Source: Myxococcales bacterium
GTDB taxonomy: Bacteria > Myxococcota > Myxococcia > Myxococcales > Myxococcaceae
Direction: 5' to 3'
Assembly (NCBI GenBank): GCA_020846875.1
Contig: JADLDB010000113.1
Span: forward strand, 1-64,000
Length of the DNA stretch: 64,000 nt
Below the pieces are notes generated by a model, which ran no database searches, was not told the DNA's origin, and worked only from the letters and a program-made list of their open reading frames with translations. Positions 1 to 64,000 of the stretch are shown in pieces (within the stretch, counting starts at the first letter, position 1; every line of letters starts with the position of its first letter). The translations under genes and the position numbers were made by a program.

Positions 1-2078
1 CGGTACCGCCAGACGACCTCGTGCCGGCCCTCGGGGATCCGCACCGCGCGCAGGAAGCCCCAGGCCCGCACCGGCGCGGCGGAAACACCGTCCACCTCCA
101 CCTCCCACCCGGGGTACCAGGCGTCGGCCAGCACCAGGTAGCCAGCGGCGCACGCGTCTGCGAACTGGTGGACCTCCTCGGGCCGGGGCTCGGTGGTGGT
201 CACCTCGGAGCGGCAGTCCGGACCGTCCAGCGCCTCGCCGCGATCGATGACGACTTCCCGTGCCAGCATCGCGAGCGGCTCGTCGAGCGACGAGAAGGCC
301 TCGGCGTCGATCCCCACCCGCGCCTTGCTCACCACCCAGCCACGCGGGAAGGCCTCCTTCCATCGCCACACCCACACGTCCTCGAAGCTCGTCAACCCCG
401 GCTCCGGCCCGAAGAAGCGCGGCGTGTCGGAGGTGTTCCTGACGAAGTGGGTGACGCCGGCCAGGGCGAAAGCGCCTTCCCGGTGCTTGAAGGCCTCGCG
501 CAGCCGCCAGGGATCGCGAAAGCCGTACCCGCCGGTGGCGCGCAGCCCCTCCTCGATGAAGCGCAGGCCGCTCAGGCGCTCCCGGCTGCGCAGGGTGATC
601 TGATCGCCTCCCCCTTCGTCCCACGGGCCGGAGGCCTCCGGATCCTCGTCGTCCATATCCACGCGGATCGACACGCGCTCGGCGCCGTCGCTGCGCAGCG
701 CCGCGGCCAGCTTCGAAGGGGCGAGGAGCTCGGCGGCCGGCAGCCTGGGCCAGCGGTGGTGCGGCGCAAAGAGCAGCTCGGCCACCACCAGCGCGGCGAT
801 CACCGGGGGCGCTCGACGCTTGAAGAAGAGCAGCGCGCCCGCCGCGACGGTGACGGCCAGCAGCGCCCAGGCCGTTCCCGTCTGCATGCCGGATCGCCCG
901 AAGCGCCCGGCGACCAGCAGGATCGCGAAGAAGATGATCGCACCCACGAGAAGCCGGGCGCCCTTACGTCTTTGGCGACGCAGCAGCGCCGCCAGCCGCT
1001 GGAACCCGATCCCCGACAGCACCGACAGCGCGAACAGCGCCCCCACCGCGTACTTGGCCGGGTAGCGGAAGAAGCGGAGCGGAGGCAGCTTGAGCAGCAG
1101 CTCCGAGAGGGGGAAGTTCTTCCCCAGCGAGAGCAAGAGGCAAAGGCCGAGGAGCACCACCAGCGCCCCGGTGCGCCTGCGCCTGAGGCCCACCACACCG
1201 AACAACCCGGCCAGCGAGCCGATGAAGACGGAGAAGAGGAAGCGTTGATCCGCGCTGCCCCAGTAGGTGCCGGTGCGGGGGAAGTCGGCGTCTGGGACGA
1301 TGATCGCCACCAGCTGCACCCACGACATCGACCACTCGGTGACCCCGGCGGGGACTTCGCCCGGCTGGGTGTACTCGCGCGCCAGCTCGGCGGCGGGGAA
1401 GGCCACCACCGCACCCAGGCCCGCGCCCAGGGCCACCGCGAGGGCACCCCAGGCGAGCGATGCGCGGGATCGCCGGGGGAGGAGGAGCAGCAAGCCGACG
1501 CCCAGCACCTCCCACAGCCAGATCTCCGGGGCGCCGCCGTGGAAGGCCCCGCCGAGCGCCACCGCCAGCCACGCCGCGCTCGAAGGCCCGGGCCTGCGCC
1601 GGAGCAGCTCGCCCGAGAGCAGCACCCACCCGGCCCAGGCCGCGGTGGACGCGAAGGAGAGGTTCTGCGCGAACTCGACGAAGAAGGGCGAGAGGGAGAA
1701 CGGCGCCGCGCCCACCACCGCCGCCCAGCGCCCCAGCCCCAGCCGCCGCCCGAAGAGGTACAGCCCCCCAAAGCCCCAGGCCGCGTGCAGCGCGTGCATC
1801 ACGTTGGGGCCCATCACCGGGCCGAAGACGAGCGCAGTGAGGACGCGCGGCGCGTACAGGCTCTGGGTGTAGAGGAGCGCCAGGAAGGGCTGGCCCAGGC
1901 GCGCGTGGGGCAGCCACAGCGGCACCTCCAGTTGGCTCCAGCGCTGCGCGAGGTACCAGGTGTCGGAGAAGTCGTGCGCGTAGAGATCGCGCGAGGCCTG
2001 CACCAGCCCTTCCCCCAGCCCGCGAAAGGCGATGGCCAGGGCCAGCAACGCGAGCAGCCAGGGCCCCAGGCGGCGCAT
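1..2078 (-). CDS. YfhO-like polytopic membrane protein (3' end beyond window)
   Basis: Seen: an open frame from ATG at 2078 running off the window at base 1, so at least 692 residues are present and the C-terminus is missing. The N-terminal two thirds are a chain of about ten hydrophobic segments; the rest is a soluble domain ending in GYLVLADAWYPGWEVEVDG. Family knowledge: a large multi-span membrane protein with a C-terminal lumenal beta domain carrying a YPGW-x-V-x-VDG motif is typical of the YfhO family, GT-C-like proteins tied to glycosylation of lipid carriers or teichoic acid. The substrate cannot be told. It is separated from the pilin gene upstream by a terminator-like hairpin, so it probably has its own promoter. 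No strong Shine-Dalgarno is visible before 2078; the start is the first ATG before the first membrane helix. Confidence 0.65.
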   Translation of the reverse strand, partial: MRRLGPWLLALLALAIAFRGLGEGLVQASRDLYAHDFSDTWYLAQRWSQLEVPLWLPHARLGQPFLALLYTQSLYAPRVLTALVFGPVMGPNVMHALHAAWGFGGLYLFGRRLGLGRWAAVVGAAPFSLSPFFVEFAQNLSFASTAAWAGWVLLSGELLRRRPGPSSAAWLAVALGGAFHGGAPEIWLWEVLGVGLLLLLPRRSRASLAWGALAVALGAGLGAVVAFPAAELAREYTQPGEVPAGVTEWSMSWVQLVAIIVPDADFPRTGTYWGSADQRFLFSVFIGSLAGLFGVVGLRRRRTGALVVLLGLCLLLSLGKNFPLSELLLKLPPLRFFRYPAKYAVGALFALSVLSGIGFQRLAALLRRQRRKGARLLVGAIIFFAILLVAGRFGRSGMQTGTAWALLAVTVAAGALLFFKRRAPPVIAALVVAELLFAPHHRWPRLPAAELLAPSKLAAALRSDGAERVSIRVDMDDEDPEASGPWDEGGGDQITLRSRERLSGLRFIEEGLRATGGYGFRDPWRLREAFKHREGAFALAGVTHFVRNTSDTPRFFGPEPGLTSFEDVWVWRWKEAFPRGWVVSKARVGIDAEAFSSLDEPLAMLAREVVIDRGEALDGPDCRSEVTTTEPRPEEVHQFADACAAGYLVLADAWYPGWEVEVDGVSAAPVRAWGFLRAVRIPEGRHEVVWRY

Positions 2079-2128
2079 CGTGGCCCAAGGCTACCTCACC
2101 AGCAGAGGCGGCCTCCCGAAAACACGAA

Positions 2129-2159
2129 TGCCGCGCTACGCAGGAAGCGAAGCGCGGCA
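2129..2159 (-). terminator. Terminator-like hairpin after flp
   Basis: On the minus strand TGCCGCGCT and AGCGCGGCA form a perfect 9-bp stem around a 13-base loop, followed by ATTCGTGTTTTC, a modest T-rich tract. It lies 31 bases after the pilin stop codon and before the YfhO-like start, as expected for a factor-independent terminator of the pilin transcript. Confidence 0.55.
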
Positions 2160-2189
2160 CCGTGGGGTGAGGCACAGCGAAGCCGAGGA

Positions 2190-2450
2190 TCAGTAGCCCT
2201 CGTTCTCCTTCGCGAAGTTCGACATCTTCTTCTTCTCGAGCGCGTCGCCCTTGGACTTGGTGGTGCGCTTCTCGACGGACGTCTCGCCGGCCAGCGCGTC
2301 GGCCGACATGCCGAAGAGGTTACGAATGTTGTCGCCGAACAGGGTGATGACGCCGATGGCCGCGATCGCGATCAGCGCGACGATGATGATGTACTCGGTC
2401 ATGCCCTGACCGCGGGCCTTCTTCAGCATCAGCTTCTTGTTCTTCGCCAT
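2190..2450 (-). CDS. flp: Flp/Fap-type (type IVb) pilin
   Basis: An 86-residue protein starting MAKNKKLMLKKARGQGMTEY. The short basic leader, the G-x-x-E/TEY processing site and the following hydrophobic helix (YIIIVALIAIAAIGVITLF) are the signature of Flp pilins of Tad pili, cleaved by a prepilin peptidase and assembled at the inner membrane. The charged tail of about 40 residues is longer than in minimal Flp pilins. The ATG at 2450 is chosen because GGAG lies 8 bases upstream; a longer in-frame start at 2534 lacks this and would spoil the leader. No Tad assembly gene (cpaB, cpaC, tadA-C) lies nearby, so it is an orphan pilin here. A hairpin follows the gene. Confidence 0.85.
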   Translation of the reverse strand: MAKNKKLMLKKARGQGMTEYIIIVALIAIAAIGVITLFGDNIRNLFGMSADALAGETSVEKRTTKSKGDALEKKKMSNFAKENEGY

Positions 2451-2561
2451 GTGCTTCTCCAGGGAAAAGGCCCACGAGGGGCGTTGGGACACACCGAAGT
2501 ATCGATTCGAGCGACCGAGGCCTCCATACGTCATCGGGAGGATGCCGGGATGCCAGCGATT

Positions 2562-5243
2562 TCAGGGTGTTACAGCTTCTCGTGGGCTCCACGGCCCGGC
2601 GGTTTGAGCCGCCTCGAGGGCCCGGGCTTCCTCGCGCAGCGGCTGCGGGGTGTCTGACACCCCGTCGAGCGCGCGGAGCGCCACCTGCGGCTCCCCCTGT
2701 TCGGTGGCGATGGCGGCAAGCATCTTTCGAGCGTCGTTAGAGCTCGGATCGTGCTCCACCCACGCGGCGGCAGCGGATCGCCGCACGGCGAAGTCAGCGT
2801 TCTGGCCCGAGGCCACGGCGCGGGCGAGCTGCCCGGCGCGCGCTGCGTCCAGAGGATGGCCCGCGAGCCAGGGGGTGATCAGCAAGTGAGGAAACGCGCG
2901 CGGCGTCCGGCGCGCATCGGGCACCTGCGCGGCCTCGTCGGCGAAGAAGGCCACCGGCGCCCGGTACTCGAGCAGGTTGTGATCGTCCCGGTTGAGCGGC
3001 CCCTTCCCCGCGTAGTCCTCGGCCAGGCCCTCGGTCATCACCTGGAGCGCGAGCACGCCGTCGACACCGGCGATCTCCAGCCGCCCCAGGTCGGCCTTCA
3101 CCGCGGGCAGCGCCACCCGGCGAGCCAGCTCTGCGTAGTCCGGGGAGAGCGGCGCGCGCGAAGCGAGCAGCAACAGATCGCCGTCGCCCCCCTGCCACCC
3201 CGTCACGTGCGGGAAGTGCGTGCGCAGGGTGCGCATCACCAGCCGCACCAGCTCGTCGCTCATCTCGTAGGTGTGGATCCACTGCACCAGCACGCCGCCC
3301 TCCGCGAGGTGCCGATCGACGATCTCGAAGAACTCCTGGGTGAAGAGCGAGCTGATCCCCGCCACCCAGGGGTTGGACGGCTCGGAGATGATCACGTCGT
3401 AGCGATCCCCGCTCAGCGCGAGGAAGGTGCGCGCGTCGTCCACATGCAGGTGGGTGCGGGGATCGTCGAGCGCCCCGCGGTTCACGTCGGCGAAGAGGCG
3501 CGCGGCCTCCAGCACGCCGGGGGAGATCTCCACCAGGTCCACGCGCTCCACCGGGTGCGAGAGCGCGGAGGCCACCGTGAAGCCCGCCCCCGCGCCCACC
3601 ACCAGCACCTTCTTCGGCGGCTGCGGCACCAACAGCAGCCCCAGTTGCCCCAGCAGGGCCTGCGTCACCTGATCGCCCGGGCCGGTGGACGCGTCGGGCT
3701 TGCCGTTCACCAGGAGGAAGCGGTGCGCCGGGTTCTTCGCCACGTGCCCCACGAAGACGGTGGCGAAGGTGTCGTCGCGCACGAAGTCCTGCACCTGCGT
3801 GTCGAGGTAGAGCTGTACGTAGTCCTTCACGGTGCGGCCCTGGAGGATCGCCGGGCTGGCGCGGAAGGGAGACAGCCGGGCCAGCACCGGCGCCCAGCCG
3901 CGGAAGGCCACCGCGTACAGCGCGAAGACGGCCACTCCCACGCCCACCGGCACCAGGCGGAAGTTGGTCCCGCCCGCCGCCTGCAGCGCCACGAAGGCCC
4001 CCAGCAGGGTGAGCACCAGCCCGAGGGTGAAGAGCGCCTCGACGCCGAGGGCCGGCATCAGCCACAGTCCGCCCAAGAGCGCGCCCAGCACCGTGCCCAC
4101 CGTGTTGACCGCCCACACCCAGCCGATGCGGCGGCCCACCGTCGCGTGTCCCTTCGCCACCACCCGCGCGCCGACGGGGAAGGCCGCGCCCATCACGAAG
4201 GTGGGCGCCAGCATCACCACCAGCGACACCGCGAAGAGCAGGGCCTGCCACGCGGGGAAGGCGCCTTCGGTCCGCGCCAACATGCCCCGCACCTTGAGGA
4301 ACAGGTACGGCACGCGCAGGTAGAGGGGCAGCGTGAGGCACAGCGTCACGGCGATCGCCGCCTGCAGCCGTCCGAAGAGGCGCAGGCTGTCTGCCCCGGG
4401 CCGCCGCGCCACCCAGGTGCTGCCCAGCGAGATGCCGAGGATGAAGGCGCAGACGATCCACGTGAAGGCGTAGCTGGACGCGCCCACCACCAGGGTGACG
4501 AGGCGGATCCACCCCGTCTCGTACAGCATCGCGGTGAAGCCGCTGAGCGCCAGGCCGAAAAGCGCCGCCCGCACCTCGGCCGGCCCGTAGGTCTCCTCGC
4601 CGTCCTCCGGGCGCTCCCGCACATCGGCCTCGAGGGGGGAGCGCCGCGCCAGCCACAGGGCAATCGCCCCCAGCGCCAGGTTGATCGCCCCCGCCGCGCG
4701 CGTCGTCGCCGAGAGGCCGGCGTTGGGGATCCACACGGTGCCCGCCAGCCACGCCCCCACCGCCGCGCCGACGCTGTTCACCGCGTACAGCCGCGCCAGC
4801 GTGGTGCGGATCGACGGATCCTCGCGCGTGGCGTGCTTGAGCATGGCCGGCATCGTCCCGCCCATCGCCACGGTGGGAGGCACCAGCGCCAGCGCCGCGA
4901 AGAAGAGCTTGGGCACCACCCGCGCGCTCTCGGAGAAGCCGGGCGCCACCGAGAGGAAGGCCGCCTCGAGCGCGCCGTGCACCGCGGGGAAGACGAGCGC
5001 GTACAACCCCACGCCCACCTCGATGAAGGCGTAGAGGGCCAGCGGGCGCTGCAGGCGATCGGCGAGGCCTCCGAAGAGCCAGGCGCCCAGGGCCAGCCCG
5101 CCCATGAAGGTGGCCAGGACGATCGCGTGGGCCTGCCCGCTGTTCCCCAGGACGTCGGACAGGAGCTTCGACCACACCACCTCGTAGACGAGGCCGGTGG
5201 CCCCCGAGCAGAAGAGCAGCGCGGCGATCGCCCGGCGGCTCAT
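2562..5243 (-). CDS. Fused MFS-like membrane / spermidine-synthase-like protein, copy B
   Basis: 893 residues. Residues 1 to about 440 hold roughly a dozen membrane helices (starting MSRRAIAALLFCSGATGLVY); residues about 480-720 are a Rossmann methyltransferase-fold domain of the spermidine synthase family, with the nucleotide-binding loop VVGAGAGF, the DDARTFL motif and ISEPSNPWVAG where classical SpeE has the catalytic DSTDP-type loop. The rest is a helical tail. Family knowledge: such fused MFS/synthase proteins are common in bacteria, mostly without biochemical proof of polyamine synthesis. The start at 5243 overlaps the upstream paralogue's stop (ATGA), showing coupling. An upstream in-frame start would add about 50 Pro/Gly/Arg-rich residues and is rejected. 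The Glu in place of the catalytic Asp is common in this subfamily. Confidence 0.85.
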   Translation of the reverse strand: MSRRAIAALLFCSGATGLVYEVVWSKLLSDVLGNSGQAHAIVLATFMGGLALGAWLFGGLADRLQRPLALYAFIEVGVGLYALVFPAVHGALEAAFLSVAPGFSESARVVPKLFFAALALVPPTVAMGGTMPAMLKHATREDPSIRTTLARLYAVNSVGAAVGAWLAGTVWIPNAGLSATTRAAGAINLALGAIALWLARRSPLEADVRERPEDGEETYGPAEVRAALFGLALSGFTAMLYETGWIRLVTLVVGASSYAFTWIVCAFILGISLGSTWVARRPGADSLRLFGRLQAAIAVTLCLTLPLYLRVPYLFLKVRGMLARTEGAFPAWQALLFAVSLVVMLAPTFVMGAAFPVGARVVAKGHATVGRRIGWVWAVNTVGTVLGALLGGLWLMPALGVEALFTLGLVLTLLGAFVALQAAGGTNFRLVPVGVGVAVFALYAVAFRGWAPVLARLSPFRASPAILQGRTVKDYVQLYLDTQVQDFVRDDTFATVFVGHVAKNPAHRFLLVNGKPDASTGPGDQVTQALLGQLGLLLVPQPPKKVLVVGAGAGFTVASALSHPVERVDLVEISPGVLEAARLFADVNRGALDDPRTHLHVDDARTFLALSGDRYDVIISEPSNPWVAGISSLFTQEFFEIVDRHLAEGGVLVQWIHTYEMSDELVRLVMRTLRTHFPHVTGWQGGDGDLLLLASRAPLSPDYAELARRVALPAVKADLGRLEIAGVDGVLALQVMTEGLAEDYAGKGPLNRDDHNLLEYRAPVAFFADEAAQVPDARRTPRAFPHLLITPWLAGHPLDAARAGQLARAVASGQNADFAVRRSAAAAWVEHDPSSNDARKMLAAIATEQGEPQVALRALDGVSDTPQPLREEARALEAAQTAGPWSPREAVTP

Positions 5244-8029
5244 CGCAGCGCCTCCAGCCGCTCCACCGCCTGCATCAAGGCCTCGTCGCTCGGGTGCGCC
5301 GCCATCGCCTCGCGGCCGATCTGCAGGGCGGGGGCGAGCTCCAGTGGACGCCACGGGGCTCCTTCCCGCCGCACCTGGGCCCGCAGGGCCACCAGCCACT
5401 CGGTGATCAACGCTGGATCGCGGGATCCACCGTCCACGAAGGGCTGCGTCACCTCCCGGGCGCGGGTCGCGTTACCCTGGACGATCGCCGCGCGCGCCAC
5501 CGCCGTGGCCGCCTCCGCCGACTGGGGATCGAGCCGGCACCACGCCTCGGCGCTGGAGCGCACCAGGGGATCGTTCGGGGGGTGGACCCAAGAGAGGCTG
5601 GCGTAGAGATCACTCGCCTCCGCGGCGGTCAGCGGGTGCGTCGCCCTCCAGCGGGTCCACTCCAGCTCCTCTTCGCCTTCCCCCGTCCGCGCGTCGTCGG
5701 TCCGGACGTCGGCGGCCACGAAGTAGGCGATGGGCGAGCCGTACTCGAGCAGGTTGTGATCATCGGTGTTGACCGGCCCCTCGCCCCCGTACGCCTTCTG
5801 TCCCGTGTCCCCGTGCACCTGCCGACCGAGCAGGGTGGTGACCTCGTGGATCCTCAGGCGCGCGAGATCCGCCGCCACCTCGGGCCGCGACATCCGCTGG
5901 CGCATCAGCTCCACGTCGAAGGCCTGCGGCTCGCGGCTGGCGATCAGCACCAGGTCGTCCGGCCCCACCCAGGTGGTGCCGTGCTCGAAGGAGTCCCGCA
6001 GGGTGCGCACCACCAGCTTCACCATCGCCTCGCTGGACTCGTAGGTGTGGATCCACTGGACGATCCGCCCGCCCGGAGCCAGCCGCTCGCGGGCCACCCG
6101 GAAGAAGTCCTGCGAGAAGAGGCCTGACACACCCGACACCCAGGGGTTCGACGGCACGCTGACGATCAAGTCGTAGCGCTCCTGCGAGAGCGTCAAGAAG
6201 GTGCGGGCGTCCTCGACGAAGACGTGGCAGCGGGGATCGGCGAGCGCGTTGCGGTTGTCTGGCGCGAACAGCTTCGCCGCGTCGATCACCGCGGGGCTGA
6301 TCTCCACCACGTCGAGGCGCTCGAGCGGGTGCGCCAACAGCGAGCCGGCGGTGATCCCCGCGCCCACGCCCACCAGCAGCGCCCTCTTCACTTCGCCCGG
6401 GTGGGCCAGCACGCCCAGGTGCGCCGCGAGGATCTGCGTGTCGATGTCCGAGCCATTCGATCCGTCCACCTTGCCGTTGATGCGCAGGTAGCGGCGATCG
6501 CCCTCCTGCTCGCCCACCAGCACCGAGGCGAACACGTCGTCCTGGTAGAAGCGCACCGTGCTGCGCTCCTCCACCTGGCGGCGGAAGTCGGCGTAGCTGG
6601 GGAAGGAGCGGTTCCATTCCCGGTAGCGCCCCGACGACGCCACCGCCTGCGCCCAGCCCTTCGTCGCCGCCGCCCAGCCCATCACCGCCACCAGCCCGAC
6701 GGCGACGGGGACCAGCCTGCGCGCGCGCGCGGTCCCCGACTCGCCGCCCACCACCCAGGCCACCGCTCCGGCCGCCGCGAGGTTGCACACCAAGCCGACC
6801 AGGAAGTTCCCTTCGAGGCCGATCGCAGGCAGGAGCCACAGCCCACCCAGGAGCGATCCCAGCACCGTACCGACGGTGTTCCACAGGTACACCGTGCCCA
6901 GCTGCCCGCCCACGCGATCGACCGCCCGCACCGCCACCCGCGCCGCCGCCGGGAAGCTGGCCCCGAAGAGGAAGGTGGGGGTGATCAACACCGCGCCGCA
7001 AAAGAAGAAGGTGAGGAGCTGATAGAGCAGCCACGTCTGCGGCCCGTGCGAGAGCAGCGCGTTCAGCTCCAGGAAGACGTACGGCAGCCGGGCGTAGAAG
7101 GGCAGCGCCAGGCACACCGACACCACCAACAGCGCCTGCAGCCGCCCGAAGGTGCGCAGCGCGTCCACGTCGGGCCGGGTGGACAGCCAGAAGCTGCCTG
7201 AGGCGATCCCGAAGATGAAGGCGGTGAGGATCAACGTGAAGGCGTAGCTGGTGCCGCCGATCACCACCGCCAGCACGCGGATCCAGGTGATCTCGTAGAG
7301 CATCGCGGTGAAGCCGGCCAGGGCCGTGCCCAGCAGCGCCGCCCGCACCGCCGCCTTCCCGTAGACGCGCGCTTGCGCACCCTGCTCCTCCTCCGGCGCC
7401 GAGGAAGGCACGGGCCCACGCAGGCCCCACAGCACCGCGGCCGCGCCCAGGGCCAGGTTGACGATCGCCGCCGCGCGCTCGCTGGTGGTGAGGCCGCTCA
7501 CCGGCACCAGCAGCATGCCCGCCAACAGGCACCCCACCGACGCGCCCAGGCTGTTCACCGCGTACAGCACCGACAGCTCCCGCCGCGCCGCGCCCAGCCG
7601 CTGCGTCAGGTGCCGCGTCATCGCCGGCAGCGTTCCGCCCATCAGCAGCGTGGGCACCACCAGCGCGCCCGCCGCGAGCAGCAGCCGGGCCGCCGTCTTC
7701 GGCGCGCCCTCCAGCCCCGGAGCCAGCGCGAGGTACACGCCCGACAGCGCGTCGAGGGCCTTCGGGAAGAGGAGCGCCCAGGCGCCCACGCCCAGCTCCA
7801 GCGCGCCGTACACCACCAGGGGCCTGCGCGCGCGATCCGCCGTGCGCCCGAAGAGCCACGCGCCGCAGGCCAGGCCGCCCATGAAGGTGGCCAGGACGAT
7901 CGCGTGGGCGTGACCGCTGGAGCCGAGCAGGTTCGCCAGGCGCTTGGACCAGGTGAACTCGTAGACCAGGCCCGTAAAGCCTGAGAGGAACAACAGCGTG
8001 AGGACGAGTGGCCGCGAGCGCTGCGTCAC
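5240..8029 (-). CDS. Fused MFS-like membrane / spermidine-synthase-like protein, copy A
   Basis: 929 residues, paralogous along its whole length to the next gene: the N-termini share SGxTGLVYE and HAIVLATFMGGLA. The N-terminal half is polytopic; residues about 500-730 form the spermidine-synthase-like domain with LRINGKVDGSN (the substrate-loop region) and VEDARTFL. The loop that carries the catalytic acid in true spermidine synthases reads IVSVPSNPW, so Val stands where Asp (or Glu in copy B) is expected; polyamine transfer is therefore doubtful. It starts with GTG at 8029, 12 bases after the stop of the MYXO-CTERM protein, and ends in an ATGA overlap with copy B. It most likely arose by tandem duplication. 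Confidence 0.85.
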   Translation of the reverse strand: MTQRSRPLVLTLLFLSGFTGLVYEFTWSKRLANLLGSSGHAHAIVLATFMGGLACGAWLFGRTADRARRPLVVYGALELGVGAWALLFPKALDALSGVYLALAPGLEGAPKTAARLLLAAGALVVPTLLMGGTLPAMTRHLTQRLGAARRELSVLYAVNSLGASVGCLLAGMLLVPVSGLTTSERAAAIVNLALGAAAVLWGLRGPVPSSAPEEEQGAQARVYGKAAVRAALLGTALAGFTAMLYEITWIRVLAVVIGGTSYAFTLILTAFIFGIASGSFWLSTRPDVDALRTFGRLQALLVVSVCLALPFYARLPYVFLELNALLSHGPQTWLLYQLLTFFFCGAVLITPTFLFGASFPAAARVAVRAVDRVGGQLGTVYLWNTVGTVLGSLLGGLWLLPAIGLEGNFLVGLVCNLAAAGAVAWVVGGESGTARARRLVPVAVGLVAVMGWAAATKGWAQAVASSGRYREWNRSFPSYADFRRQVEERSTVRFYQDDVFASVLVGEQEGDRRYLRINGKVDGSNGSDIDTQILAAHLGVLAHPGEVKRALLVGVGAGITAGSLLAHPLERLDVVEISPAVIDAAKLFAPDNRNALADPRCHVFVEDARTFLTLSQERYDLIVSVPSNPWVSGVSGLFSQDFFRVARERLAPGGRIVQWIHTYESSEAMVKLVVRTLRDSFEHGTTWVGPDDLVLIASREPQAFDVELMRQRMSRPEVAADLARLRIHEVTTLLGRQVHGDTGQKAYGGEGPVNTDDHNLLEYGSPIAYFVAADVRTDDARTGEGEEELEWTRWRATHPLTAAEASDLYASLSWVHPPNDPLVRSSAEAWCRLDPQSAEAATAVARAAIVQGNATRAREVTQPFVDGGSRDPALITEWLVALRAQVRREGAPWRPLELAPALQIGREAMAAHPSDEALMQAVERLEALR

Positions 8030-8041
8030 GCAGCCCGCAGT

Positions 8042-11000
8042 CTACGCACCCCTGGGCGCTTCCCCAGCACGCAAAGTGCGCCGCCGGCGCCGCAGCAGCC
8101 CACCCATGGCCAAGAGGCCCACGAGCTCCAGGCCGCCCACCGAAGAGCACCCGCTCTTCTTCTTCGGGAGCTCGGCCGCCACGGTGAGGCCCACCGTGCG
8201 CAGCCCCACCAGCGTGCCCATCGCCTGGCCGTAGCCCACCGAGAAGGAGTAGGTGGCCAGCGCCGCGTCCTGGGCCACCGTGCCACTCAGGGTGCCGTCC
8301 TCCGCCAACGCCAGCCCCGGCGGCAGCACGCCGTCGCGCAGGAGGAAGCGCGCGCCTTGCACCGCCGGCGAGGCCGTGAAGCTGGCGTTCACCGCGTCGC
8401 CGGGCAGCACCACCTCGGGCAGCTCGACGGCGATCGTCGAGGCCTGGCTGGTGACGCTGAGCAGGTAATTCACGCCGTCGGCGCGACCCTGGCTGTCCAC
8501 CGCCTCGATCCGGAAGCGGAAGGAGCCGGCGCGAGAAGGGATGCCGGAGATGATCAGGAGCTCCCCGGTGCTGGGCTCGAGCACCAGCCCGTCCGGAAGC
8601 GAGCCGCCGATCAACGACCAGCTCACGGGCGTGGAGACGGGCGCGCCGCTGGGGTTGGCGGCGAGGACCTGCTGCACGTACTCGACCCCCACCGACGCCG
8701 GCGCGAGCTCGAAGGTCTGGATCCCGAAGGGCGCCGCGTCCACCACCGTGAGCGCGTAAGCGCGGCGATCGACGTTGCCCACCGCGTCGGACACCTGGAG
8801 CGTGAAGTCCGCGCGCGTGCCGAGCGCGAGGTTGACGACGCCGAAGATCTTCCCGGCGCTGTCCAGCGCCAGGCCCTGCGGCAACTGCCCTTCGACGATC
8901 GCCCAGGAATACGGCTCCAGGCCGCCGGCGGCGCCCAGCGTGGCGGCGTAGGGGAACAGCCTCACCGGCGCCGGGAGCTGCGCCGTGGTGATCACCAGCG
9001 ACGCGGTGGTGGACGAGACGCGCAGCGTCCGGCGCGCCTCCGCCTGCTGTCCATTCGCCTCCACCAGGAAGGTGATCCCAAAGATGCCCGTCGCCTCAGG
9101 CCTGCCGGAGAGGACACCGTCGGTTGAGAGGGCGAGGCCCGGCGGGAGCTCCTGCGGATCCTTCGCCTGGAAGGTGAACGGCGGCGCCGCCCCCTGCCCC
9201 ACCAACTGGACCTCGTAGCTCTGATCGAGCAGGGCGTCGGGCAGCGTGGGCGTGGCCAGCCCCAGCGCCAGCGGCACCACCTCGGCCCGCTGCGAGGCCA
9301 GCCCGTTGTCCTCCTCGTCCGTCTCGTCGATCAGCGCGTCGGGATCGAGCAGCACCCCCAGGTACAACTGGCCCGCGGGCGCGTTGGGAGGCAGCCGCAC
9401 CAGCTCGACCGCGGTCTGTTGCTGGCCGATCGCGAGGGTGACGGTGCCGTCGGGCACCTCGCCGGTGGGGCCGTCGATCGTCAGGGGGACGTCGTCGGCG
9501 GTGATGATCTCGTTGGCGGACAGGTAGTACCGGTACTTCGCCGCGCTCGACGGCCGGTTGCCCAGGTTGGCCAGGGTGCGCGTCACCGGCACCACCTCGT
9601 CCGCGCCCAGCTTCACCGGCGCGCGCACGTTGATGGGCACGAGGTTGGGGGCCGGGTAGCGCACCCGCACCGGCTCGGCGTGGAGGAAGTTGTTGACGCC
9701 GTTGAGCTCCACCAGGCCTGGAGCCACCGCCGCGGCGAAGAAGAAGTACGCCTGCGGCGTGAGCGGCAACCCGTTGGTGGCCGTGGTAGGCACCGCCGCC
9801 GTGAGCGTCACCCACTGCGTGGTGTTGGGCGGGAAGGACAGCCCCGTCGTCTCTCCGACGAAGCGATCGGTGACGGCGTTGAGCGTCTCGTTGTCCGACA
9901 GGAAGAAGTCCACCCGGGCGTTGGGCGCGGTGGCGCCGCCGACGTTGGTGACGAGGGCCTCGAGGCGGACCGGCTCGCCGAAGTAGGCCACGGCGGTCTC
10001 GCCCCACGGGGCCACCGGCTGCAGCACCCGCACCTCCGTCACCACCAGATCCGCCTGCTTCACCTGCGTGCGCGTGACGCTGAAGATCGTGTTGTTGGCC
10101 TCGCTGCGCTCGACGATCGCGCCCTGCGCCGGCCCGTCGTCCAGCTGCAGCATCAGGTAGTAGTCGTTGCTCGGCACCGACGGCGCGAGCGGGAAGGTGA
10201 TCGGCTGATCGATCTGCTGCCCGCCCGCCACGGAGATCGCCGTCTGGTGCAGCAGTCGATCGTCCGCGGAGATCGCCGTGTCCACCGACGCCCAGAGCTT
10301 CACGTTCACCGGGCCCGCCGAGTCGAAGCCCTGGTTGGTGAAGCGCACAGTGACGGTGAGCGGATCTCCCGGGCCGGCGACGGGCTGCCCCTCGACGCCC
10401 TGGGCGATCAGATCCACTCCGCCAGCGAAGGCCACCGAGGAGACCGCGACGTTGTTGAACTCGTTGCTCTCGGTGACGCCGGCGGGATCGTCCACCACCG
10501 CCAGCACGTACCAGGAGCCCGAGGTGGGCGCGGCCGCGGTGGAGGTCGCCGTGTCCGTGGTGCTCGCCAGCACCCCCAGGGACAGCGGCCCCCGCGGCCC
10601 CGGAGCCAGCAGCGTGTCCCCCGCGTCGAACACCACGTCCTGCGAGAGGTAGAGCTGGTAGGTGAAGTTCCCCGAGGCCACGGTGCCGAAGTTCCGCGCC
10701 CTGAGCGTGGTGGTGATGGTCAGCGTGCCCGCCCCCTGCGAGATCGAATCCACCGAGAGCCCCTGCGCCTGCAGATCGATGCCGGGCGGCGGCCCGAAGC
10801 GGATGTAGCTGACCGGCGTGCCGGTGCTGGTCGGGTCGAAGGAGGCGAGCGCACAGGTGTTGGTGCACGACGAGAGCCCGTAGAGGCCCACGGTGCCGTT
10901 GGGCGCCTCCATCCCCACCGTGGCGGTGATCGCCGTGGTGCCCGAGCCCTGCATCTGCCCGTAGAAGTACTCGACGATCCCGTTCTCCCAGACGCGGAGC

Positions 11001-11485
11001 TGGAAGGTCAGATCGAAGGCGCCGAAGGTGCGGTTCCAGTGCTGCCACTCGATCGCCAGGCCCTGCCCGTTGGGCCCCGTCACCGGCTGCGAGCGGAGCG
11101 CGCTGGTGGGGTTGTTGCCGTAGAGATCGTCCCAGAAGGGCGCCAGCACGCCGTTGGGCTCGGCCCCGCTGGGGATGAGCGAGTTGGTCGAGAAGTCCGC
11201 CGTGGAGTTCGCCGCCGACGACGGCTCGAAGAAGGCCACCCCGTTCGCGGTGACGGTGATCGACGAGTAGGTGCGATCGTAGAAGGGCATCGCGAAGCCC
11301 AGGCCGATCGTCGCGCGCCCCTTGTCAGTTGGATCATTCGTCCCCGGGGCCACCAGGGAGATCGTCGAGGGCGTGGTCAACGCCGGGTAGGCCACGCCCG
11401 CCTGGGCAGTCGCGACATACTGCGCGAAGGCTGGCAAGGCCGAGAGCGCCGCGGCGAGCGCCACGAAAAAGTGCCGTGACTTCAT
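8042..11485 (-). CDS. Large secreted CARDB / Ig-like protein with MYXO-CTERM anchor
   Basis: 1,147 residues. Residues 1-21 are a signal peptide (MKSRHFFVALAAALSALPAFA). Residues about 30-230 form a beta-rich domain; about 235-700 hold several CARDB-type adhesion repeats (VDLIAQGV, ADLVVTEV and similar starts); about 740-1100 hold four He_PIG-type Ig-like repeats with LPPGLALSxDGxLSG-like turns. The end, from GCSSVGGLELVGLL through a hydrophobic helix to RRRRR, is a MYXO-CTERM sorting signal. Family knowledge: this tag directs cell-surface anchoring in Myxococcota after cleavage by a CPBP-family myxosortase. It probably acts in adhesion or surface interactions; the ligand is unknown. GGAG lies about 12 bases before ATG 11485. 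It heads the run that includes the two MFS/synthase fusions. Confidence 0.85.
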   Translation of the reverse strand: MKSRHFFVALAAALSALPAFAQYVATAQAGVAYPALTTPSTISLVAPGTNDPTDKGRATIGLGFAMPFYDRTYSSITVTANGVAFFEPSSAANSTADFSTNSLIPSGAEPNGVLAPFWDDLYGNNPTSALRSQPVTGPNGQGLAIEWQHWNRTFGAFDLTFQLRVWENGIVEYFYGQMQGSGTTAITATVGMEAPNGTVGLYGLSSCTNTCALASFDPTSTGTPVSYIRFGPPPGIDLQAQGLSVDSISQGAGTLTITTTLRARNFGTVASGNFTYQLYLSQDVVFDAGDTLLAPGPRGPLSLGVLASTTDTATSTAAAPTSGSWYVLAVVDDPAGVTESNEFNNVAVSSVAFAGGVDLIAQGVEGQPVAGPGDPLTVTVRFTNQGFDSAGPVNVKLWASVDTAISADDRLLHQTAISVAGGQQIDQPITFPLAPSVPSNDYYLMLQLDDGPAQGAIVERSEANNTIFSVTRTQVKQADLVVTEVRVLQPVAPWGETAVAYFGEPVRLEALVTNVGGATAPNARVDFFLSDNETLNAVTDRFVGETTGLSFPPNTTQWVTLTAAVPTTATNGLPLTPQAYFFFAAAVAPGLVELNGVNNFLHAEPVRVRYPAPNLVPINVRAPVKLGADEVVPVTRTLANLGNRPSSAAKYRYYLSANEIITADDVPLTIDGPTGEVPDGTVTLAIGQQQTAVELVRLPPNAPAGQLYLGVLLDPDALIDETDEEDNGLASQRAEVVPLALGLATPTLPDALLDQSYEVQLVGQGAAPPFTFQAKDPQELPPGLALSTDGVLSGRPEATGIFGITFLVEANGQQAEARRTLRVSSTTASLVITTAQLPAPVRLFPYAATLGAAGGLEPYSWAIVEGQLPQGLALDSAGKIFGVVNLALGTRADFTLQVSDAVGNVDRRAYALTVVDAAPFGIQTFELAPASVGVEYVQQVLAANPSGAPVSTPVSWSLIGGSLPDGLVLEPSTGELLIISGIPSRAGSFRFRIEAVDSQGRADGVNYLLSVTSQASTIAVELPEVVLPGDAVNASFTASPAVQGARFLLRDGVLPPGLALAEDGTLSGTVAQDAALATYSFSVGYGQAMGTLVGLRTVGLTVAAELPKKKSGCSSVGGLELVGLLAMGGLLRRRRRTLRAGEAPRGA

Positions 11486-11554
11486 CGGGTTGAATTCTCC
11501 ACTGCGGATCCCGTCGGCCGGGACATCCGCCTTTCTGTGACCGGCAGGGGGGCT

Positions 11555-11560
11555 TATATA
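11555..11560 (+). promoter_or_regulatory. Possible -10 element just before the 11570 start
   Basis: TATATA followed by GAC lies 10 bases before the ATG at 11570, in an 84-base gap between divergent genes. In this GC-rich sequence an AT hexamer stands out. No clear -35 hexamer is placed at 16-18 bases, and a transcript from here would be almost leaderless, which agrees with the lack of a ribosome binding site. Weak evidence. Confidence 0.25.
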
Positions 11561-11569
11561 GACAAGCCC

Positions 11570-12682
11570 ATGTCAGTGACAGGTCTCCTCGTCGCCAGTT
11601 TGCTGGCGGTTTCGCCCCCTCGGCCCCATGCCGAACAAGTGCTGCGAGACCACTGCATGTTGTGGGCCGCGGACCCGAAGAATCCCTGGGCGCTGGCGCA
11701 CGGCGTGAAGCTGTTCGGGCCCAGCTTCCTGGCGAGCGACGGGCGGCGCGCGGTGGACGTGATCTTCAAGGACTTCCTGCTGCGGAACGCGCTGCCGGAC
11801 GGGGGGACAGTGCCCGGCGCGCCCTTCGGCTTCGCGCGCTACGCCGCCAATCGCACGCCCATCGAGCCGCACACCAACCTCAACGTGAAGGCGCTGGCCT
11901 GCGACGCCCACCTGCCCTTGTCGACGAAGGTGCCGGTGAGCTGGGGCACGCTGACGCTGCAGCAGTTGGTGGACGGCGCGAAGCAGGGCTTTCGCCACGT
12001 GCCACAGAGCGCGGAGTACTGGAAGGACGTGGGGTGGACGCTCGATCTCTTCGCGGCGACGCAGAAGCCGGGCACCACTTGGACGACGGCGGACGGCGCG
12101 ACGGTCAACCTCGACCAGGTCTTCGACGACGCGCTGGCCGAGCTGGAGCGCGAGACGGCGGAGCTCAAGGAGGGGCTGGACAAGCACCTCCCGCAGGTCG
12201 ACAAGCGCAAGCAAGGCATCTACGCGCACAGCTGCGGCGGGCTGCACTTCGTCCAGGGCGTGCTGGCGTGGGCGAAGAACCCGTCGGTGAGGAAGAAGTG
12301 GGGCGGCCGGGTGGAGGCCCAGATCGCCATCCTCTTCTACCGGCTGGAGTCCGAGCGCCGGCAGTACGACGCCGCCTACCAGCAGGCGCTGTCCACCGCG
12401 CCCCAGTACAAGCTGCCGGTCCTCGTGCAGATGGTGAAGTTCTACGGCCACTTCCTCGAGACGGCCGCGCGCCTCAAGACGGACTTGAAGTGGAAGCCCG
12501 ACAAGGCGCAGCAGCAGACGATCGCCACCGCGAAGGCGATGTTGGACTCCGCGGTGCGCCAGCTGGAGGCAAACAAGGCCTTCGAGCAGATGGAGTCGCT
12601 CAAGCAGTCCCAGCCGCAGGTGTACCTGGATCTGATCGGCGACTCGTGTCACGCCGCGCACGGAATGGAAGGGTGGAGATGA
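11570..12682 (+). CDS. Secreted protein of unknown function
   Basis: 370 residues from ATG 11570, beginning MSVTGLLVASLLAVSPPRPHA, which reads as a signal peptide. The mature part is soluble and mostly helical, with charged helices near DDALAELERETAELKEGLD and near the C-terminus; it has several Cys residues. I do not recognise the family. An in-frame GTG at 11537 would add 11 residues ahead of the signal and has no better ribosome binding site. The stop overlaps the start of the PHP-type lipoprotein (ATGA at 12679-12682), so the two are translationally coupled and this is the first gene of a three-gene envelope operon. Confidence 0.75.
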   Translation: MSVTGLLVASLLAVSPPRPHAEQVLRDHCMLWAADPKNPWALAHGVKLFGPSFLASDGRRAVDVIFKDFLLRNALPDGGTVPGAPFGFARYAANRTPIEPHTNLNVKALACDAHLPLSTKVPVSWGTLTLQQLVDGAKQGFRHVPQSAEYWKDVGWTLDLFAATQKPGTTWTTADGATVNLDQVFDDALAELERETAELKEGLDKHLPQVDKRKQGIYAHSCGGLHFVQGVLAWAKNPSVRKKWGGRVEAQIAILFYRLESERRQYDAAYQQALSTAPQYKLPVLVQMVKFYGHFLETAARLKTDLKWKPDKAQQQTIATAKAMLDSAVRQLEANKAFEQMESLKQSQPQVYLDLIGDSCHAAHGMEGWR

Positions 12683-15675
12683 CTCGACTGGTGTGGTTGG
12701 GCCTCGCGGGCGCGCTGGCGGCCGCGGTGGGCGCGGGCTGCGCGAAGGAAGGCTGTCTGGGAGGCGAGGACGGCTGCCGGGTGCCTCCTCCCTGTCAGAA
12801 GGTGGCGTTCACCTGCTCCGGCGGGGGCGCGCTGTCGGTGGAGACCATCTCTGCTCCCGCGCAGCGCCCGGGTGGGTGGAACGCCCTGGGCGCCCGGGGC
12901 GACGTCAAGCTGTCCAACGGGGTGGTGGACCTGGTGATCGCCGGCGTGGGCACCCAGAACTACCTCGATCCCAACGGCGGCTCGATCCTCGACCTCTCTC
13001 CCGCGGGGCAGGCGAAGGACACCGTGAACAGCGTGTTCCAGGCGGTGGGGATCCTCCCCAACGACGCGGCCTGGTACTCGACGCTGGAGATCATCGACGA
13101 GCGGCCTACCCGCGTAGCCGTGCAGGTCCGCGGCACGCTGGACGGGCGGCCCAACGTCCCGGTCAGCACCCTGTACGAGCTGCGGCCTTGCGATCCCGGC
13201 GTGCGGGTGCGCACCGAGATCTTGAACGGCTCCACCGACAACCAGACCTGGGGCCTGCTGGACGGCTACTACTGGAGCGGACGCGAGTCGCTGCCCTTCG
13301 CCCCGGGCGCGGGCGAGGGCTTCACGCACGTGTCCTTCGGGCTCACCACCATCCAGAAGGCCTTCCGCGCCTTCCCGTACTTCGCGGCGGCGGGGCACTC
13401 GGGCGATCAACAGGTCTCGGCCATCGGCGCGGCGAGCTGCACCGATCCGCAGCTCACCGGCTTCCACAGCGATCAGATCTCCGCGGCGGGGCTGGCGCTC
13501 GAGGTGGTGCCTCCCCGCGGCTCGTTGGTCTTCGAGCGCTTCCTCGCCGTGGCCGACTCGAAGGACGTGGCCGGGGCGATCGAGCTGCTCCTGGAGGTGC
13601 GCAGGCAGGTGCTGGGCGAGACGCCGGTGACGCTGTCCGGCTCGGTGTCGCGGGTGGGCGGCGGGGCCCTCGACGCCGAGCGGCAGGCGAGCGTGCTGGT
13701 GAGCGAGCGCACGCTGACGACCCCCGCCGACGCTGGCATTCCCTGGACGCAGGTGGTGCCGGGCGCCGACGGGACGTTCAGCGTCAAGGTACCCGGGGAC
13801 AAGACGTACGTGGTCGAGGTGCACGCGTTCGGGCGCAAGGAGATCGAGAAGCAGTTCGAAGTGGCCGCGGCAGACGTGGCGCTGGGCGACTTCGTGCTGC
13901 CGGGGATCGCCACCCTCGGCGTCACCGTGCAGGACGCGGCCAGCCTGATGCCGATCGACGCGGAGCTCTTCGTGGTGCCTGAGACCGAAGCTGGAGCGAC
14001 GGCGCTGGCCGGCAACCTGCACGGGCGCTTCACCACCTGCTCGCCCTGGCTGGGCCCTCCACCCGGCGCGTCGCCCGCGTGCAACCGGATCCTGGTACGC
14101 AACGGACAGGCGACCGCCGAGGTGCCCGCCGGCCGGTACGAGGTGCTGGCCTTCCACGGCCCCTTCTGGTCCCTGGGCCGCGAGCTGGTGGACCTGCAGC
14201 CGGGCAGCACCTCGCTGTCCTTCTCGCTGACCCGGCTGCCACTCAAGCCCGCGGGCGCGCTGTCCTCGGACATGCACGTGCACGGCGCGGCGAGCTTCGA
14301 CTCGTCGATCCCCGATCTCGATCGCGTGCTGTCCTTCTCGGCGAGCGATCTGGACGTGATCGTCGCGACCGATCACGAGGTCATCTATGACTACGGCCGG
14401 GTGGTGAGGGATCTGGGGCTCGAGAGCCGGATGAGCACCGTGGTGGGCCTCGAGACGACCGGCCACATCCCCTGGCTCAAGGTGAAGGACTACGGCTTCC
14501 CGCTGGTGATCGGCCACTACAACTTCTGGCCGCTCCGGTACGATCCTTCCCTGCCCCGCAACGGCGCCCCCTTCGACGAGCGGATCGAGCCGGGCACGCT
14601 CTTCACCCTGGCGAAGACGGGCTTCACCGGCCTCGAGGTGATCGAGCTGAACCACCCGTGGGCGGAGCCGGAGTTCGGCCGCGACCTCGGCTTCCCGCGG
14701 GCCATCTTCCTCGACACCACGAAGGACCTCCCGGCGAGCGACGACGGCAGCGGCAACGGCGCCAGCGTCTACATCCGCACGCCCCCGGGCGCGGCGTACC
14801 CCAACGACGGGCACCACGCGCAGGAGGTGCTCAACGGCTCCGACTCGACCCTGCACCTGCAGTACCGGGCCTTCTGGTTCTACGTGCTGAACCAGGGCCG
14901 GCTGAAGGCGGGCACGGCCAACTCCGACTCGCACTCCCTCACCGACAGCACCGTGGGCGTACCGCAGAACCTGGTCTTCACCGCCACCGCCGCCGGGCCG
15001 GGCTTCGACGTGACGGCCTTCAACACCTCGGTCCGCGAAGGACGGATCATCGGCACCAACGGGCCGGTGATCTCCGCCACCCTGGAGGACGCGGCCGGGC
15101 AGAAGCAGGGCCCGTCGGTGAAGCCGTTTACGCCGAAGGCAGGCGCCTCGGTGGAAGTGAAGGTGAGCTCGGCGCCGTGGATCCCCGTGCAGGAGATCCG
15201 CTTCGTGGTGAACGGCGCGGTGGTGAAGACGATCCCCCTGCTGGCGCAGCCCATGGATCCCTTCGCCACGTCGGGAGACCTGGTGCGGTACGAGGGCTCC
15301 ACGCCGGTCAGCGAGCTGCTCGCGGGCGTCTCGGGCGACGCGTGGATCGTCCTGGAGGCCGGCGCCACCCTGCCCCTGACCGCGGACCTCGGCGGCGGCC
15401 TCGATCTCGCGCCGAAGGACGGCAAGGAGGATCCAGACGGGATCCCCGACACCACCGACAACAACGGCGATGGAGTAGTGAACGCGGCCGACGTCTCCCC
15501 GGCGGGAGAGGATCGAGGCCCGTTGAACAACCCGCCGCTGCCGAAGCGCGGCGCGGTGGGCTACTACTTCGGGGCCATCACGGGGGGCCCCCCCAACGCC
15601 TTCACCAACCCGTTCGTGTTGGATCTCAACGGCGACGGGAAGTTCAACGCGCCGGGCGTGAAGGGAGGCCGGTGA
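12679..15675 (+). CDS. CehA/McbA-like PHP-domain metallohydrolase lipoprotein
   Basis: 998 residues. The N-terminus ends in AVGAGC (lipobox; Cys at about residue 21), so it is a predicted lipoprotein. The first 500 residues are beta-rich with carboxypeptidase-regulatory-like repeats (VTLSGSVSRVGGG, then LGVTVQDAASL). From about residue 530 there is a PHP-type domain: DMHVHG (H533, H535), VIVATDHE and later NSDSHSL, the metal-binding pattern of CehA/McbA-family metallohydrolases. Near the C-terminus two acidic Ca-binding-like segments occur (TDNNGDGVVNAADV and LDLNGDGKFN), resembling dockerin/EF-hand loops. The substrate is unknown; phosphoesters or esters are plausible. The gene is coupled to both neighbours (ATGA before, TGATG after). 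Confidence 0.8.
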   Translation: MTRLVWLGLAGALAAAVGAGCAKEGCLGGEDGCRVPPPCQKVAFTCSGGGALSVETISAPAQRPGGWNALGARGDVKLSNGVVDLVIAGVGTQNYLDPNGGSILDLSPAGQAKDTVNSVFQAVGILPNDAAWYSTLEIIDERPTRVAVQVRGTLDGRPNVPVSTLYELRPCDPGVRVRTEILNGSTDNQTWGLLDGYYWSGRESLPFAPGAGEGFTHVSFGLTTIQKAFRAFPYFAAAGHSGDQQVSAIGAASCTDPQLTGFHSDQISAAGLALEVVPPRGSLVFERFLAVADSKDVAGAIELLLEVRRQVLGETPVTLSGSVSRVGGGALDAERQASVLVSERTLTTPADAGIPWTQVVPGADGTFSVKVPGDKTYVVEVHAFGRKEIEKQFEVAAADVALGDFVLPGIATLGVTVQDAASLMPIDAELFVVPETEAGATALAGNLHGRFTTCSPWLGPPPGASPACNRILVRNGQATAEVPAGRYEVLAFHGPFWSLGRELVDLQPGSTSLSFSLTRLPLKPAGALSSDMHVHGAASFDSSIPDLDRVLSFSASDLDVIVATDHEVIYDYGRVVRDLGLESRMSTVVGLETTGHIPWLKVKDYGFPLVIGHYNFWPLRYDPSLPRNGAPFDERIEPGTLFTLAKTGFTGLEVIELNHPWAEPEFGRDLGFPRAIFLDTTKDLPASDDGSGNGASVYIRTPPGAAYPNDGHHAQEVLNGSDSTLHLQYRAFWFYVLNQGRLKAGTANSDSHSLTDSTVGVPQNLVFTATAAGPGFDVTAFNTSVREGRIIGTNGPVISATLEDAAGQKQGPSVKPFTPKAGASVEVKVSSAPWIPVQEIRFVVNGAVVKTIPLLAQPMDPFATSGDLVRYEGSTPVSELLAGVSGDAWIVLEAGATLPLTADLGGGLDLAPKDGKEDPDGIPDTTDNNGDGVVNAADVSPAGEDRGPLNNPPLPKRGAVGYYFGAITGGPPNAFTNPFVLDLNGDGKFNAPGVKGGR

Positions 15676-16613
15676 TGCGAACGCTGCGTCCATTGATGGC
15701 GGCAGCGCTGGTGGCGGGCGCCGTTCACGCGCAGGACTCGGCGCCGCCCTCGGGCCCCGCGCCGGCGGTGGCCGCTGAGGCAGCGGCCGCGCCCGCGAGC
15801 GAGGCTGCGCCAGCCGCGGTGCCTGAGGTGACGCAGGCGAGGCCGCCGCCGGAGGAGTTCGCCGGCTGCAACCAGGGCCCCGCCCACGGCCTGCCGGAGG
15901 GCCCGGTGGCGCTGGGCTACTTCGAGGCCGACATGGCCACGGGCCGCCGCGCCTGCCCCCGCACGGAGGTAGGGCTGGGCGGCCGCTTCGGCGCCTCCAT
16001 CGACACGCCGAACTTCTACGGGAACCTGGGCATCAACGGGCTGTTGTTTGGCTCGTTCGCGGTGCGGCCGGACGTGGAGCTCTTCGCCACCCTGGAGGCG
16101 GCCAACTTCACCTACACCGTCAACGCGGTGCTGACCGCCACGCAGCTCACCCTGGGGAACTTCACCCTGGGCGGGGCGTACCAGGTGCTGAACCGGGGCA
16201 CGGTGATGGGCGGCGTCAGCGCGCGCCTGCTGCTGCCCACGTCTTTCGAGACGCCTGGGGCCCGGGCGGTGGGGGGAGAGCTGGGCTTTGCCGCCTCCTG
16301 GCGCCCGAAGGGCTGGCTGGAGGTGCACGGCTACCTGGGCGCGGACGTCACCAGCGCCTTCTCCCGCGCGAATCCGTACACGCGGTTCGGCGGGCTGCTG
16401 ATGGCTGGGGCCCAGCTTCAGCCGGTGTCGTGGTTCGCCTTCGTCCTGGATCTGACCGGCCGCCTGGGCGAGGTGAGCTACTTCGCGCCCACCGCCGGCC
16501 TGCGCTTCCGGATCTTCAAGTTCGGCATCGAAGTGGGGGCCACCCTGCCGCTGGCAGGGAACGACCGGCACGACTTCATCATGGGGGCGCGGTTCAGCTG
16601 GCGGTTCGACTGA
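15675..16613 (+). CDS. Outer-membrane beta-barrel-like protein
   Basis: 312 residues, MRTLRPLMAAALVAGAVHAQ as signal peptide, then an Ala/Pro-rich linker of about 40 residues, a Cys-containing stretch, and about 200 residues of alternating hydrophobic/polar strands with aromatic girdles, ending in FSWRFD. A C-terminal strand ending in an aromatic residue near the last position is typical of barrels inserted by the BAM complex. No specific family is recognised. It overlaps the PHP lipoprotein stop by one base (TGATG), so barrel and lipoprotein are made together. Its stop lies six bases from the convergent gltE stop. In Myxococcus gliding clusters Glt barrels occur beside Glt TPR proteins; whether this one is related is only inference. 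Confidence 0.7.
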   Translation: MRTLRPLMAAALVAGAVHAQDSAPPSGPAPAVAAEAAAAPASEAAPAAVPEVTQARPPPEEFAGCNQGPAHGLPEGPVALGYFEADMATGRRACPRTEVGLGGRFGASIDTPNFYGNLGINGLLFGSFAVRPDVELFATLEAANFTYTVNAVLTATQLTLGNFTLGGAYQVLNRGTVMGGVSARLLLPTSFETPGARAVGGELGFAASWRPKGWLEVHGYLGADVTSAFSRANPYTRFGGLLMAGAQLQPVSWFAFVLDLTGRLGEVSYFAPTAGLRFRIFKFGIEVGATLPLAGNDRHDFIMGARFSWRFD

Positions 16614-16619
16614 CCTGCC

Positions 16620-18128
16620 TCACAGCCCGTCGTCGGGCTCGTCCTCGCCCTTCTTCTCCTTCTTGGCGGGCGCAGCCGGCGGAGGGGCTGGCGCGGGGGC
16701 GGGCGCAGGCGGCGCCTTCTTCGCCTCGGGCGGCTTCTCGGCCGGCTTCTCTGGCGTCTTGGCCGCGGGCGCGTCGGCCTTCCCTGCCCCGCCCTTCTCG
16801 TCCGTCTTCGCGTCCGGAGGCTTGTTCCCGCCCTTGGCCGCGTCCTGGGCCTTCTTGAGCTCCTCCTCGGCCTTCTTCTTCTCCTCGGCGGCGGCGGCCT
16901 CTTCCTGCTTCTTCATCTCCGCCTCCATCTTCGCCGCCTCCTCCGCGATCTTCTTGTCCTCCTCGCGCCTCTTGATCACGCCTTCCTGCTCTTCGAGCAG
17001 CTTGTGCACGGGGTGATCCATCCCCAGCCCAGCCTCGCCCTTGCGCTGCATGAAGGTCTTGTAGAGGGCGATCGCCTTCTCTGGATCGCCCTTGATCCCG
17101 ATGATGATCCCCCGGTTCAGGTACAGCTCCGGCATCTCGCTGTTGAGCTTCTGCACCTCGTCGTAGATGGCCATCGCCTTGTCCAGCTGGCCCATACCCT
17201 TGTAGGCCACGCCCAGGTTCATCAGCGCCTCGGCGTTCTTCCCGTTCGCCTGCAGCACGTGGCGCAGGTGCTCTTCCGCCGCCAGGTAGTTCTCGCTCCT
17301 CATCGCCATCGACGCGAGCTGGTAGTGCGCCGCCAGGAAGTCGGGCCGCACCTCCACCGCCTTCTTGAACTGCGCCTTGGCCTTGGGCGGGTCCTTCTCG
17401 GCGAGGTTGATGAGCCCCACCGTGTAGTAGATCTCGGGATCCGCATCGTCGAGCTTCAGCGCCCGCAGCGCGATGAGGCGCGCCAACGAGTACTGCTTCT
17501 GCTCGTAGTAGACGGCCATCATCGTCTTGTAGGCCTGCAGCGTCTTCGGATCGCGGAACAGGGCCTCGCGCGCCAGCTCGATCGCCTTGTCCAGCTCGCC
17601 TCGCCGGCGGTGCACCTCCGCCAGCCGCGCCCGGCTCGACGCGTCGTCCGGGAAGTTGCTGAGGATGTTCTGGTAGATGCCCACCGCGCCCTGCTCGTCC
17701 CCGTTGTTCTGCGCGATGACCGCCAGGTTCTCCGCGGCCTGCCTCAGGGTCGGCTTGCGCGCCAGCGCCTCCTTGTAGAAGGCCACCGCCTCCTTCGTCC
17801 TCCCCTGCCGCTCCGCCAGCACGCCCAGGTTGTAGGTCGCCTCCGCCAGGTTGGGATCCGCGTCCGCCGCCGCGCGGAAGCGCTTCTCCAGCGCCGGGTA
17901 GTCGAACGATCCCGTCTTCTTCTGCGCCTCGAACGCCTTGAGCGCGTCCTCGAAGAGCAGCTTGGCCTTCGCCGAAACCTGCGGCTGCACCTCGCCCTGC
18001 GCCGCGCCACCCTGCACCTGGCCCACGCGGGAGCCGCCCACGCCCGGCCCCGATGACGCGGTGGTCGCGCAGCCCGACACGCCCAGGGCGAGCCCCACCG
18101 CCACCAGCGCCTTCGTCACCGTCTTCAT
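16620..18128 (-). CDS. gltE: TPR lipoprotein, GltE (AglT)-like
   Basis: 502 residues from ATG 18128, which has GAGG six bases upstream; a GTG at 18140 would overlap the gltD stop but places no better site. The leader ends LGVSGC, a lipobox with Cys at residue 20. Residues about 50-360 are consecutive TPR repeats (for example LAEATYNLGVLAERQGR and AEALMNLGVAYKGMGQLDKA); then come a Lys/Glu/Ala-rich coiled coil and a Pro/Ala/Lys tail. Family knowledge: GltE is an outer-membrane TPR lipoprotein of the Glt/Agl gliding apparatus and follows gltD in Myxococcus xanthus. The order and spacing (8 bases) match, but gltF-J do not follow here; the next gene is convergent. Confidence 0.75.
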   Translation of the reverse strand: MKTVTKALVAVGLALGVSGCATTASSGPGVGGSRVGQVQGGAAQGEVQPQVSAKAKLLFEDALKAFEAQKKTGSFDYPALEKRFRAAADADPNLAEATYNLGVLAERQGRTKEAVAFYKEALARKPTLRQAAENLAVIAQNNGDEQGAVGIYQNILSNFPDDASSRARLAEVHRRRGELDKAIELAREALFRDPKTLQAYKTMMAVYYEQKQYSLARLIALRALKLDDADPEIYYTVGLINLAEKDPPKAKAQFKKAVEVRPDFLAAHYQLASMAMRSENYLAAEEHLRHVLQANGKNAEALMNLGVAYKGMGQLDKAMAIYDEVQKLNSEMPELYLNRGIIIGIKGDPEKAIALYKTFMQRKGEAGLGMDHPVHKLLEEQEGVIKRREEDKKIAEEAAKMEAEMKKQEEAAAAEEKKKAEEELKKAQDAAKGGNKPPDAKTDEKGGAGKADAPAAKTPEKPAEKPPEAKKAPPAPAPAPAPPPAAPAKKEKKGEDEPDDGL

Positions 18129-18136
18129 GGCGCGCC

Positions 18137-21100
18137 TCACAGCGTGTCCTCCGGCTCGTCATCCGGGGTCGGCTTCTTCGGCCCAGGTCCGCCGTCTGGT
18201 TTCTTCGGCGCGGGCGCTGGGGTGGGCGCGGGCGCCGCGGCCGTCTTGGGGGCCGGGGCGGGCTGCTCGGGCCCGGTGAGATCGAGCTCCGGCTCGGTGG
18301 CCTTCGTATCGCGAGCGCTCACCTCGCGCGCCTTCACCTGCATCTCCGCGGCCTTCTCCGCGGTCACCGTGGGCACGGCCTGAATGCTGGTGAGGACTCC
18401 CCCGCCGATCGCCGGCGCCTGCCTGCCGTCGGTCTTCAGCTCGAAGGTGTCCTCGTGCATCGGCGGGAACTGGATGGGCGCGTACTTGGTGCGCAGCATG
18501 TTGAGCGCCGCCTGGGTGCAGGGGTTGAACACGTCCAGCTCCTGGCTCTTCTGCACCACCGCGGCGAAGGCCTCCGTCGCCTTGGCCTTGGGCTGCTCGG
18601 CCTGCTGCTCGAACTGGGGCCGCAGCTCGATCAACAGCTCCTCCGGCAGCCCCTTGGGCACCGGGAAGTTGATCAACTGCTCGGCGAACTGATCGTACGC
18701 CATGCCAATCTTGTGCAAGGCGCAGATCGCCGGGTCGGCCGACTTGAGCGCCACCGTGCGGGTGTAGGCCTTCTGCACGTCGCCCAGCGCCTCGCCCTTC
18801 ACCTTGATCGAGCCCTTGAGCTCCCCGATGTTCTGCACCTTCGACCAGCGCAGCTTGATGCCGGCGTACTTCTTCCAGTCGTCCTCGTTCTGGAGGAATG
18901 ACGCGCGGGCCACCGGATCCAGCGCCTGGATCTCGAGGTTGTCGCGCTGCTTCTTGGACAGCTGCTCGTAGTACTTCCAGATCCGCTCGTAGACGCCCCG
19001 CGCCGCCTTCTGGTTCTTCAGCTTCTCCTCGTAGATGGTGGCGATGCGCCCTTCAGAGGTGAGGATCTTGTTCGGATCCTTGGTGTTCTTCTTCTCGTAG
19101 GCCTCGAGGCCGTCCAGGACCTTCTTCCAGGCGCCCATCTTCTCGTAGAGATCGAGGATCGACTTCTCCACGGCCTCCGCGTCCTTCGACTTGGGCCACA
19201 GCTCCAGGTACCGCTCGCGGTTCTTGAGAGCCACCTTGTACTGCCCCAGCCCCTCGCGGAAGACGCCGGCGTTGAAGAGCGCGTCCTGCGCCTTCTGCTC
19301 TTCCCACACCTGCTCCGGGCCGTCCGCCTTGTCGTCGCCCTTGCCCTTCTTGCCCTTCTTGGGAGCGGCCTTCTTGCCCCCGCCCGTCTTGCTCTTCTCG
19401 TAGTTGGCCGCGTAGGCCTCGTAGTAGTCGCTGGCCGGCTCGAAGTCGGCGATCGCCTCGTAACCTTCCGCCAGCGCGAACATCGTCTGCGGCACGTACT
19501 GGGACTTCGGGTGAGAGGTGATCAGCTTCTTGCGGACCTCGATGGCGCGGTCGAGCATCTTCGCGTTGTAGAAGTCGATCGCCGCGTTGAAGAGCGCCTT
19601 GTCGGCGAACTCCGACTTGGGCCACTCGGCGACGAACTGCATGTACTGCTCACCGGCCTTGGCGTACTCCTTCTTCGCCTCGAGCTGGTTGATCAGCTTG
19701 AAGCTGGACTGCTCGATCAGCTTGGCCACCGCCACGCGGAAGTCGCCCTGCGCCAGCTTCTCCTCGGCGTAGAACTTCCGGGCCCACTCGTTCACCTTGG
19801 CCCAGTCACCGAGCAGGTTGTACGAGTCGAGCACCAGGTTGGCCGCCACCTCGCCCGCCTTGCTCCCGTCCTCGAACTTGTACTCCGGGTGCTTGAGCGC
19901 GATGTCCGCGAAACGCCCGACCGCTTCGTCCAGGTGGTTGTAGTCGTAATAGATCTTCGCGGCCTTGTACTGGATCTCCACCAGCTTCTCGCCCTTCTCG
20001 ATGTACTTGAGGTAGCGCTCGCAGGCGTCCAGCAGGCCCCGCTTCAACGGGTGGATGTCCAGCTTGGCGTTGGGATCGGTGATCGCCGGCTGCTTGATCT
20101 CGCCCCGGGTGATGGCGCCCTTCACCACCTCGTCCCAGGCGAGGATCGAGTTGTAGGCGGCGTTGACCATGTACTTGCCGGGCTTCGCGTCGCCGCCCTT
20201 CTTGATCAGCTCGATGTCCTGGTTGAAGACCTTGGTGTACTCCTCGGAGGACCGGTCGTACTTGTTGAGGTTGTCGTTCAAGAGCTCCGCCCAGAAGAAG
20301 CGCAGCGCGTAGGCCTTGGGGTTCTGCGGGAAGAGCGTCAGGTAGTCGGCGTAGACGGCGTTGGCGAACTCGAAGGTGGAGTCGTCGCGCGTCTTCTTGG
20401 CCTCGTTGTGCCAGTTGACCGCCAGGTTGGAGATGGTGCGCTCGGACAGTTCCCGCGCCTCGTCCAGCGACTTCTTGTCCTTGTCCTCGAGCTTCGGGTT
20501 CCCCTTGAGCACGTCGTCCATGATCTTCACCAGGCGGCGCACCTGCTGGACGGTCATCTGCTTGTTCCCGGCGCGCATCACGCAGTCGACGATGCGGGAC
20601 TGGAAGCCGGGCGCCTCGGGGGACAGCGGGCGCTCCTTGATCAACATGTCGTAGGCGAGCGCCGCTTCCTTGTCCTTGCCGTCCTCGTAGAAGAGGCCGG
20701 CGAGCTGCTTCATCATCGTCCGCAGGTCGTCGGGCGTGTCGGCCAGCTTGGAGAAGCGATCCTTGCCGTCGCTGGGCCCGCCGCCGGTGCGGGAGAAGGC
20801 GCGCACGTAGTCGTTGCGGGCTTCCTTGGCGAGGCCGGAGCGGTTGGACTTGCCGCCCTTCTTCGGCCCTTCCACCTCCTCGGCGCCGGCCAGCTTCGCG
20901 TAGAGGACGACGGCCTTGAACTGGTCCATCGCCTTGTCGAAGTCGTTCATGTTGAAGTAGCACCAACCCTGCTTGTACATCGCGTAGCCGTACACGGCGT
21001 TGTCGGTGAACTTGGACGCGTTCTTGTAGTTGTCGAGCGCCTTCTCCAGCATCTCGCGCTTCGACTTGGAGTTGTTGAAGTAGTACTCCCCCACGGCCAG

Positions 21101-21760
21101 GTACGCGTCGGGCAGGTACCTCGACTTCTGGTACTTGGTGATCAGCCGGTTGTAGGCGACCAGCCCGCGCTTCTCGTCGTTCATCTCCATCAGGTTGAGG
21201 CCGAGGAAGTAGAGGACCTCGTCGGTGCGCTCGAAGTCTTTGTAGTTCTGGACGATCGTCGAGTACTCGGTGATCGCCTTCTGCGCGTACTCCTTGGACT
21301 GGCTGAGCAGCTCGCTCTTCTCCGACTCGGCGCGCTCGACGGCGGCCTTGTCGTCGGCGTTCATCGCGCGGATCTTGTCGTCGTCTTTGCGGTTGGCCTC
21401 GAAGAAGAAGTACTTCGACTCTTCCCAGTAGAGCTCGCCGAGGCGGAAGTGCAGGCCCGGCTTCTCCTTCTTGTCCTGGGACAGCTCGATGATCTTCTGA
21501 AGGTCGCCGATCTGCTCGCGGCGCTTGCTGGCCACCTGCAGCTCGATGCCCGTGCGGAACTGATCGTACTTCATCGCCGGGGCTTCCTCGCGCTTCTCCT
21601 TCTTGCGCGTGATGTCGCCGGCCAACCCCTTCTCAGGCGCGAGGTTGGTTTCCTTCTTCTTCAGCTCGGTGTCCTTCGCGGTCTTCTTTTCCGTCTTGTC
21701 CGTCTGGGCGCCGGCCGCCACAGACAACGCGATGACGAGGGTGGTGATCAGTCGATGCAT
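18137..21760 (-). CDS. gltD: Large periplasmic TPR protein, GltD (AgmU)-like
   Basis: 1,207 residues, close to the roughly 1,200 of M. xanthus GltD/AgmU. ATG 21760 begins MHRLITTLVIALSVAAGAQ, a signal peptide without a lipobox, so the product is probably periplasmic. The body is a long array of TPR-like helix pairs (for example PDAYLAVGEYYFNNSKSK and AVYGYAMYKQGWCYFN) with a Lys-rich linker (KKAAPKKGKKGKG), and the last 90 residues are Pro/Ala-rich. Family knowledge: AgmU/GltD links inner- and outer-membrane parts of the gliding complex and decorates a helical track. A promoter-like pair lies about 110 bases upstream. The larger in-frame start at 21907 is rejected because it would bury the signal peptide. 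Confidence 0.75.
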   Translation of the reverse strand: MHRLITTLVIALSVAAGAQTDKTEKKTAKDTELKKKETNLAPEKGLAGDITRKKEKREEAPAMKYDQFRTGIELQVASKRREQIGDLQKIIELSQDKKEKPGLHFRLGELYWEESKYFFFEANRKDDDKIRAMNADDKAAVERAESEKSELLSQSKEYAQKAITEYSTIVQNYKDFERTDEVLYFLGLNLMEMNDEKRGLVAYNRLITKYQKSRYLPDAYLAVGEYYFNNSKSKREMLEKALDNYKNASKFTDNAVYGYAMYKQGWCYFNMNDFDKAMDQFKAVVLYAKLAGAEEVEGPKKGGKSNRSGLAKEARNDYVRAFSRTGGGPSDGKDRFSKLADTPDDLRTMMKQLAGLFYEDGKDKEAALAYDMLIKERPLSPEAPGFQSRIVDCVMRAGNKQMTVQQVRRLVKIMDDVLKGNPKLEDKDKKSLDEARELSERTISNLAVNWHNEAKKTRDDSTFEFANAVYADYLTLFPQNPKAYALRFFWAELLNDNLNKYDRSSEEYTKVFNQDIELIKKGGDAKPGKYMVNAAYNSILAWDEVVKGAITRGEIKQPAITDPNAKLDIHPLKRGLLDACERYLKYIEKGEKLVEIQYKAAKIYYDYNHLDEAVGRFADIALKHPEYKFEDGSKAGEVAANLVLDSYNLLGDWAKVNEWARKFYAEEKLAQGDFRVAVAKLIEQSSFKLINQLEAKKEYAKAGEQYMQFVAEWPKSEFADKALFNAAIDFYNAKMLDRAIEVRKKLITSHPKSQYVPQTMFALAEGYEAIADFEPASDYYEAYAANYEKSKTGGGKKAAPKKGKKGKGDDKADGPEQVWEEQKAQDALFNAGVFREGLGQYKVALKNRERYLELWPKSKDAEAVEKSILDLYEKMGAWKKVLDGLEAYEKKNTKDPNKILTSEGRIATIYEEKLKNQKAARGVYERIWKYYEQLSKKQRDNLEIQALDPVARASFLQNEDDWKKYAGIKLRWSKVQNIGELKGSIKVKGEALGDVQKAYTRTVALKSADPAICALHKIGMAYDQFAEQLINFPVPKGLPEELLIELRPQFEQQAEQPKAKATEAFAAVVQKSQELDVFNPCTQAALNMLRTKYAPIQFPPMHEDTFELKTDGRQAPAIGGGVLTSIQAVPTVTAEKAAEMQVKAREVSARDTKATEPELDLTGPEQPAPAPKTAAAPAPTPAPAPKKPDGGPGPKKPTPDDEPEDTL

Positions 21761-21869
21761 GGTGACCTGCTGGTGTGGGCTCGCGACGGGTGTGACGCCT
21801 CTCGACACAGAATCGTTTGAAGCGGCAACCGGGCAAGACTCCTTGGGAAACCCCTTGAAAAGCGCGGGA

Positions 21870-21898
21870 ATCATCCTCCCGGCCTCCACGAGCGTCAA
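21870..21898 (-). promoter_or_regulatory. Predicted sigma-70-type promoter for gltDE
   Basis: Minus strand: TTGACG (21898-21893), a 17-base spacer and GATGAT (21875-21870). Five of six bases match the -35 consensus and four of six the -10. It lies in the only noncoding gap between the envelope cassette and gltD and would give a leader of about 100 bases. Confidence 0.45.
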
Positions 21899-21911
21899 GC
21901 ATGCCAACCGC

Positions 21912-22742
21912 TCAACGACCAGGTCCGAGGCCCAGCCGCTCCATGAGGATCCGCGCCCTGGTGGCGGCCTCCGGGGACTCTGACACCTCCACCACCAGCT
22001 CTACCGAGGGATCGCGCACCACCAGCGACTGCAACAGCCACGGCTCCACCTCGCCCGGGACGATCACCCTGGTGCCGCTGCCGCAGGGGAAGACGTCGGC
22101 GCTCATGGCCAGCAGCGTGGCCACGTGCACCTCGAGGGCGGGCAGCGCGCGGCTTCTTCCCGGGCAGCGGGTGGCGAGCAGCTCTTCCGGCGCAGGCACC
22201 AGCACCTTCTGGCCGGGGAGCGCGAGGAACAGGCCCCACCCCAGCAGATCCACCGGGCCCGAGGGGCGCCAGCGCACCACCGACGGCCGCGCCTTCGCGA
22301 TCCGCTCCGCCGTGGCGGCGTTGAGGGGGCCGTCCACCTCCACGGCGATCCGGCGCACGCCGGGGACGCGCCCCAAGAGCCCCTCGAGATCCTTCGGCGT
22401 CGCCCACACCCCGGCCTTCGGGATCCGCGCCAGCACCAGGGCGTCCGGCTTCGACAGCGGCGCGCGCAGCCGCACCCAGGCCTCGTCGAAGCGGGCCACG
22501 CGCTCCACGGTGGACTCCTTCAGGGTGTTGGAGCGGGTGTCCAGCCACAGCGTCACCTGGGGCCTGGCCAGGGCGCGCAGGGAGTCGGCCGGCAGGCCCT
22601 CCCCCGCGTAGACGTGGACCTTCAGGGTGCCGGCGACGAGGGCCCCGGGGCTGCCTTTGGGCAGCGGGCGTTGATCCTGCGCGTGCGCCGCGAAGGCCAG
22701 GGCCAGCGCGCAGAGCAGCGCTACTGGTTCTTCTCGAGCCAC
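21912..22742 (-). CDS. Secreted protein of unknown function, last gene of the FecR cassette
   Basis: About 276 residues if GTG 22742 is the start; the protein then begins with a hydrophobic leader ending ALALAFAAHAQ. This start overlaps the fecR-domain gene by 22 bases; no ATG is available near the leader. The mature part contains short alternating beta/alpha segments (VHVYAGEGLPADSLRAL, IAVEVDGPLNAATAERI) and I do not recognise the family. Two Cys residues occur in the mature region (ATRCPG and FPCGSG) and could form a disulfide. Placed at the end of a run of coupled envelope genes, it is probably periplasmic. Confidence 0.65.
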   Translation of the reverse strand: MAREEPVALLCALALAFAAHAQDQRPLPKGSPGALVAGTLKVHVYAGEGLPADSLRALARPQVTLWLDTRSNTLKESTVERVARFDEAWVRLRAPLSKPDALVLARIPKAGVWATPKDLEGLLGRVPGVRRIAVEVDGPLNAATAERIAKARPSVVRWRPSGPVDLLGWGLFLALPGQKVLVPAPEELLATRCPGRSRALPALEVHVATLLAMSADVFPCGSGTRVIVPGEVEPWLLQSLVVRDPSVELVVEVSESPEAATRARILMERLGLGPGR

Positions 22743-23452
22743 TGGGAGAAGGCGTCGGCCTTGGCCTTCGCGTCGATCTCCGCCTGCTCCCACAAGTCCA
22801 CGCCCACGGCGATCTGCTGGTTCTTCTGCAGCTCGACGAAGCGCGCCTCCCACTCGTCGGCGGTGATCTCCTTCGGGCCGGGCACCTCCACCCGCTGGCC
22901 CTTGGGCGCGGCGGGCGTGGCCGCCTTGATCGTCTTGGCGACCGCCTTGCTGGGCCGCACCGCCACCACGCCTTCCACCACCCGCACCACCGAGGCCTTG
23001 CGCCCCTGCCCTTTGCCCTTGGCGGCCTTCACCAGGGTGTCGGCGTCGATGCGGAAGATGGTGCCGCGCACGCCGGCCACCGCGCGCTCGGTGGTGACCT
23101 CGAACTTCCCGCCGCCCAGCGCCTTCTTCACCTTGGTCCACAGGCTGCCGGCCTTGAGGAAGGCAGAGAAGCCCTTGCGCTCCTGGCCCTCGAACTCGGC
23201 CTCGGTGATCTGCAGCTTCGACCTCTCGGCCAGGGCGATCACGCTGCCGTCGTTGAGCTCGAGCTTCAGGTTGCCCTTGCTCACGTCGATGGTGTCACCC
23301 AGCTCGACCTCCGTGCCCACGGCCAGGGCCACCGCCGCGCCGCCGTCCTTCGGGGTGCGGGTGCCGGCGCCTTCCAATACGGCGATCTTCCCCACCGCCG
23401 CGAGCGCGGAGCCGGCGAGGAGCAGGGTCGACAACGCGAGGATCCTTCTCAT
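22721..23452 (-). CDS. FecR-domain periplasmic protein
   Basis: 243 residues from ATG 23452 with GGAGG nine bases upstream. MRRILALSTLLLAGSALAA is a signal peptide. Residues about 25-140 match the FecR domain: a start like GKIAVLEGAGTRTP, VGTEVELGDTIDV, then LNDGSVIALAERSKLQI and TERAVAGVRGTIFRI, the core beta pattern (V-G-x-x-x-x-G-D, S-x-x-x-L, A-V-R-G-T). The tail is basic and Pro-rich, then helical. Unlike the true FecR anti-sigma factors there is no cytoplasmic domain, so this is a free-standing periplasmic FecR protein. Both ends overlap neighbours (ATGA with the PEGA-like lipoprotein upstream). Confidence 0.8.
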   Translation of the reverse strand: MRRILALSTLLLAGSALAAVGKIAVLEGAGTRTPKDGGAAVALAVGTEVELGDTIDVSKGNLKLELNDGSVIALAERSKLQITEAEFEGQERKGFSAFLKAGSLWTKVKKALGGGKFEVTTERAVAGVRGTIFRIDADTLVKAAKGKGQGRKASVVRVVEGVVAVRPSKAVAKTIKAATPAAPKGQRVEVPGPKEITADEWEARFVELQKNQQIAVGVDLWEQAEIDAKAKADAFSQWLEKNQ

Positions 23453-23793
23453 GGGGTGCTGCCTCCATTCGCAATCAGCGCCACGTCCATCACCACCCGG
23501 GTGCCGTCCGCCTCCATCCACGACTCCCACGGCCGAAAGCCCCGCTTCTTCACCTCGACCCGCCGCGGCCCCGTCCCCAACCCCAGCCCCTTCGGCTCGC
23601 CGTTGAAGTCCTCACAGAGCCCCTGCGGCACGCCGTCCAACCACACCTCCGCGTCCGCCTGGCTGCAGTGCAGCACCAATTCACTGCGCTGGGCGGGGCG
23701 CTCCTTCGGCAGCTCGAAGGCCGGGACCAGGTCGGCGGCGGACTGCGGCGACGCACACCCGGTGAGGAGGAGCGCCCAGGCGGCGCGCGTCAT
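23449..23793 (-). CDS. Small lipoprotein with PEGA-like domain
   Basis: 114 residues. MTRAAWALLLTGCASPQS contains the lipobox LLTGC (Cys13). The mature part has ADAEVWLDGVPQG, an extended segment and RRVEVKKRGFRPWES, which resembles a PEGA domain (a short beta domain with G-x-V-x-x-x-G and G-Y/F-x-x-W-type turns, found in surface lipoproteins). Cys43 and Cys59 may be disulfide-linked. It overlaps the FlgT-N-like gene stop (23790-23793) and the FecR gene start (23449-23452) by four bases each, so it is translationally coupled on both sides. Confidence 0.7.
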   Translation of the reverse strand: MTRAAWALLLTGCASPQSAADLVPAFELPKERPAQRSELVLHCSQADAEVWLDGVPQGLCEDFNGEPKGLGLGTGPRRVEVKKRGFRPWESWMEADGTRVVMDVALIANGGSTP

Positions 23794-24953
23794 TTCCCGA
23801 CCTGCACCTCGACCTTGTTGTTGGTCAGCGTGGTCACCGTCAGCTTCTTCTTCTTCCAGGTGGACGACTCGACGGCCAGCGCCAGCTCCTGCGACGTCCC
23901 CAGGAAGGTGATCACGAAGCGGGCGGTGCCCTTCTCCAGCTTGGGCGCGGACGCGGCACGCACGCCCTTCATCGCCTCCACGCTCTTCTTGAAGTCGTTG
24001 GCCGCCGAGAAGCCGTCCAGCCCGGACACCACCAGGTTGAGCTCCGCGCCGTTGGAGGACTGGTTGCGCAGGAACTCCAGCACCTGCTTGCGCAGGGGGC
24101 CGATGATCTCGTCCTTGCGGCTGGTGATCAGGTTGAGCGCCGTCCGGTCGTAGGACACCAGCTGCTTGCCGGGATCTTTGAGCGGGTTCAGCTTGCCCAC
24201 CACTTTGCCGATGTCGCGGCCGGTGTCGGTGGCGAAGACGGTGAGGTCGAACTCTCCCGTCACCGGGAAGACGTTCTCTGTCTTCACGTTGGGATCGAAG
24301 TCCTGGTGCCGCATGGTGGCGTTTCCGTAGAGCACGAAGTCCACCTTGGAGAGGTCGCCGATCTCCTTCGGATCGATCGTCCCACCCTGGATCACCCCGC
24401 CCTGGACCTTCAGCTTGCTGTTCGCCCAGTTGGGGTTGATCACGTCCCAGCCGTCCGCCTTGAGCTGCTGGCCGAGCACCGTCTCGATGGTGTTGGAGTT
24501 GATCACCGACTTCTCGCTCAGGGGGATGGTCTGCTCGACGATCACCACGGTGATCGACGGGCGGCCCATGCGCTTGACCAGGGCGCGCGCGGCCTCGATG
24601 TCCTTGTCCAGGTTGTCGGTGATCACCTCGGCCTTCACGGTGACGGTGACGACGCCCTTGTCCACCTTCTTGCTCGCGACCGTGAAGCTCTTCACGTAGC
24701 CCGAGGTGTTGGAGAAGACCTGGTCGCGAACCAGTTGGTTGTTCACCACCACCGTGTCGGCGTCGATCTTCACGCCGGCGGCCTGCTCCACCGCCGCGCG
24801 CAGGGCATTCTGCTGGGCCTCGGCGAAGGCCTTGGCTTCGTCCTTGTTGACGATCGCCGCCTCACCGGTGCCCTCCTTGGTCAGGACGGTGGCCTGGGCC
24901 AGCGCCAGCGAAGACAGGGACAGAGACAGCAGGGTCAGTCGAATGGCGGTCAT
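23790..24953 (-). CDS. FlgT N-terminal-domain-like secreted protein
   Basis: 387 residues with signal peptide MTAIRLTLLSLSLSSLALAQ. Residues about 25-115 (from EGTGEAAIVNKDEAKAFAEA through VTVTVKAEV) match the N-terminal domain of flagellar assembly protein FlgT, a domain also found in non-flagellar envelope proteins. The middle (VDFVLYGNATM and EFDLTVFATDTG) looks like the CsgG/FlgT-like middle fold, and the C-terminal 120 residues resemble a domain repeated in such proteins. No flagellar gene is nearby and Myxococcota of this type usually lack flagella, so another envelope role is inferred. It follows the LPP20-like gene by 14 bases. Confidence 0.7.
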   Translation of the reverse strand: MTAIRLTLLSLSLSSLALAQATVLTKEGTGEAAIVNKDEAKAFAEAQQNALRAAVEQAAGVKIDADTVVVNNQLVRDQVFSNTSGYVKSFTVASKKVDKGVVTVTVKAEVITDNLDKDIEAARALVKRMGRPSITVVIVEQTIPLSEKSVINSNTIETVLGQQLKADGWDVINPNWANSKLKVQGGVIQGGTIDPKEIGDLSKVDFVLYGNATMRHQDFDPNVKTENVFPVTGEFDLTVFATDTGRDIGKVVGKLNPLKDPGKQLVSYDRTALNLITSRKDEIIGPLRKQVLEFLRNQSSNGAELNLVVSGLDGFSAANDFKKSVEAMKGVRAASAPKLEKGTARFVITFLGTSQELALAVESSTWKKKKLTVTTLTNNKVEVQVGK

Positions 24954-24967
24954 GGGCGCGGTGCCTT

Positions 24968-25759
24968 TCAGTTGAGGACGATGACGACCTTGCCGTCAGC
25001 GAGGAAGCCGGTGTTGAGGGAAGCGAGCTTCTTCGCGTCCTCGGGGGCGAGCTGCAGATCAGCGCCCTGAGCCTTCGCCGCCTTGATCACCAGCGGCTTG
25101 TCGCCCGCCTTGGGGGACTTCTGCGCGTCGTCGAGGCTGGCCACGTAGGCCGCCACGCCGCTCGTCTTGCGGGCGTCGGCCGACAGCGAGTCGATGGAGT
25201 AGACGGGCTTGCCGTCACCGTCCAGCACGCGGGGCATCAGCGCCGGCGTCAGCTTGAGGCCGCGGGCGTCGATTACCAGCCCGGTGGCCGCCTTCTCCCC
25301 TTCGGGCTTGCCCACCGCCAGCACCTGGGTGGCGTCGGGATCGATGACGTCGGCGAGCATGGAGACCGGCACCTCCACCTCGAGCTCCACGCCGTTGTCG
25401 GAGAAGTACCGCTTGTTGACGATCTTGTAGCCCTTGACCAGGCCCTCCACGCGGGCGCGCACCTCGTCCTTCGCCATCAGGTCGCCCATCTTGCGGGTGC
25501 CGTCGATGGAGGTGCCCTTCACCTGGCCGAGCAGGTTGCGCAGGGCGTCCAGCTTCGCGGCCATCTCGGCGCCGAGCCGCGCCTGGGCCGCGTTCTGCGC
25601 CTTCATGTCAGGAGCGCCCTGGCCCGTGGCGCGGATCACCTGCCCCGCCCAGTTGACCCCGGGGACCGCCTTCGTTGCTTCGGCGGGCTTCGCTTCCTTG
25701 CCCTGAGTCCACGCCGCCAGCGGGACTGCCAGGACACACGCCATCACGAGTCGTTTCAC
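24968..25759 (-). CDS. LPP20-like secreted protein
   Basis: 263 residues from GTG 25759. This start is preferred to the ATG at 25777 because GGGGGAGG lies nine bases before the GTG (and inside the longer version), and the leader (KRLVMACVLAVPLAAWTQG) then begins with a basic residue. Residues about 35-130 (VIRATGQGAPD, AQARLGAEMAAKLDALRNLLGQ, VELEVEVPVSML) match the LPP20/FlgP-type domain. There is no lipobox Cys at the expected place, so the mature form may be periplasmic rather than lipidated. It is the first gene of a five-gene coupled cassette; a promoter-like pair lies 43 bases upstream. Confidence 0.7.
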   Translation of the reverse strand: MKRLVMACVLAVPLAAWTQGKEAKPAEATKAVPGVNWAGQVIRATGQGAPDMKAQNAAQARLGAEMAAKLDALRNLLGQVKGTSIDGTRKMGDLMAKDEVRARVEGLVKGYKIVNKRYFSDNGVELEVEVPVSMLADVIDPDATQVLAVGKPEGEKAATGLVIDARGLKLTPALMPRVLDGDGKPVYSIDSLSADARKTSGVAAYVASLDDAQKSPKAGDKPLVIKAAKAQGADLQLAPEDAKKLASLNTGFLADGKVVIVLN

Positions 25760-25801
25760 GTTCGACGCCTCCCCCATGTGGGATGAGTGGGAACTGCGTC
25801 G

Positions 25802-25831
25802 AATCTACGCGGGGCGTCCGCGGACCTTCAA
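25802..25831 (-). promoter_or_regulatory. Predicted promoter of the LPP20/FlgT/FecR cassette
   Basis: Minus strand TTGAAG (25831-25826), 18-base spacer, TAGATT (25807-25802): four of six matches in each hexamer, in the 125-base gap between the PilZ gene and the cassette. Moderate evidence only, because the spacer is one base long. Confidence 0.35.
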
Positions 25832-25884
25832 GGCAACTTGCGCGCGACGCGCTCGATTGCCCCCGGGGGTTTCCCTGTCGGGTG

Positions 25885-26220
25885 TCACTGCTCCGACGGG
25901 TGCCGCGCTACGTACTGCTCGATCAAGCGGCGGTGGCGTTCCGTCAGCAGCGTGAAACGCACACCGGATCCCTCCTCGCGCTCAGAGAGATCAGCCCATT
26001 CCCGCACCACCTCGCCCTCGGCGTAGATCACCTCTTCGGAGCCGGGTAGTTGGAACTGCAGGCCCACCCGCTTGCCCGCCATCTCCGGCTCGATCAGGTG
26101 GGACAGGCCCACACCTTCCCGGCTGATGTCTGCCGTGCGCGCCATGTAGGGGACGCCGGCGACGTACTTGTTCATGTAGACGTCGAGGGGGACGCGGGTC
26201 TGCTTGCGCTTGTCGCTCAT
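25885..26220 (-). CDS. PilZ-domain protein
   Basis: 111 residues from ATG 26220 (AAGGG about 10 bases upstream); a longer in-frame start at 26271 has no ribosome site. The sequence carries an RxxxR-like motif near the N-terminus (KRKQTRVPLDVYM), then TADISREGVGLS, matching the D/N-x-S-x-x-G part of the c-di-GMP-binding PilZ signature, and a closing strand RFTLLTERHRRLIEQYV. PilZ domains bind c-di-GMP and often control motility or secretion. It stands alone with its own predicted promoter and a 5' hairpin; the neighbouring motility and envelope genes make a local role plausible but unproven. Confidence 0.8.
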   Translation of the reverse strand: MSDKRKQTRVPLDVYMNKYVAGVPYMARTADISREGVGLSHLIEPEMAGKRVGLQFQLPGSEEVIYAEGEVVREWADLSEREEGSGVRFTLLTERHRRLIEQYVARHPSEQ

Positions 26221-26247
26221 CGGTGGTGGCCCTTTCGGAAGGCGGGT

Positions 26248-26263
26248 GCTCGCTGAAGCGAGC
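26248..26263 (-). promoter_or_regulatory. Hairpin in the 5' leader of the PilZ gene
   Basis: Minus strand GCTCGC-TTCA-GCGAGC, a perfect 6-bp stem with a 4-base loop, 28 bases before the start codon and downstream of the predicted -10. Possible mRNA stabiliser or regulatory structure; no known riboswitch is recognised. Confidence 0.35.
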
Positions 26264-26271
26264 TGTCGCAA

Positions 26272-26299
26272 AGCCTACGGGCCTGATCCACGCCGTCAA
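26272..26299 (-). promoter_or_regulatory. Predicted promoter of the PilZ gene
   Basis: Minus strand TTGACG (26299-26294), 16-base spacer, TAGGCT (26277-26272). The -35 matches five of six; the -10 three of six. It lies directly after the stop of the M16 lipoprotein gene, in a 94-base gap. Confidence 0.4.
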
Positions 26300-26314
26300 A
26301 AAAACGGCCTCAAG

Positions 26315-27802
26315 TCAGCGGAATTGATCGACGTCGCTGATCAGCGTGACGGGGCCGAGGGCGCGCAGGGCGGGCTCGAGCGACGCAGGTCCGACGACGA
26401 CGATCTGCAGGCCGGTCGAGAAGCGGCGGACGGCCTGGTTCGCCTCCTCGAGCGTCACCGCCGCAGTGCGATCGCGGAAGCGCTCGAGGTAGTCGTCGGG
26501 GTAGCCGAAGTGATCGAAGAGGGCGCGCTCGAAGCCGATCCGCGCGGCGGTGTCGAACCGGAAGGCGAAGGCGTTGAGCGACATGTCCACTGCGGTGCTG
26601 AGCTCCGCCAGGGTGAAGGGCTCGCCCGCCCCCGCGCCTTCGAGGATCCGCAGGCCGACCTTCAGCGCCTCCACCGCCTGATCAGGCCGGGTGTCGAAGC
26701 CGGCGAGGAAGAGGCCGGTGGTGGGGCCGGGGCTCACCTGCGAGAAGGCGGAGTAGGCCAGCCCACGCTCGTCGCGGATTTCCCGGTACAGGCGCCCCAC
26801 CCCGAAGCTGCCCAGCGCCGTGTTGGCCAGCCGCAGCCGGTACTCGTCGGAGGACTTCCGGGGAAAGCCCGGTCCGCCGAGGCGGATCTTCACCTGCGCC
26901 ACCTGCCGGGGGACGAGGATCACCCGGCGCGTCTGCGCCTGCCCCTGGCCATAGATGCGCGCGGCCAGCGGCCCGCCCTTCCAGGGCTTCACGTGCAGCC
27001 CGAGCAGCGTCTTCACCGCCGCGGGATCGAAGTCCCCGGTGATCACCAGCCGGGTGCCCACCGGCGTGAAGTGGTTCGCGTGGAAGCGCTTCACGTCGCC
27101 AGGCGTCAGCGCGGTGAGGTGGCTCTCCAGCGGCTCGCGCGCCAGCGGGCTGGCCGGCCCGAAGAAGGCCTTGTTGAGCGCCCGGGAGGCGACCGCGTCG
27201 GGGCGATCCTCCCGGCGGCGGACGGACTCGAGGGCCCGGGCGCGCACGACTTCGAAGCGCTTCACGTCGAAGCGCGGCCGCTGCAGCACGTCTGCGAAGA
27301 TCGGGAACAGCTTGGTCAGATCCTGGGATCGCACCGAGAGGGAGACCGTCGAGTACTCGTCGCTCGCCCCGCTCGTCAGATCCGCCGCGTGGTACTCGAG
27401 CAGCTCGTCCAGCGCCTCCGCCCCCAGCGGTCCCGCGCCCCCCTCGGCGAGCAGGCTCATCGTCACCGACGCCAGCCCCAGCTTGTCCGGCGGATCCTCC
27501 ACCGTCCCCGCGGGGAGCAGCGCGCGCACCAGCACCAGCGGCGTGGTGTGATCCTCCACCAGGTAGACCGTCACCCCGTTGCCCAGCTCGAAGCGCTCCG
27601 GCGCGCGGATGGTCAGCTCCAGCGGGGCGGATTTCAGCGTCGTGGGATCGACCGCGAGCCGCTCCGGCAGAGGGAAGGTCGCCAGCGGAGGCTTCGTCGG
27701 CGCCGACTCGAGGCCAGGCTGCGGACGGGTGAGGACTTCGGGCTCGGGGATGGGTGCGGTCGCACACGCGGCGAGGAGCAGGACGACGATGGCCCGGATC
27801 AT
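26315..27802 (-). CDS. M16-family lipoprotein lacking the zinc motif (partner subunit)
   Basis: 495 residues from ATG 27802 with GGAGAGG seven bases upstream. MIRAIVVLLLAACATA has a lipobox (LAAC, Cys13). The body follows the M16 (pitrilysin/processing-peptidase) fold in two halves, but the region that should hold HxxEH reads LGLASVTMSLLAEGG, so no zinc site exists. The C-terminal half keeps the R/Y motif region (GVGRLYREIRDERGLAYSAF) that completes the partner's active site. Family knowledge: M16B enzymes work as heterodimers of a catalytic and an R/Y subunit. The catalytic gene directly precedes it and overlaps by ATGA, which supports a 1:1 complex. Confidence 0.85.
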   Translation of the reverse strand: MIRAIVVLLLAACATAPIPEPEVLTRPQPGLESAPTKPPLATFPLPERLAVDPTTLKSAPLELTIRAPERFELGNGVTVYLVEDHTTPLVLVRALLPAGTVEDPPDKLGLASVTMSLLAEGGAGPLGAEALDELLEYHAADLTSGASDEYSTVSLSVRSQDLTKLFPIFADVLQRPRFDVKRFEVVRARALESVRRREDRPDAVASRALNKAFFGPASPLAREPLESHLTALTPGDVKRFHANHFTPVGTRLVITGDFDPAAVKTLLGLHVKPWKGGPLAARIYGQGQAQTRRVILVPRQVAQVKIRLGGPGFPRKSSDEYRLRLANTALGSFGVGRLYREIRDERGLAYSAFSQVSPGPTTGLFLAGFDTRPDQAVEALKVGLRILEGAGAGEPFTLAELSTAVDMSLNAFAFRFDTAARIGFERALFDHFGYPDDYLERFRDRTAAVTLEEANQAVRRFSTGLQIVVVGPASLEPALRALGPVTLISDVDQFR

Positions 27803-29280
27803 CGGGACCTCTCCTCTTGCCGAGCCTCTCCCTTGATGGGGGCCAGGGAGACCTGGACGCTGTTGGTCCGCACGAAGTACCGCGTCGCCGCGTCCTGCAC
27901 CTCCGCCGCGGTGATGGACTCGATCGTCTTCGGCAGCTCCACCACGTAGCGCCAGTCGCCCAGGAGGCTCTCGAAGCGGGACAGGGCGCTGGCCAGGCCC
28001 GCGTTCGTCTCCTGCGCCCGGGCCAGGTTCACCGTCACCCGGTTGCGCACCTTCTCCAGCTCCCTGGCCTCCACCGGCTCGCGCACGAGGCGCGACAGCT
28101 CGTCCCACAGCGCCGCCTCCACCGCGTCCTGCTTCACGCCCTCCAGCGGCACCACCGAGATGATGAAGAGCCCCTCGTAGCGGATCCCCGGCCCGGTGAA
28201 GGTGCCCACCGCCTGCGCCAGGCGATCCCGGTACACCAACCGCTGCGTCAGCCTGCCGGTGTTCCCCTCCCCTAGCAGCACGTCGAACACGTCGAAGATC
28301 GCATCGTCGCGGGAAGGCGGCGGCGGCTTGCGGAAGGCCAGCAGCAGCCGCGGCTTCGCGTCGAAGCTCACGGTGGAGCGCCGGAAGGCGCGCTGCGGGG
28401 GCTCGCTGAAGGAAGGATCGGCCGGCCTGGGCTTATTGGGGAGCAGCCCGAACGTCCGCTCCAACAGCGCCCTCACCTCCTCCACCTTCACGTCGCCCAC
28501 CACGCAGCCCACCGCGTTGGACGCCGTGTAGTGCGCCTCGAAGAAGGCGTGCGCCTGCGCCAGCGACATCGCCTTCAGGTCCCCCGCGTAGCCCACCGTC
28601 GGCCAGCGGTAGGGGCTGGCGACGAAGGCCAGTTGGTTGAGCTCCTCGTACATCACCCCGCCGGGGTTGGTCTCGATGCTGCGCAGGCGCTCCTCCTGCA
28701 CCACCTGGCGCTCGGTGTAGAAGTCGCGCAGCACCGGCGAGGCGAAGCGCTGCGCCTCCACCGTCAGCCACAGCTCGAGCCGGTTCTTCGGCAGGCTGAC
28801 GAAGTAGCTGGTCAGATCCTTGTCGGTGGTGGCGTTGAGGCCCACCGCGCCTGCCGTCTGGTACAGCCGCGCCAGCGCGTTCTCGTCGGTGAGCGCCTGG
28901 TGGGCTTTCGACAAGCGGGCCAGCTCCAGCGCCAGCGCCTTCGCCTCGTCGGTGCCGCCCTTCCCCGCCCGCGTGAGCGCCGCCAGCGCGTCGCCCACCT
29001 GCTGCAGCTCGCCCAGCAGCGGGACCTCCGCCTTCCAGTCCTTCGTGCCCAGCACCGGCGTGCCCTTGAAGGCCATGTGCTCGAAGAGGTGCGCCAGCCC
29101 CGTCTGCCCCGGCGCCTCGTCCGCTCCGCCCACCCGGACGCGCACGTAGCCGGTGAAGACGGGCGCGTCGTGGCGCTCCACCACCAGCCAGGTCATGCCG
29201 TTGGGAAGCGTCACCTCCTGGACGGACGCCTCCAGGCCCGCTGGAGCCGCCGCCAGCACCGCCAACGCGAGGGCGATCAC
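27799..29280 (-). CDS. M16-family zinc peptidase, catalytic subunit
   Basis: 493 residues from GTG 29280, leader MIALALAVLAAAPAG as signal peptide. The inverted zinc motif HxxEH is present as GLAHLFEHMAFKG (H64, E67, H68); the third ligand is expected at the VVQEE segment (E196/E197). The product is probably periplasmic and degrades peptides or processes secreted proteins together with the downstream zinc-less lipoprotein subunit. It overlaps the upstream HExxH peptidase gene by GTGA (29277-29280) and the downstream subunit by ATGA. The alanine-rich segment after HxxEH (about residues 85-135) is a long helical insertion. Confidence 0.88.
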   Translation of the reverse strand: MIALALAVLAAAPAGLEASVQEVTLPNGMTWLVVERHDAPVFTGYVRVRVGGADEAPGQTGLAHLFEHMAFKGTPVLGTKDWKAEVPLLGELQQVGDALAALTRAGKGGTDEAKALALELARLSKAHQALTDENALARLYQTAGAVGLNATTDKDLTSYFVSLPKNRLELWLTVEAQRFASPVLRDFYTERQVVQEERLRSIETNPGGVMYEELNQLAFVASPYRWPTVGYAGDLKAMSLAQAHAFFEAHYTASNAVGCVVGDVKVEEVRALLERTFGLLPNKPRPADPSFSEPPQRAFRRSTVSFDAKPRLLLAFRKPPPPSRDDAIFDVFDVLLGEGNTGRLTQRLVYRDRLAQAVGTFTGPGIRYEGLFIISVVPLEGVKQDAVEAALWDELSRLVREPVEARELEKVRNRVTVNLARAQETNAGLASALSRFESLLGDWRYVVELPKTIESITAAEVQDAATRYFVRTNSVQVSLAPIKGEARQEERSR

Positions 29281-31316
29281 TTCTTGAGCGCCGCCTCGGT
29301 CGCGCGGAGCAGCGGGCCCGCGGACACGCCTTCACCCGAGGCCTTGGTCATCCACAGATCGGGCGACACCGCGCCCACCGTCGCCATGCGCTCGATCTCG
29401 GGGCCGATCTTCCCCGTCTTCTTCACCTGCTCCTCGATCTGGAAGGCGATCAGGTGCCCCAGCGGGTAGTTGAAGAGGTACATCGGGTAGCTGATCATGT
29501 GCGAGTAGATGCCGAGCAGCGGCGTGTCCTTCCCGCCCAGCACCGGCGCGTAGTACTGGTTCCAGATCCTCTTCGCGATCTCCACCGTGGCGTCCCGGAG
29601 CTGCTGCGGGGTGGCCTTCGGGTGCGCGTACATCCAGTGCCAGACCTCGATGTCCACCAGCGCCACGCCGGCGATCTCCCAGGTCATCCAGAAGTCGTTG
29701 AGCACCCGCAGCCGCTCCTGCTCCGCGTCCGGCTTGCCCAGCCCGAGCAGCTCCAGATCCTTGGCCTGGAAGACGAAGGCGATCGCCTCGGTGAAGGCGG
29801 TGTTGGGCACGCCCGCGAGCAGCGTGTGATCGACGTCGTAGAGGGAGAACACCTGCTCCACGTTGTGGCCCAGCTCGTGGACGGCGATGTTGTAGCCCTT
29901 GTAGTTCATCCCGTCCTTCTCGACGCGGGTGCGCAGGCGCGGGAAGTCGCCGCGGCGGGCCGACTGCATGGCGTGGCCGGCGCCCCGGGAGGGATCGACC
30001 TTGATCCGCTCCGCCAGGTACCTCGCGCGGTCGGCCGAGAAGCCCAGCCCCTGGAGGATGCGGGGAATGTCCTTCGCGAAGGCGTCCGCGGTGGGGTACT
30101 TCGCGCGCGTCTTCGCGTCGAGCTGCGCCTCGGGGATCGCCCCGCGCGGCAGGAAGCCGTTGTACCAGAGGTCCAAAGGCTCCAGCTTCCGGCCCAGGCG
30201 CGCCTCCAGCTCCGCCGCCACCTTCGGCACCAGCGGGCTCTTCAACACCTCTTCCAGAAGCCCCTTCACCCGCGCCTCGGGCATCTCGGCGCCCAGCGAG
30301 AAGGCGCGATCGATGGCGGTGGGCGCGGTGGGTGAGAAGGGATCCGCCTTCTTCTGCGCCGCGTAGTTGGCCCACAGCCGCGCGTAGCGGGTGTACGGCT
30401 CGCTCTTCGGATCGGTGGAGGCGGGCTTGTTGGGCGCGGCGGCCTCCAGCTCCGCCGCCGGCGTGGCCACCAGCGTGTTGGTGAAGGGGTTCCAGTCCAC
30501 GCGCGGGTTGTCGATCACCGCCTGGGGGATGGTCTGGGTGACGATCCGCTCCATCACCTTGATGATGGTGCGCTGCTTGTCGAGGCCCGCCTTGTCCGCG
30601 TAGTTGGCCTTGAGCTCGTCGCGCAGGTTCCAGTGGCTGATCAGCCGCTTGCCCGAGGGGAAGAGCCGCTCGCCCTTCTCGGACAGCACGTGGTGCATCC
30701 ACAGGTTGTACTCGGCGATGTAGAGATCGGCGGCGGCCTGCTGGGCGGTGATCTCTTGCTGCACGGCGGCGGGGACGCGGCGGGCGAAGCGGCCGGTGAG
30801 GCGCGCCTGGGCCCACTGCGCCCGGCTCCACGACGGCCCGTCCTTCATCCGTTGATCCAGCGTGGTGAGCGGAAAGTTGAGCAGCGCCACGAAGGCCAGC
30901 TTCGAGGCGAACAGATCCTCGGTGACGTGGGCGGAGGGATCGTACGCCGCGAACAGGGGATCGACCTTGAGCAGCGGGCCTACGTCCAGGTCGGTGGGTT
31001 TGCGCAGCTCGCGGCCGATCTCCAGCAGGTGGCCGTCGAGCTGCTCGAAGTGGGCCTCGAAGCGGGCGAAGGTGGCGTCGAGGTCCTTCGGCTCGACGAG
31101 GAAGTTCTCGCGGGCGAAGGCGGACAGCTCGCCGTCCTCCTTCTTCCAGAGCGCCGCCACCTGGTCGACGCCGCGCTCGATGCGGGCCTGGTGCGCGTCG
31201 CCGTGCTTCTTCACCAGCTCGGCCTTGATCGCGGAGGTGTTCATCGGAGCGGCGGCCAGCACCACGGAGAGCAGGATCATGGCGGCGGACCAAAGCCCAA
31301 CGCGGCGCCAAAACAA
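29277..31316 (-). CDS. Uncharacterised HExxH (gluzincin-like) metallopeptidase
   Basis: 679 residues. The TTG at 31316 gives the leader MFWRRVGLWSAAMILLSVVLAAAP, a good signal peptide with a basic n-region; ATG 31280 is the alternative and gives a shorter leader. Zinc motif YNIAVHELGHNVEQ: H480, E481, H484, with TEAIAFVF 26 residues on (E510) as third ligand, the gluzincin arrangement also seen in M2 and M3 peptidases. The N-terminal 450 residues are helical. I do not place it in a named family with confidence; an M3-like clade is the nearest. It is the first gene of a coupled trio with the two M16 subunits, so it is probably exported and peptide-degrading. Confidence 0.75.
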   Translation of the reverse strand: MFWRRVGLWSAAMILLSVVLAAAPMNTSAIKAELVKKHGDAHQARIERGVDQVAALWKKEDGELSAFARENFLVEPKDLDATFARFEAHFEQLDGHLLEIGRELRKPTDLDVGPLLKVDPLFAAYDPSAHVTEDLFASKLAFVALLNFPLTTLDQRMKDGPSWSRAQWAQARLTGRFARRVPAAVQQEITAQQAAADLYIAEYNLWMHHVLSEKGERLFPSGKRLISHWNLRDELKANYADKAGLDKQRTIIKVMERIVTQTIPQAVIDNPRVDWNPFTNTLVATPAAELEAAAPNKPASTDPKSEPYTRYARLWANYAAQKKADPFSPTAPTAIDRAFSLGAEMPEARVKGLLEEVLKSPLVPKVAAELEARLGRKLEPLDLWYNGFLPRGAIPEAQLDAKTRAKYPTADAFAKDIPRILQGLGFSADRARYLAERIKVDPSRGAGHAMQSARRGDFPRLRTRVEKDGMNYKGYNIAVHELGHNVEQVFSLYDVDHTLLAGVPNTAFTEAIAFVFQAKDLELLGLGKPDAEQERLRVLNDFWMTWEIAGVALVDIEVWHWMYAHPKATPQQLRDATVEIAKRIWNQYYAPVLGGKDTPLLGIYSHMISYPMYLFNYPLGHLIAFQIEEQVKKTGKIGPEIERMATVGAVSPDLWMTKASGEGVSAGPLLRATEAALKK

Positions 31317-31349
31317 ACCCTTGAACGTCTTGCGCCAGAGACACGACGA

Positions 31350-31373
31350 CCTGGCGAAGTCCCCCCCGCCAGG
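31350..31373 (-). terminator. Terminator-like hairpin after the cold-shock gene
   Basis: Minus strand CCTGGCG-N10-CGCCAGG, a perfect 7-bp stem, 28 bases after the cold-shock stop. No T-run follows, so if it terminates it would need help from Rho or act by stabilising the mRNA end. It lies just before the peptidase trio. Confidence 0.4.
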
Positions 31374-31400
31374 CCGCGTAAGTAGAAGTCAGGACGCTGT

Positions 31401-31604
31401 TCAGGCAGCCCGGACGTTCTGCGCCTGCAGGCCCTTCGGGCCGCGGGTCACTTCGAACTCCACCTTCTGCCCCTCCTGCAGGGTGCGGAAGCCGTCCATC
31501 TGGATCGCAGTGTGATGGCAAAACACGTCCTCACCCCCGCCATCCTGCGTGATGAAACCGAAGCCCTTCGCGTCGTTGAACCACTTCACAGTACCGGTTG
31601 CCAT
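31401..31604 (-). CDS. cspA: Cold-shock protein, CspA family
   Basis: 67 residues, the standard single cold-shock domain length. RNP1 is KGFGFI (residues 13-18) and RNP2 is DVFCHH (26-31), where Cys replaces the usual Val. These bind single-stranded RNA/DNA and melt mRNA structure at low temperature or in stationary phase. The ATG at 31604 has GAAGGA about ten bases upstream. The gene is monocistronic: a promoter-like pair and a 5' hairpin lie upstream and a hairpin lies downstream. Confidence 0.95.
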
Positions 31605-31630
31605 GCTTGAGTCGTCCTTCAGTTAGAAAT

Positions 31631-31650
31631 CCCTCCCAGGAGCAGGAGGG
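31631..31650 (-). promoter_or_regulatory. 5' leader hairpin of the cold-shock mRNA
   Basis: CCCTCC and GGAGGG form a 6-bp stem around an 8-base loop, at the predicted 5' end of the cold-shock transcript, 27 bases before the start codon. GC-rich stems at the 5' end of csp mRNAs are known to affect stability and translation with temperature; here this is inference from position. Confidence 0.35.
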
Positions 31651-31657
31651 ACCGCGG

Positions 31658-31687
31658 ACCCTAGGCGTGGGGTGCGAGGCTTGTCTA
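31658..31687 (-). promoter_or_regulatory. Predicted promoter of the cold-shock gene
   Basis: Minus strand TAGACA (31687-31682), 18-base spacer, TAGGGT (31663-31658). The -35 matches the consensus at five positions; the -10 at three. The gene upstream ends at 31729, so the region is otherwise empty. Confidence 0.4.
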
Positions 31688-31728
31688 CCCCCTCCTACGT
31701 CACGTCATGTTGGCGCGAAGTGAGGGCC

Positions 31729-33555
31729 TCACCAGCCGCACTTCTGGCCCTGGTTCTGCTGCTTGAGCCAGGTCTGCAGGGGCGCGAAGTACTCGGTGAG
31801 GGCGGAGGCGTCGAGCTGCCGCTGGCCGGTGAGGGCTTCGAGCGCGTCGGGCCAGGGTTTGGAGGCGCCGAGCTCCAGCATGGCCTTGAGCTTCGCGCCG
31901 GCGGCCTTGTTCCCGTAGATGCTACAGGTGTGCAGGGGGCCCTGGTGGCCGGCGGCCTTGCACAGGGCGCGGTGGAACTGGAACTGGAGGATCCGCGCGA
32001 GGAAGTAGCGCATGTACGGCACGTTGGCGGGAATGTGGTACTTGGCGCCGGGATCGAAGTACTCCTCGCCGCGCGCGCCGCCGGCTGGGGCGATGCCTTG
32101 GTACTTGAGGCGCAGCGCCCACCAGTGCGCGTTGTACTGGGCCGGCTTCACCTTCCCGCTGAAGACGTCCCACCGCCACTGATCGATCATCCGCCCGAAG
32201 GGAAGGAAGGCCACCTTCTCCAGCGCGTCCTTCATCTGCACGTTGATGAGGCCCTTGTCGTCTCTTGGCAGCTGATCGAGCAGCTTGAGCTGCTTCAGGT
32301 ACTCCGGGGTGATCGACAGGGTGAGCGCGTCGCCGATCGCCTCGTGGAAGCCGTCGTTGGCCCCCGCCTGAAAGAGGACCGGCTTCGTGTAGTAGTTCAT
32401 GAAGTAGTAGTCGTGCCCGAGCTCGTGGTGGACGGTGATCAGGTCCTCCTCGTCGATCTTGATGCACATCTTGATGCGCAGATCGTTGGAGTAGGTCACG
32501 TCCCACGCCGACGCGTGGCACACCACGTCGCGATCCTGGGGCTTGGTGAACTGGCTGCGCTTCCAGAAGGAAGGCGGCAGCTTGTCGAGGCCGAGGCTGA
32601 CGAAGAAGTTCTCCCCCAGCTCCACCAACTTCTGCGGGGTGTACTTGAGCGCCTTGAGCTTCCTGGTCACGTCCAGGCTGGGCTGGCCCCGGTACGGCTC
32701 GACCAGCGGGTAGACGTTGGGCCACTCCTGCGCCCACATGTTCCCCAGCAGGTGCGCGGGCAAGGGGCCCGAGGCCGACACCTTCTCGGGGCCGTACTTC
32801 TTCGACAGCTTGCCGCGGACGTAGCAGTGCAGATCCTCGTAGAGCGGCTTGACCTGGCTCCACAGGCGGTCCGTCTCCTTCTCGAAGTCGGCGGGGCTCA
32901 TGTCGTAGGCGCTGCGCCACAGCTCGCCCAGGTCGCCGGCGCCGAACTCCTTCGCGCCTTCGTTGGACAGCTGCACCAGCCGCTCGTACAGCGGCCGCAT
33001 CTCCTTCGAGGTCTCGTGCCAGCCGGCCCAGGCCTCGAGCTGCGCCTCGTAGGTGCCGCCCTTGGCCAGCACGTCGGAGAGCTGCTGAAGCGTCTTGCAC
33101 TGCTTCTTGTCGGCCTCGGCGTCGACGCCCGAGGTGTAGCCTTGACCGCACCACTTGCCCTTCCCGTAGAGGCCTTCCAGCTTGGCGGCCAGGGCGGCCA
33201 GCTCGGCGCGCTTGGCGGGATCCGACGGGGCCGGCAGCGGCGTGGAGACACGGAGGAGGTACAGCATTCGCTCGGTCTCGGGATCCAGCTTGAGGCCCTT
33301 GAAGCGCAGCGAGTCCTTGATCGCCTGGGTGGTGTAGCCCATCAGCTCTTCGTTCATCGCCGCGGCGTTCCGCTCGGTGTCGTCGGTGATGTAGGTGGAC
33401 TTGATCCACTCCGCAGTGGAGGCCCGCACGTAGAGGCGCCGCAGCTCGGCGTCGAGCTTCCTGGTGAAGGCCTGCGCCTCGGCGGGAGTGGGCGCGTTGC
33501 GGGGAGGGACCTGGGCCAGCAGGGCGCCGGCGACCAGCAGAGCTGAGAGGTGCAT
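31729..33555 (-). CDS. M2-family dipeptidyl carboxypeptidase (ACE homologue)
   Basis: 608 residues, the size of a single ACE domain. MHLSALLVAGALLAQ is a signal peptide. The zinc site is VHHELGHDYYF (H377, E378, H381) and FHEAIGD gives the third ligand E405, exactly 24 residues after the second His as in human ACE (H387/E411). Other ACE-like stretches include ASAWDVTYSNDLRIKMC. Family knowledge: M2 enzymes remove C-terminal dipeptides; bacterial members are secreted and of uncertain role. It starts nine bases after the kinase gene stop and probably belongs to the accA-cmk-kinase run. The C-terminal Cys-rich end (QKCGW) is unusual. Confidence 0.9.
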   Translation of the reverse strand: MHLSALLVAGALLAQVPPRNAPTPAEAQAFTRKLDAELRRLYVRASTAEWIKSTYITDDTERNAAAMNEELMGYTTQAIKDSLRFKGLKLDPETERMLYLLRVSTPLPAPSDPAKRAELAALAAKLEGLYGKGKWCGQGYTSGVDAEADKKQCKTLQQLSDVLAKGGTYEAQLEAWAGWHETSKEMRPLYERLVQLSNEGAKEFGAGDLGELWRSAYDMSPADFEKETDRLWSQVKPLYEDLHCYVRGKLSKKYGPEKVSASGPLPAHLLGNMWAQEWPNVYPLVEPYRGQPSLDVTRKLKALKYTPQKLVELGENFFVSLGLDKLPPSFWKRSQFTKPQDRDVVCHASAWDVTYSNDLRIKMCIKIDEEDLITVHHELGHDYYFMNYYTKPVLFQAGANDGFHEAIGDALTLSITPEYLKQLKLLDQLPRDDKGLINVQMKDALEKVAFLPFGRMIDQWRWDVFSGKVKPAQYNAHWWALRLKYQGIAPAGGARGEEYFDPGAKYHIPANVPYMRYFLARILQFQFHRALCKAAGHQGPLHTCSIYGNKAAGAKLKAMLELGASKPWPDALEALTGQRQLDASALTEYFAPLQTWLKQQNQGQKCGW

Positions 33556-33564
33556 GCGCCGCCT

Positions 33565-35226
33565 TTAAGGCAGCTTTTCCAGCGAGTCGAGCGCGACGAC
33601 CACGTTCGACTCTTCGCCCGGCTTCACCTCCAGGGTGAGCAGGCGGGTGGTGCCGTCTGGCTCCTTGAGCTGAAGGGAGTGCACCCCCGAGGGGACCCAG
33701 GCGGTGGCCGGGGTGGTGCCCAGCGACTGGCCGTTGAAGCGCACGTCGGCCGGGCGATCGCTCTGGATGGTGAGCCGCCCCAGCGCCGCGCTGGCCGTCG
33801 GCTGGGGCTGCAGGCGCTTGATCAGCAGGGCCCCGCCCACGCCGCCCAGGGCCACCGCCCCCAGCCCGGCGATGATCAACGGGAGCCGCGAAGGCCGGGC
33901 GCCGCCGGGCCGCTTCACGCGCGCGCGCCTGGGATCGGTGGGCAGCTCGGCTACGTCGCTGGGCACCGGCGCGAGCGGCCGCTTGCTGCCCTGGATGATC
34001 CGCGTCTTCTCCGGTTGATCTTCGACGTCGGAGAAGAGCTGATCGGCGGTCAGCTTCTGCTGCGGCTTGGGCGTCACCGGGCGGGTGTCGGTGACGGGCT
34101 CCTGGAAGGGATCGGTGGGCGGCGCCGGCCGCGGGCGACTCACCAGCGGGCCCTGGTTCACCACGGTCCGGGCCTCCACCTCACCGTCATTCAGGTTGGG
34201 AGAGGACGGCCGGTACACCTGGGTGCGGCCCTCGGGGAACGGGGGGGCGGTGCCGGGCATGCGGGCCAGCAGCTTGTCGATGTCCTTCTGGCGGCTGGCG
34301 AACTGCTGGCGGGCCAGTTCCGCGCAGCGCTCCCTGGTCCAGGTGGTGGAGCCGGCGGCCAGCGAGAGATCGCGGACGAACTCGGTGGCCGACTGGTAGC
34401 GCTTGTCGATGCGGCGATCGAGGGCATGCAGCACCACCGCGTCGAGCGCCTTGGGGACGCGCCGGTTCACCTTCGACGGCGGGGGGATCTCCTCCTCGTA
34501 CACCGCCGCCATCTCCTGGGCCGGGTTGCCGCGGTGGAACAGCCGCTGCCCGGTGAGCAGCTCGTGGGAGATGATCCCCAGCGAGAAGAGATCGGTGCGG
34601 GGATCGAGCTCCTTGCCGATCGCCTGCTCGGGCGACATGTACGCGGTGGTGCCGCGCACCATGCCCACCTGGGTGCGGCGCTCGGAGCCCTTCACCCGGG
34701 CGATGCCGAAGTCGAGCATCTTGATGCTGCCGTCGAAGTCGACCATCACGTTCCGCGGGGTGACGTCGCGGTGGATGATCGGCACCGGCTCGCCGCGGGA
34801 ATTCTTATGGGTGTGCGCGTGCCCCAGGCCCTGCGCAGCCTCGCGGATCGCCGCCAGCGCGAAGCCCAACGGCACCGCCTCCTGCCGCTGCTTGTAGGCG
34901 TCCACCACCTCTTCCAGGTTGGCGCCGGCGATGAACTCGATCACCAGCAGCACCTCGTCGTGCTCGACCTCCAGATCGAGCACCTGCGCCACGTTGGGGT
35001 GGCTCAAGGTGGCGGTCAGCTTGGCCTCGTCGATCAGCATCTGCAGCGCGGCGGGATCCTCGCGCTGCTCCGAGAGGATGCGCTTCAACACCACCGCTCG
35101 GCCGGTGAACGGACCCGATCGAGGGAAGGCGAGGAAGATCTCGGCCATCCCGCCGACTGCGAGCCGGCACAGCACCTCGTACTTGCCGAAGCGCCGCCCG
35201 GTGAACTCGTCCGTCGCCAGCTTCAT
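33565..35226 (-). CDS. Hanks-type Ser/Thr protein kinase with C-terminal membrane anchor and PEGA-like domain
   Basis: 553 residues. Kinase domain at about 16-290: glycine loop LAVGGMAEIFLA, K48 in VVLKRI, E67 region, catalytic loop HRDVTPRN (152-159), DFG (172-174), SPE in place of APE (198-200). The usual Lys of HRDLKxxN is Thr, a variant frequent in myxobacterial kinases. A Pro/Thr-rich cytoplasmic linker (about 320-440) carries possible autophosphorylation sites. A membrane helix (LPLIIAGLGAVALGGVGG) is followed by a periplasmic PEGA-like domain (GRLTIQSDRPADVRFNGQSL). Its partners are unknown. It lies between cmk and the ACE homologue in one transcription unit. Confidence 0.9.
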   Translation of the reverse strand: MKLATDEFTGRRFGKYEVLCRLAVGGMAEIFLAFPRSGPFTGRAVVLKRILSEQREDPAALQMLIDEAKLTATLSHPNVAQVLDLEVEHDEVLLVIEFIAGANLEEVVDAYKQRQEAVPLGFALAAIREAAQGLGHAHTHKNSRGEPVPIIHRDVTPRNVMVDFDGSIKMLDFGIARVKGSERRTQVGMVRGTTAYMSPEQAIGKELDPRTDLFSLGIISHELLTGQRLFHRGNPAQEMAAVYEEEIPPPSKVNRRVPKALDAVVLHALDRRIDKRYQSATEFVRDLSLAAGSTTWTRERCAELARQQFASRQKDIDKLLARMPGTAPPFPEGRTQVYRPSSPNLNDGEVEARTVVNQGPLVSRPRPAPPTDPFQEPVTDTRPVTPKPQQKLTADQLFSDVEDQPEKTRIIQGSKRPLAPVPSDVAELPTDPRRARVKRPGGARPSRLPLIIAGLGAVALGGVGGALLIKRLQPQPTASAALGRLTIQSDRPADVRFNGQSLGTTPATAWVPSGVHSLQLKEPDGTTRLLTLEVKPGEESNVVVALDSLEKLP

Positions 35227-35272
35227 TGATCGACAGGCACTCTAAGACGCGGCAAGGAGGTGCGGAAGAATC

Positions 35273-35956
35273 TCACCGGGGTCTGCGGGCCTCCACCAGG
35301 GACTCGATCTGGTGCACCACCTCGGAGAGGGGGAGCTGGGTGGAGTCGATGCGCACCGCGTCGTCGGCGGGCTTCAAGGGGGCCACCTCGCGCTCGCTGT
35401 CTTCCTTGTCCCGGCGGTTCTGCTCGGCCAGCACCTCGCCGACGGGCTTCTCGTGGCCCTTCTGGAAGAGCTCCTCGTAGCGCCGCTTCGCGCGGATGGT
35501 GGGATCGGCGAAGAGGAAGACCTTCAGGTCCGCGTCGGGAAAGACGACGGTGCCGATGTCGCGGCCTTCGAGGATCGCGCCCTGCTCCGCCGCCAGCGCC
35601 AGGCGGCGCTGCAGTTCGAGCAGCCCGTCGCGGACCACCGGCCGGCTGGACACCTGGCTGGCGGCGAGCGAGTTCTCCGGGGTGCGGATCTCCTCGGACA
35701 CGTCGGCGCCGTCGAGGAAGACGTGGTTCTTCTCTTCGTCCATCAGGAAGCGCACCTCGAGGCCGTGCAGCACGCGGGCGAGGCCCGCTGGATCGTCGAA
35801 GGCCACCTTCATGCGCCGGGCCTTGAGCGCCACGCACCGGTAGATGGCGCCGGTGTCCACCAGGGTGAAGCCCAGGCGCAGGGCGAGGATCTTCGAGACG
35901 GTGGACTTGCCGGCGCCGGCGGGTCCGTCGATGGCGACGATCACCGGGCGCGCCAC
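35273..35956 (-). CDS. cmk: Cytidylate kinase
   Basis: 227 residues, normal length. Walker A is GPAGAGKST (11-19), with DTGAIYR and GRDIGTVVFPDADLKVFLFA as further family motifs. It phosphorylates (d)CMP to (d)CDP in pyrimidine nucleotide recycling in the cytoplasm. It starts at GTG 35956, one base after the accA stop, with GGGGAAG about eight bases upstream. It forms an operon with accA upstream and probably with the kinase downstream (46-base gap). Confidence 0.95.
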   Translation of the reverse strand: MARPVIVAIDGPAGAGKSTVSKILALRLGFTLVDTGAIYRCVALKARRMKVAFDDPAGLARVLHGLEVRFLMDEEKNHVFLDGADVSEEIRTPENSLAASQVSSRPVVRDGLLELQRRLALAAEQGAILEGRDIGTVVFPDADLKVFLFADPTIRAKRRYEELFQKGHEKPVGEVLAEQNRRDKEDSEREVAPLKPADDAVRIDSTQLPLSEVVHQIESLVEARRPR

Positions 35957-35957
35957 G

Positions 35958-36917
35958 TCACTTCCCCAGGAAGGCGCCCAACGCGCGGAACTTGGCGTAC
36001 CGATCGTCGATGAGGCCGCGGGCGGACAGGGCCTTGAGCTGGGCGAAGTGGCGCGCGAGGGCCTCCTTCACCCTCTCGGCGGCGGCGGGAGGATCGCGGT
36101 GCGCCCCGCCGCGCGGCTCGGGGATCACCTCGTCCACCACCTTGAGCTCCTTCAAGTCCCGCGCGGTCAGCTTGAGGGCCTCGGCGGCGCGGTCGGCGTG
36201 CTTGGCGTCGCGGAAGAGGATGGAGGCGCAGCCTTCCGGGCTGATCACGCTGTAGATGGAGTACTCGAGCATCAGCACGCGGTTGCCCACGCCGATGGCC
36301 AGCGCCCCGCCGGAGCCGCCTTCGCCGATGACGGTGCTCAGCACCGGCACGGGGAGGCCGGCCATCACCTCGAGGTTGACGGCGATCGCCTCGGCCTGGC
36401 CGCGCTCCTCGGCGCCGAGGCCGGGGTAGGCGCCGGGGGTGTCGACGAAGGTGAAGATGGGCCGCTGGAAGCGCGCGGCCAGCTCCATCAACCGCCGGGC
36501 CTTGCGGTAGCCCTCGGGGCGGGGCATGCCGAAGTTGCGCAGCATGTTCTCTTTGGTGCTGCGCCCCTTCTGGTGGCCCAGCACCATCACCGGCTCGCCG
36601 TTGAAGCGGGCGAAGCCGCCGACGATCGACGGGTCCTCAGAGAAGTGGCGATCGCCGGCCAGCTCGCAGAAGTCGGTGAAGAGCGTCGAGAGGTAGTCCG
36701 AGAAGCAGGGCCGCGCGGTGTGCCGGGAGAGCTGCACCACCTGCCAGCGGGAGAGCTCGGAGAAGACCTCTTCCTGCAGCCGGCGGGCCTTCTTCTCCAG
36801 GCGGCCGATCTCTGCGGACATGTCCACGCTGGACAGGGACTTGAGCTCGTCGATCTTCTTCTCGAGCTCGAGGATGGGGCGCTCGAACTCCAGGGCGTAG
36901 GACAGGTTGATGGCCAT
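35958..36917 (-). CDS. accA: Acetyl-CoA carboxylase carboxyltransferase subunit alpha
   Basis: 319 residues, typical length. The N-terminal helical segment (LEFERPILELEKKIDEL) and the crotonase-like core with VDTPGAYPGLGAEERGQ and GEGGSGGALAIGVGN are characteristic. AccA and AccD transfer the carboxyl group from biotin to acetyl-CoA, the first step of fatty acid synthesis. It is the first gene of the accA-cmk-kinase-peptidase run on this strand. Upstream lies a divergent small lipoprotein gene. I see no accD in the window. Confidence 0.97.
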   Translation of the reverse strand: MAINLSYALEFERPILELEKKIDELKSLSSVDMSAEIGRLEKKARRLQEEVFSELSRWQVVQLSRHTARPCFSDYLSTLFTDFCELAGDRHFSEDPSIVGGFARFNGEPVMVLGHQKGRSTKENMLRNFGMPRPEGYRKARRLMELAARFQRPIFTFVDTPGAYPGLGAEERGQAEAIAVNLEVMAGLPVPVLSTVIGEGGSGGALAIGVGNRVLMLEYSIYSVISPEGCASILFRDAKHADRAAEALKLTARDLKELKVVDEVIPEPRGGAHRDPPAAAERVKEALARHFAQLKALSARGLIDDRYAKFRALGAFLGK

Positions 36918-37074
36918 CGAGCAGGGGTGTCGTCGACGGCGGGAATCCGGTCAAGGCCAAAGCGCCGTCGCCAGGGCCACTGGGAGCCCGGTGAGATCTG
37001 CCGCGACGACGGCAGCCTGGCGCGACGGCAGTCCCCCGTGTCGTCGTGCTCCTCGTTGGCGTACGGTGCACGCC

Positions 37075-37500
37075 ATGAAGCCGCTCGCCTTCGCCGCCGC
37101 GTTCCTCGCCGGGCTCGCGCTCGCCTCCTGCACCAACGCCGCGCCGTGCTCGGTCTGCCCTCCCCTCGCCGGCACCTACGCCGTCTCCTGGAAGCGCGCC
37201 CTGCAGGTCTCCGAGGGCTGCCCCCTCACCGGGCCGCAGCCGGTCACCCTGACCTTCTCCCAGGCCGGATCGACCGCCTCCACCCTCGTCAACGGGATCG
37301 AGCTGCAGGGGAGCGTCTACGACACCTACGACTTCTCGCTGTCGGGGACGGGCGTCGTCGGAGGGTATGCGCTGCGGGGCACCGTCATCCCCACCGACGC
37401 CGCCACCGACGCAGGCGTGCGCGTCATCGGGAACCTCACCTCGCGCACCGAGAATTGCGAGCTGCGGGAGGACTACGCCGGCGACAAGATCTCGAATTAG
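37075..37500 (+). CDS. Small lipoprotein of unknown function
   Basis: 141 residues from ATG 37075, which starts MKPLAFAAAFLAGLALASC, a lipoprotein signal with lipobox LASC. An in-frame start further up at 36907 would overlap accA and put 56 basic residues before the signal, so it is rejected. The mature part has four more Cys residues (APCSVCPP, EGCP, NCEL), likely disulfides, and a beta-rich pattern (QPVTLTFSQAG, FSLSGTGVVGGYALRG). No family recognised. It is divergent from accA and ends at a strong bidirectional hairpin. Confidence 0.75.
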   Translation: MKPLAFAAAFLAGLALASCTNAAPCSVCPPLAGTYAVSWKRALQVSEGCPLTGPQPVTLTFSQAGSTASTLVNGIELQGSVYDTYDFSLSGTGVVGGYALRGTVIPTDAATDAGVRVIGNLTSRTENCELREDYAGDKISN

Positions 37501-37502
37501 GG

Positions 37503-37536
37503 GTGCTGCCCCCTCCCCCATGGGGGAGAGGAGCAC
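37503..37536. terminator. Bidirectional terminator between convergent genes
   Basis: A long stem-loop: outer GTGCT/AGCAC (37503-37507 and 37532-37536) and an inner perfect palindrome CTCCCCCATGGGGGAG (37513-37528). It sits exactly between the stop of the lipoprotein (37500) and the stop of the convergent small basic protein (37541). Moderate T content follows in the plus direction. Confidence 0.6.
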
Positions 37537-37540
37537 TTCG

Positions 37541-37666
37541 CTACTTCTTCGCCTTCTTCCCCGCGCCCGCCGTCTTCTCTGCCGCCTTCTTCCGCTCGCG
37601 GCGCTTCTTCCACTTCAGGCGGATCGTGTGGCGAACCCGGCGGTGCTTCGACTTGCTCTTGGCCAT
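37541..37666 (-). CDS. Small highly basic protein, 41 residues
   Basis: ATG 37666 has AAGGA six bases upstream. MAKSKSKHRRVRHTIRLKWK then a Lys/Arg/Ala tail: 20 of 41 residues are Lys or Arg, with only two Glu. A longer frame start at 37747 is rejected because it lacks a ribosome site. No membrane segment. The composition suggests binding to RNA, DNA or ribosomes, similar in style to small ribosome-associated proteins, but I cannot assign a family. It ends at the bidirectional hairpin and its promoter should lie in 37667-37750. Confidence 0.7.
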   Translation of the reverse strand: MAKSKSKHRRVRHTIRLKWKKRRERKKAAEKTAGAGKKAKK

Positions 37667-37751
37667 GTCTTCCTTGCTCCTTCGAGAGTGAGTGCCGACA
37701 AACGCGGGCCGCCTCGTAGCGGAAAAATCCCCCGCCGTCGTCAGCAATCCT

Positions 37752-39032
37752 TCAGTCGTCCTTCGGCGGCTTCGCCGGGTACGGCATGCCCTCCGCGCTC
37801 CGCTTCCTCGACGGCGCCGCCGGATCCAGATCGAAGGCGATCTGCCGGTCGTCCTCCACGAGCGGCTCCGTCCCCGCGGGCACCGCCGGCTGCTGCGGCT
37901 CCTTCTTCACGCTGGCGAAGATCGGCCGCGTGGCGTCCACGAAGCGCCGCACCTCGTCCAGCGGCAACGCCGGCACCCAGTTCCCGTGCACCCCGTCCAT
38001 CCGCGTCGCCATGCACATGGAGTTGAGGATCGCCTCCTCCGTCGCCTCCATCACCGCCTCGTAGAGCGGGTCCAGTCGCTGATCGAGGAGCAGCTTCATC
38101 TTGTAGACCATCTTCTTCGTCCGCCGCGGCACCACGTTCGCCGTGGAGAAGCCGACGATGATCTCCCCCGAGCCATGCGCCGCGTAGCTGCCTACCCGCC
38201 CGATGCCCAACGACACCCGCTTGCACAGCCGGTGGATCTGGTGCGGCAGCAGCGGCGCGTCGGTCGCCACCACCGCGATGATCGAGCCATACGCGATCCG
38301 CCGCCGGGACAGGTCGCGGAACTTCTCCGCCAGCACCTCGCCCACCGGCATCCCCGCCACCCGCAGGTTGTGCATCTTCCCGAAGTTGGACATCACCAGC
38401 ACGCCCAGCGTGTAGCCGCCGAAGACCTGCGGCAGCTTCCGCGAGGACGTGCCGATCCCCGCCTTGAAGTCGCATGTGATCATCCCCGTGCCGCCGCCCA
38501 CGCAGCCTTCCGCCACCGGCCCGGTCCGCGCCGCCGTCAAGGCCGCCCGCACGTGCTCGTCCTTCACGTGCTGCCCGGAGATGTCGTTCAAGTAGCTGTC
38601 GTCGCACTCGCCCACGACGGGGATGATCACGTCGTGCTCGTCGCCGATGCCCGGGTACTTCTCCACCATGTACCTGGCCAGCGCGTCCGACACCGCGCCC
38701 ACCGCCATGGTGTTGGTGAGGAGGATCGGCGTCTCCAAAAGCCCCCACTCCACCACCTGCGTCAGCCCCGCCACCTCGCCCGCGCCGTTGAGCACGAAGG
38801 CCCCGCCCGCCAGCCGATCCATGAAGACGTTCCCCTCGTTGGGGATGATCGCCGTGACGCCGGTGCGCACCGGACCCTTGCCCTTCACCAGCGGGCCCGC
38901 CTCCCCGCGGACGATGGTGGAGTGCCCCACCAGCACGCCTTCCACGTCGGTGATCGCGTTGTACCTGCCCGGCTTGAAGCGGCCGAGAGGGAGGTCGAGA
39001 TCGCGAGCGCGGACGCGCTTCTCGGTGCTCAT
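37752..39032 (-). CDS. DmpA-type aminopeptidase (family S58, P1)
   Basis: 426 residues. The fold family self-cleaves at a Gly-Ser bond to make an N-terminal nucleophile; here YGSIIAVVATDAP places the pair at G249-S250, the same numbering as in Ochrobactrum DmpA. Upstream motifs include VAEGCVGGGTGM and LGVLVMSNFG. Predicted reaction: release of N-terminal D- or L-amino acids, or beta-amino acids, from small peptides. It has no signal peptide, so is probably cytoplasmic. The C-terminal 60 residues are a Pro/Lys-rich tail. It lies 107 bases after the tandem ATP-grasp gene; that gap holds a 14-base palindrome. Confidence 0.9.
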   Translation of the reverse strand: MSTEKRVRARDLDLPLGRFKPGRYNAITDVEGVLVGHSTIVRGEAGPLVKGKGPVRTGVTAIIPNEGNVFMDRLAGGAFVLNGAGEVAGLTQVVEWGLLETPILLTNTMAVGAVSDALARYMVEKYPGIGDEHDVIIPVVGECDDSYLNDISGQHVKDEHVRAALTAARTGPVAEGCVGGGTGMITCDFKAGIGTSSRKLPQVFGGYTLGVLVMSNFGKMHNLRVAGMPVGEVLAEKFRDLSRRRIAYGSIIAVVATDAPLLPHQIHRLCKRVSLGIGRVGSYAAHGSGEIIVGFSTANVVPRRTKKMVYKMKLLLDQRLDPLYEAVMEATEEAILNSMCMATRMDGVHGNWVPALPLDEVRRFVDATRPIFASVKKEPQQPAVPAGTEPLVEDDRQIAFDLDPAAPSRKRSAEGMPYPAKPPKDD

Positions 39033-39082
39033 GCCCGTGACCTACCACGCCCGCCTGCCACCTCAACGCTCGCGTCGGAGCC

Positions 39083-39096
39083 CCTCGTCGACGAGG
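39083..39096. repeat. 14-base perfect palindrome upstream of the DmpA-type gene
   Basis: CCTCGTCGACGAGG is self-complementary over 14 bases and lies 50 bases before the aminopeptidase start and 44 after the ATP-grasp stop. It may be an operator for a dimeric regulator or chance in GC-rich DNA. Confidence 0.3.
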
Positions 39097-39139
39097 ATGG
39101 CCCCGACGCGGTGCCGCACACGGGGAAGAAGCGGTGACG

Positions 39140-41233
39140 TCAGCCCGTCTTCTCCACCCGCGGCGGGCTCTCCGCGGGCGGGCGCTGGGGAGGCGCGTCA
39201 CGGCGGCGCGACTCCTTCTCCTTGTAGCGGCGGATCGCCCCCGAGAGGATCTCTCCGATCAGCGTGTGGTAGTCCATGCCTTCGCCCTGGGCGATCAGCA
39301 CCAGGTCGCTCCACCCCGGCGTCAGCCCCGGCAGCGGGTTGCACTCGAGGAAGTAGATCCGCCCCGTCTCGTCCATGCGGAAGTCGATGCGCGCGACGTC
39401 GCGGCAGCCCAGCGCCATGAAGGCCCCGCGCGCCGCCGCCTTCATCCGCTCCAGCTGCGCCGGCTCCAGCTTCGCCGGCGCCTCGTAGCGGATGCGATCG
39501 TTCGCCTCCAGCTTGTCCTCGAACTTGTAGATCGGCGTGGAGTCCGACTTGTCGGTGAAGACGATCTCCATCGGGGGCAGCACCTCGGGGCGGCGCTCAC
39601 CCAGAAGCCCCACGGTGAACTCCCGCCCCCCGATGTACTCCTCGATCAGCGCCGGCTGCTTGTAGCGATCCACCATCTCTTTCACGACCTCGCGCAGCTC
39701 GGCCTCGGTGGTGCACACGCTCTTGCTCACCACGCCCTTGGAGCTGCCCTCCGCCACCGGCTTCACCATCAACGGCCAGCGGGTGAACTGCTTGTCGAGC
39801 CGCTCGCGGCCGGTCGTCATCTGCTGGAAGTTGGGCGTGTCGATGCCCGCCGCCCGCACCACCTTCTTGGCCAGCGCCTTGTCCAGCGCGAGCGACAGCG
39901 TCGCCGGATCCGAGCCGGTGTACGGAATGTCGAGCAGCTCCAGCAGCGCCGGCACCTGGCTCTCGCGGTTTCGGCCCCGGAAGCCCTCGGCGATGTTGAA
40001 GACGATGTCTACCTGGGTGGTGGCCAGCACCATCGGCAGCTCGGCCGTGGCCTCCAGATCGACCACCTCGTGCCCGTGGCTGGCGATCGCCTCGCGAATG
40101 GCCTGCAGGGTGGACGGGGAGTCGTACTCGGCCTCGCGATCCTCGGCGCCGTCCGCCGTGGGCTTGATGCGCTTCACGTTGAAGGTGAAGCCCACCTTGA
40201 GCGGCCCGCGCCGGGTGGGACGCGACAGGCCGCGCGCCCTGTCCTTCACCTTGAAGCGCCGCGCCGCCGACTGGATCACCGCGTCCAGCACGCCGTCGAA
40301 GTGCAGCCCGTCCAGCGCCGCCGAGGCGTAGATCCCCGCGCCCTGCTGCAAGGACGGCAGCGCGTTGACCTCCAGGAAGTATGGCACCCCCGCGTCCGAG
40401 AGGCGGAAGTCGATCCGCCCCAGATCCTTGCAGTCCAGCTTCTGGAAGATGGCCCGCGAGATCTTCCGCAGGCGATCGCTCATCTCCTCCGTGATGTTCG
40501 CCGGCGCCCGCACGGTGACCAGGCTGTCGCCGCTCGTCTTCAGCTCGTAGTCGTAGATCTCGTAGCGCCGGGCGCTCGAAGCCCCGGCGGCGATCTCGTA
40601 CTCCACCGGCGCCAGCACTCCGGAAAAGTCGTTGTCCACCGACTCCAGAAAGGGCACCGCGAGGTCCTTCCCCCCGATGAATTCCTCCACCAGCACCCCC
40701 GCCGGGTACCGCGCCAGCGCCTGCTGCACCTTCATCCGCAGGGCGTCGACGCTCTCGGCCACCGAGTCCTGGCTGATGCCCTTGGAGGATCCTTCGAAGT
40801 TCGGCTTCACGATCACCGGGAAGTGGAGGTCGTCGGGCTTCAGATCCGACAGCTTCTCGATGAACTGCCAGCCGGGCGTGCGCACGCCTTCCTCGCGCAG
40901 GATCAGCTTGGTGAGCTGCTTGTCCAGGGTGATGGCCAGCGCGTAGGCGTCGGACCCGGTGTACGGGAAGCCCAGCTCGTCGAAGAGCGCGGGGAAGAAG
41001 GCCTCACGGAAGCGGCCGCGGCGCCCCTCGGCGGTGTTGAAGATCAGATCGGGCGAGAAGGCCTCCAGGCGCGCGACGGTGCGGGACGCGGGGCCGGACA
41101 CCTCCATGCGCTCGACGCGGTGGCCCAGGCGCTCGATGGCCGACGCCAGCGCGTTGACGGTCGCTTCGGTGTCGAACTCGGCTTCGTCCTCGGAGTCCGA
41201 CAGCTTCAGGTTGTGGGTGAGCGCGATGCGCAT
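39140..41233 (-). CDS. Tandem D-alanine-D-alanine-ligase-like ATP-grasp protein
   Basis: 697 residues made of two full DD-ligase-like modules, about 1-340 and 348-680. Each has an N-terminal domain (MRIALTHNLK; LKVGFTFNVKR), an AEGxRGRxRE segment (NTAEGRRGRFREAF; NIAEGFRGRNRES), VKPxxEGSSKG and the metal ligands (FLEVNALPSLQQG; FLECNPLPGLTPG). Both modules therefore keep the ATP- and Mg-binding residues. Classical Ddl is one module of about 310-360 residues. It may ligate a substrate other than D-Ala, or the two halves may form an intramolecular dimer. It follows the RDD gene by nine bases. Confidence 0.85.
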   Translation of the reverse strand: MRIALTHNLKLSDSEDEAEFDTEATVNALASAIERLGHRVERMEVSGPASRTVARLEAFSPDLIFNTAEGRRGRFREAFFPALFDELGFPYTGSDAYALAITLDKQLTKLILREEGVRTPGWQFIEKLSDLKPDDLHFPVIVKPNFEGSSKGISQDSVAESVDALRMKVQQALARYPAGVLVEEFIGGKDLAVPFLESVDNDFSGVLAPVEYEIAAGASSARRYEIYDYELKTSGDSLVTVRAPANITEEMSDRLRKISRAIFQKLDCKDLGRIDFRLSDAGVPYFLEVNALPSLQQGAGIYASAALDGLHFDGVLDAVIQSAARRFKVKDRARGLSRPTRRGPLKVGFTFNVKRIKPTADGAEDREAEYDSPSTLQAIREAIASHGHEVVDLEATAELPMVLATTQVDIVFNIAEGFRGRNRESQVPALLELLDIPYTGSDPATLSLALDKALAKKVVRAAGIDTPNFQQMTTGRERLDKQFTRWPLMVKPVAEGSSKGVVSKSVCTTEAELREVVKEMVDRYKQPALIEEYIGGREFTVGLLGERRPEVLPPMEIVFTDKSDSTPIYKFEDKLEANDRIRYEAPAKLEPAQLERMKAAARGAFMALGCRDVARIDFRMDETGRIYFLECNPLPGLTPGWSDLVLIAQGEGMDYHTLIGEILSGAIRRYKEKESRRRDAPPQRPPAESPPRVEKTG

Positions 41234-41242
41234 GGCTTTCCG

Positions 41243-41803
41243 TCAGTCGAGCGAGTCACGGTGGGGAACGCGCAGGCGGGCCGACGCGCGGGCCTCGTCA
41301 CGCGGAGAGACGTACTGCGGCTGGCCGTGAGGCACCTTGCCGTCGATCACCTGCGTCTGCGCCCAGGCGTCACCCAGGCGCACGCCCTCGGGATCGCGCC
41401 AGCAGCGGAAGGCCTCGATGCCGCCGATCACCGCCGCCCCGGCGAGGAAGGCCTTGAAGCCCAGCTCCGGCATCATCGAGAGGATGATCACCAGCCCGAA
41501 GGGCGCGTTGCGCAGCACGCTGTCGCGGTGGCGAGCCCCGGCGCCGGTGGGCAGGTAGATCACCTTCACCCCGAACAGCTTCTTGCCCACCGACTGGCCC
41601 TGCAGCATGCCGTCGGCGAAGAGCAGGTAGAGCAGCGCGATGACGATCCCCGCCGGGCCCGTGGAGACGTACAGCACCCACGCCACCACCAGGTCCAGAA
41701 GGCGCGCGCCGCCGCGGAGCAGCAGCGACGCCTTGGGGTACTTCGGGCCCTCTTCGCCCAGGCCCACCACCCGCAGCCCGCTCCTGGGGGGCGTGGTGCT
41801 CAT
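41243..41803 (-). CDS. RDD-family membrane protein
   Basis: 186 residues with two or three hydrophobic segments (LLDLVVAWVLYVSTGPAGIV; FGLVIILSMMPELGFKAFLA). The RDD hallmarks are the Arg/Asp at the start of the first helix (GARLLDLV) and GQSVGKKLFGVKVI after the second. RDD proteins are small inner-membrane proteins of mostly unknown function; some act in ion transport. ATG 41803 overlaps the DUF4177-like stop (41800-41803), and the stop lies nine bases before the ATP-grasp start, so the three are one unit. Confidence 0.8.
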   Translation of the reverse strand: MSTTPPRSGLRVVGLGEEGPKYPKASLLLRGGARLLDLVVAWVLYVSTGPAGIVIALLYLLFADGMLQGQSVGKKLFGVKVIYLPTGAGARHRDSVLRNAPFGLVIILSMMPELGFKAFLAGAAVIGGIEAFRCWRDPEGVRLGDAWAQTQVIDGKVPHGQPQYVSPRDEARASARLRVPHRDSLD

Positions 41804-42291
41804 GGCTCGTCATCTCCGTCGAAGGTCTTGTCCGGGTCGACGAGCCGGAGGATCTCGTCCTGGTCCTCTTCCCCCGCCAGCACGCGCAGCCGGGCCCAGG
41901 GATCGAGCGCCTGCGGCGCGTCCCTGGCGGGCGCGTCCTTCGCCATTCGCCGCAGGTGGGCTTCGGCTTCGGCCTGGGTGCGGAAGCGGTGCTCTTCGGA
42001 CGCCGGATGGTGCCGGAGCCCGGCCTCCTGCTGCTCGGCGATCGCCGCCCCTTCCCGGGTGAAGAAGACGAAGGCCATCGACGGCCGCTTGGAGGACTCG
42101 CGCATCGCGAACTGCACGCCGTCGAAGGTCCAGCCCCTCGGCACCCACTCGTTGAGCGCCCTCTCGAGCGCGCCTTCGTCGACGTTGGACAGCTCCACCA
42201 CCTTGTAGTGCAGCGCCCGCGGCGGCCTCGCCTCGTCCGGCCGGGCAGGCCGGCTCTTCGGAGCGCTCTTCCTTGGCGACCTTCGGGCCAT
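41800..42291 (-). CDS. DUF4177-like protein
   Basis: 163 residues from ATG 42291. After a basic Pro-rich N-terminus (about 30 residues) comes LHYKVVELSNVDEGALERAL, NEWVPRGWTFDGVQFAM and MAFVFFTRE, the pattern of DUF4177 (YKVV, N-x-x-x-x-x-GW-x-x-x). The remainder is a charged helical region with many Arg/Glu/Ala. No catalytic motif is visible. It overlaps the RDD gene by ATGA and starts 50 bases after the upstream membrane-protein gene. Confidence 0.65.
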   Translation of the reverse strand: MARRSPRKSAPKSRPARPDEARPPRALHYKVVELSNVDEGALERALNEWVPRGWTFDGVQFAMRESSKRPSMAFVFFTREGAAIAEQQEAGLRHHPASEEHRFRTQAEAEAHLRRMAKDAPARDAPQALDPWARLRVLAGEEDQDEILRLVDPDKTFDGDDEP

Positions 42292-42341
42292 CGGAAGCGG
42301 ATCTCGCCTGAGGTGGGGCGCCGGATCAACCTCCGTCGGGC

Positions 42342-43538
42342 TCACCACACGCTGCGGTAGCGCTTGTCCCTCGACGGCGCCTCCCAGGCCTGCGCGTTGG
42401 GATCCGCGGCCTCCGCCCACAGCAGGCTGACCACCGTCTTGGCGCCGATCGCCGCCAGCCCGCCGAGGATGTAGGGGACCGGACTCCCGGTGAAGTTGGC
42501 GCCCAGCACCAGCGCGGAGACGAGCAGCACCAGGCCGCCCGCGCCCACGCCAAAGAGGTTGGCGCGCATGATCTGCGTGGTGGACGGGTTGAAGCGCAGC
42601 GTGGCCAGCGCCATCGCGCCCGCGCCGATCGCCGGGGTGATCATCAGCGCGTCGAAGCCGCCGCGACTGACGCCCCCGCCGCCGGTGGTGGCGATGATCG
42701 CCAGGACGAGCCCCGTGTAGATGGCCGCCCACACGCCGCCGGAGACGATCAGCACGCCTTTGTTCATCGCCAGATCCCCGCCGCCGACGATGGTGGTGAG
42801 CCACGCGCCGATGGAGTTGCCGATCACCACCGTCCAGGCGATCGCCGCCGCGTCGTCGGTGAAGAGATCGGTGAAGCCGCCGAGGAAGGCGCCCCCGAAG
42901 AAGGAGTTGACGATCGAGAAGTTGGCGGTGCGGTGGCTGATCCAATGGTTGAACTGCCACCAGGCGGCGGCGCCGAAGCCCACCCCCGCGCCCAGCAGGC
43001 TGCCCGCCAGGTAGGCGATGCGCGCGTCCTGCCCGGTCCACTTGCTCGCGTCCTTGGTGCACAGCATCGGATCCTGGCCCACGCACTCGGCCTCAAGCAC
43101 GCGGGGGATCATCTGCGTGGCCAGCACGCCCAGGCCGGTCATCAGCGAGTGGTGCAACAAAAAGGTCAGGCTGCCAGGGCCTGAGAGGAAGGCGCCTTCG
43201 CGGGGGTGGCCGTCGATCATCGCGCCCGGGCCGGCCGGCGGGGCCTGCTTGGGCTGCTCGTCCAGTTGCTCGGGGGGAGGAGGCGCCGGCGGCACCGCCT
43301 CGATCGTCCTCGGGACTCCGGTGTCCATGGGGGGCTCGGGGGGCGGCGCGCCGGGGGTGCCCTCGTTGGGCGGGGTGGGCGGCGGCTCCGCCGGGAGGAT
43401 CACCGTCTTCGGGGTGAGGTCCGGGGTCTCCTGCACGCCGGCGTCTGTACCGGGCCAGGGAATGTCCACCACCTTCTCGTCCTGCGCGTACGCCACCGAC
43501 GACAACAGCAAGAGCCCCGCTCCCACGAGTCGCAGCAT
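42342..43538 (-). CDS. Polytopic membrane protein of unknown function
   Basis: 398 residues from ATG 43538, MLRLVGAGLLLLSSVAYAQ as signal or first helix. Residues about 30-125 are Pro-rich and periplasmic-like (TPPNEGTPGAPPPEPP); residues about 130-390 have six to seven hydrophobic helices (GVLIVSGGVWAAIYTGLVLA; AGGLVLLVSALVLGANF). Cys and acidic pairs (VLEAECVGQDPMLC) suggest a disulfide outside. In-frame ATGs at 43553 and 43580 are possible, but the shortest gives the cleanest leader. It is divergent from the carbonic anhydrase gene with 40 bases between. Confidence 0.65.
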   Translation of the reverse strand: MLRLVGAGLLLLSSVAYAQDEKVVDIPWPGTDAGVQETPDLTPKTVILPAEPPPTPPNEGTPGAPPPEPPMDTGVPRTIEAVPPAPPPPEQLDEQPKQAPPAGPGAMIDGHPREGAFLSGPGSLTFLLHHSLMTGLGVLATQMIPRVLEAECVGQDPMLCTKDASKWTGQDARIAYLAGSLLGAGVGFGAAAWWQFNHWISHRTANFSIVNSFFGGAFLGGFTDLFTDDAAAIAWTVVIGNSIGAWLTTIVGGGDLAMNKGVLIVSGGVWAAIYTGLVLAIIATTGGGGVSRGGFDALMITPAIGAGAMALATLRFNPSTTQIMRANLFGVGAGGLVLLVSALVLGANFTGSPVPYILGGLAAIGAKTVVSLLWAEAADPNAQAWEAPSRDKRYRSVW

Positions 43539-43578
43539 GATGGTGGGAAACATACCTCGCTTCGGGTACGCGTCAGCC

Positions 43579-44088
43579 ATGCCGATTGAGCGTGTGGGTG
43601 CGTTGGCTCCCGCGGTGAGTCCCTCCGCCTTCGTCCACCCCGGCGCCTGGGTGCTGGGGGAGGTGGTGCTGGGAGACGAGGTGTCGGTGTGGCCGGCGTC
43701 GGTGCTGCGCGGAGACGTGGGGCGGATCTCCGTGGGCGCGCGGACCAATCTGCAGGACGGGACGATCGCCCACGCCACCTCGGGCGTCTCGGTGACCACC
43801 CTCGGCGAGGAGTGCACCGTCGGCCACCGCGTCACCCTGCACGGCTGCACGGTGGGGAACCGCTGCCTGGTGGGCATGGGCAGCACGCTGATGGACAACG
43901 TGGTGCTGGGGGACGAGTGCTTCGTCGCCGCCGGCACCTTGATCCCCCCGGGGAAGACGTTCCCCGCGCGCAGCTTCATCCTGGGGACGCCAGGAAAGCG
44001 CGTGCGCGAGGTGAGCGCCGAAGAGCTGGAGGCCATCGCGAAGGGCTGGCGAGGGTACGTGGGGCTCGCGAAGCGGCACCGCGGGTGA
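43579..44088 (+). CDS. Gamma-class carbonic anhydrase family protein
   Basis: 169 residues, a left-handed beta-helix of hexapeptide repeats (HPGAWVLGEVVLGDEVSVW, SVGARTNLQDGTIAH). The zinc ligands are H65, H83 and H88 (GTIAHATSG, TVGHRVTLHGC); the 5-residue gap of the second pair fits the known family. It resembles YrdA/CaiE-type proteins, whose CO2 hydration activity is variable. No signal peptide; probably cytoplasmic trimer. Starts at ATG 43579, 41 bases from the divergent membrane-protein start. Confidence 0.88.
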   Translation: MPIERVGALAPAVSPSAFVHPGAWVLGEVVLGDEVSVWPASVLRGDVGRISVGARTNLQDGTIAHATSGVSVTTLGEECTVGHRVTLHGCTVGNRCLVGMGSTLMDNVVLGDECFVAAGTLIPPGKTFPARSFILGTPGKRVREVSAEELEAIAKGWRGYVGLAKRHRG

Positions 44089-44458
44089 TCGACGACTCCA
44101 GCGCGCGCTGCGCTCGACGGACCTGCTCGACCAGCGTCTTTCTCGGCTGACAGCGCCGTCCGGCACTCTGCGGCCATCACCTTGTTCGGCAGCCCCTCGA
44201 GGGCGTACCGCGCCCCCGCGTGGTCCTTCTCGGCGCACAGGCGCCGCTGCCGGCCGACGAAGGTGAAGGCCCCGCCCAGCTCGAGTGCTCTTGCTCGTGT
44301 CCTCGGGCGAAAGCGGCTCTGGCCTGGCGCGTCGGCCTCGTCGAAGGAGCGCGCCAGGGCGTCCTTCCCCGAGAGCAGCCGCAGGGAGTGCGACCACGGG
44401 TCCGCGCCAGCGAGCCGAGCCATTCCCGATGGCTCAGGAAGAAGGCGCCGGGGCCGGG
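44089..44458 (-). pseudogene. Decayed coding remnant between carbonic anhydrase and PspA-like genes
   Basis: 370 bases with no clean gene. On the minus strand several frames give protein-like text in succession: FFLSHREWLGSLAR, then another frame with PWSHSLRLLSGKDALARSF and GLPNKVMAAECRTALSAEK, then a third with KTLVEQVRRAQRALESS. Switching frames two or three times reads as one protein of about 120 residues. The middle frame has no stop until 42342, which hides the break. Interpretation: a gene broken by frameshifts. A sequencing error is possible but would require several. Confidence 0.35.
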
Positions 44459-45004
44459 TCACTTCTTCGCCGCGTCTTCCCGGTAGATGTCCGCCAGGGC
44501 ATGGGCCTTCTCCACCTCGTCGCGCGCGGCGTCCAGCTTCAGCACGCGCTCCAACTGGGCGGCCTGCGCCCGCATCGCCTCGGTCACCGCCACTCCGGCC
44601 GACATGCGCGCCCGGGCGCTCAGCCGCTCGTCCTTGAGGTCCGCCACCTGCCTGCCTAGATCCTCCGCCGTCTCCTTGAGCAGCTCCGCGTCGCTGCCGG
44701 CGCGGCCCAGGGCCTCCTTCGACTCCTCGAGCCGCCGCACCGCGTCCCTCTTGTCCTTCTCCAGCGTGGCCTGGGCCTTCGCGTCGTCCGCGCGCCTCGC
44801 GTCCGAAAGGCGCTCGTCCAGCTCGGCCAGCCGCCGCCGGTACTTCGCCTCGTCCCGCGAGAGTTCCCCCTTGAGCGCCAGGAGCGTCGCCGCCGAGCGC
44901 CGCACCTCGGCCGCCTGCCGCTCCAGCGCGGAGATCACCCCGTCGAAGACCGCCAGTGGATCCTCGGGCTTCTTCGGCGGCGCTTTCTTCCAGAAGAACC
45001 CCAC
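44459..45004 (-). CDS. PspA/IM30-like coiled-coil protein
   Basis: 181 residues, MGFFWKKAPPKKPEDPLAVF at the start, then an unbroken series of charged heptads through QAAEVRRSAATLLALKGELS and DAVRRLEESKEALGRAG. The N-terminal MGxF/basic start and the long antiparallel coiled coil with ARR..A..K spacing resemble PspA/Vipp1 (ESCRT-III-like membrane-stress proteins), though shorter than the usual 220 residues. It follows the VWA gene by 30 bases and so belongs to the MoxR-VWA operon. Function in membrane repair is inferred from family only. Confidence 0.65.
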   Translation of the reverse strand: MGFFWKKAPPKKPEDPLAVFDGVISALERQAAEVRRSAATLLALKGELSRDEAKYRRRLAELDERLSDARRADDAKAQATLEKDKRDAVRRLEESKEALGRAGSDAELLKETAEDLGRQVADLKDERLSARARMSAGVAVTEAMRAQAAQLERVLKLDAARDEVEKAHALADIYREDAAKK

Positions 45005-45034
45005 GGCGACGCAGGACTGTAGCGGAAAAGGCCT

Positions 45035-47317
45035 TCAGGCGAAGGGCTTGCAAGTGAGCCGCACCCGCGCCAGCGCGCGAGAAAGCCCTTCGTCCGGCGT
45101 CCCCACCGCCGCCAGGTACTGCTGCGGCGTCAGCTCGTACACGCCGAGCAAGTGGGTGAGCAGCGTCACCGCCTCGGCCGCGCGCAGCTCCGCCGGCGCC
45201 AGCGACGCCGCCTCCGCCACCGCCTCCAGCACGTCCACCAGCCGCGCCAGGAGCCTCGCGGGCGCCCTTCCCTTCCCGGGCCGCTCCGGGAAGAGCGCGT
45301 CGAACTGCGTGTCCAGCCGCTCGGGCGGCCGGGGCGGCCTCCCCGCGGCGATCGCCTCCAGCGCCTCGAGGTGCGGCAAGAGCTTCTCCAGCACGTCGTC
45401 GGACAGGGGCGCCTCCGCCGGCAGCAGCGTGCGCCACGCGCTGTCGAACTCGGTGCGCGCGAGCTGGATCTCGCTGTCCGAGAGGTGGTGGTAGAAGGCC
45501 CGGCCTCCCCCGCGCCGCTGCTCCAGCACCAGGGCCTTGAGATCCGGGTTCTCCTCCCCCAGGGAGATGAAGGAGAGGTCGATGTCCATCCCCTCGTACG
45601 GCTTCTTCGTCTTGCGGATCAGCTCCAGGTCCACCCCGTCCTCGCCGTCCGTCACCAGCACCACCGTGGCCCGCGCCAGGTAGGGGTCCTTCCCCTGCGC
45701 CTTGCCGATCGAGTCGAAGGCGGCCATCAGCGCCAGCGAGATGTCCGTCTGGCCCTCCGCCGGGCTCTCGTGGAAGAGCTTCTCGATCTGGCGCGCAGCG
45801 TCCGCGCCGCCTTCCACCCGGCTCAGCTCCGTCGGCACGTCGTTGAAGAAGGAGAAGTAGAGCGGATCGAAGGGCAGCCCCACCTTCGCCTTGACGCGAA
45901 TGGCGTTGAGCTCGGCGATCAGGATCGCGTCGCGGAAGCGGGCCCTCGCGCCGTGCATCGAACCCGACGCGTCCAGCACGTACACCCGCACCGCCGTCTT
46001 CTTCACCCGCTTCGGCTTCGGGGGCGGCTCCTCCTCCAGGTAGCTGCGCACCATCTGCCGGCCGGCGGCGAGATCGAGGATCAGCGCCCCCGGGTGGCTC
46101 ACCACGAAGTGCTCGAGATCGTCGATGCGGTGGGTGAACTCGTAGGTCATCGTCTGGGTGGGGTACGCCACGCGTCGCTGCACCGGGCGGGTGGCCTTGA
46201 GCTCGGCCTCGACGAGCTCCTCCGACAGGCTGTCCTCCACGTCGAAGTAGCGGGCGCAGCCGGCGGCCAGCTCCAGGGCCTTCTGCTGATCCTCGTCCAG
46301 CTCGAAGGCCAGTTGCGTGAGCACGTCGGCCACCTCGTCCTCCATGCCGCCCTTCCCTCCCGCGGGCAGCTTCTCACGCTGCTCGACGCGGGCCGGCTCG
46401 CGGTAGCCCAGGGTGCGCTTCACCTCGTCCTGCTCCACCAGCTTCGCCGCCGCCGCGCCGTCCTCGGGCAGCAGGGCCTGCACCGCGCCCGCGGCCACGG
46501 AGGTGAGCTGCTCGTCGCCGGCCTCCACCGCGCGGTCGTACAGCGCCTTGAGGCTCTTGTAGGCGGTGCGGGGATCGCGCCGGGCGGTGTGGCGCAGGTG
46601 GCGGATCAGCTCGTCGTAGCTGCGCACCGCGGGGGAGGAGCGGACCCGGTCGCGCGCCGCGCCCAGCTGCACCCGCAGCGCGCGGATCCGATCGCGATCG
46701 GCCTGGGCGTCGGCCGACAGGCGCAGCACCAGCTCGTACGCGAGCTCCAGATCGCGCCGCTTCTGGGCGCTGTCCTCCACCGCGGCCTTCGCCCGCTCCG
46801 AGAGGAACTCGGCGATCGCCAGGCGCGCGCTGGACGGCGCAGACAGGCGCGACGCGCGCGGACGGGGGAAGAGCTCCAGCGGCCCCTGCGGCTCCCCGGG
46901 AGGCCGCTCGAAGGCCGCCGCCACCTTGACGATCCGCGCCAGGCGCCCGAAGGCCTCGTCCAGCTGGCGCATCAGCGCCACCGGGGTCTCGGACAGCCCG
47001 GCGATCCGCTCCGCCTCCGCCATCGCCTCCTCGTACTGGCCCAGCGAGGAGATCGCTCGGGCGGCCAGGCCCAGGCTCAGCTCCTTGAGGCGGCCCTTCG
47101 CGGCGCCCAGCTCGCGCAACAGCCGGGCGTCGGCGGCGGTGTGCACGCCGGCGCGCTCGAGGTCGCGATCCAGCGCCACCAGGGCGTCCAGCGAGGCCAC
47201 CCCGTCGTCCCGGGCGAAGAGGGCCCGCGCGCGCTCGAGGATCCCCAAAGGCGGAGGGCGGCCCGCCTTGAGCGCGTCGAGGCGCTCGCCCAGGGAGTTG
47301 AAGCGATCGACCAGCAT
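45035..47317 (-). CDS. VWA-domain protein (ViaA-like partner)
   Basis: 760 residues. The N-terminal 300 residues are helical and Arg/Leu/Ala-rich; a basic linker (PPPKPKRVKK) leads to a von Willebrand A domain with the MIDAS DASGSM (449-454), TDISLA and TDGEDG further on, so the metal site is complete. The C-terminal 150 residues are helical. Family knowledge: VWA proteins paired with MoxR/RavA ATPases act as chaperone-like complexes (RavA-ViaA). It starts ten bases after the MoxR stop, with GAGG upstream. Confidence 0.88.
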   Translation of the reverse strand: MLVDRFNSLGERLDALKAGRPPPLGILERARALFARDDGVASLDALVALDRDLERAGVHTAADARLLRELGAAKGRLKELSLGLAARAISSLGQYEEAMAEAERIAGLSETPVALMRQLDEAFGRLARIVKVAAAFERPPGEPQGPLELFPRPRASRLSAPSSARLAIAEFLSERAKAAVEDSAQKRRDLELAYELVLRLSADAQADRDRIRALRVQLGAARDRVRSSPAVRSYDELIRHLRHTARRDPRTAYKSLKALYDRAVEAGDEQLTSVAAGAVQALLPEDGAAAAKLVEQDEVKRTLGYREPARVEQREKLPAGGKGGMEDEVADVLTQLAFELDEDQQKALELAAGCARYFDVEDSLSEELVEAELKATRPVQRRVAYPTQTMTYEFTHRIDDLEHFVVSHPGALILDLAAGRQMVRSYLEEEPPPKPKRVKKTAVRVYVLDASGSMHGARARFRDAILIAELNAIRVKAKVGLPFDPLYFSFFNDVPTELSRVEGGADAARQIEKLFHESPAEGQTDISLALMAAFDSIGKAQGKDPYLARATVVLVTDGEDGVDLELIRKTKKPYEGMDIDLSFISLGEENPDLKALVLEQRRGGGRAFYHHLSDSEIQLARTEFDSAWRTLLPAEAPLSDDVLEKLLPHLEALEAIAAGRPPRPPERLDTQFDALFPERPGKGRAPARLLARLVDVLEAVAEAASLAPAELRAAEAVTLLTHLLGVYELTPQQYLAAVGTPDEGLSRALARVRLTCKPFA

Positions 47318-47327
47318 GACTCACGCC

Positions 47328-49862
47328 TCACTTCGCGGCGCGCGCATCCAGCAGGCGCCGGGCGTAGCTCATGAACTCCTCGGCCATGGTCTCCACCATC
47401 GACTCCACCTTCTGCGCCGCCTGGCCCCGTTCCCCCGCCTCGCCGTTGAGCCGCCCCGCCGCGGCCTTGAGCCGCACCCACTCGCCCTCGCGCGTCACCA
47501 ACATGGGCAGGCGGCTCTTCACCAGTTGATCGAACGCCCTGTCCGCGTCGGCGCGATTGCGCAGAGCTTCCGGCTGGGGCAGCGAGTTGAAGAGCTGGGT
47601 GAGCCACCCGCGCAGGAAGCGGACGCGCGCCACCAGGGACGTGACCTCGGCGGTGGCCACCGCGTCGCGCAGGTCGGCCGAGAGGGCCGGGAGGGACACG
47701 GCGGTGAAGAGCCCGGTGAGGTTGGACAGCGCGAGCAGCTCTCCGTCGGGCGCAGCGGCGGCCAGCTGCTGCCGGTACACGGTGTAGGCCTCGCCGCTGA
47801 AGGCCGGCTGGGCCTCCGGCGGCGGCGTGCGGGGCGGCACCAGGGCCGTCTTCACGTGCTCGTCGACGCGGCGCTCGATCAGCTCCCGCACCGCCCTCAG
47901 GCCCGCCTCCGCACTGGCGCCCTCGCGAATCAAGTTGCCCGCCACCACCTGCACCGCCCGGGTCAGCTCGTCCAGGCGGGCGAAGGGCGCCCGGGCCAGC
48001 GCTTCCTTCGCGTAGGCCTCGCCCAGCGGGGTGAGCAGCTCGGCGCGCAGGCCCGTGTGCCGGGCAGAGAGCTCGATGAGGGAGCGCTCGAGCTCGCGCA
48101 GGCGCCGGCTGTCGGCGGTGAGCTGCTCGAGCGGCTCCATGGCCTTCTTCGCGGTGGGCTGGGCGAAGGCCCGCACGGTGCGGCGGCGCAGGGCGCTCGC
48201 GGCGCGCTCGCGCACCTCGGTGAGCTCCCCGCGCAGCTGCTCCTCCAGCTCGGGGGTCACCAGCGCGGCGTTCTGCAACACCTCCACCAGCCGGGACAGC
48301 TCCTCGGACAGGTTGGTGGCCAGCCCGGCGATGCCCTCGAGGCGGATCGTCTCGTCGAACTCCGAGGCCTCGGCGGCCAGGGCGATCATCTGCGCGGCCT
48401 GGCGGCAGTACTCGGCCACCTGGCGGGACACGGCGGGCAGGCGATCCTGCAGCTCGGGCACGCGCCGGGCGAGGTCGAGCACGTCGGCGAAGGAGCCCAG
48501 AAGCGCGATGCCCCCGCGCCCCTCGCCCTGGGCGGACATGCCGCGCGCCACGCGCAGCTCCAGGCCGCCCAGGAGCGCCTCGGCGGCGCAGAGCAGGGGC
48601 GCCCGGTTGTCGGGGTGGCGCGGCCCCGGCACCAGCTTCCCCTTGAGGGCGGCGGCGGTGGCGCTGGCCACGGCGGCGGACCAGCTGCGGGCCATGGCCT
48701 CGGCGGAGGCGAGATCGTCCTTCACCTGCAGATCAGCGGCCTCGCGCTCCACCGCCTGTCCGAGCTGCGGCAGCACCCGCTCGATCGCGTCGGCGAAGGC
48801 CTTGTGCTCGACGCGCAGGATCTCGAGCTGCGCGCGCTCGCGGGGATCGACGGCGGTCTTGAGCAGCCCCTCGAGCTCCTCGGGCGGCGGCCCGCCGAGG
48901 AGGAAGAAGTGCTTGAGCTCGCGCAGATCGTCGATGTCCGCCACCAGCCGGCGATCGGGGCGGCGATAGATCCGATCGCGCACCACGACGGCCCTCAAGG
49001 CCCACAGGGCCTTCACCATCGAGCGCTGGGAGAAGTACTTGGTGGGCACGTAGTCGGGCAGCTTCACCACCTGGGCGAGCAGCTCGCGCTCCAGGGTGTC
49101 GGCGAGCAGCTCGAGGCCCTCGGAGACGACGGCGGGTACCTCCACCTGGGCCACCGTGTCCTGCAGCACGTCGAGCTGCTGCAGGGTGAGGCGCTCGTGG
49201 AGGGCGGGGCGCTGGCCGGTCTGGGACCGCCACAGCATCTGCGCGCGGCTGGCCTTGCGGGCGAAGGACTTGGGGGTGAAGCAGATGAAGCTGATCCGAT
49301 CCGCGAAGGCCTGGAGCGTCTCCGGCGAGCGCTGCAGCACCTCGGACAGGTAGCGGTTGCTGGTCATCACCGCGCACTCGCAGCGGCCCGGCGTCACCTT
49401 GCGGCCGTGCTTGAGCTCGCGCTCGTGCAGCACGTTCAAGATGGAGCGCAAGAGCATGTCGCGCCCGTCGAAGACCTCGTCGAGGAAGGCGTGGACCGCG
49501 CCCAGCATGCCTTCCTCGGTGAGGTGCTCGGTGCGGCCGGTCTCGGTCAGCACCTTGAAGTCCACCGGGCCGATCAGGTCGGTCTGCACGGTGTTCTCGG
49601 CGAGCTGCTTGGAAAAGAGCGACGGGCGGCCGGTCTTCTCGTCGGCGATCCGCCCCAGCACGGCCCCGGCGATGGCGGACTTGGCGGTGCCCGGCGGGCC
49701 GATGATCAAGACGTGTTCGCGGCACAAGAGCGCCAGCTCGAGCTGCATGAAGAGGAGGTCGCGCTCGAGGAAGGCTTCCCGCAGCTCCACGAAGAAGCGC
49801 CGGAAGGCGGCGGCCGATTCGGAGAAGCGCGACTCCAGGGCCGAGAGTGCTGGTGCGTTCAC
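47328..49862 (-). CDS. Long MoxR-family AAA+ ATPase (RavA-like)
   Basis: 844 residues from GTG 49862. AAA+ core at about 30-330: Walker A GPPGTAKS (55-62), Walker B AFLDEVFD (125-132, acidic pair D128/E129) and a sensor region with TSNRYL. The remaining 500 residues are helical (LEQ/ELR-rich) and unlike the 500-residue RavA, so the C-terminal half is an addition. Partner: the VWA protein directly downstream. A TATACT hexamer 8 bases before the start suggests an almost leaderless transcript. Probably remodels a membrane or metal-dependent target. Confidence 0.85.
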   Translation of the reverse strand: MNAPALSALESRFSESAAAFRRFFVELREAFLERDLLFMQLELALLCREHVLIIGPPGTAKSAIAGAVLGRIADEKTGRPSLFSKQLAENTVQTDLIGPVDFKVLTETGRTEHLTEEGMLGAVHAFLDEVFDGRDMLLRSILNVLHERELKHGRKVTPGRCECAVMTSNRYLSEVLQRSPETLQAFADRISFICFTPKSFARKASRAQMLWRSQTGQRPALHERLTLQQLDVLQDTVAQVEVPAVVSEGLELLADTLERELLAQVVKLPDYVPTKYFSQRSMVKALWALRAVVVRDRIYRRPDRRLVADIDDLRELKHFFLLGGPPPEELEGLLKTAVDPRERAQLEILRVEHKAFADAIERVLPQLGQAVEREAADLQVKDDLASAEAMARSWSAAVASATAAALKGKLVPGPRHPDNRAPLLCAAEALLGGLELRVARGMSAQGEGRGGIALLGSFADVLDLARRVPELQDRLPAVSRQVAEYCRQAAQMIALAAEASEFDETIRLEGIAGLATNLSEELSRLVEVLQNAALVTPELEEQLRGELTEVRERAASALRRRTVRAFAQPTAKKAMEPLEQLTADSRRLRELERSLIELSARHTGLRAELLTPLGEAYAKEALARAPFARLDELTRAVQVVAGNLIREGASAEAGLRAVRELIERRVDEHVKTALVPPRTPPPEAQPAFSGEAYTVYRQQLAAAAPDGELLALSNLTGLFTAVSLPALSADLRDAVATAEVTSLVARVRFLRGWLTQLFNSLPQPEALRNRADADRAFDQLVKSRLPMLVTREGEWVRLKAAAGRLNGEAGERGQAAQKVESMVETMAEEFMSYARRLLDARAAK

Positions 49863-49869
49863 GCGCGCG

Positions 49870-49875
49870 AGTATA
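49870..49875 (-). promoter_or_regulatory. Possible -10 element of the MoxR-VWA operon
   Basis: Minus-strand TATACT (49875-49870), five of six consensus bases, eight bases before the GTG at 49862. No good -35 at 16-18 bases. If real the mRNA would be leaderless, consistent with no Shine-Dalgarno. Confidence 0.3.
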
Positions 49876-49892
49876 ACGACAAGCCCCCGGTG

Positions 49893-51020
49893 ATGGGCCC
49901 CTCCGATCTTCACGTGGACGATCCCCGCCCGCCCCGGCAGGCGGCGCTGCCCGTCCTCGTGGTGGCGGTCGCGGTGGGCGTGCTGGCGGCCTTCGTCTCG
50001 GTGGGCGCGGTGGCGCAGAAGTTGAACCTGGCCTGGGGGCTGTGGGTGACCGAGGCGCTCATCTTCCTCGGGCTGCCCTACGTGGTGGTGTCCAGCTGGG
50101 GCGTGGACCCGGCTCGGATGAGCGGGGCGGACACCGGCACAGCGAAGGGCGTAGGCCTTGCCTTCACGCTGGGAGCGCTCAACTACTTCGCCTGGGCCGT
50201 GCCGCTGATGGCTGCCGCGCAGGCCTTCTTCCCCAAGCGGGTGGTGGAGCTGTTCGACTCCTCGGCGATCTTCAAGCACCAGACGCCGGTGGAGCTCGCC
50301 GTGCTGGTGGTGGGCGTGGGGGTGGCCGCGCCGGTGTGCGAGGAGTTCCTGTTCCGCGGCGTGCTGCAGCGTGGGCTGATGGAGAAGCTCCAGCCCCCGA
50401 CGGCGATCGTCGTGACCGCGCTGGTGTTCGCCGCGTTCCACCTCGATCCGGTCGGCCTCCTCGCCCGCTTCGAGATGGGCGTGGTGTTCGGCCTGTTGGC
50501 CTGGAGATCCGGCTCGCTCTGGCCGCCCGTCGCCGCGCACGCCGCCAACAACCTGGTGTCGTCGGCGCTCTTCTTCGCCTCGGGCGGGGACACGGAGGAG
50601 CAGCTCCCGCTGTGGATCCCGCTTGCCTGCCTGGCCGTGGGGAACGCGCTGCTCTTCCTCGTCGCGCGGCTCTCGCGGGGGAAGCTGGACAGCCCCAGGC
50701 CCGCGGAGCTCGTGCTGGGGGAGCGTCGATCGCTCTTCCGGCTCGCCGCGCCGTGGCTTCTGGCCGCCGTGCTGGCGCTGGGCTTCCTCGTGGCCGTCGA
50801 TGCTCGCGGCGTGCGGCTGGGGGTGTTCGACGCGCTCCACCCGCTGCTGGGGGACGCGCGAAAGGATCCGGCGCTGTGGGAGCTGCGCGGGAAGGCCCGC
50901 TCGGGAGAGGTGCCCCTGGCCGAGTACGAGGCGTTCCGGAAGGCGCTCGCCGCGGACGGGGGCGTGGGGCTTCCCCTCCTCTCCCCCGATGGCGGAGAGG
51001 GAGGACAGTCCATCAAGTGA
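49893..51020 (+). CDS. CPBP-family intramembrane glutamic protease
   Basis: 375 residues from ATG 49893. About eight membrane helices. Catalytic motifs: EEFLFR (E150, E151, R155), H183 in AFHLDP and HAANN (H216, N220), the full CPBP/Rce1/Abi set. After the core comes one more helix (PWLLAAVLALGFLVAVDA) and a short SHOCT-like tail (LWELRGKARSGEVPLAEYEA). Family knowledge: myxosortases, which cleave MYXO-CTERM tails, are CPBP proteases, so this is a candidate for that role. The final eight bases overlap the convergent gene at 51013. Confidence 0.88.
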   Translation: MGPSDLHVDDPRPPRQAALPVLVVAVAVGVLAAFVSVGAVAQKLNLAWGLWVTEALIFLGLPYVVVSSWGVDPARMSGADTGTAKGVGLAFTLGALNYFAWAVPLMAAAQAFFPKRVVELFDSSAIFKHQTPVELAVLVVGVGVAAPVCEEFLFRGVLQRGLMEKLQPPTAIVVTALVFAAFHLDPVGLLARFEMGVVFGLLAWRSGSLWPPVAAHAANNLVSSALFFASGGDTEEQLPLWIPLACLAVGNALLFLVARLSRGKLDSPRPAELVLGERRSLFRLAAPWLLAAVLALGFLVAVDARGVRLGVFDALHPLLGDARKDPALWELRGKARSGEVPLAEYEAFRKALAADGGVGLPLLSPDGGEGGQSIK

Positions 51021-51231
51021 AGCGGTAGGTCTTCACCACGAAGCGCGGGCCCACCATGGCGAGCGTCACCGTCTCGGTGTCCACCTCGCCCTCGGCCTCG
51101 ACGCGCGCGCCGTTCTTCTTCAGCTTTCGATCGCCGCCGGCGAGCAGGTACGTCTTCCCGTCGTCGGCCTCGAGTACCCAGAGGCCGGTCTCGAGGTCGC
51201 GGAAGGCCACCTTCCCCGCCAGGGTGATCAC
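51013..51231 (-). CDS. Small beta-rich protein (DUF5818-like)
   Basis: 72 residues from GTG 51231; the sequence (ITLAGKVAFRDLETGLWVLE, DGKTYLLAGGDRKL, VEAEGEVDTETVTL) is a short OB-like beta barrel pattern, as in DUF5818-type proteins. It has no signal peptide; Lys-rich in the middle. It is coupled to the subtilase (GTGA at 51228-51231) and its stop overlaps the 3' end of the CPBP gene on the other strand by eight bases. Confidence 0.6.
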   Translation of the reverse strand: MITLAGKVAFRDLETGLWVLEADDGKTYLLAGGDRKLKKNGARVEAEGEVDTETVTLAMVGPRFVVKTYRFT

Positions 51232-53147
51232 GCGGCCTCCTTCTTCAGCATCGCCCGCGCCACGAAGAGGCACACCAGCGCGTTGCCCACCAGCCAGGGG
51301 ATCGCCAGGAAGGTGAAGGGCAGCCACGCCAGCGCCGGCGCGTTAGCCCAGGCCGAGTACGCGAGGATGCCCCCGAAGCCGATCGCCAGGCCGCCCACCA
51401 CCGCGCGGACGCCCTTGAGCTTGATCGCGAAGAGCGAGGCCACCACGGGGATCGCCGCGGAGTAGACGATGGGGTTCGCCAGCGAGCCGCGCCCGAAGAT
51501 GATCTTGTTGAGCCAGTCCGGCAGGGGCAGCGTCACCGAGGTGGTGAGGTCCGACGCCGGCGCCACCCACTGCACCGCGAACGCCCCGACGGTGGTCAGC
51601 AGCATGGGGACGAGGAAGCCCGGCTTCACCAGCACGTTGAGGAAGCCGGGGCGCTCCTTGCGGCCCAGGGTGAGCAGCACGAAGGCCAGCAGCGCCGCGG
51701 ACCAGCCGAAGACGGCCCAGTTGGTGGGCGAGTAGGCGAAGGCGCTCACCTCGCCCGAGACTTCAGGCGGCGCGTCCTCGTGTGCCTGAGCCACCTGCAC
51801 CTCGTGTGGCAACAGCTCGTCGGGATCCATGGAGCGGATCTTCTTGAGCGCCTTGAGCGCGGCCTCCGCGTCCAGCAGGCCGTGGCCGTACTGCTCGTTC
51901 CAGCCGGTGGCGCCGCCGGTGGCCTTCGCGCTGGCGAACAGCGCCTTCTCCACCTGGTCGGGGTTCTTCGCGCCCGCGGCCCACAGCAGCGCCGCCACGC
52001 CGGCCACGTGCGGAGTGGCCATGGAGGTGCCCTGAAACGACGCGTAGACGGACTGGGAGACGTCCTGCGGATCGATGGTGTTCTGCAGCACGCCCGCCTC
52101 CTCGCCCTGGGACTTGTCGCCACCGGGCGCCGCGATGTCGAGCTCCTTCCCCCACGAGGAGTACGGCGCCTTCTTGCCCGCCGGCCCCACCGCCGCCACC
52201 GCCACGCTGCCGGGGTACGCCGCGGGGAACTCGACGACGCCGCGCCCCCCGTTGCCGGCCGCGCACACCACCACCACGCCCTTCTTCCGCGCGTACTCGA
52301 CGGCCTTCTCCATCACCAGCGAGCGCCCGCCACCGCCCAGGGACATGTTGATCACCTTCGCGCCGTGATCGGCCGCCCAGCGGATCGCGTCGGCGATCTG
52401 CGCGGTGGTGCCGCCGCCGAAGTGATCGAGCACCTTCACCGGCATCAGCGTCGCCTCGAAGGCCACCCCCGCCACGCCTTCTCCGTTGTCGGTCGCCTGG
52501 GCGATGGTGCCCGCTACGTGGGTGCCGTGGCCGTGATCGTCGTTGGCGTGACGATCGTTGTTCACGAAGTCGTAGCCCTCGGTGAACTTCACGCCCTTGA
52601 GATCAGGCACCTGGCGGAAGTCGTCGTGGTCCTCGTACGCGATGCCGGTGTCCAGCACCGCCACCACCACGCCCTTGCCGTGGTTGGTGTCCCACGCCTT
52701 CGGCATGTTGATCTGCCCCAGGTTCCACTGCTTCGCGTAGAGCGGATCGTTGGGGACGAAGCTGGCGTTGAAGCGCATCAGCGGCTCGGCCACCTCCACG
52801 TTCTCGTTCTTTCGGATCCTGGCGAGCAAGGCGTCGAGATCGCCGTCCACGCTGCCCACGGTGATGGCGCTGTCCACGCCTTCCTCCTCGTTGGCCAGCT
52901 CCAGATCGACGCCCCAGTCCTTCTCCCACTCGTCGAACTCTGCCTTGGTGGTGCCGTCTTTGAAGTCGACGACGATGGAGTTGGGCACGTGGAAGGCCGC
53001 GTCGTCGGGCAGGTCGAGGGTGGAGTAGGTCGGCCGAGTGAGATCGGCCGGCGGCTCGGCGCTCTCACCGGCTTCCTTCGAGCAGCCGGCGCACACCAGG
53101 GCCACTGCCGACAGCGTCACCGCGGACAACAGGAGCGTCTTTCGCAT
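51228..53147 (-). CDS. Subtilisin-like (S8) serine protease lipoprotein with C-terminal membrane helices
   Basis: 639 residues. The leader ends VCAGC, so Cys22 is the likely lipidation site. Residues about 40-125 are an inhibitor-I9-like propeptide (FHVPNSIVVDFKDG). Catalytic domain at about 140-420: D166 (VLDTGIA), H207 (HGHGTHVAG), N299 (CAAGN), S375 (QGTSMATPH), all intact. After a linker, five hydrophobic segments (VFGWSAALLAFVLLTLG; PGFLVPMLLTTVGAFAVQW) follow, so the enzyme is anchored at both ends. It is coupled to the small DUF5818-like gene. Upstream sits a CGAACGTTCG palindrome. Confidence 0.9.
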   Translation of the reverse strand: MRKTLLLSAVTLSAVALVCAGCSKEAGESAEPPADLTRPTYSTLDLPDDAAFHVPNSIVVDFKDGTTKAEFDEWEKDWGVDLELANEEEGVDSAITVGSVDGDLDALLARIRKNENVEVAEPLMRFNASFVPNDPLYAKQWNLGQINMPKAWDTNHGKGVVVAVLDTGIAYEDHDDFRQVPDLKGVKFTEGYDFVNNDRHANDDHGHGTHVAGTIAQATDNGEGVAGVAFEATLMPVKVLDHFGGGTTAQIADAIRWAADHGAKVINMSLGGGGRSLVMEKAVEYARKKGVVVVCAAGNGGRGVVEFPAAYPGSVAVAAVGPAGKKAPYSSWGKELDIAAPGGDKSQGEEAGVLQNTIDPQDVSQSVYASFQGTSMATPHVAGVAALLWAAGAKNPDQVEKALFASAKATGGATGWNEQYGHGLLDAEAALKALKKIRSMDPDELLPHEVQVAQAHEDAPPEVSGEVSAFAYSPTNWAVFGWSAALLAFVLLTLGRKERPGFLNVLVKPGFLVPMLLTTVGAFAVQWVAPASDLTTSVTLPLPDWLNKIIFGRGSLANPIVYSAAIPVVASLFAIKLKGVRAVVGGLAIGFGGILAYSAWANAPALAWLPFTFLAIPWLVGNALVCLFVARAMLKKEAA

Positions 53148-53169
53148 GATTGGGCCTCGCACCCGCCTA

Positions 53170-53179
53170 CGAACGTTCG
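53170..53179. promoter_or_regulatory. Palindrome upstream of the subtilase gene
   Basis: CGAACGTTCG, a perfect 10-base palindrome 22 bases before the subtilase start. Further upstream the decamer CCGTGAAGTT occurs twice in tandem (53218-53237). Either could be a regulator site; no known consensus is matched. Confidence 0.3.
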
Positions 53180-53217
53180 GAGAAACGATTGGATCTTCGC
53201 ACCTGTTCCACCCGCCG

Positions 53218-53237
53218 CCGTGAAGTTCCGTGAAGTT
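53218..53237. repeat. Tandem decamer CCGTGAAGTT x2
   Basis: Two adjacent identical copies of CCGTGAAGTT in the 127-base gap between the alpha/beta hydrolase and subtilase genes. On the minus strand it reads AACTTCACGG twice, with GGAACTT formed at the junction, similar to an extracytoplasmic-stress -35 element; no matching -10 is seen. Confidence 0.4.
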
Positions 53238-53274
53238 GCACAAGCGTAGCGGGTCCGAAGGGTTGGCGACGAGG

Positions 53275-53907
53275 TCAGGCCCCCAGCCGGGCGAGCAGGC
53301 CCACCACCGCCTTCCCCACCATCGGCAGGTTGCGCTGGTACGCACGGGTCGCACCCGGGACGATGGTGAGGAGCCCTCCGCGGGCCTCCAGCGCCGTGGC
53401 CCAACGGCCGCGATCCTGCCCCGGCTCCGCCTCCGCCAGGACGACGGCCGTGGCCAGCCCGGGCAACGCGGCGAGATCCTCCGGCAGCAGCACCGAGGGA
53501 CTCACCAGCGCGAGGCCCGCCAGCGTCCCCTGCGAGGCCAGCTTGAAGGCCACCGCGTCGGACGCCCCCAGCGAGGCCACCACCACCGCTTCGCCGCCGG
53601 CGTTCTCCCTCGCCAGCTCCAGCGCCGCGAGCGCGTCGTCGAGGAGCGCCTCCACCTGCCGAGACGGCTGCCCCTGGCTTCCCCCCACGCCGCGGTAGTT
53701 GAAGCGCAAGGTGGGGTGCCCGGCGTGCGAGGCGGCGAAGGCCAGCTCGGCGGACACCACATGATCCATCCCGCCGCCTTCGACGGGTGGCGGCGACAGC
53801 ACCAGCAGGCCCGGCCGCTTCTCGCCCCGGTGCGAGAGGCCTTCCAGCACCGCACTCCCCACGGGGATCAGCGTGGGCCGCTCGAGGAATTGGCCTTTGA
53901 GCACCAT
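53275..53907 (-). CDS. Alpha/beta hydrolase-like protein
   Basis: 210 residues. Oxyanion-type loop LSPPPVEGGGMDH, strand-turn LRFNYRGVGGSQG and the nucleophile elbow VVASLGASDA (S112, with Ala rather than Gly two residues before it) mark an alpha/beta hydrolase of the dienelactone/KANL3-Tex30-like type. The acidic residue and His would lie near AEAEPGQD and the C-terminus; a clear catalytic His is not obvious, so activity is uncertain. No signal peptide. It lies between the lipoprotein upstream and the subtilase gene. Confidence 0.75.
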   Translation of the reverse strand: MVLKGQFLERPTLIPVGSAVLEGLSHRGEKRPGLLVLSPPPVEGGGMDHVVSAELAFAASHAGHPTLRFNYRGVGGSQGQPSRQVEALLDDALAALELARENAGGEAVVVASLGASDAVAFKLASQGTLAGLALVSPSVLLPEDLAALPGLATAVVLAEAEPGQDRGRWATALEARGGLLTIVPGATRAYQRNLPMVGKAVVGLLARLGA

Positions 53908-53957
53908 CGGCGAGAAGAACGACGGGGGACCCGGTCGCCCGAGCCCCCCGAAGGAGA

Positions 53958-53987
53958 CAACCTCCGAAGCGAAGCGCTTACGGGTTG
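53958..53987 (-). terminator. Hairpin overlapping the lipoprotein stop codon
   Basis: Minus strand CAACC ... GGTTG with inner AAGCG-CTT-CGCTT, near-perfect stem with one bulge. It spans the last codons of the lipoprotein gene and its TAA. TCTCC and a G-run follow rather than a T-run. May terminate or stabilise the transcript. Confidence 0.35.
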
Positions 53988-54571
53988 TTGTTGTACTCGG
54001 TGGTCTGGCTCACGTCGATGCGCCGGCCGAAGAAGTTCAGGTTGGACTGGCAGGACACGGAGTCCGGCGTGGGGTTCGGGTTGGGGCACTGCTCCTGGCC
54101 GGCCACGCAGGCGTACTGCGCGTTGAGCGCGATGGTGCCGGACGGCGCCGAGCTGTAGTCATTCCAAGTCACGACGACCTGCGTCTGGCGCGACTCGGTG
54201 GCCAGGATGCCGGGGAAGGGCTTCACCTCGTTGCGCTGCGCCGAGAAGATCTTGTTCTCGCCGCCCTCGATGAGGTCGCTCACCACGATCGTCGGGGCGT
54301 CACCCAGCTTCCAGGACTGCTGGCCCATGTCCAGGTACTGCTTGTCCAGGCCGTCCCAGATCACCCACTCGTCTTCCTTGCGGTAGTTCACCTCGGACAG
54401 CTGGCCACGGCCCGACGGGAGGATGTTGCCGCGGAAGCAGGAGGGGTTGGCGATGGTGCGGATCGGCGTCTCGTCGATCGCGATCCGGAACAGCTTGGGC
54501 TGGCCTGCGTTGCAGCCGACCAGCGACAGGAGGGACAGAGCGCCAAGCACGGCGAGCTTCAGGGAACGCAT
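53978..54571 (-). CDS. Lipoprotein of unknown function
   Basis: 197 residues. MRSLKLAVLGALSLLSLVGC has a clear lipobox LVGC (Cys20). The mature part has several Cys residues (NPSCFRGN, YACVAG, EQCPNP, SVSCQSN) and is beta-rich with Asn/Pro-rich end. No family recognised. GAAGGA lies 11 bases before ATG 54571. The gene stands alone between the hydrolase and the methyltransferase genes, with a 135-base gap upstream. Confidence 0.75.
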   Translation of the reverse strand: MRSLKLAVLGALSLLSLVGCNAGQPKLFRIAIDETPIRTIANPSCFRGNILPSGRGQLSEVNYRKEDEWVIWDGLDKQYLDMGQQSWKLGDAPTIVVSDLIEGGENKIFSAQRNEVKPFPGILATESRQTQVVVTWNDYSSAPSGTIALNAQYACVAGQEQCPNPNPTPDSVSCQSNLNFFGRRIDVSQTTEYNNNP

Positions 54572-54706
54572 GGTGTGTTTTTTCCTTCGGTTATGGCCCG
54601 GGGAACAGCGGGCGCGGTTTGTCCTACATGTCGGGTGAAGTCAATCAGTTCGCGACATGGGGACACGCGATGACGACGCGGTGTGCAAATCGATTCACCA
54701 GGGAAA

Positions 54707-55923
<1,217 letters not shown>

Positions 55924-55927
<4 letters not shown>

Positions 55928-56724
55928 CGCCGCCTCCCCGGTGCGCGCTTGCGCGAGCGGACGATCGCGTCGGCCACTTCGCCGAAGCCCTTCCCCTCCC
56001 GCGAGCGGGTGACGAAGGCGGGGAGCTGGTCGAGCCGATCGAGGACGTCTTCCACGTTGGCCACGCCCACCGAGAGCGGGAAGGCCTGGAAGAGCGGCTG
56101 ATCGTTGAAGCTGTCGCCCACGTAGACGAAGCGGCGGTCCGCCCCTTTCAGCCGCGTGCGCCACTCCGTCTTCAGGTACTGCGCCACCGCGGTCGCCTTG
56201 TCGAAGCGGCCCAGCCAGCAGTTGACGTGCACCGAGCTGCGCACCGCCGTCACCCCGCGCGCGCGAAGGAAGCGCTCCAGCCGATCGGCCGCGCCCGGGC
56301 CCAGCTTCACGTCCTCGGCGTAGTCGATGGCGAGGTCCACCTCGGTGGCCTGGGAGTCCATGGACAGCCGCGCGCCGGGCACCGCCGCGATCGCCGCCTC
56401 CACGTGGGCGACGAGGCGCTTGCGGTCCTCCCGCCGCTGGGCGACGCCCTGGGCGTACACCTTGTGCAGCCGTTTCCCCCGCCAGGCGAAGTACAGCCCG
56501 CCGTTCTCGACGATCACGCCCTCCACCGGCCACTGGCGCGCCCAGGCCTCGCCCCACCCCGCTGGCCGCCCGCTGACCAGCACCACCTTCACCCCGTGCG
56601 CGTTGAGCCACTCGATGGCCCGCAGCGTGGTGGCGAGCAGCCGCCCACCGGTGGTGATCGTCCCGTCCACGTCGGTGAAGACGGCCCGCACCTTCGAGAG
56701 GGGCGCTCTGGACAGCGGCTGCAT
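55924..56724 (-). CDS. HAD-superfamily (Cof-type) phosphatase
   Basis: 266 residues. DxD motif FTDVDGTIT (D18, D20), motif II VLVSGRP, a Lys near KVYAQ/KATAV and motif IV YVGDSFNDQPLF give the complete HAD-IIB active site. It resembles sugar phosphatases and trehalose/mannosyl-3-phosphoglycerate phosphatases; the substrate cannot be read from sequence. It follows the unknown gene at 56729 by four bases and overlaps rlmI, forming a three-gene unit. Confidence 0.85.
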
Positions 56725-56728
56725 CGCG

Positions 56729-57841
56729 TCACCCTGCGGACAGCCCGGCCAGCAGCGCCAGGAACTGTTCGACCTCGCCGGGGAGCGTCTGCTCGGTCAG
56801 CGGCGTCTTGCGCAGCTTGCGCAAGAACGCGTCGAACTCGCCGCTGCGGCCGTAGAGGGACTGGCCCATGCCCACCGCCTCGTTGAAGGCGGCCAGCTTC
56901 TCCGGGTAGTTGAAGGCGTTCATCGCCCGCTCCAGCACCACGCCCACCGAGGCCTGCACCTCCTGGTCGTGGTCGATCAGGATCTCGCGATCATTGACCG
57001 CGGCGAAGCCGTCGACGAACTCCACGAAGGGCTCGAGGATCGACAGCACGTCGATCTTCGTCACGCCCGGCTGCTCGATCAGCGCCTGGAGCTTCTGGCG
57101 GAACTCGAGGATCTCCTTCTTGTCCTGGGCGCGCAGGGCCCGCCAGGCGGCGGTGCGGCCGAAGGCGTTGAGCTCCTTCTCGGTCTGCAGGGCGTTGGCC
57201 ACCACGTCCTGGGGGGCGGCCTCGCTCACCTTGTGGATGCGGGCGCGCATCAGGCGGCGCAGGTCGGCGGTGGTGGAGCGCACCACCAGGGTGGACGCCA
57301 GGGCCGCCTCGTAGCCGGGCTCGACCTCGCGGCGCTTGCACTCCCCCAGCGCGGACGCGGTCTCGTACACCATCGAGCCGATCCGGTTGCGGAACTGGAA
57401 GCGGAAGGACTGGAGCTCGGCGATCAGGTTCCAGCGATCGCCCACCACCGAGGGGTCGCGCACCCGCATCCCGAACTGCCCGACGTCGGACTTGAGCTCG
57501 TTGGCCGCCGTCTGCAGGATTTGATCGACCTGGCTCTGCTTCGGATCGACGACCAGCTCGCCCGGCGGAAACTGGGCGGCCAGCTCGGTGATCAACGCGT
57601 GCACGTCGGCGATGGTGCCGCCCACCACCGGGGCCAGCTCTTCCCACAGCGAGAGATCGGCGGAGGCCTCGATGGGCGCGTCCTCGTACTTGATCAGATC
57701 GAGCTCCCCCAGCTTGCCGATCGCCCGGGCCGCGGCCTCGTGCACCGTCCGCAAGCGGGTGGCGAAGGCAGCGTCTTCCTCGAGCGCCAGCAGCGCACCA
57801 AGACGCGGGGGCAACAGTTGATCCACGGCGAAAGCCACCAT
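56729..57841 (-). CDS. Helical protein of unknown function
   Basis: 370 residues from ATG 57841, all-helical, no signal peptide. Long amphipathic runs such as AALALEEDAAFATRLRTVHE-like heptads and QVDQILQTAANELKSDVGQ suggest coiled coils; the C-terminus is LPGEVEQFLALLAGLSAG. No family recognised. It opens the HAD-rlmI unit and is divergent from corA with only 45 bases between. Confidence 0.65.
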   Translation of the reverse strand: MVAFAVDQLLPPRLGALLALEEDAAFATRLRTVHEAAARAIGKLGELDLIKYEDAPIEASADLSLWEELAPVVGGTIADVHALITELAAQFPPGELVVDPKQSQVDQILQTAANELKSDVGQFGMRVRDPSVVGDRWNLIAELQSFRFQFRNRIGSMVYETASALGECKRREVEPGYEAALASTLVVRSTTADLRRLMRARIHKVSEAAPQDVVANALQTEKELNAFGRTAAWRALRAQDKKEILEFRQKLQALIEQPGVTKIDVLSILEPFVEFVDGFAAVNDREILIDHDQEVQASVGVVLERAMNAFNYPEKLAAFNEAVGMGQSLYGRSGEFDAFLRKLRKTPLTEQTLPGEVEQFLALLAGLSAG

Positions 57842-57886
57842 AATCCCGCTCGCCCCCCCACAGAAGGAATCTGATAGGCAGGCGCG

Positions 57887-58834
57887 GTGCTGCGCGTGCG
57901 CAAGTTCCACGAGGGGCGGCTGGACGAGGGGGACGAGGCGCTCCTGGCGGCTCCCGGCCTGACCTGGATCGACGTGGTGAAGCCCGACGAGGCGGTGCTG
58001 GGAAGGCTGGCCGAGCGCTACGGCCTGCACAAGCTGGCGCTCGAGGACTGCCTGCACCTCGATCAGCGGCCCAAGCTGGAGGAGTACCCGGGCCACCAGT
58101 TCCTCGTCCTCCAGGGCTTCACCTGCGCCAGCGAGTCCTTGAGCGACGTGACGATGCACGAGCTGCACTTCTTCCTCGGGCCGGACTGGCTCATCACCGT
58201 GCACGAGCAGGCGCACGCGGCGATCGCCGAGGTGGACAAGCGGCTCAAGGCCGATCCCACCGGCACGCTGGGGCGCGGGGTGGACTTCGTGGCCTACCTG
58301 CTGGCCGACGCGCTGGTGGACTGGAACTTCCCGTTGCTCGATCGGGTCAACGACGCGATCGACGACCTGGAGGAGCGCGTCTTTCTCGCGGGCCCGGCGC
58401 AGGTGCTGATGCAGGAGGCGCTGGAGCTCAAGCGGACCCTGGTGCTGGTGCGGCGTGTCCTCTCGCCCCAGCGCGACGTGGTGGGCCTGCTCGCCCGGCA
58501 TGGGATCGCCCACGTGCAGGAGCGCACCACGCTCTACTTCCGCGACGTCTACGATCACCTGGTGCGGATCTACGAGCAACTGGAGGCCGCGCGGGATCTG
58601 ATCGGCGGCGTGGTGGACGCGTACCTGTCGGTGGTCGCCAACCGGACCGCCGACGTGAGCAAGCAGCTCACCATCTTCGCCACGCTGTTCCTCCCCCTGT
58701 CCTTCGTGGTGGGCTTCTTCGGGCAGAACTTCGAGGTGCTGTCCGGGACCTGGTTCTTCTGGCTCATGCTGGGGCTGATGGTGGCGCTCCCGTCCTCGAT
58801 GTTCTGGTGGTTCCACCGGAAAGGCTGGCTCTGA
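57887..58834 (+). CDS. corA: CorA-type divalent cation transporter
   Basis: 315 residues from GTG 57887. N-terminal cytoplasmic domain with HKLALEDCLHLDQRPKLEEY, a long helix and two C-terminal membrane helices, with GFFGQNF where the signature GMN would be: Gly-Gln-Asn. The GxN variant occurs in other CorA subgroups, so ion selectivity may differ from Mg2+. Product is a pentameric inner-membrane channel. The downstream hydrolase starts two bases after the stop. Confidence 0.9.
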   Translation: MLRVRKFHEGRLDEGDEALLAAPGLTWIDVVKPDEAVLGRLAERYGLHKLALEDCLHLDQRPKLEEYPGHQFLVLQGFTCASESLSDVTMHELHFFLGPDWLITVHEQAHAAIAEVDKRLKADPTGTLGRGVDFVAYLLADALVDWNFPLLDRVNDAIDDLEERVFLAGPAQVLMQEALELKRTLVLVRRVLSPQRDVVGLLARHGIAHVQERTTLYFRDVYDHLVRIYEQLEAARDLIGGVVDAYLSVVANRTADVSKQLTIFATLFLPLSFVVGFFGQNFEVLSGTWFFWLMLGLMVALPSSMFWWFHRKGWL

Positions 58835-58835
58835 C

Positions 58836-59618
58836 ATGCCGTTCGCGACGGTGGGGGGACGCAGGCTGTCCTACGAGGAGCGCGGCGCGGGGCGGCCGGT
58901 CCTCTTGCTCCACGGCTTTCCCTTCACCTCCGAGAGCTTCTGGCCGCAGCTGGGTGCTCCGCCGAGCGGCTTCCGGTTGATCGTCCCGGATCACCGCGGC
59001 TTCGGAATGAGCGAGCCGGCACCCGGCCCTGCCACCATGGAGGCGCTGGCCGAAGACGCGCTGGCGCTTTTGGACGCGCTGGGCGTGCCACAAGCGGTGG
59101 TGGGCGGCGTGTCGATGGGCGGCTACGTGGCGATCGCCCTGACGCGAAGAGATCCAGGGCGCGTGAAGGCGCTGGTGCTGATGGACACGCAGTCCTCGGC
59201 CGACGACGAGGCAGGGAAGGCGCGGCGCGAGGCGGTGGCGAAGGAAGTCGAGGAGAGCGGCGTGAGCCCGGTGGTGGAGGCGCTGTTGCCGAAGCTGATG
59301 GCGCCCGCCGTCGATCCCACCGTGAGGGCGCGCGTGGAGAAGATGATGCGCGCGCAAAGCCCGGCGGCGGTGGCGGCCGCGTCGCGGGGCATGGCCACCC
59401 GCGCCGACGGCAAAGACATCCTCTCGCGCTTCGGCGGCCCGTGCCTGGTGGTGGTGGGCGAGCAGGACCTGATCACCCCCCCGGAGAAGGCCCGGGCGAT
59501 GGCCTCCCTCATGCCCCAGGCGCAAGTGGCGGTTATTCCGGGCGCGGGGCACCTCGCCAACCTGGAGGCTCCCGAGGCCCTCTCCCGGGTCCTCGCTCCG
59601 TTTCTCCAGTCGACGTAA
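58836..59618 (+). CDS. Alpha/beta-fold hydrolase
   Basis: 260 residues. Oxyanion motif LLLHGFPFTSE, DHRGFGMSEP, nucleophile elbow GGVSMGGY (S93), acid D211 in VVGEQDLITPP, and H239 in IPGAGHLANLE: the complete triad of the 3-oxoadipate enol-lactonase/haloperoxidase type. Cytoplasmic. Placed one base after the corA stop, so it is co-transcribed; a functional link is not obvious. Confidence 0.88.
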   Translation: MPFATVGGRRLSYEERGAGRPVLLLHGFPFTSESFWPQLGAPPSGFRLIVPDHRGFGMSEPAPGPATMEALAEDALALLDALGVPQAVVGGVSMGGYVAIALTRRDPGRVKALVLMDTQSSADDEAGKARREAVAKEVEESGVSPVVEALLPKLMAPAVDPTVRARVEKMMRAQSPAAVAAASRGMATRADGKDILSRFGGPCLVVVGEQDLITPPEKARAMASLMPQAQVAVIPGAGHLANLEAPEALSRVLAPFLQST

Positions 59619-59647
59619 GTCGGTGGAATTCATGGCGTTTCACCTGT

Positions 59648-59664
59648 GGGTCCTCTGAGGACCC
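59648..59664 (+). terminator. Hairpin between hydrolase and sigma-factor genes
   Basis: GGGTCCT-CTG-AGGACCC, perfect 7-bp stem with a 3-base loop, extended by two flanking pairs (G46-C66 and T47-G65 wobble). It lies 30 bases after the hydrolase stop and 44 before the sigma start. No T-run. It may end the corA transcript or be an operator in the sigma promoter region. Confidence 0.4.
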
Positions 59665-59707
59665 GCAAGGCTGGCAATGAGGGCGCCACGGGGGCGTAAC
59701 AGGCTTT

Positions 59708-60349
59708 GTGGACGCGCTGATCGCCATCACCCCGCCGTTGGAGATGTCGCTGGGACTCATGTCCACCGAGGCGTTAGCGCAGCCCTGGGTCGACGAGGTG
59801 CGCCGCGCGCGCCGGGGTGATGACCAGGCCTTCGCGGCGCTGGTGCGGGCGGTGCAGCGCCCCGTGTACGGCCTGTGCCTGCGGCTGCTCCGGACCGAGG
59901 CGGAGGCCGCCGAGGTGGCCCAGGAGACCTTCCTGCGCGCGTACCAGCACCTCGATCGCTACGACGAGTCGCGTCCTTTCGAGCTGTGGGTGCTGACCAT
60001 CGCCCGCAACCTGTGCCTCGACATCCTCCGGCGCCGGACGAAGATGAAGACCGAGGACGTGGCCGATCACGAGCAGGCGCTGCCTTCGGGCGAGTCCAGC
60101 CTGGAAGAGAAGGCCATCGCCCGCCAGGAGCGCCAGTCGCTAGAAGACGCGATGGCCACCCTGTCGGTGGAGGACCGCGAGGTGCTGGCCCTCTACTACG
60201 TGCAGAAGCGCACCACGAAGGAGATCGCCGTGGTGATGAACGTGGCCCCCGGGACGATCATGGCCCGGCTGTTCCGCGCGCGGGAGAAGCTGCGGACGCG
60301 GATGAGGGCGGCTGACTCACGGGACTCACAGAAGGAGGCGGCGTCATGA
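59708..60349 (+). CDS. ECF-type RNA polymerase sigma factor
   Basis: 213 residues. Region 2: RPVYGLCLRLLRTEAEAAEV, then QETFLRAYQHLDRYDE and IARNLCLDILRRR. Region 4: ATLSVEDREVLALYYVQK and ATMARLF-like helix-turn-helix with VMNVAPGTIMARLFRAREKL. The start is uncertain: GTG 59708, or the in-frame ATGs at 59744 and 59759; the last two lack the first 12-17 residues. The stop overlaps the anti-sigma-like gene by ATGA. Likely controls its own operon in response to an envelope signal. Confidence 0.85.
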   Translation: MDALIAITPPLEMSLGLMSTEALAQPWVDEVRRARRGDDQAFAALVRAVQRPVYGLCLRLLRTEAEAAEVAQETFLRAYQHLDRYDESRPFELWVLTIARNLCLDILRRRTKMKTEDVADHEQALPSGESSLEEKAIARQERQSLEDAMATLSVEDREVLALYYVQKRTTKEIAVVMNVAPGTIMARLFRAREKLRTRMRAADSRDSQKEAAS

Positions 60350-60825
60350 GCAACGAGCAGGATGATCGCGAGCTCGACGCGTTGATCGCCTCGCTCGCTT
60401 CGACCGAGGAAGAGCGCGCCGCCCTGCTGGAAGAGCACCGGCAGCTCGAGAAGGACCTGCTGCGCTTGTCGGACCCCCTGCCCCCGGCGGACTTCGTGGG
60501 CCAGGTGATGAAGAAGGTCGCGGCCAGCCCGGCGCGGGTGTCGAAGGTGGAGGTCGTCACCGCGGGGATCATCGTCTTCGTGACGGTGGCCCTGGCGGCG
60601 GTGACGTTGGCGGCCACGGGCGGCTTCGCGGGGAGCTTCGGCCTCGCGCTGGCGCAGTTGGTCGTAAGCGTGCGTGAGGCGCTCGTCGCGGTGGGCAGCG
60701 GGCTCCTGGCGCTCTGGACGACGGCGGCACTGCCTGCGGTGGTGGCGCTGTCCATGCTGTTGGCCGCGTCCCTGGTGGCGCTCAAGCGCTCGCTGAGGCC
60801 GGCCAACGTGAAGGTGACGTCATGA
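60346..60825 (+). CDS. Anti-sigma-factor-like membrane protein
   Basis: 159 residues, an ideal AGAAGGAGG ribosome site seven bases upstream of ATG 60346. The first 65 residues are cytoplasmic and charged; two hydrophobic segments follow (VVTAGIIVFVTVALAAVTLA; LWTTAALPAVVALSMLLAAS). No zinc-binding HxxxCxxC is present. Size, position after the sigma gene and topology suggest a membrane anti-sigma factor. Overlaps the next gene by ATGA. Confidence 0.7.
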   Translation: MSNEQDDRELDALIASLASTEEERAALLEEHRQLEKDLLRLSDPLPPADFVGQVMKKVAASPARVSKVEVVTAGIIVFVTVALAAVTLAATGGFAGSFGLALAQLVVSVREALVAVGSGLLALWTTAALPAVVALSMLLAASLVALKRSLRPANVKVTS

Positions 60826-62267
60826 CGTGTCTGCCCATCCTCGCAGCGGTGGCCCTGGCGGCCGGCCCCGTGTCGCTCCAGTACGAAGGGCCGCTCAAGG
60901 ACGCGCTCAAGGAAATCGCCCAGAAGGGCGGGATCAACGTGGTGGTGGCCGCGCCGCTCAACGAGCAGGTGCAGGTCTCCCTGACCGGCGTGTCCGCCGA
61001 GGAGGCCCTGGAGACGGTGGCGAAGGTGTACGGCCTGGAGGTGACCAAGCAGGGCAAGCTGTGGGTGATCCGCTCCGCTGCGCCCGCACCGAAGGCCGAG
61101 AGCTCGGCGCCGAAGGCGGGGACTCCGGCCCTCGCGGTGCCTCCGGAGCCGCCCAGCGCTCCGCCGGCCGCGGCGCCGCCCGTCGATCCGGAGGTGGCGA
61201 TGGATCCCGACGCGGTGCGCGAGCACGCCGATCAGATGCGCGAGGAGGCGGATCGGGTGCGGGAAGAAGCGGAGGCGATGCGGGAAGTCATGCGGGTTCA
61301 GGCGGAAGAGGCCCGCGAGCGCGCGCGTGAGCTGGCGGAGGCCCAGCGCGACGAAGCCCAGGCGCTGCGCGAGCACGCCCAGGCGCAGGCCGACGTGGCG
61401 CGGGCACAGGCGGAGGTGGCGCGCCAGCGCGTCGGCACCGGCGGTCCGGTGCGGATCGAGGCCGGCACCCAGGTGGACTCGGCCGTCGCCTACGGCGGCC
61501 CGGTGATCGTCGAGGCTGGCGCGGTGGTGGACGGTGACGCGGTGGCCTTCGGCGGCGACGTGGTGCTGGAGGCCGGCGCGGTGGTGCGCGGTGACGCGGT
61601 GTCCTTCGGCGGCTCGGTGGTGAAGAACGAGGGCGCGGTGGTGGAAGGGGACTCGGTCAACTTCGGCGGCACCGGCTTCGGCAGCGCGATGGCGCGCGGC
61701 ATGGTGAAGACGAAGAAGGCCACCGAGGCGGCGGAGCAGTCCTCGGGCGGCGGCCCGTCCTTCGGCACGCGCTTCGCCACCTTCCTCCTCGAGTTCGCGG
61801 TCCTCTTCGGGCTGGGCTTCCTGATGATGATGTTCGCCCCGCAGCGGATGAAGGCCATCGAGGAGAACGTGCGCCGGGAGCCGGTGAAGAACGGCCTGGC
61901 GGGGCTGCTCGGGCTGGTGGCGGCGGTGCCGTCGACGGTGCTGCTCATCGTCACCATCGTCGGGGCTCCGCTGGTGCTGGTGCTGTGGCCAGCGCTCGCC
62001 TTCTTCGTGGCAGTGGGCCTGGTGGCGGTGGCCAACCGGCTGGGCACCGCGCTGCCCACCGGGAAGCTGCGCAAGACGCAGGCGCTGGTGCTGGCCCTGG
62101 GCACGGTGGCGCTGATGCTGGTGTCGCTCGTCCCGGTGGCGGGGAAGATCGCGGTGGGCCTGGCGGCCCTCATCGGCCTGGGCGCGATCCTCCGCACCCG
62201 CTTCGGGCAGCCGCCGCGCGGCACGCCGATCTTCGACTCGGCGCCGAGCTCGCCCATCGCCACCTGA
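60822..62267 (+). CDS. STN / coiled-coil / bactofilin-like repeat membrane protein
   Basis: 481 residues. Signal peptide MTCLPILAAVALAAG; residues about 18-85 (LQYEGPLKDALKEIAQKGG, GVSAEEALETVAKVYGL) match the STN domain of secretins and TonB receptors; about 88-125 Ala/Pro-rich; about 128-205 a coiled coil (RVREEAEAMREVMRVQAEE); about 205-280 four beta repeats of the type V-x-x-GAVVxGDAVxFGG, as in bactofilin/polymer-forming sheets; then several C-terminal membrane helices (LLEFAVLFGLGFLMMMFAP). A rare domain order. Third gene of the sigma/anti-sigma operon. Confidence 0.75.
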   Translation: MTCLPILAAVALAAGPVSLQYEGPLKDALKEIAQKGGINVVVAAPLNEQVQVSLTGVSAEEALETVAKVYGLEVTKQGKLWVIRSAAPAPKAESSAPKAGTPALAVPPEPPSAPPAAAPPVDPEVAMDPDAVREHADQMREEADRVREEAEAMREVMRVQAEEARERARELAEAQRDEAQALREHAQAQADVARAQAEVARQRVGTGGPVRIEAGTQVDSAVAYGGPVIVEAGAVVDGDAVAFGGDVVLEAGAVVRGDAVSFGGSVVKNEGAVVEGDSVNFGGTGFGSAMARGMVKTKKATEAAEQSSGGGPSFGTRFATFLLEFAVLFGLGFLMMMFAPQRMKAIEENVRREPVKNGLAGLLGLVAAVPSTVLLIVTIVGAPLVLVLWPALAFFVAVGLVAVANRLGTALPTGKLRKTQALVLALGTVALMLVSLVPVAGKIAVGLAALIGLGAILRTRFGQPPRGTPIFDSAPSSPIAT

Positions 62268-62293
62268 CGGCCCGCCCCTGCGGGAAGTCCTGA

Positions 62294-62317
62294 CGCCCTG
62301 CCCTCACCGGCGGGGCG
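62294..62317 (+). terminator. Terminator hairpin after the sigma operon
   Basis: CGCCCTGCC-CTCACC-GGCGGGGCG, a 9-bp stem with one G-T pair and a 6-base loop, 27 bases after the STN gene stop, followed by a T-rich CCTTCGTCTTC tract. It lies between the convergent STN and dmeF genes. Confidence 0.5.
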
Positions 62318-62387
62318 CCTTCGTCTTCGCGCGGTCCCGTCCCGGCCAGGACACCTGCTGCACGCGCTGCGCGGTTGTCGTTGAGCC

Positions 62388-63326
62388 CTAGGCGGCGGCT
62401 CGTTGGCAGATCTCCACCGTCAGGTGGTCGATCTCGGCCGCGGCCAGCGCCGCTTCCTTGTACTGGGCCAGAGTGTGCGGCGACGAAGACGACACCGAAA
62501 CCACGCACACCACCTGCCTGGGACCCACGCGCCAGAGGTGCAGATCCTCCACCTTCGTGTCGCCGAGCGCCTCCAGCGCCGCCTGGACCTTCTCGCGCAG
62601 CTTCGTGGAGGGATCGAGATCGATGAGCTGGCGCGCGCACTGGCCGACGAGCCCCACCCCCCACTTGAGGATCACCGCCGCGCCCACCAGGGCCACCACC
62701 GGATCCACCCAGGCCCAGGCGAGGTACCGTCCCGCCAGCAGCGCGGCGATCGCCAGCACCGAGGTCAGCGCGTCGGCCACCACGTGCAGGTACGCCGCCC
62801 GCAGGTTGTGATCGTGATCGTGATCGGCCCCGTGCTCATGCGCGTGGGAGTGCGCCTGCCCACCGTCGAGCAGCTTCGCGGAAGCCAGGTTCACCAACAG
62901 GCCGATGACGGCCACGGGGAACGCCTCCGCGAAGCGCACCGTCTCGGGCGTGAGGAAGCGGTTGACCGCCTGAAAGCCCATCTCCACCGCGACGACGAGC
63001 ATCAGCCCCGCGCTGGTGTACCCGGCGAGCGCGTAGACCTTCCCCGTCCCAAAGGCGAACTGCGTCTGCCCGGCGCGGGTGCGCGCGTACCAGTAGGCCA
63101 GCGCGCTGATCCCCAGGGCGCCCACGTGGGTGGCCATGTGCCAGCCGTCGGCGGTGAGCGCCAGCGAGCGCGTCCAGTAGCCGAACACCAGCTCGACCAC
63201 CATCATCACGAACGTCAGGTATACCACCCAGCGGGTGCGTCGCTCGGACGCCTCGAGCTTCGGAGGCGCGTGGACGGCGCAGGCCGGGGCCGGCTCGACC
63301 GCCTTGAGCTCAGCAGCAGTCGTCAC
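62388..63326 (-). CDS. dmeF: Cation diffusion facilitator, DmeF-type exporter
   Basis: 312 residues from GTG 63326, overlapping the fur-family gene by 17 bases. Six helices; TM2 metal site TADGWHMATH (D60, H63, H67), TM5 HVVADAL (H181, D185), and a His-rich loop HSHAHEHGADHDHDH (159-173), the DmeF layout of Co/Ni/Zn/Cd exporters. The C-terminal cytoplasmic domain is the usual CDF dimer domain. Coupled translation with the regulator is clear. Confidence 0.9.
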   Translation of the reverse strand: MTTAAELKAVEPAPACAVHAPPKLEASERRTRWVVYLTFVMMVVELVFGYWTRSLALTADGWHMATHVGALGISALAYWYARTRAGQTQFAFGTGKVYALAGYTSAGLMLVVAVEMGFQAVNRFLTPETVRFAEAFPVAVIGLLVNLASAKLLDGGQAHSHAHEHGADHDHDHNLRAAYLHVVADALTSVLAIAALLAGRYLAWAWVDPVVALVGAAVILKWGVGLVGQCARQLIDLDPSTKLREKVQAALEALGDTKVEDLHLWRVGPRQVVCVVSVSSSSPHTLAQYKEAALAAAEIDHLTVEICQRAAA

Positions 63327-63753
63327 ACTTCCCCCGAAGCTGGATCTCTACCTTCTGCTTGAGCAGCGAGCGCGGCACGCCCTTGCCCTCCTTCACCTTG
63401 AGCGTCACCTCCGGCAGGCACGCCACCTGGCCACACTCGCTGCAGGTGAAGTGCGGGTGCCGCGCGTCGTCGCCCTTGTCGCGCTTCAGCTCGAAGCGCC
63501 AGACGTGGTCGCCCAGATCCGTCCGCTGCACCAGCCCCACGTCAGTGAGATCCACCAGGTTCCGGTACACGGTGGTGCGATCCATGCCCTCGTCGGCCAG
63601 CTGATCGACCAGCTCTCCGTGGGACACCGGCGTCACCGCCACCAGCAGCTTCTTGAGCACCGCCAGGCGGGGCGCCGTGCTGCGCAGCCCTGCCTTGCGG
63701 ATCGTCGTCTTCAGATCATCGAGGCTCTGCCCCGGGGCGGTCACTGTTGCCAT
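63310..63753 (-). CDS. Fur-family metalloregulator
   Basis: 147 residues. Winged helix with DRTTVYRNLVDLTDVGLV, the ARHPHFTC segment and two Cys pairs, C104/C107 and C143/C146 (plus C147), forming a structural zinc site; H99/H101 fit a sensory site. Length and pattern fit Fur, Zur or PerR; specificity is not decidable. The ATG at 63753 lies inside an inverted repeat. The gene starts 37 bases after the proline-dehydrogenase-type stop and overlaps dmeF. Confidence 0.88.
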   Translation of the reverse strand: MATVTAPGQSLDDLKTTIRKAGLRSTAPRLAVLKKLLVAVTPVSHGELVDQLADEGMDRTTVYRNLVDLTDVGLVQRTDLGDHVWRFELKRDKGDDARHPHFTCSECGQVACLPEVTLKVKEGKGVPRSLLKQKVEIQLRGKCDDCC

Positions 63754-63768
63754 TGCAGTTGCAACAGT
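63743..63768. promoter_or_regulatory. Inverted-repeat operator over the Fur-family start codon
   Basis: ACTGTTGC-N10-GCAACAGT, a perfect 8-base inverted repeat centred on the ATG codon (63753-63751). A dimeric Fur-family protein bound here would block its own gene and dmeF. The sequence does not equal the classic GATAATGATAATCATTATC Fur box. Confidence 0.5.
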
Positions 63769-63790
63769 ACCAGTCCCGCGCCGAAAAGCG

Positions 63791-64000
<210 letters not shown>

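Follow-up and report, generated by a model that had tools for sequence, protein, structure and literature searches.

The analysed window, a stretch of 64,000 nucleotides, carries five adjacent genes for exported proteins in which domains resembling flagellar outer-membrane ring proteins stand beside a PEGA-like lipoprotein and a FecR domain. Do these genes form one unit, and does that unit serve a flagellum, a signalling pathway or an envelope structure of its own? The five genes lie on the minus strand and are followed by a gltD-like gene, all as first annotated (Table 1).

Table 1. Genes of the operon and its neighbours in the window.
Feature	Position	Strand	Remarks
LPP20/FlgP-like exported protein, 263 aa	24968..25759	-	SHS2 with FlgP-type insert, C-terminal domain
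FlgT-like exported protein, distantly LipL46-like, 387 aa	23790..24953	-	FlgT_N (SHS2), FlgO/CsgG-like middle domain, alpha/beta C-terminal domain
PEGA-domain lipoprotein, small, 114 aa	23449..23793	-	Probable outer-membrane anchor
FecR-domain protein, exported, 243 aa	22721..23452	-	Nearest to LipL45/Lsa33; no anti-sigma region
Fifth protein, exported, 276 aa	21912..22742	-	Beta/alpha barrel by prediction; loosely linked
PilZ-domain protein, 111 aa	25885..26220	-	Pfam PilZ 2e-12; directly upstream of the LPP20-like gene
gltD-like gene, 1207 aa, TPR	18137..21760	-	Starts 151 bases past the fifth gene

According to the first-pass annotation, all five genes are coupled by ATGA overlaps or a 14-base gap. 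This holds for the first three junctions, as the LPP20-like and FlgT-like genes are separated by 14 bases and both the FlgT-like/PEGA and the PEGA/FecR junctions are 4-base ATGA overlaps. The fourth junction, between the FecR gene and the fifth gene, is a 22-base overlap and not of the ATGA type. For the LPP20-like gene the GTG at 25759 is the preferred start codon, because GGGGGAGG stands just upstream of it. All five proteins were also annotated as exported, and signal-peptide-like N-termini could be recognised by eye in each of them. A conserved lipobox Cys was found only in the PEGA protein (in at least 90% of 21 relatives). The domain calls stood for FlgT_N (1.5e-8) and FecR (2.3e-12), which pass the Pfam cut-offs in the window, while LPP20 (0.0017) and PEGA (0.087) fall below them here and score better in relatives of both proteins. 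The promoter-like pair proposed for the operon could not be upheld: the pair (TTGAAG-18-TAGATT) reaches 8/12, 12.5% of shuffles do as well, and a consensus scan upstream of the five genes returned no promoter.

The gene order is conserved across the phylum and beyond. The neighbourhoods of the FlgT-like gene in the relatives read PilZ – LPP20-like – FlgT-like – PEGA – FecR – (CDP-alcohol phosphatidyltransferase) – (AI-2E permease) – fifth gene, after which come gltD with a gltE-like gene or, alternatively, thrS-infC-rpmI-rplT-pheS (read from gene lengths and order). With very few exceptions, the loci examined keep the order LPP20–FlgT-like–FecR, which spans 22 Myxococcota families and also metagenome-assembled genomes (MAGs) of Desulfobacterales and Syntrophaceae. 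Among loci with sufficient flank, in three sets that partly overlap, the LPP20-like gene precedes the FlgT-like gene in 27/28 loci of the host's own order, 18/19 from distant families and 31/31 named distant loci; the corresponding numbers for a FecR gene downstream are 26/26, 18/19 and 16/16. Scanning contigs with the LPP20 alignment gave 80 named loci. They span Archangium MAGs, Pyxidicoccus, Corallococcus, Hyalangium and Citreicoccus as well as MAGs of Desulfobacterales and Syntrophaceae, and by profile search nearly all contain the core. Of 156 Myxococcota genomes with a completeness of at least 90%, 79 (26 families) have the FlgT-like gene, 80 a FecR orthologue and 127 LPP20. No earlier description of the operon was found in the open-access literature, and it is real and widely conserved and, so it appears, undescribed.

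The conserved unit consists of three to four genes (LPP20, FlgT-like, PEGA and FecR) rather than the five first proposed. A five-gene unit was rejected since the fifth gene is absent, or parted by the AI-2E permease gene, in many relatives. The fifth gene does not track the loss pattern of the FlgT-like and FecR genes. A CDP-alcohol phosphatidyltransferase gene is sometimes also found between the FecR gene and the fifth gene. The fifth protein gave no match in Pfam or NCBIfam. Its model is a confident beta/alpha barrel (pLDDT 86.7), for which a fold search returned only weak, generic TIM-barrel matches with low TM scores.

On the upstream side, the PilZ gene is a conserved neighbour in Myxococcaceae; of the 28 loci of the host's order whose flank is long enough, 20 have it. 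From sequence, this position allows, but does not show, control of the operon by c-di-GMP. The gltD gene lies outside the core unit, as it is adjacent in one Myxococcaceae clade only, and a link to gliding through gltD was rejected on the same ground. GltD of M. xanthus is an exported TPR protein of 1191 aa (PMC3169522).

The claim that there is no flagellum holds within the window, but not for the genome as a whole. The host genome (7.06 Mb) has a large flagellar cluster on contig C94, where a profile identifies FlgI (2.4e-124) and the sequences of flagellin, hook, rod and motor genes can be recognised. The argument for a non-flagellar role must therefore rest on co-occurrence and not on absence. 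Of 60 genomes searched with the FlgT-like protein (the host and 59 relatives), 33 contain a match. FlgI and the FlgT-like gene occur together in 12 of these genomes and are both missing from 21; 21 of the 33 operon-bearing genomes have no FlgI, and 6 of the 27 without the FlgT-like gene do have it (p = 0.27; p = 0.21 in genomes at least 90% complete). The association with a flagellum that is expected of FlgT was thus not seen. FlgI was also found in 8 of 14 genomes behind distant loci, all MAGs of unknown completeness.

The LPP20-like and FlgT-like proteins could still be accessory H/T-ring or basal-disk parts of the host's flagellum, encoded away from its cluster. Such a role would fit the FlgI-containing cluster, the flagellar FlgT as top structural match and the match of the LPP20 profile to FlgP (both below), but with no association with FlgI, no FlgT_C domain and no flagellar gene recognised beside the operon in the loci read, we consider it very unlikely and rejected a flagellar accessory role. 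The earlier reading as a conserved non-flagellar outer-membrane complex thus keeps its basis in gene order and in a presence independent of the flagellum. The operon is kept with or without a flagellum and so probably builds a separate, undescribed ring in the envelope.

Both candidate ring proteins share features with known ring formers. The Pfam domain LPP20 was found in 10 of 18 relatives of the LPP20-like protein. Against the PDB, its profile matched a lipoprotein of the periplasmic scaffold of the C. jejuni flagellar motor (9hmf_C, 3e-13), the FlgP chains of 8z5n (2e-7) and the N-terminal half of Tp0624 (5jir, 5e-8, 205 positions, 55-259). A paper on the Campylobacter motor (PMC12222027) ties ring formation in the SHS2 family to an insert that follows the helix and precedes the second strand. 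The LPP20-like protein has this SHS2 domain with insert, and the alignments of both the LPP20-like and the FlgT-like proteins to FlgP chains cross the insert region almost gap-free. The lipidated N-terminus typical of FlgP was not recovered, as no lipobox Cys is conserved in the family alignment of the LPP20-like protein.

The FlgT-like protein resembles FlgT in its N-terminal part, with Pfam FlgT_N present in 18 of 19 relatives. FlgT_C, which is expected of FlgT, was found in none of the 19, and the model instead shows a different alpha/beta domain at residues 303-385. The model is of medium confidence (pLDDT 75.5, pTM 0.58). A fold search with it returned FlgT first (3w1e, 4.6e-11), then the LPHT ring (8z5n, 3e-10) and then GNA1162, CsgG and PelC; the FlgT match runs domain by domain (TM about 0.3). 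The insert region of this model comprises 27 residues (60-86), which include a short hairpin, and is of low confidence (below 50 for residues 61-84). NCBIfam LipL46 is the closest curated family (16/19 relatives, best 2e-22).

The PEGA domain was found in 14 of 21 relatives of the PEGA lipoprotein (best 1e-6), and the gene is absent from many distant families. For the FecR protein, NCBIfam LipL45 was matched by all 23 relatives (best 1e-21), Lsa33 is also among the nearest families, and an AVAGVRGTxF motif is near-invariant. The FlgT-like and FecR proteins are distant relatives of LipL46 and LipL45, not members, because, although their E-values are significant, the proteins of the window score only 30 and 46 bits against cut-offs of 400 and 350, respectively.

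An anti-sigma or sensor FecR protein has a cytoplasmic anti-sigma N-terminus and a FecI-type partner. In the FecR protein a signal peptide at the N-terminus precedes the FecR domain, the only domain found, and the annotated neighbours of the operon include no recognised sigma factor gene, in line with what had first been noted; a role in sigma signalling was rejected on these two grounds. The surface sensor that the first-pass annotation suggested gained no positive evidence. A system in which the FecR protein signals how the envelope is faring would account for the FecR domain and, through a possible c-di-GMP link, for the neighbouring PilZ gene; given the signal peptide, the missing anti-sigma region and sigma gene and LipL45 as nearest family, we regard it as highly improbable. 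The FecR family also matches the NCBIfam model of a LapA-type retention module (20/23 relatives, best 2.8e-7) and the antifreeze-protein domain 5ix9 (6e-5). By analogy with the retention module, but only as a hint, the FecR protein may act as a plug.

Joint presence and loss tie the FlgT-like and FecR genes together. In the 156 genomes both were found in 77, only one in 5 and neither in 74, counts for which a Fisher test ignores relatedness. In 40 Myxococcaceae loci that were read, both genes are gone from 35, with PilZ, LPP20 and PEGA still in order; one locus (L214) has retained FecR and has the FlgT-like gene only as a remnant. On a tree of PilZ and LPP20, the FlgT-like gene switches state about 7 times, 5 of them on well supported branches, and FecR follows the change in about 4 of the 5 supported pairs and never goes in the opposite direction (sign test p = 0.125, where so few pairs cannot reach 0.05).

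LPP20 persists where the FlgT-like and FecR genes are lost. Since it survives without these two and PEGA is missing in many distant families, the operon proteins are not all mutually dependent. Conserved neighbours that share only expression or growth control, and no complex, would explain why LPP20 and PEGA remain without the other two and why the presence of the fifth gene and of PilZ varies. This is extremely unlikely in view of an order kept in 22 families though the flanking genes change, of the joint loss of the FlgT-like and FecR genes and of the homology of two proteins to known ring proteins.

A fuller version of the operon is found in Syntrophaceae, Desulfobacterales and unspecified 'Deltaproteobacteria' MAGs (L118, L120, L124-L126, L128-L130), with the order LPP20 – TPR+SLH – FlgT-like – GNA1162-like – CsgG – PEGA – FecR – (CDP-alcohol phosphatidyltransferase). 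Profiles against solved structures confirm both CsgG (2e-6) and GNA1162 (1e-18) in this Desulfobacterota-type operon. The CsgG protein of one such locus (L118) ends in FlgT_C (7e-7), and because of this neighbour the N-terminal, middle and C-terminal modules of FlgT occur in one non-flagellar operon, divided between two genes. CsgG-like genes are also part of the operon in two Myxococcota loci (L139 and L163). The CsgG gene that defines CsgG secretion is absent from the operon in the window and from the Myxococcaceae loci. Elsewhere in the host genome there are four CsgG-domain matches.

We infer from the sequences, with somewhat better than even confidence, that the operon specifies a ring or scaffold which is not flagellar and sits on the inner side of the outer membrane. 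Being SHS2 proteins with a FlgP/FlgT-type insert, the LPP20-like and FlgT-like proteins would oligomerise as rings, and the middle domain of the latter, which resembles FlgO, CsgG and PelC, could form a second ring layer. The PEGA lipoprotein would pin the ring to the membrane. Because the FlgT-like and FecR genes are present or absent together, the FecR protein may dock on its FlgT-like partner and cap or plug it. The Desulfobacterota-type operon would add a pore of the CsgG type together with GNA1162 and a TPR-SLH linker, and the operon therefore probably served at first to export a surface polymer, or to assemble it, across the outer membrane. In Myxococcaceae, where the operon lacks the CsgG, GNA1162 and TPR-SLH genes, it would keep the periplasmic ring and may use another pore or serve as an envelope brace.

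A mechanical brace or a lipid/LPS-homeostasis complex of the outer membrane, without any export and with FecR and PEGA binding glycan, is an alternative that we consider rather unlikely. The CDP-alcohol phosphatidyltransferase gene and the thrS operon in the neighbourhood would then reflect constitutive envelope growth. It agrees with the lack of a retained CsgG gene in Myxococcaceae, with how widespread the CDP-alcohol phosphatidyltransferase and thrS-infC-rpmI-rplT-pheS neighbours are and with the contact to peptidoglycan hinted at by the TPR-SLH genes and the Tp0624 relatives, but not with the CsgG homologue of the Desulfobacterota-type version. The FlgT-like and FecR genes have also been lost repeatedly in healthy free-living species and are thus not essential for envelope integrity.

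The ring or scaffold reading also touches on the origin of flagellar disks. The outer-membrane disks of flagellar motors are thought to have been recruited from other proteins, and we know of no working non-flagellar donor. The Desulfobacterota-type operon contains counterparts or folds of FlgO, FlgP and FlgT in its LPP20/FlgP-like protein, in FlgT_N with the FlgO-like middle domain and in CsgG with FlgT_C. It is conceivable, though unlikely, that the operon descends from a non-flagellar assembly from which FlgO, FlgP and FlgT were recruited, that the Desulfobacterota-type operon represents a CsgG-type export platform and that LipL46 and LipL45 are scattered relics of it in Leptospira. A widespread, flagellum-independent operon with FlgP-, FlgT- and FlgO-type modules makes this question of recruitment testable. 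It also provides the LipL46, LipL45 and Tp0624 domain families, which have so far been studied mainly as spirochaete antigens and adhesins, with a genetic context in tractable myxobacteria (for example Corallococcus or Pyxidicoccus).

By the features tested, the operon proteins are not members of the FlgT, FlgP, curli secretion or FecR signalling systems. The Glt gliding complex of Myxococcus is comparable through the gltD and gltE-like genes found after the operon here, whereas most copies of the operon adjoin thrS or other genes. Tp0624 of Treponema pallidum aligns with the LPP20-like protein through its N-terminal half, but continues into an OmpA-like domain; its PDB entry is titled OOP family OmpA-OmpF porin. 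LipL46 and LipL45/Lsa33 of Leptospira are distant kin of the FlgT-like and FecR proteins, but they are lipoproteins treated as surface antigens or adhesins and their genes are scattered, with LIC_11885, LIC_11643 and LIC_11834 lying apart in the L. interrogans genome (PMC5553009).

The CsgG (curli), PelC and GNA1162 proteins share the fold of the middle domain of the FlgT-like protein, and CsgG and GNA1162 have true homologues in the Desulfobacterota-type operon; unlike in the curli system, no curlin or other csg genes were recognised, and the Myxococcaceae operon does without CsgG. The rings of Vibrio and Campylobacter motors (FlgT of the H-ring, FlgP of the basal disk, and FlgO) have in common with the operon the SHS2 FlgT_N and FlgP-like domains with their ring-associated insert, the FlgO-like middle domain and an expected position at the periplasmic face of the outer membrane. 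In contrast to these rings, the operon lies outside flagellar loci and occurs in many genomes without FlgI, its FlgT-like protein ends without FlgT_C, its LPP20-like protein is unlipidated, and PEGA and FecR proteins are added. The operon probably works like FlgT and FlgP, with a ring platform that is probably derived from a CsgG-type assembly.

In one lineage of the order, a single long open frame spans the LPP20-like and FlgT-like domains (loci L041, L042, L143 and L145-L148), which suggests a putative gene fusion and hence contact between the two proteins. At locus L214 (genome G103), the FlgT-like gene has shrunk to a short remnant and the FecR gene is whole; this locus is a halfway stage of gene loss.

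The PilZ gene is adjoined on its upstream side by an M16-peptidase-like pair, whose position is retained in many relatives. The Myxococcaceae genome containing the window, G000, holds gltD together with a large flagellar cluster (flagellin, FliD, FlgK/L, FlgI/H/A/G/F, FliF, FliG, FlgE and MotA-like). Within Myxococcaceae, FlgI was found in 10 further genomes, and the family's FlgI-bearing genomes are almost the same set as those with gltD after the operon.

Features in the window and elsewhere in G000
Feature	Location	Basis or type
M16-peptidase-like genes, two side by side	window 26315-29280	by eye; HxxEH-type motif in one
Large flagellar gene cluster	contig C94, about 67000-96000 (L155, L156)	FlgI by profile, other genes by eye
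CsgG-like N-terminal domains (n=4)	L157:6077-10449 and 12867-13586; L158:8057-9787	VLYFENRT type

Among Desulfobacterota-type loci (L118, L120, L124-L126, L128-L130), the CsgG gene adjoins GNA1162-like and TPR+SLH genes, and in some the CsgG protein carries a FlgT_C-like tail; no curli genes were recognised in the CsgG operon of these loci. The CsgG-like domains of G000 belong to proteins of 240-760 aa encoded away from the operon, two of the four on tandem genes. These proteins are possible partners that would stand in for the product of the pore gene, CsgG, which the Myxococcaceae operon lacks and the Desulfobacterota-type version contains.
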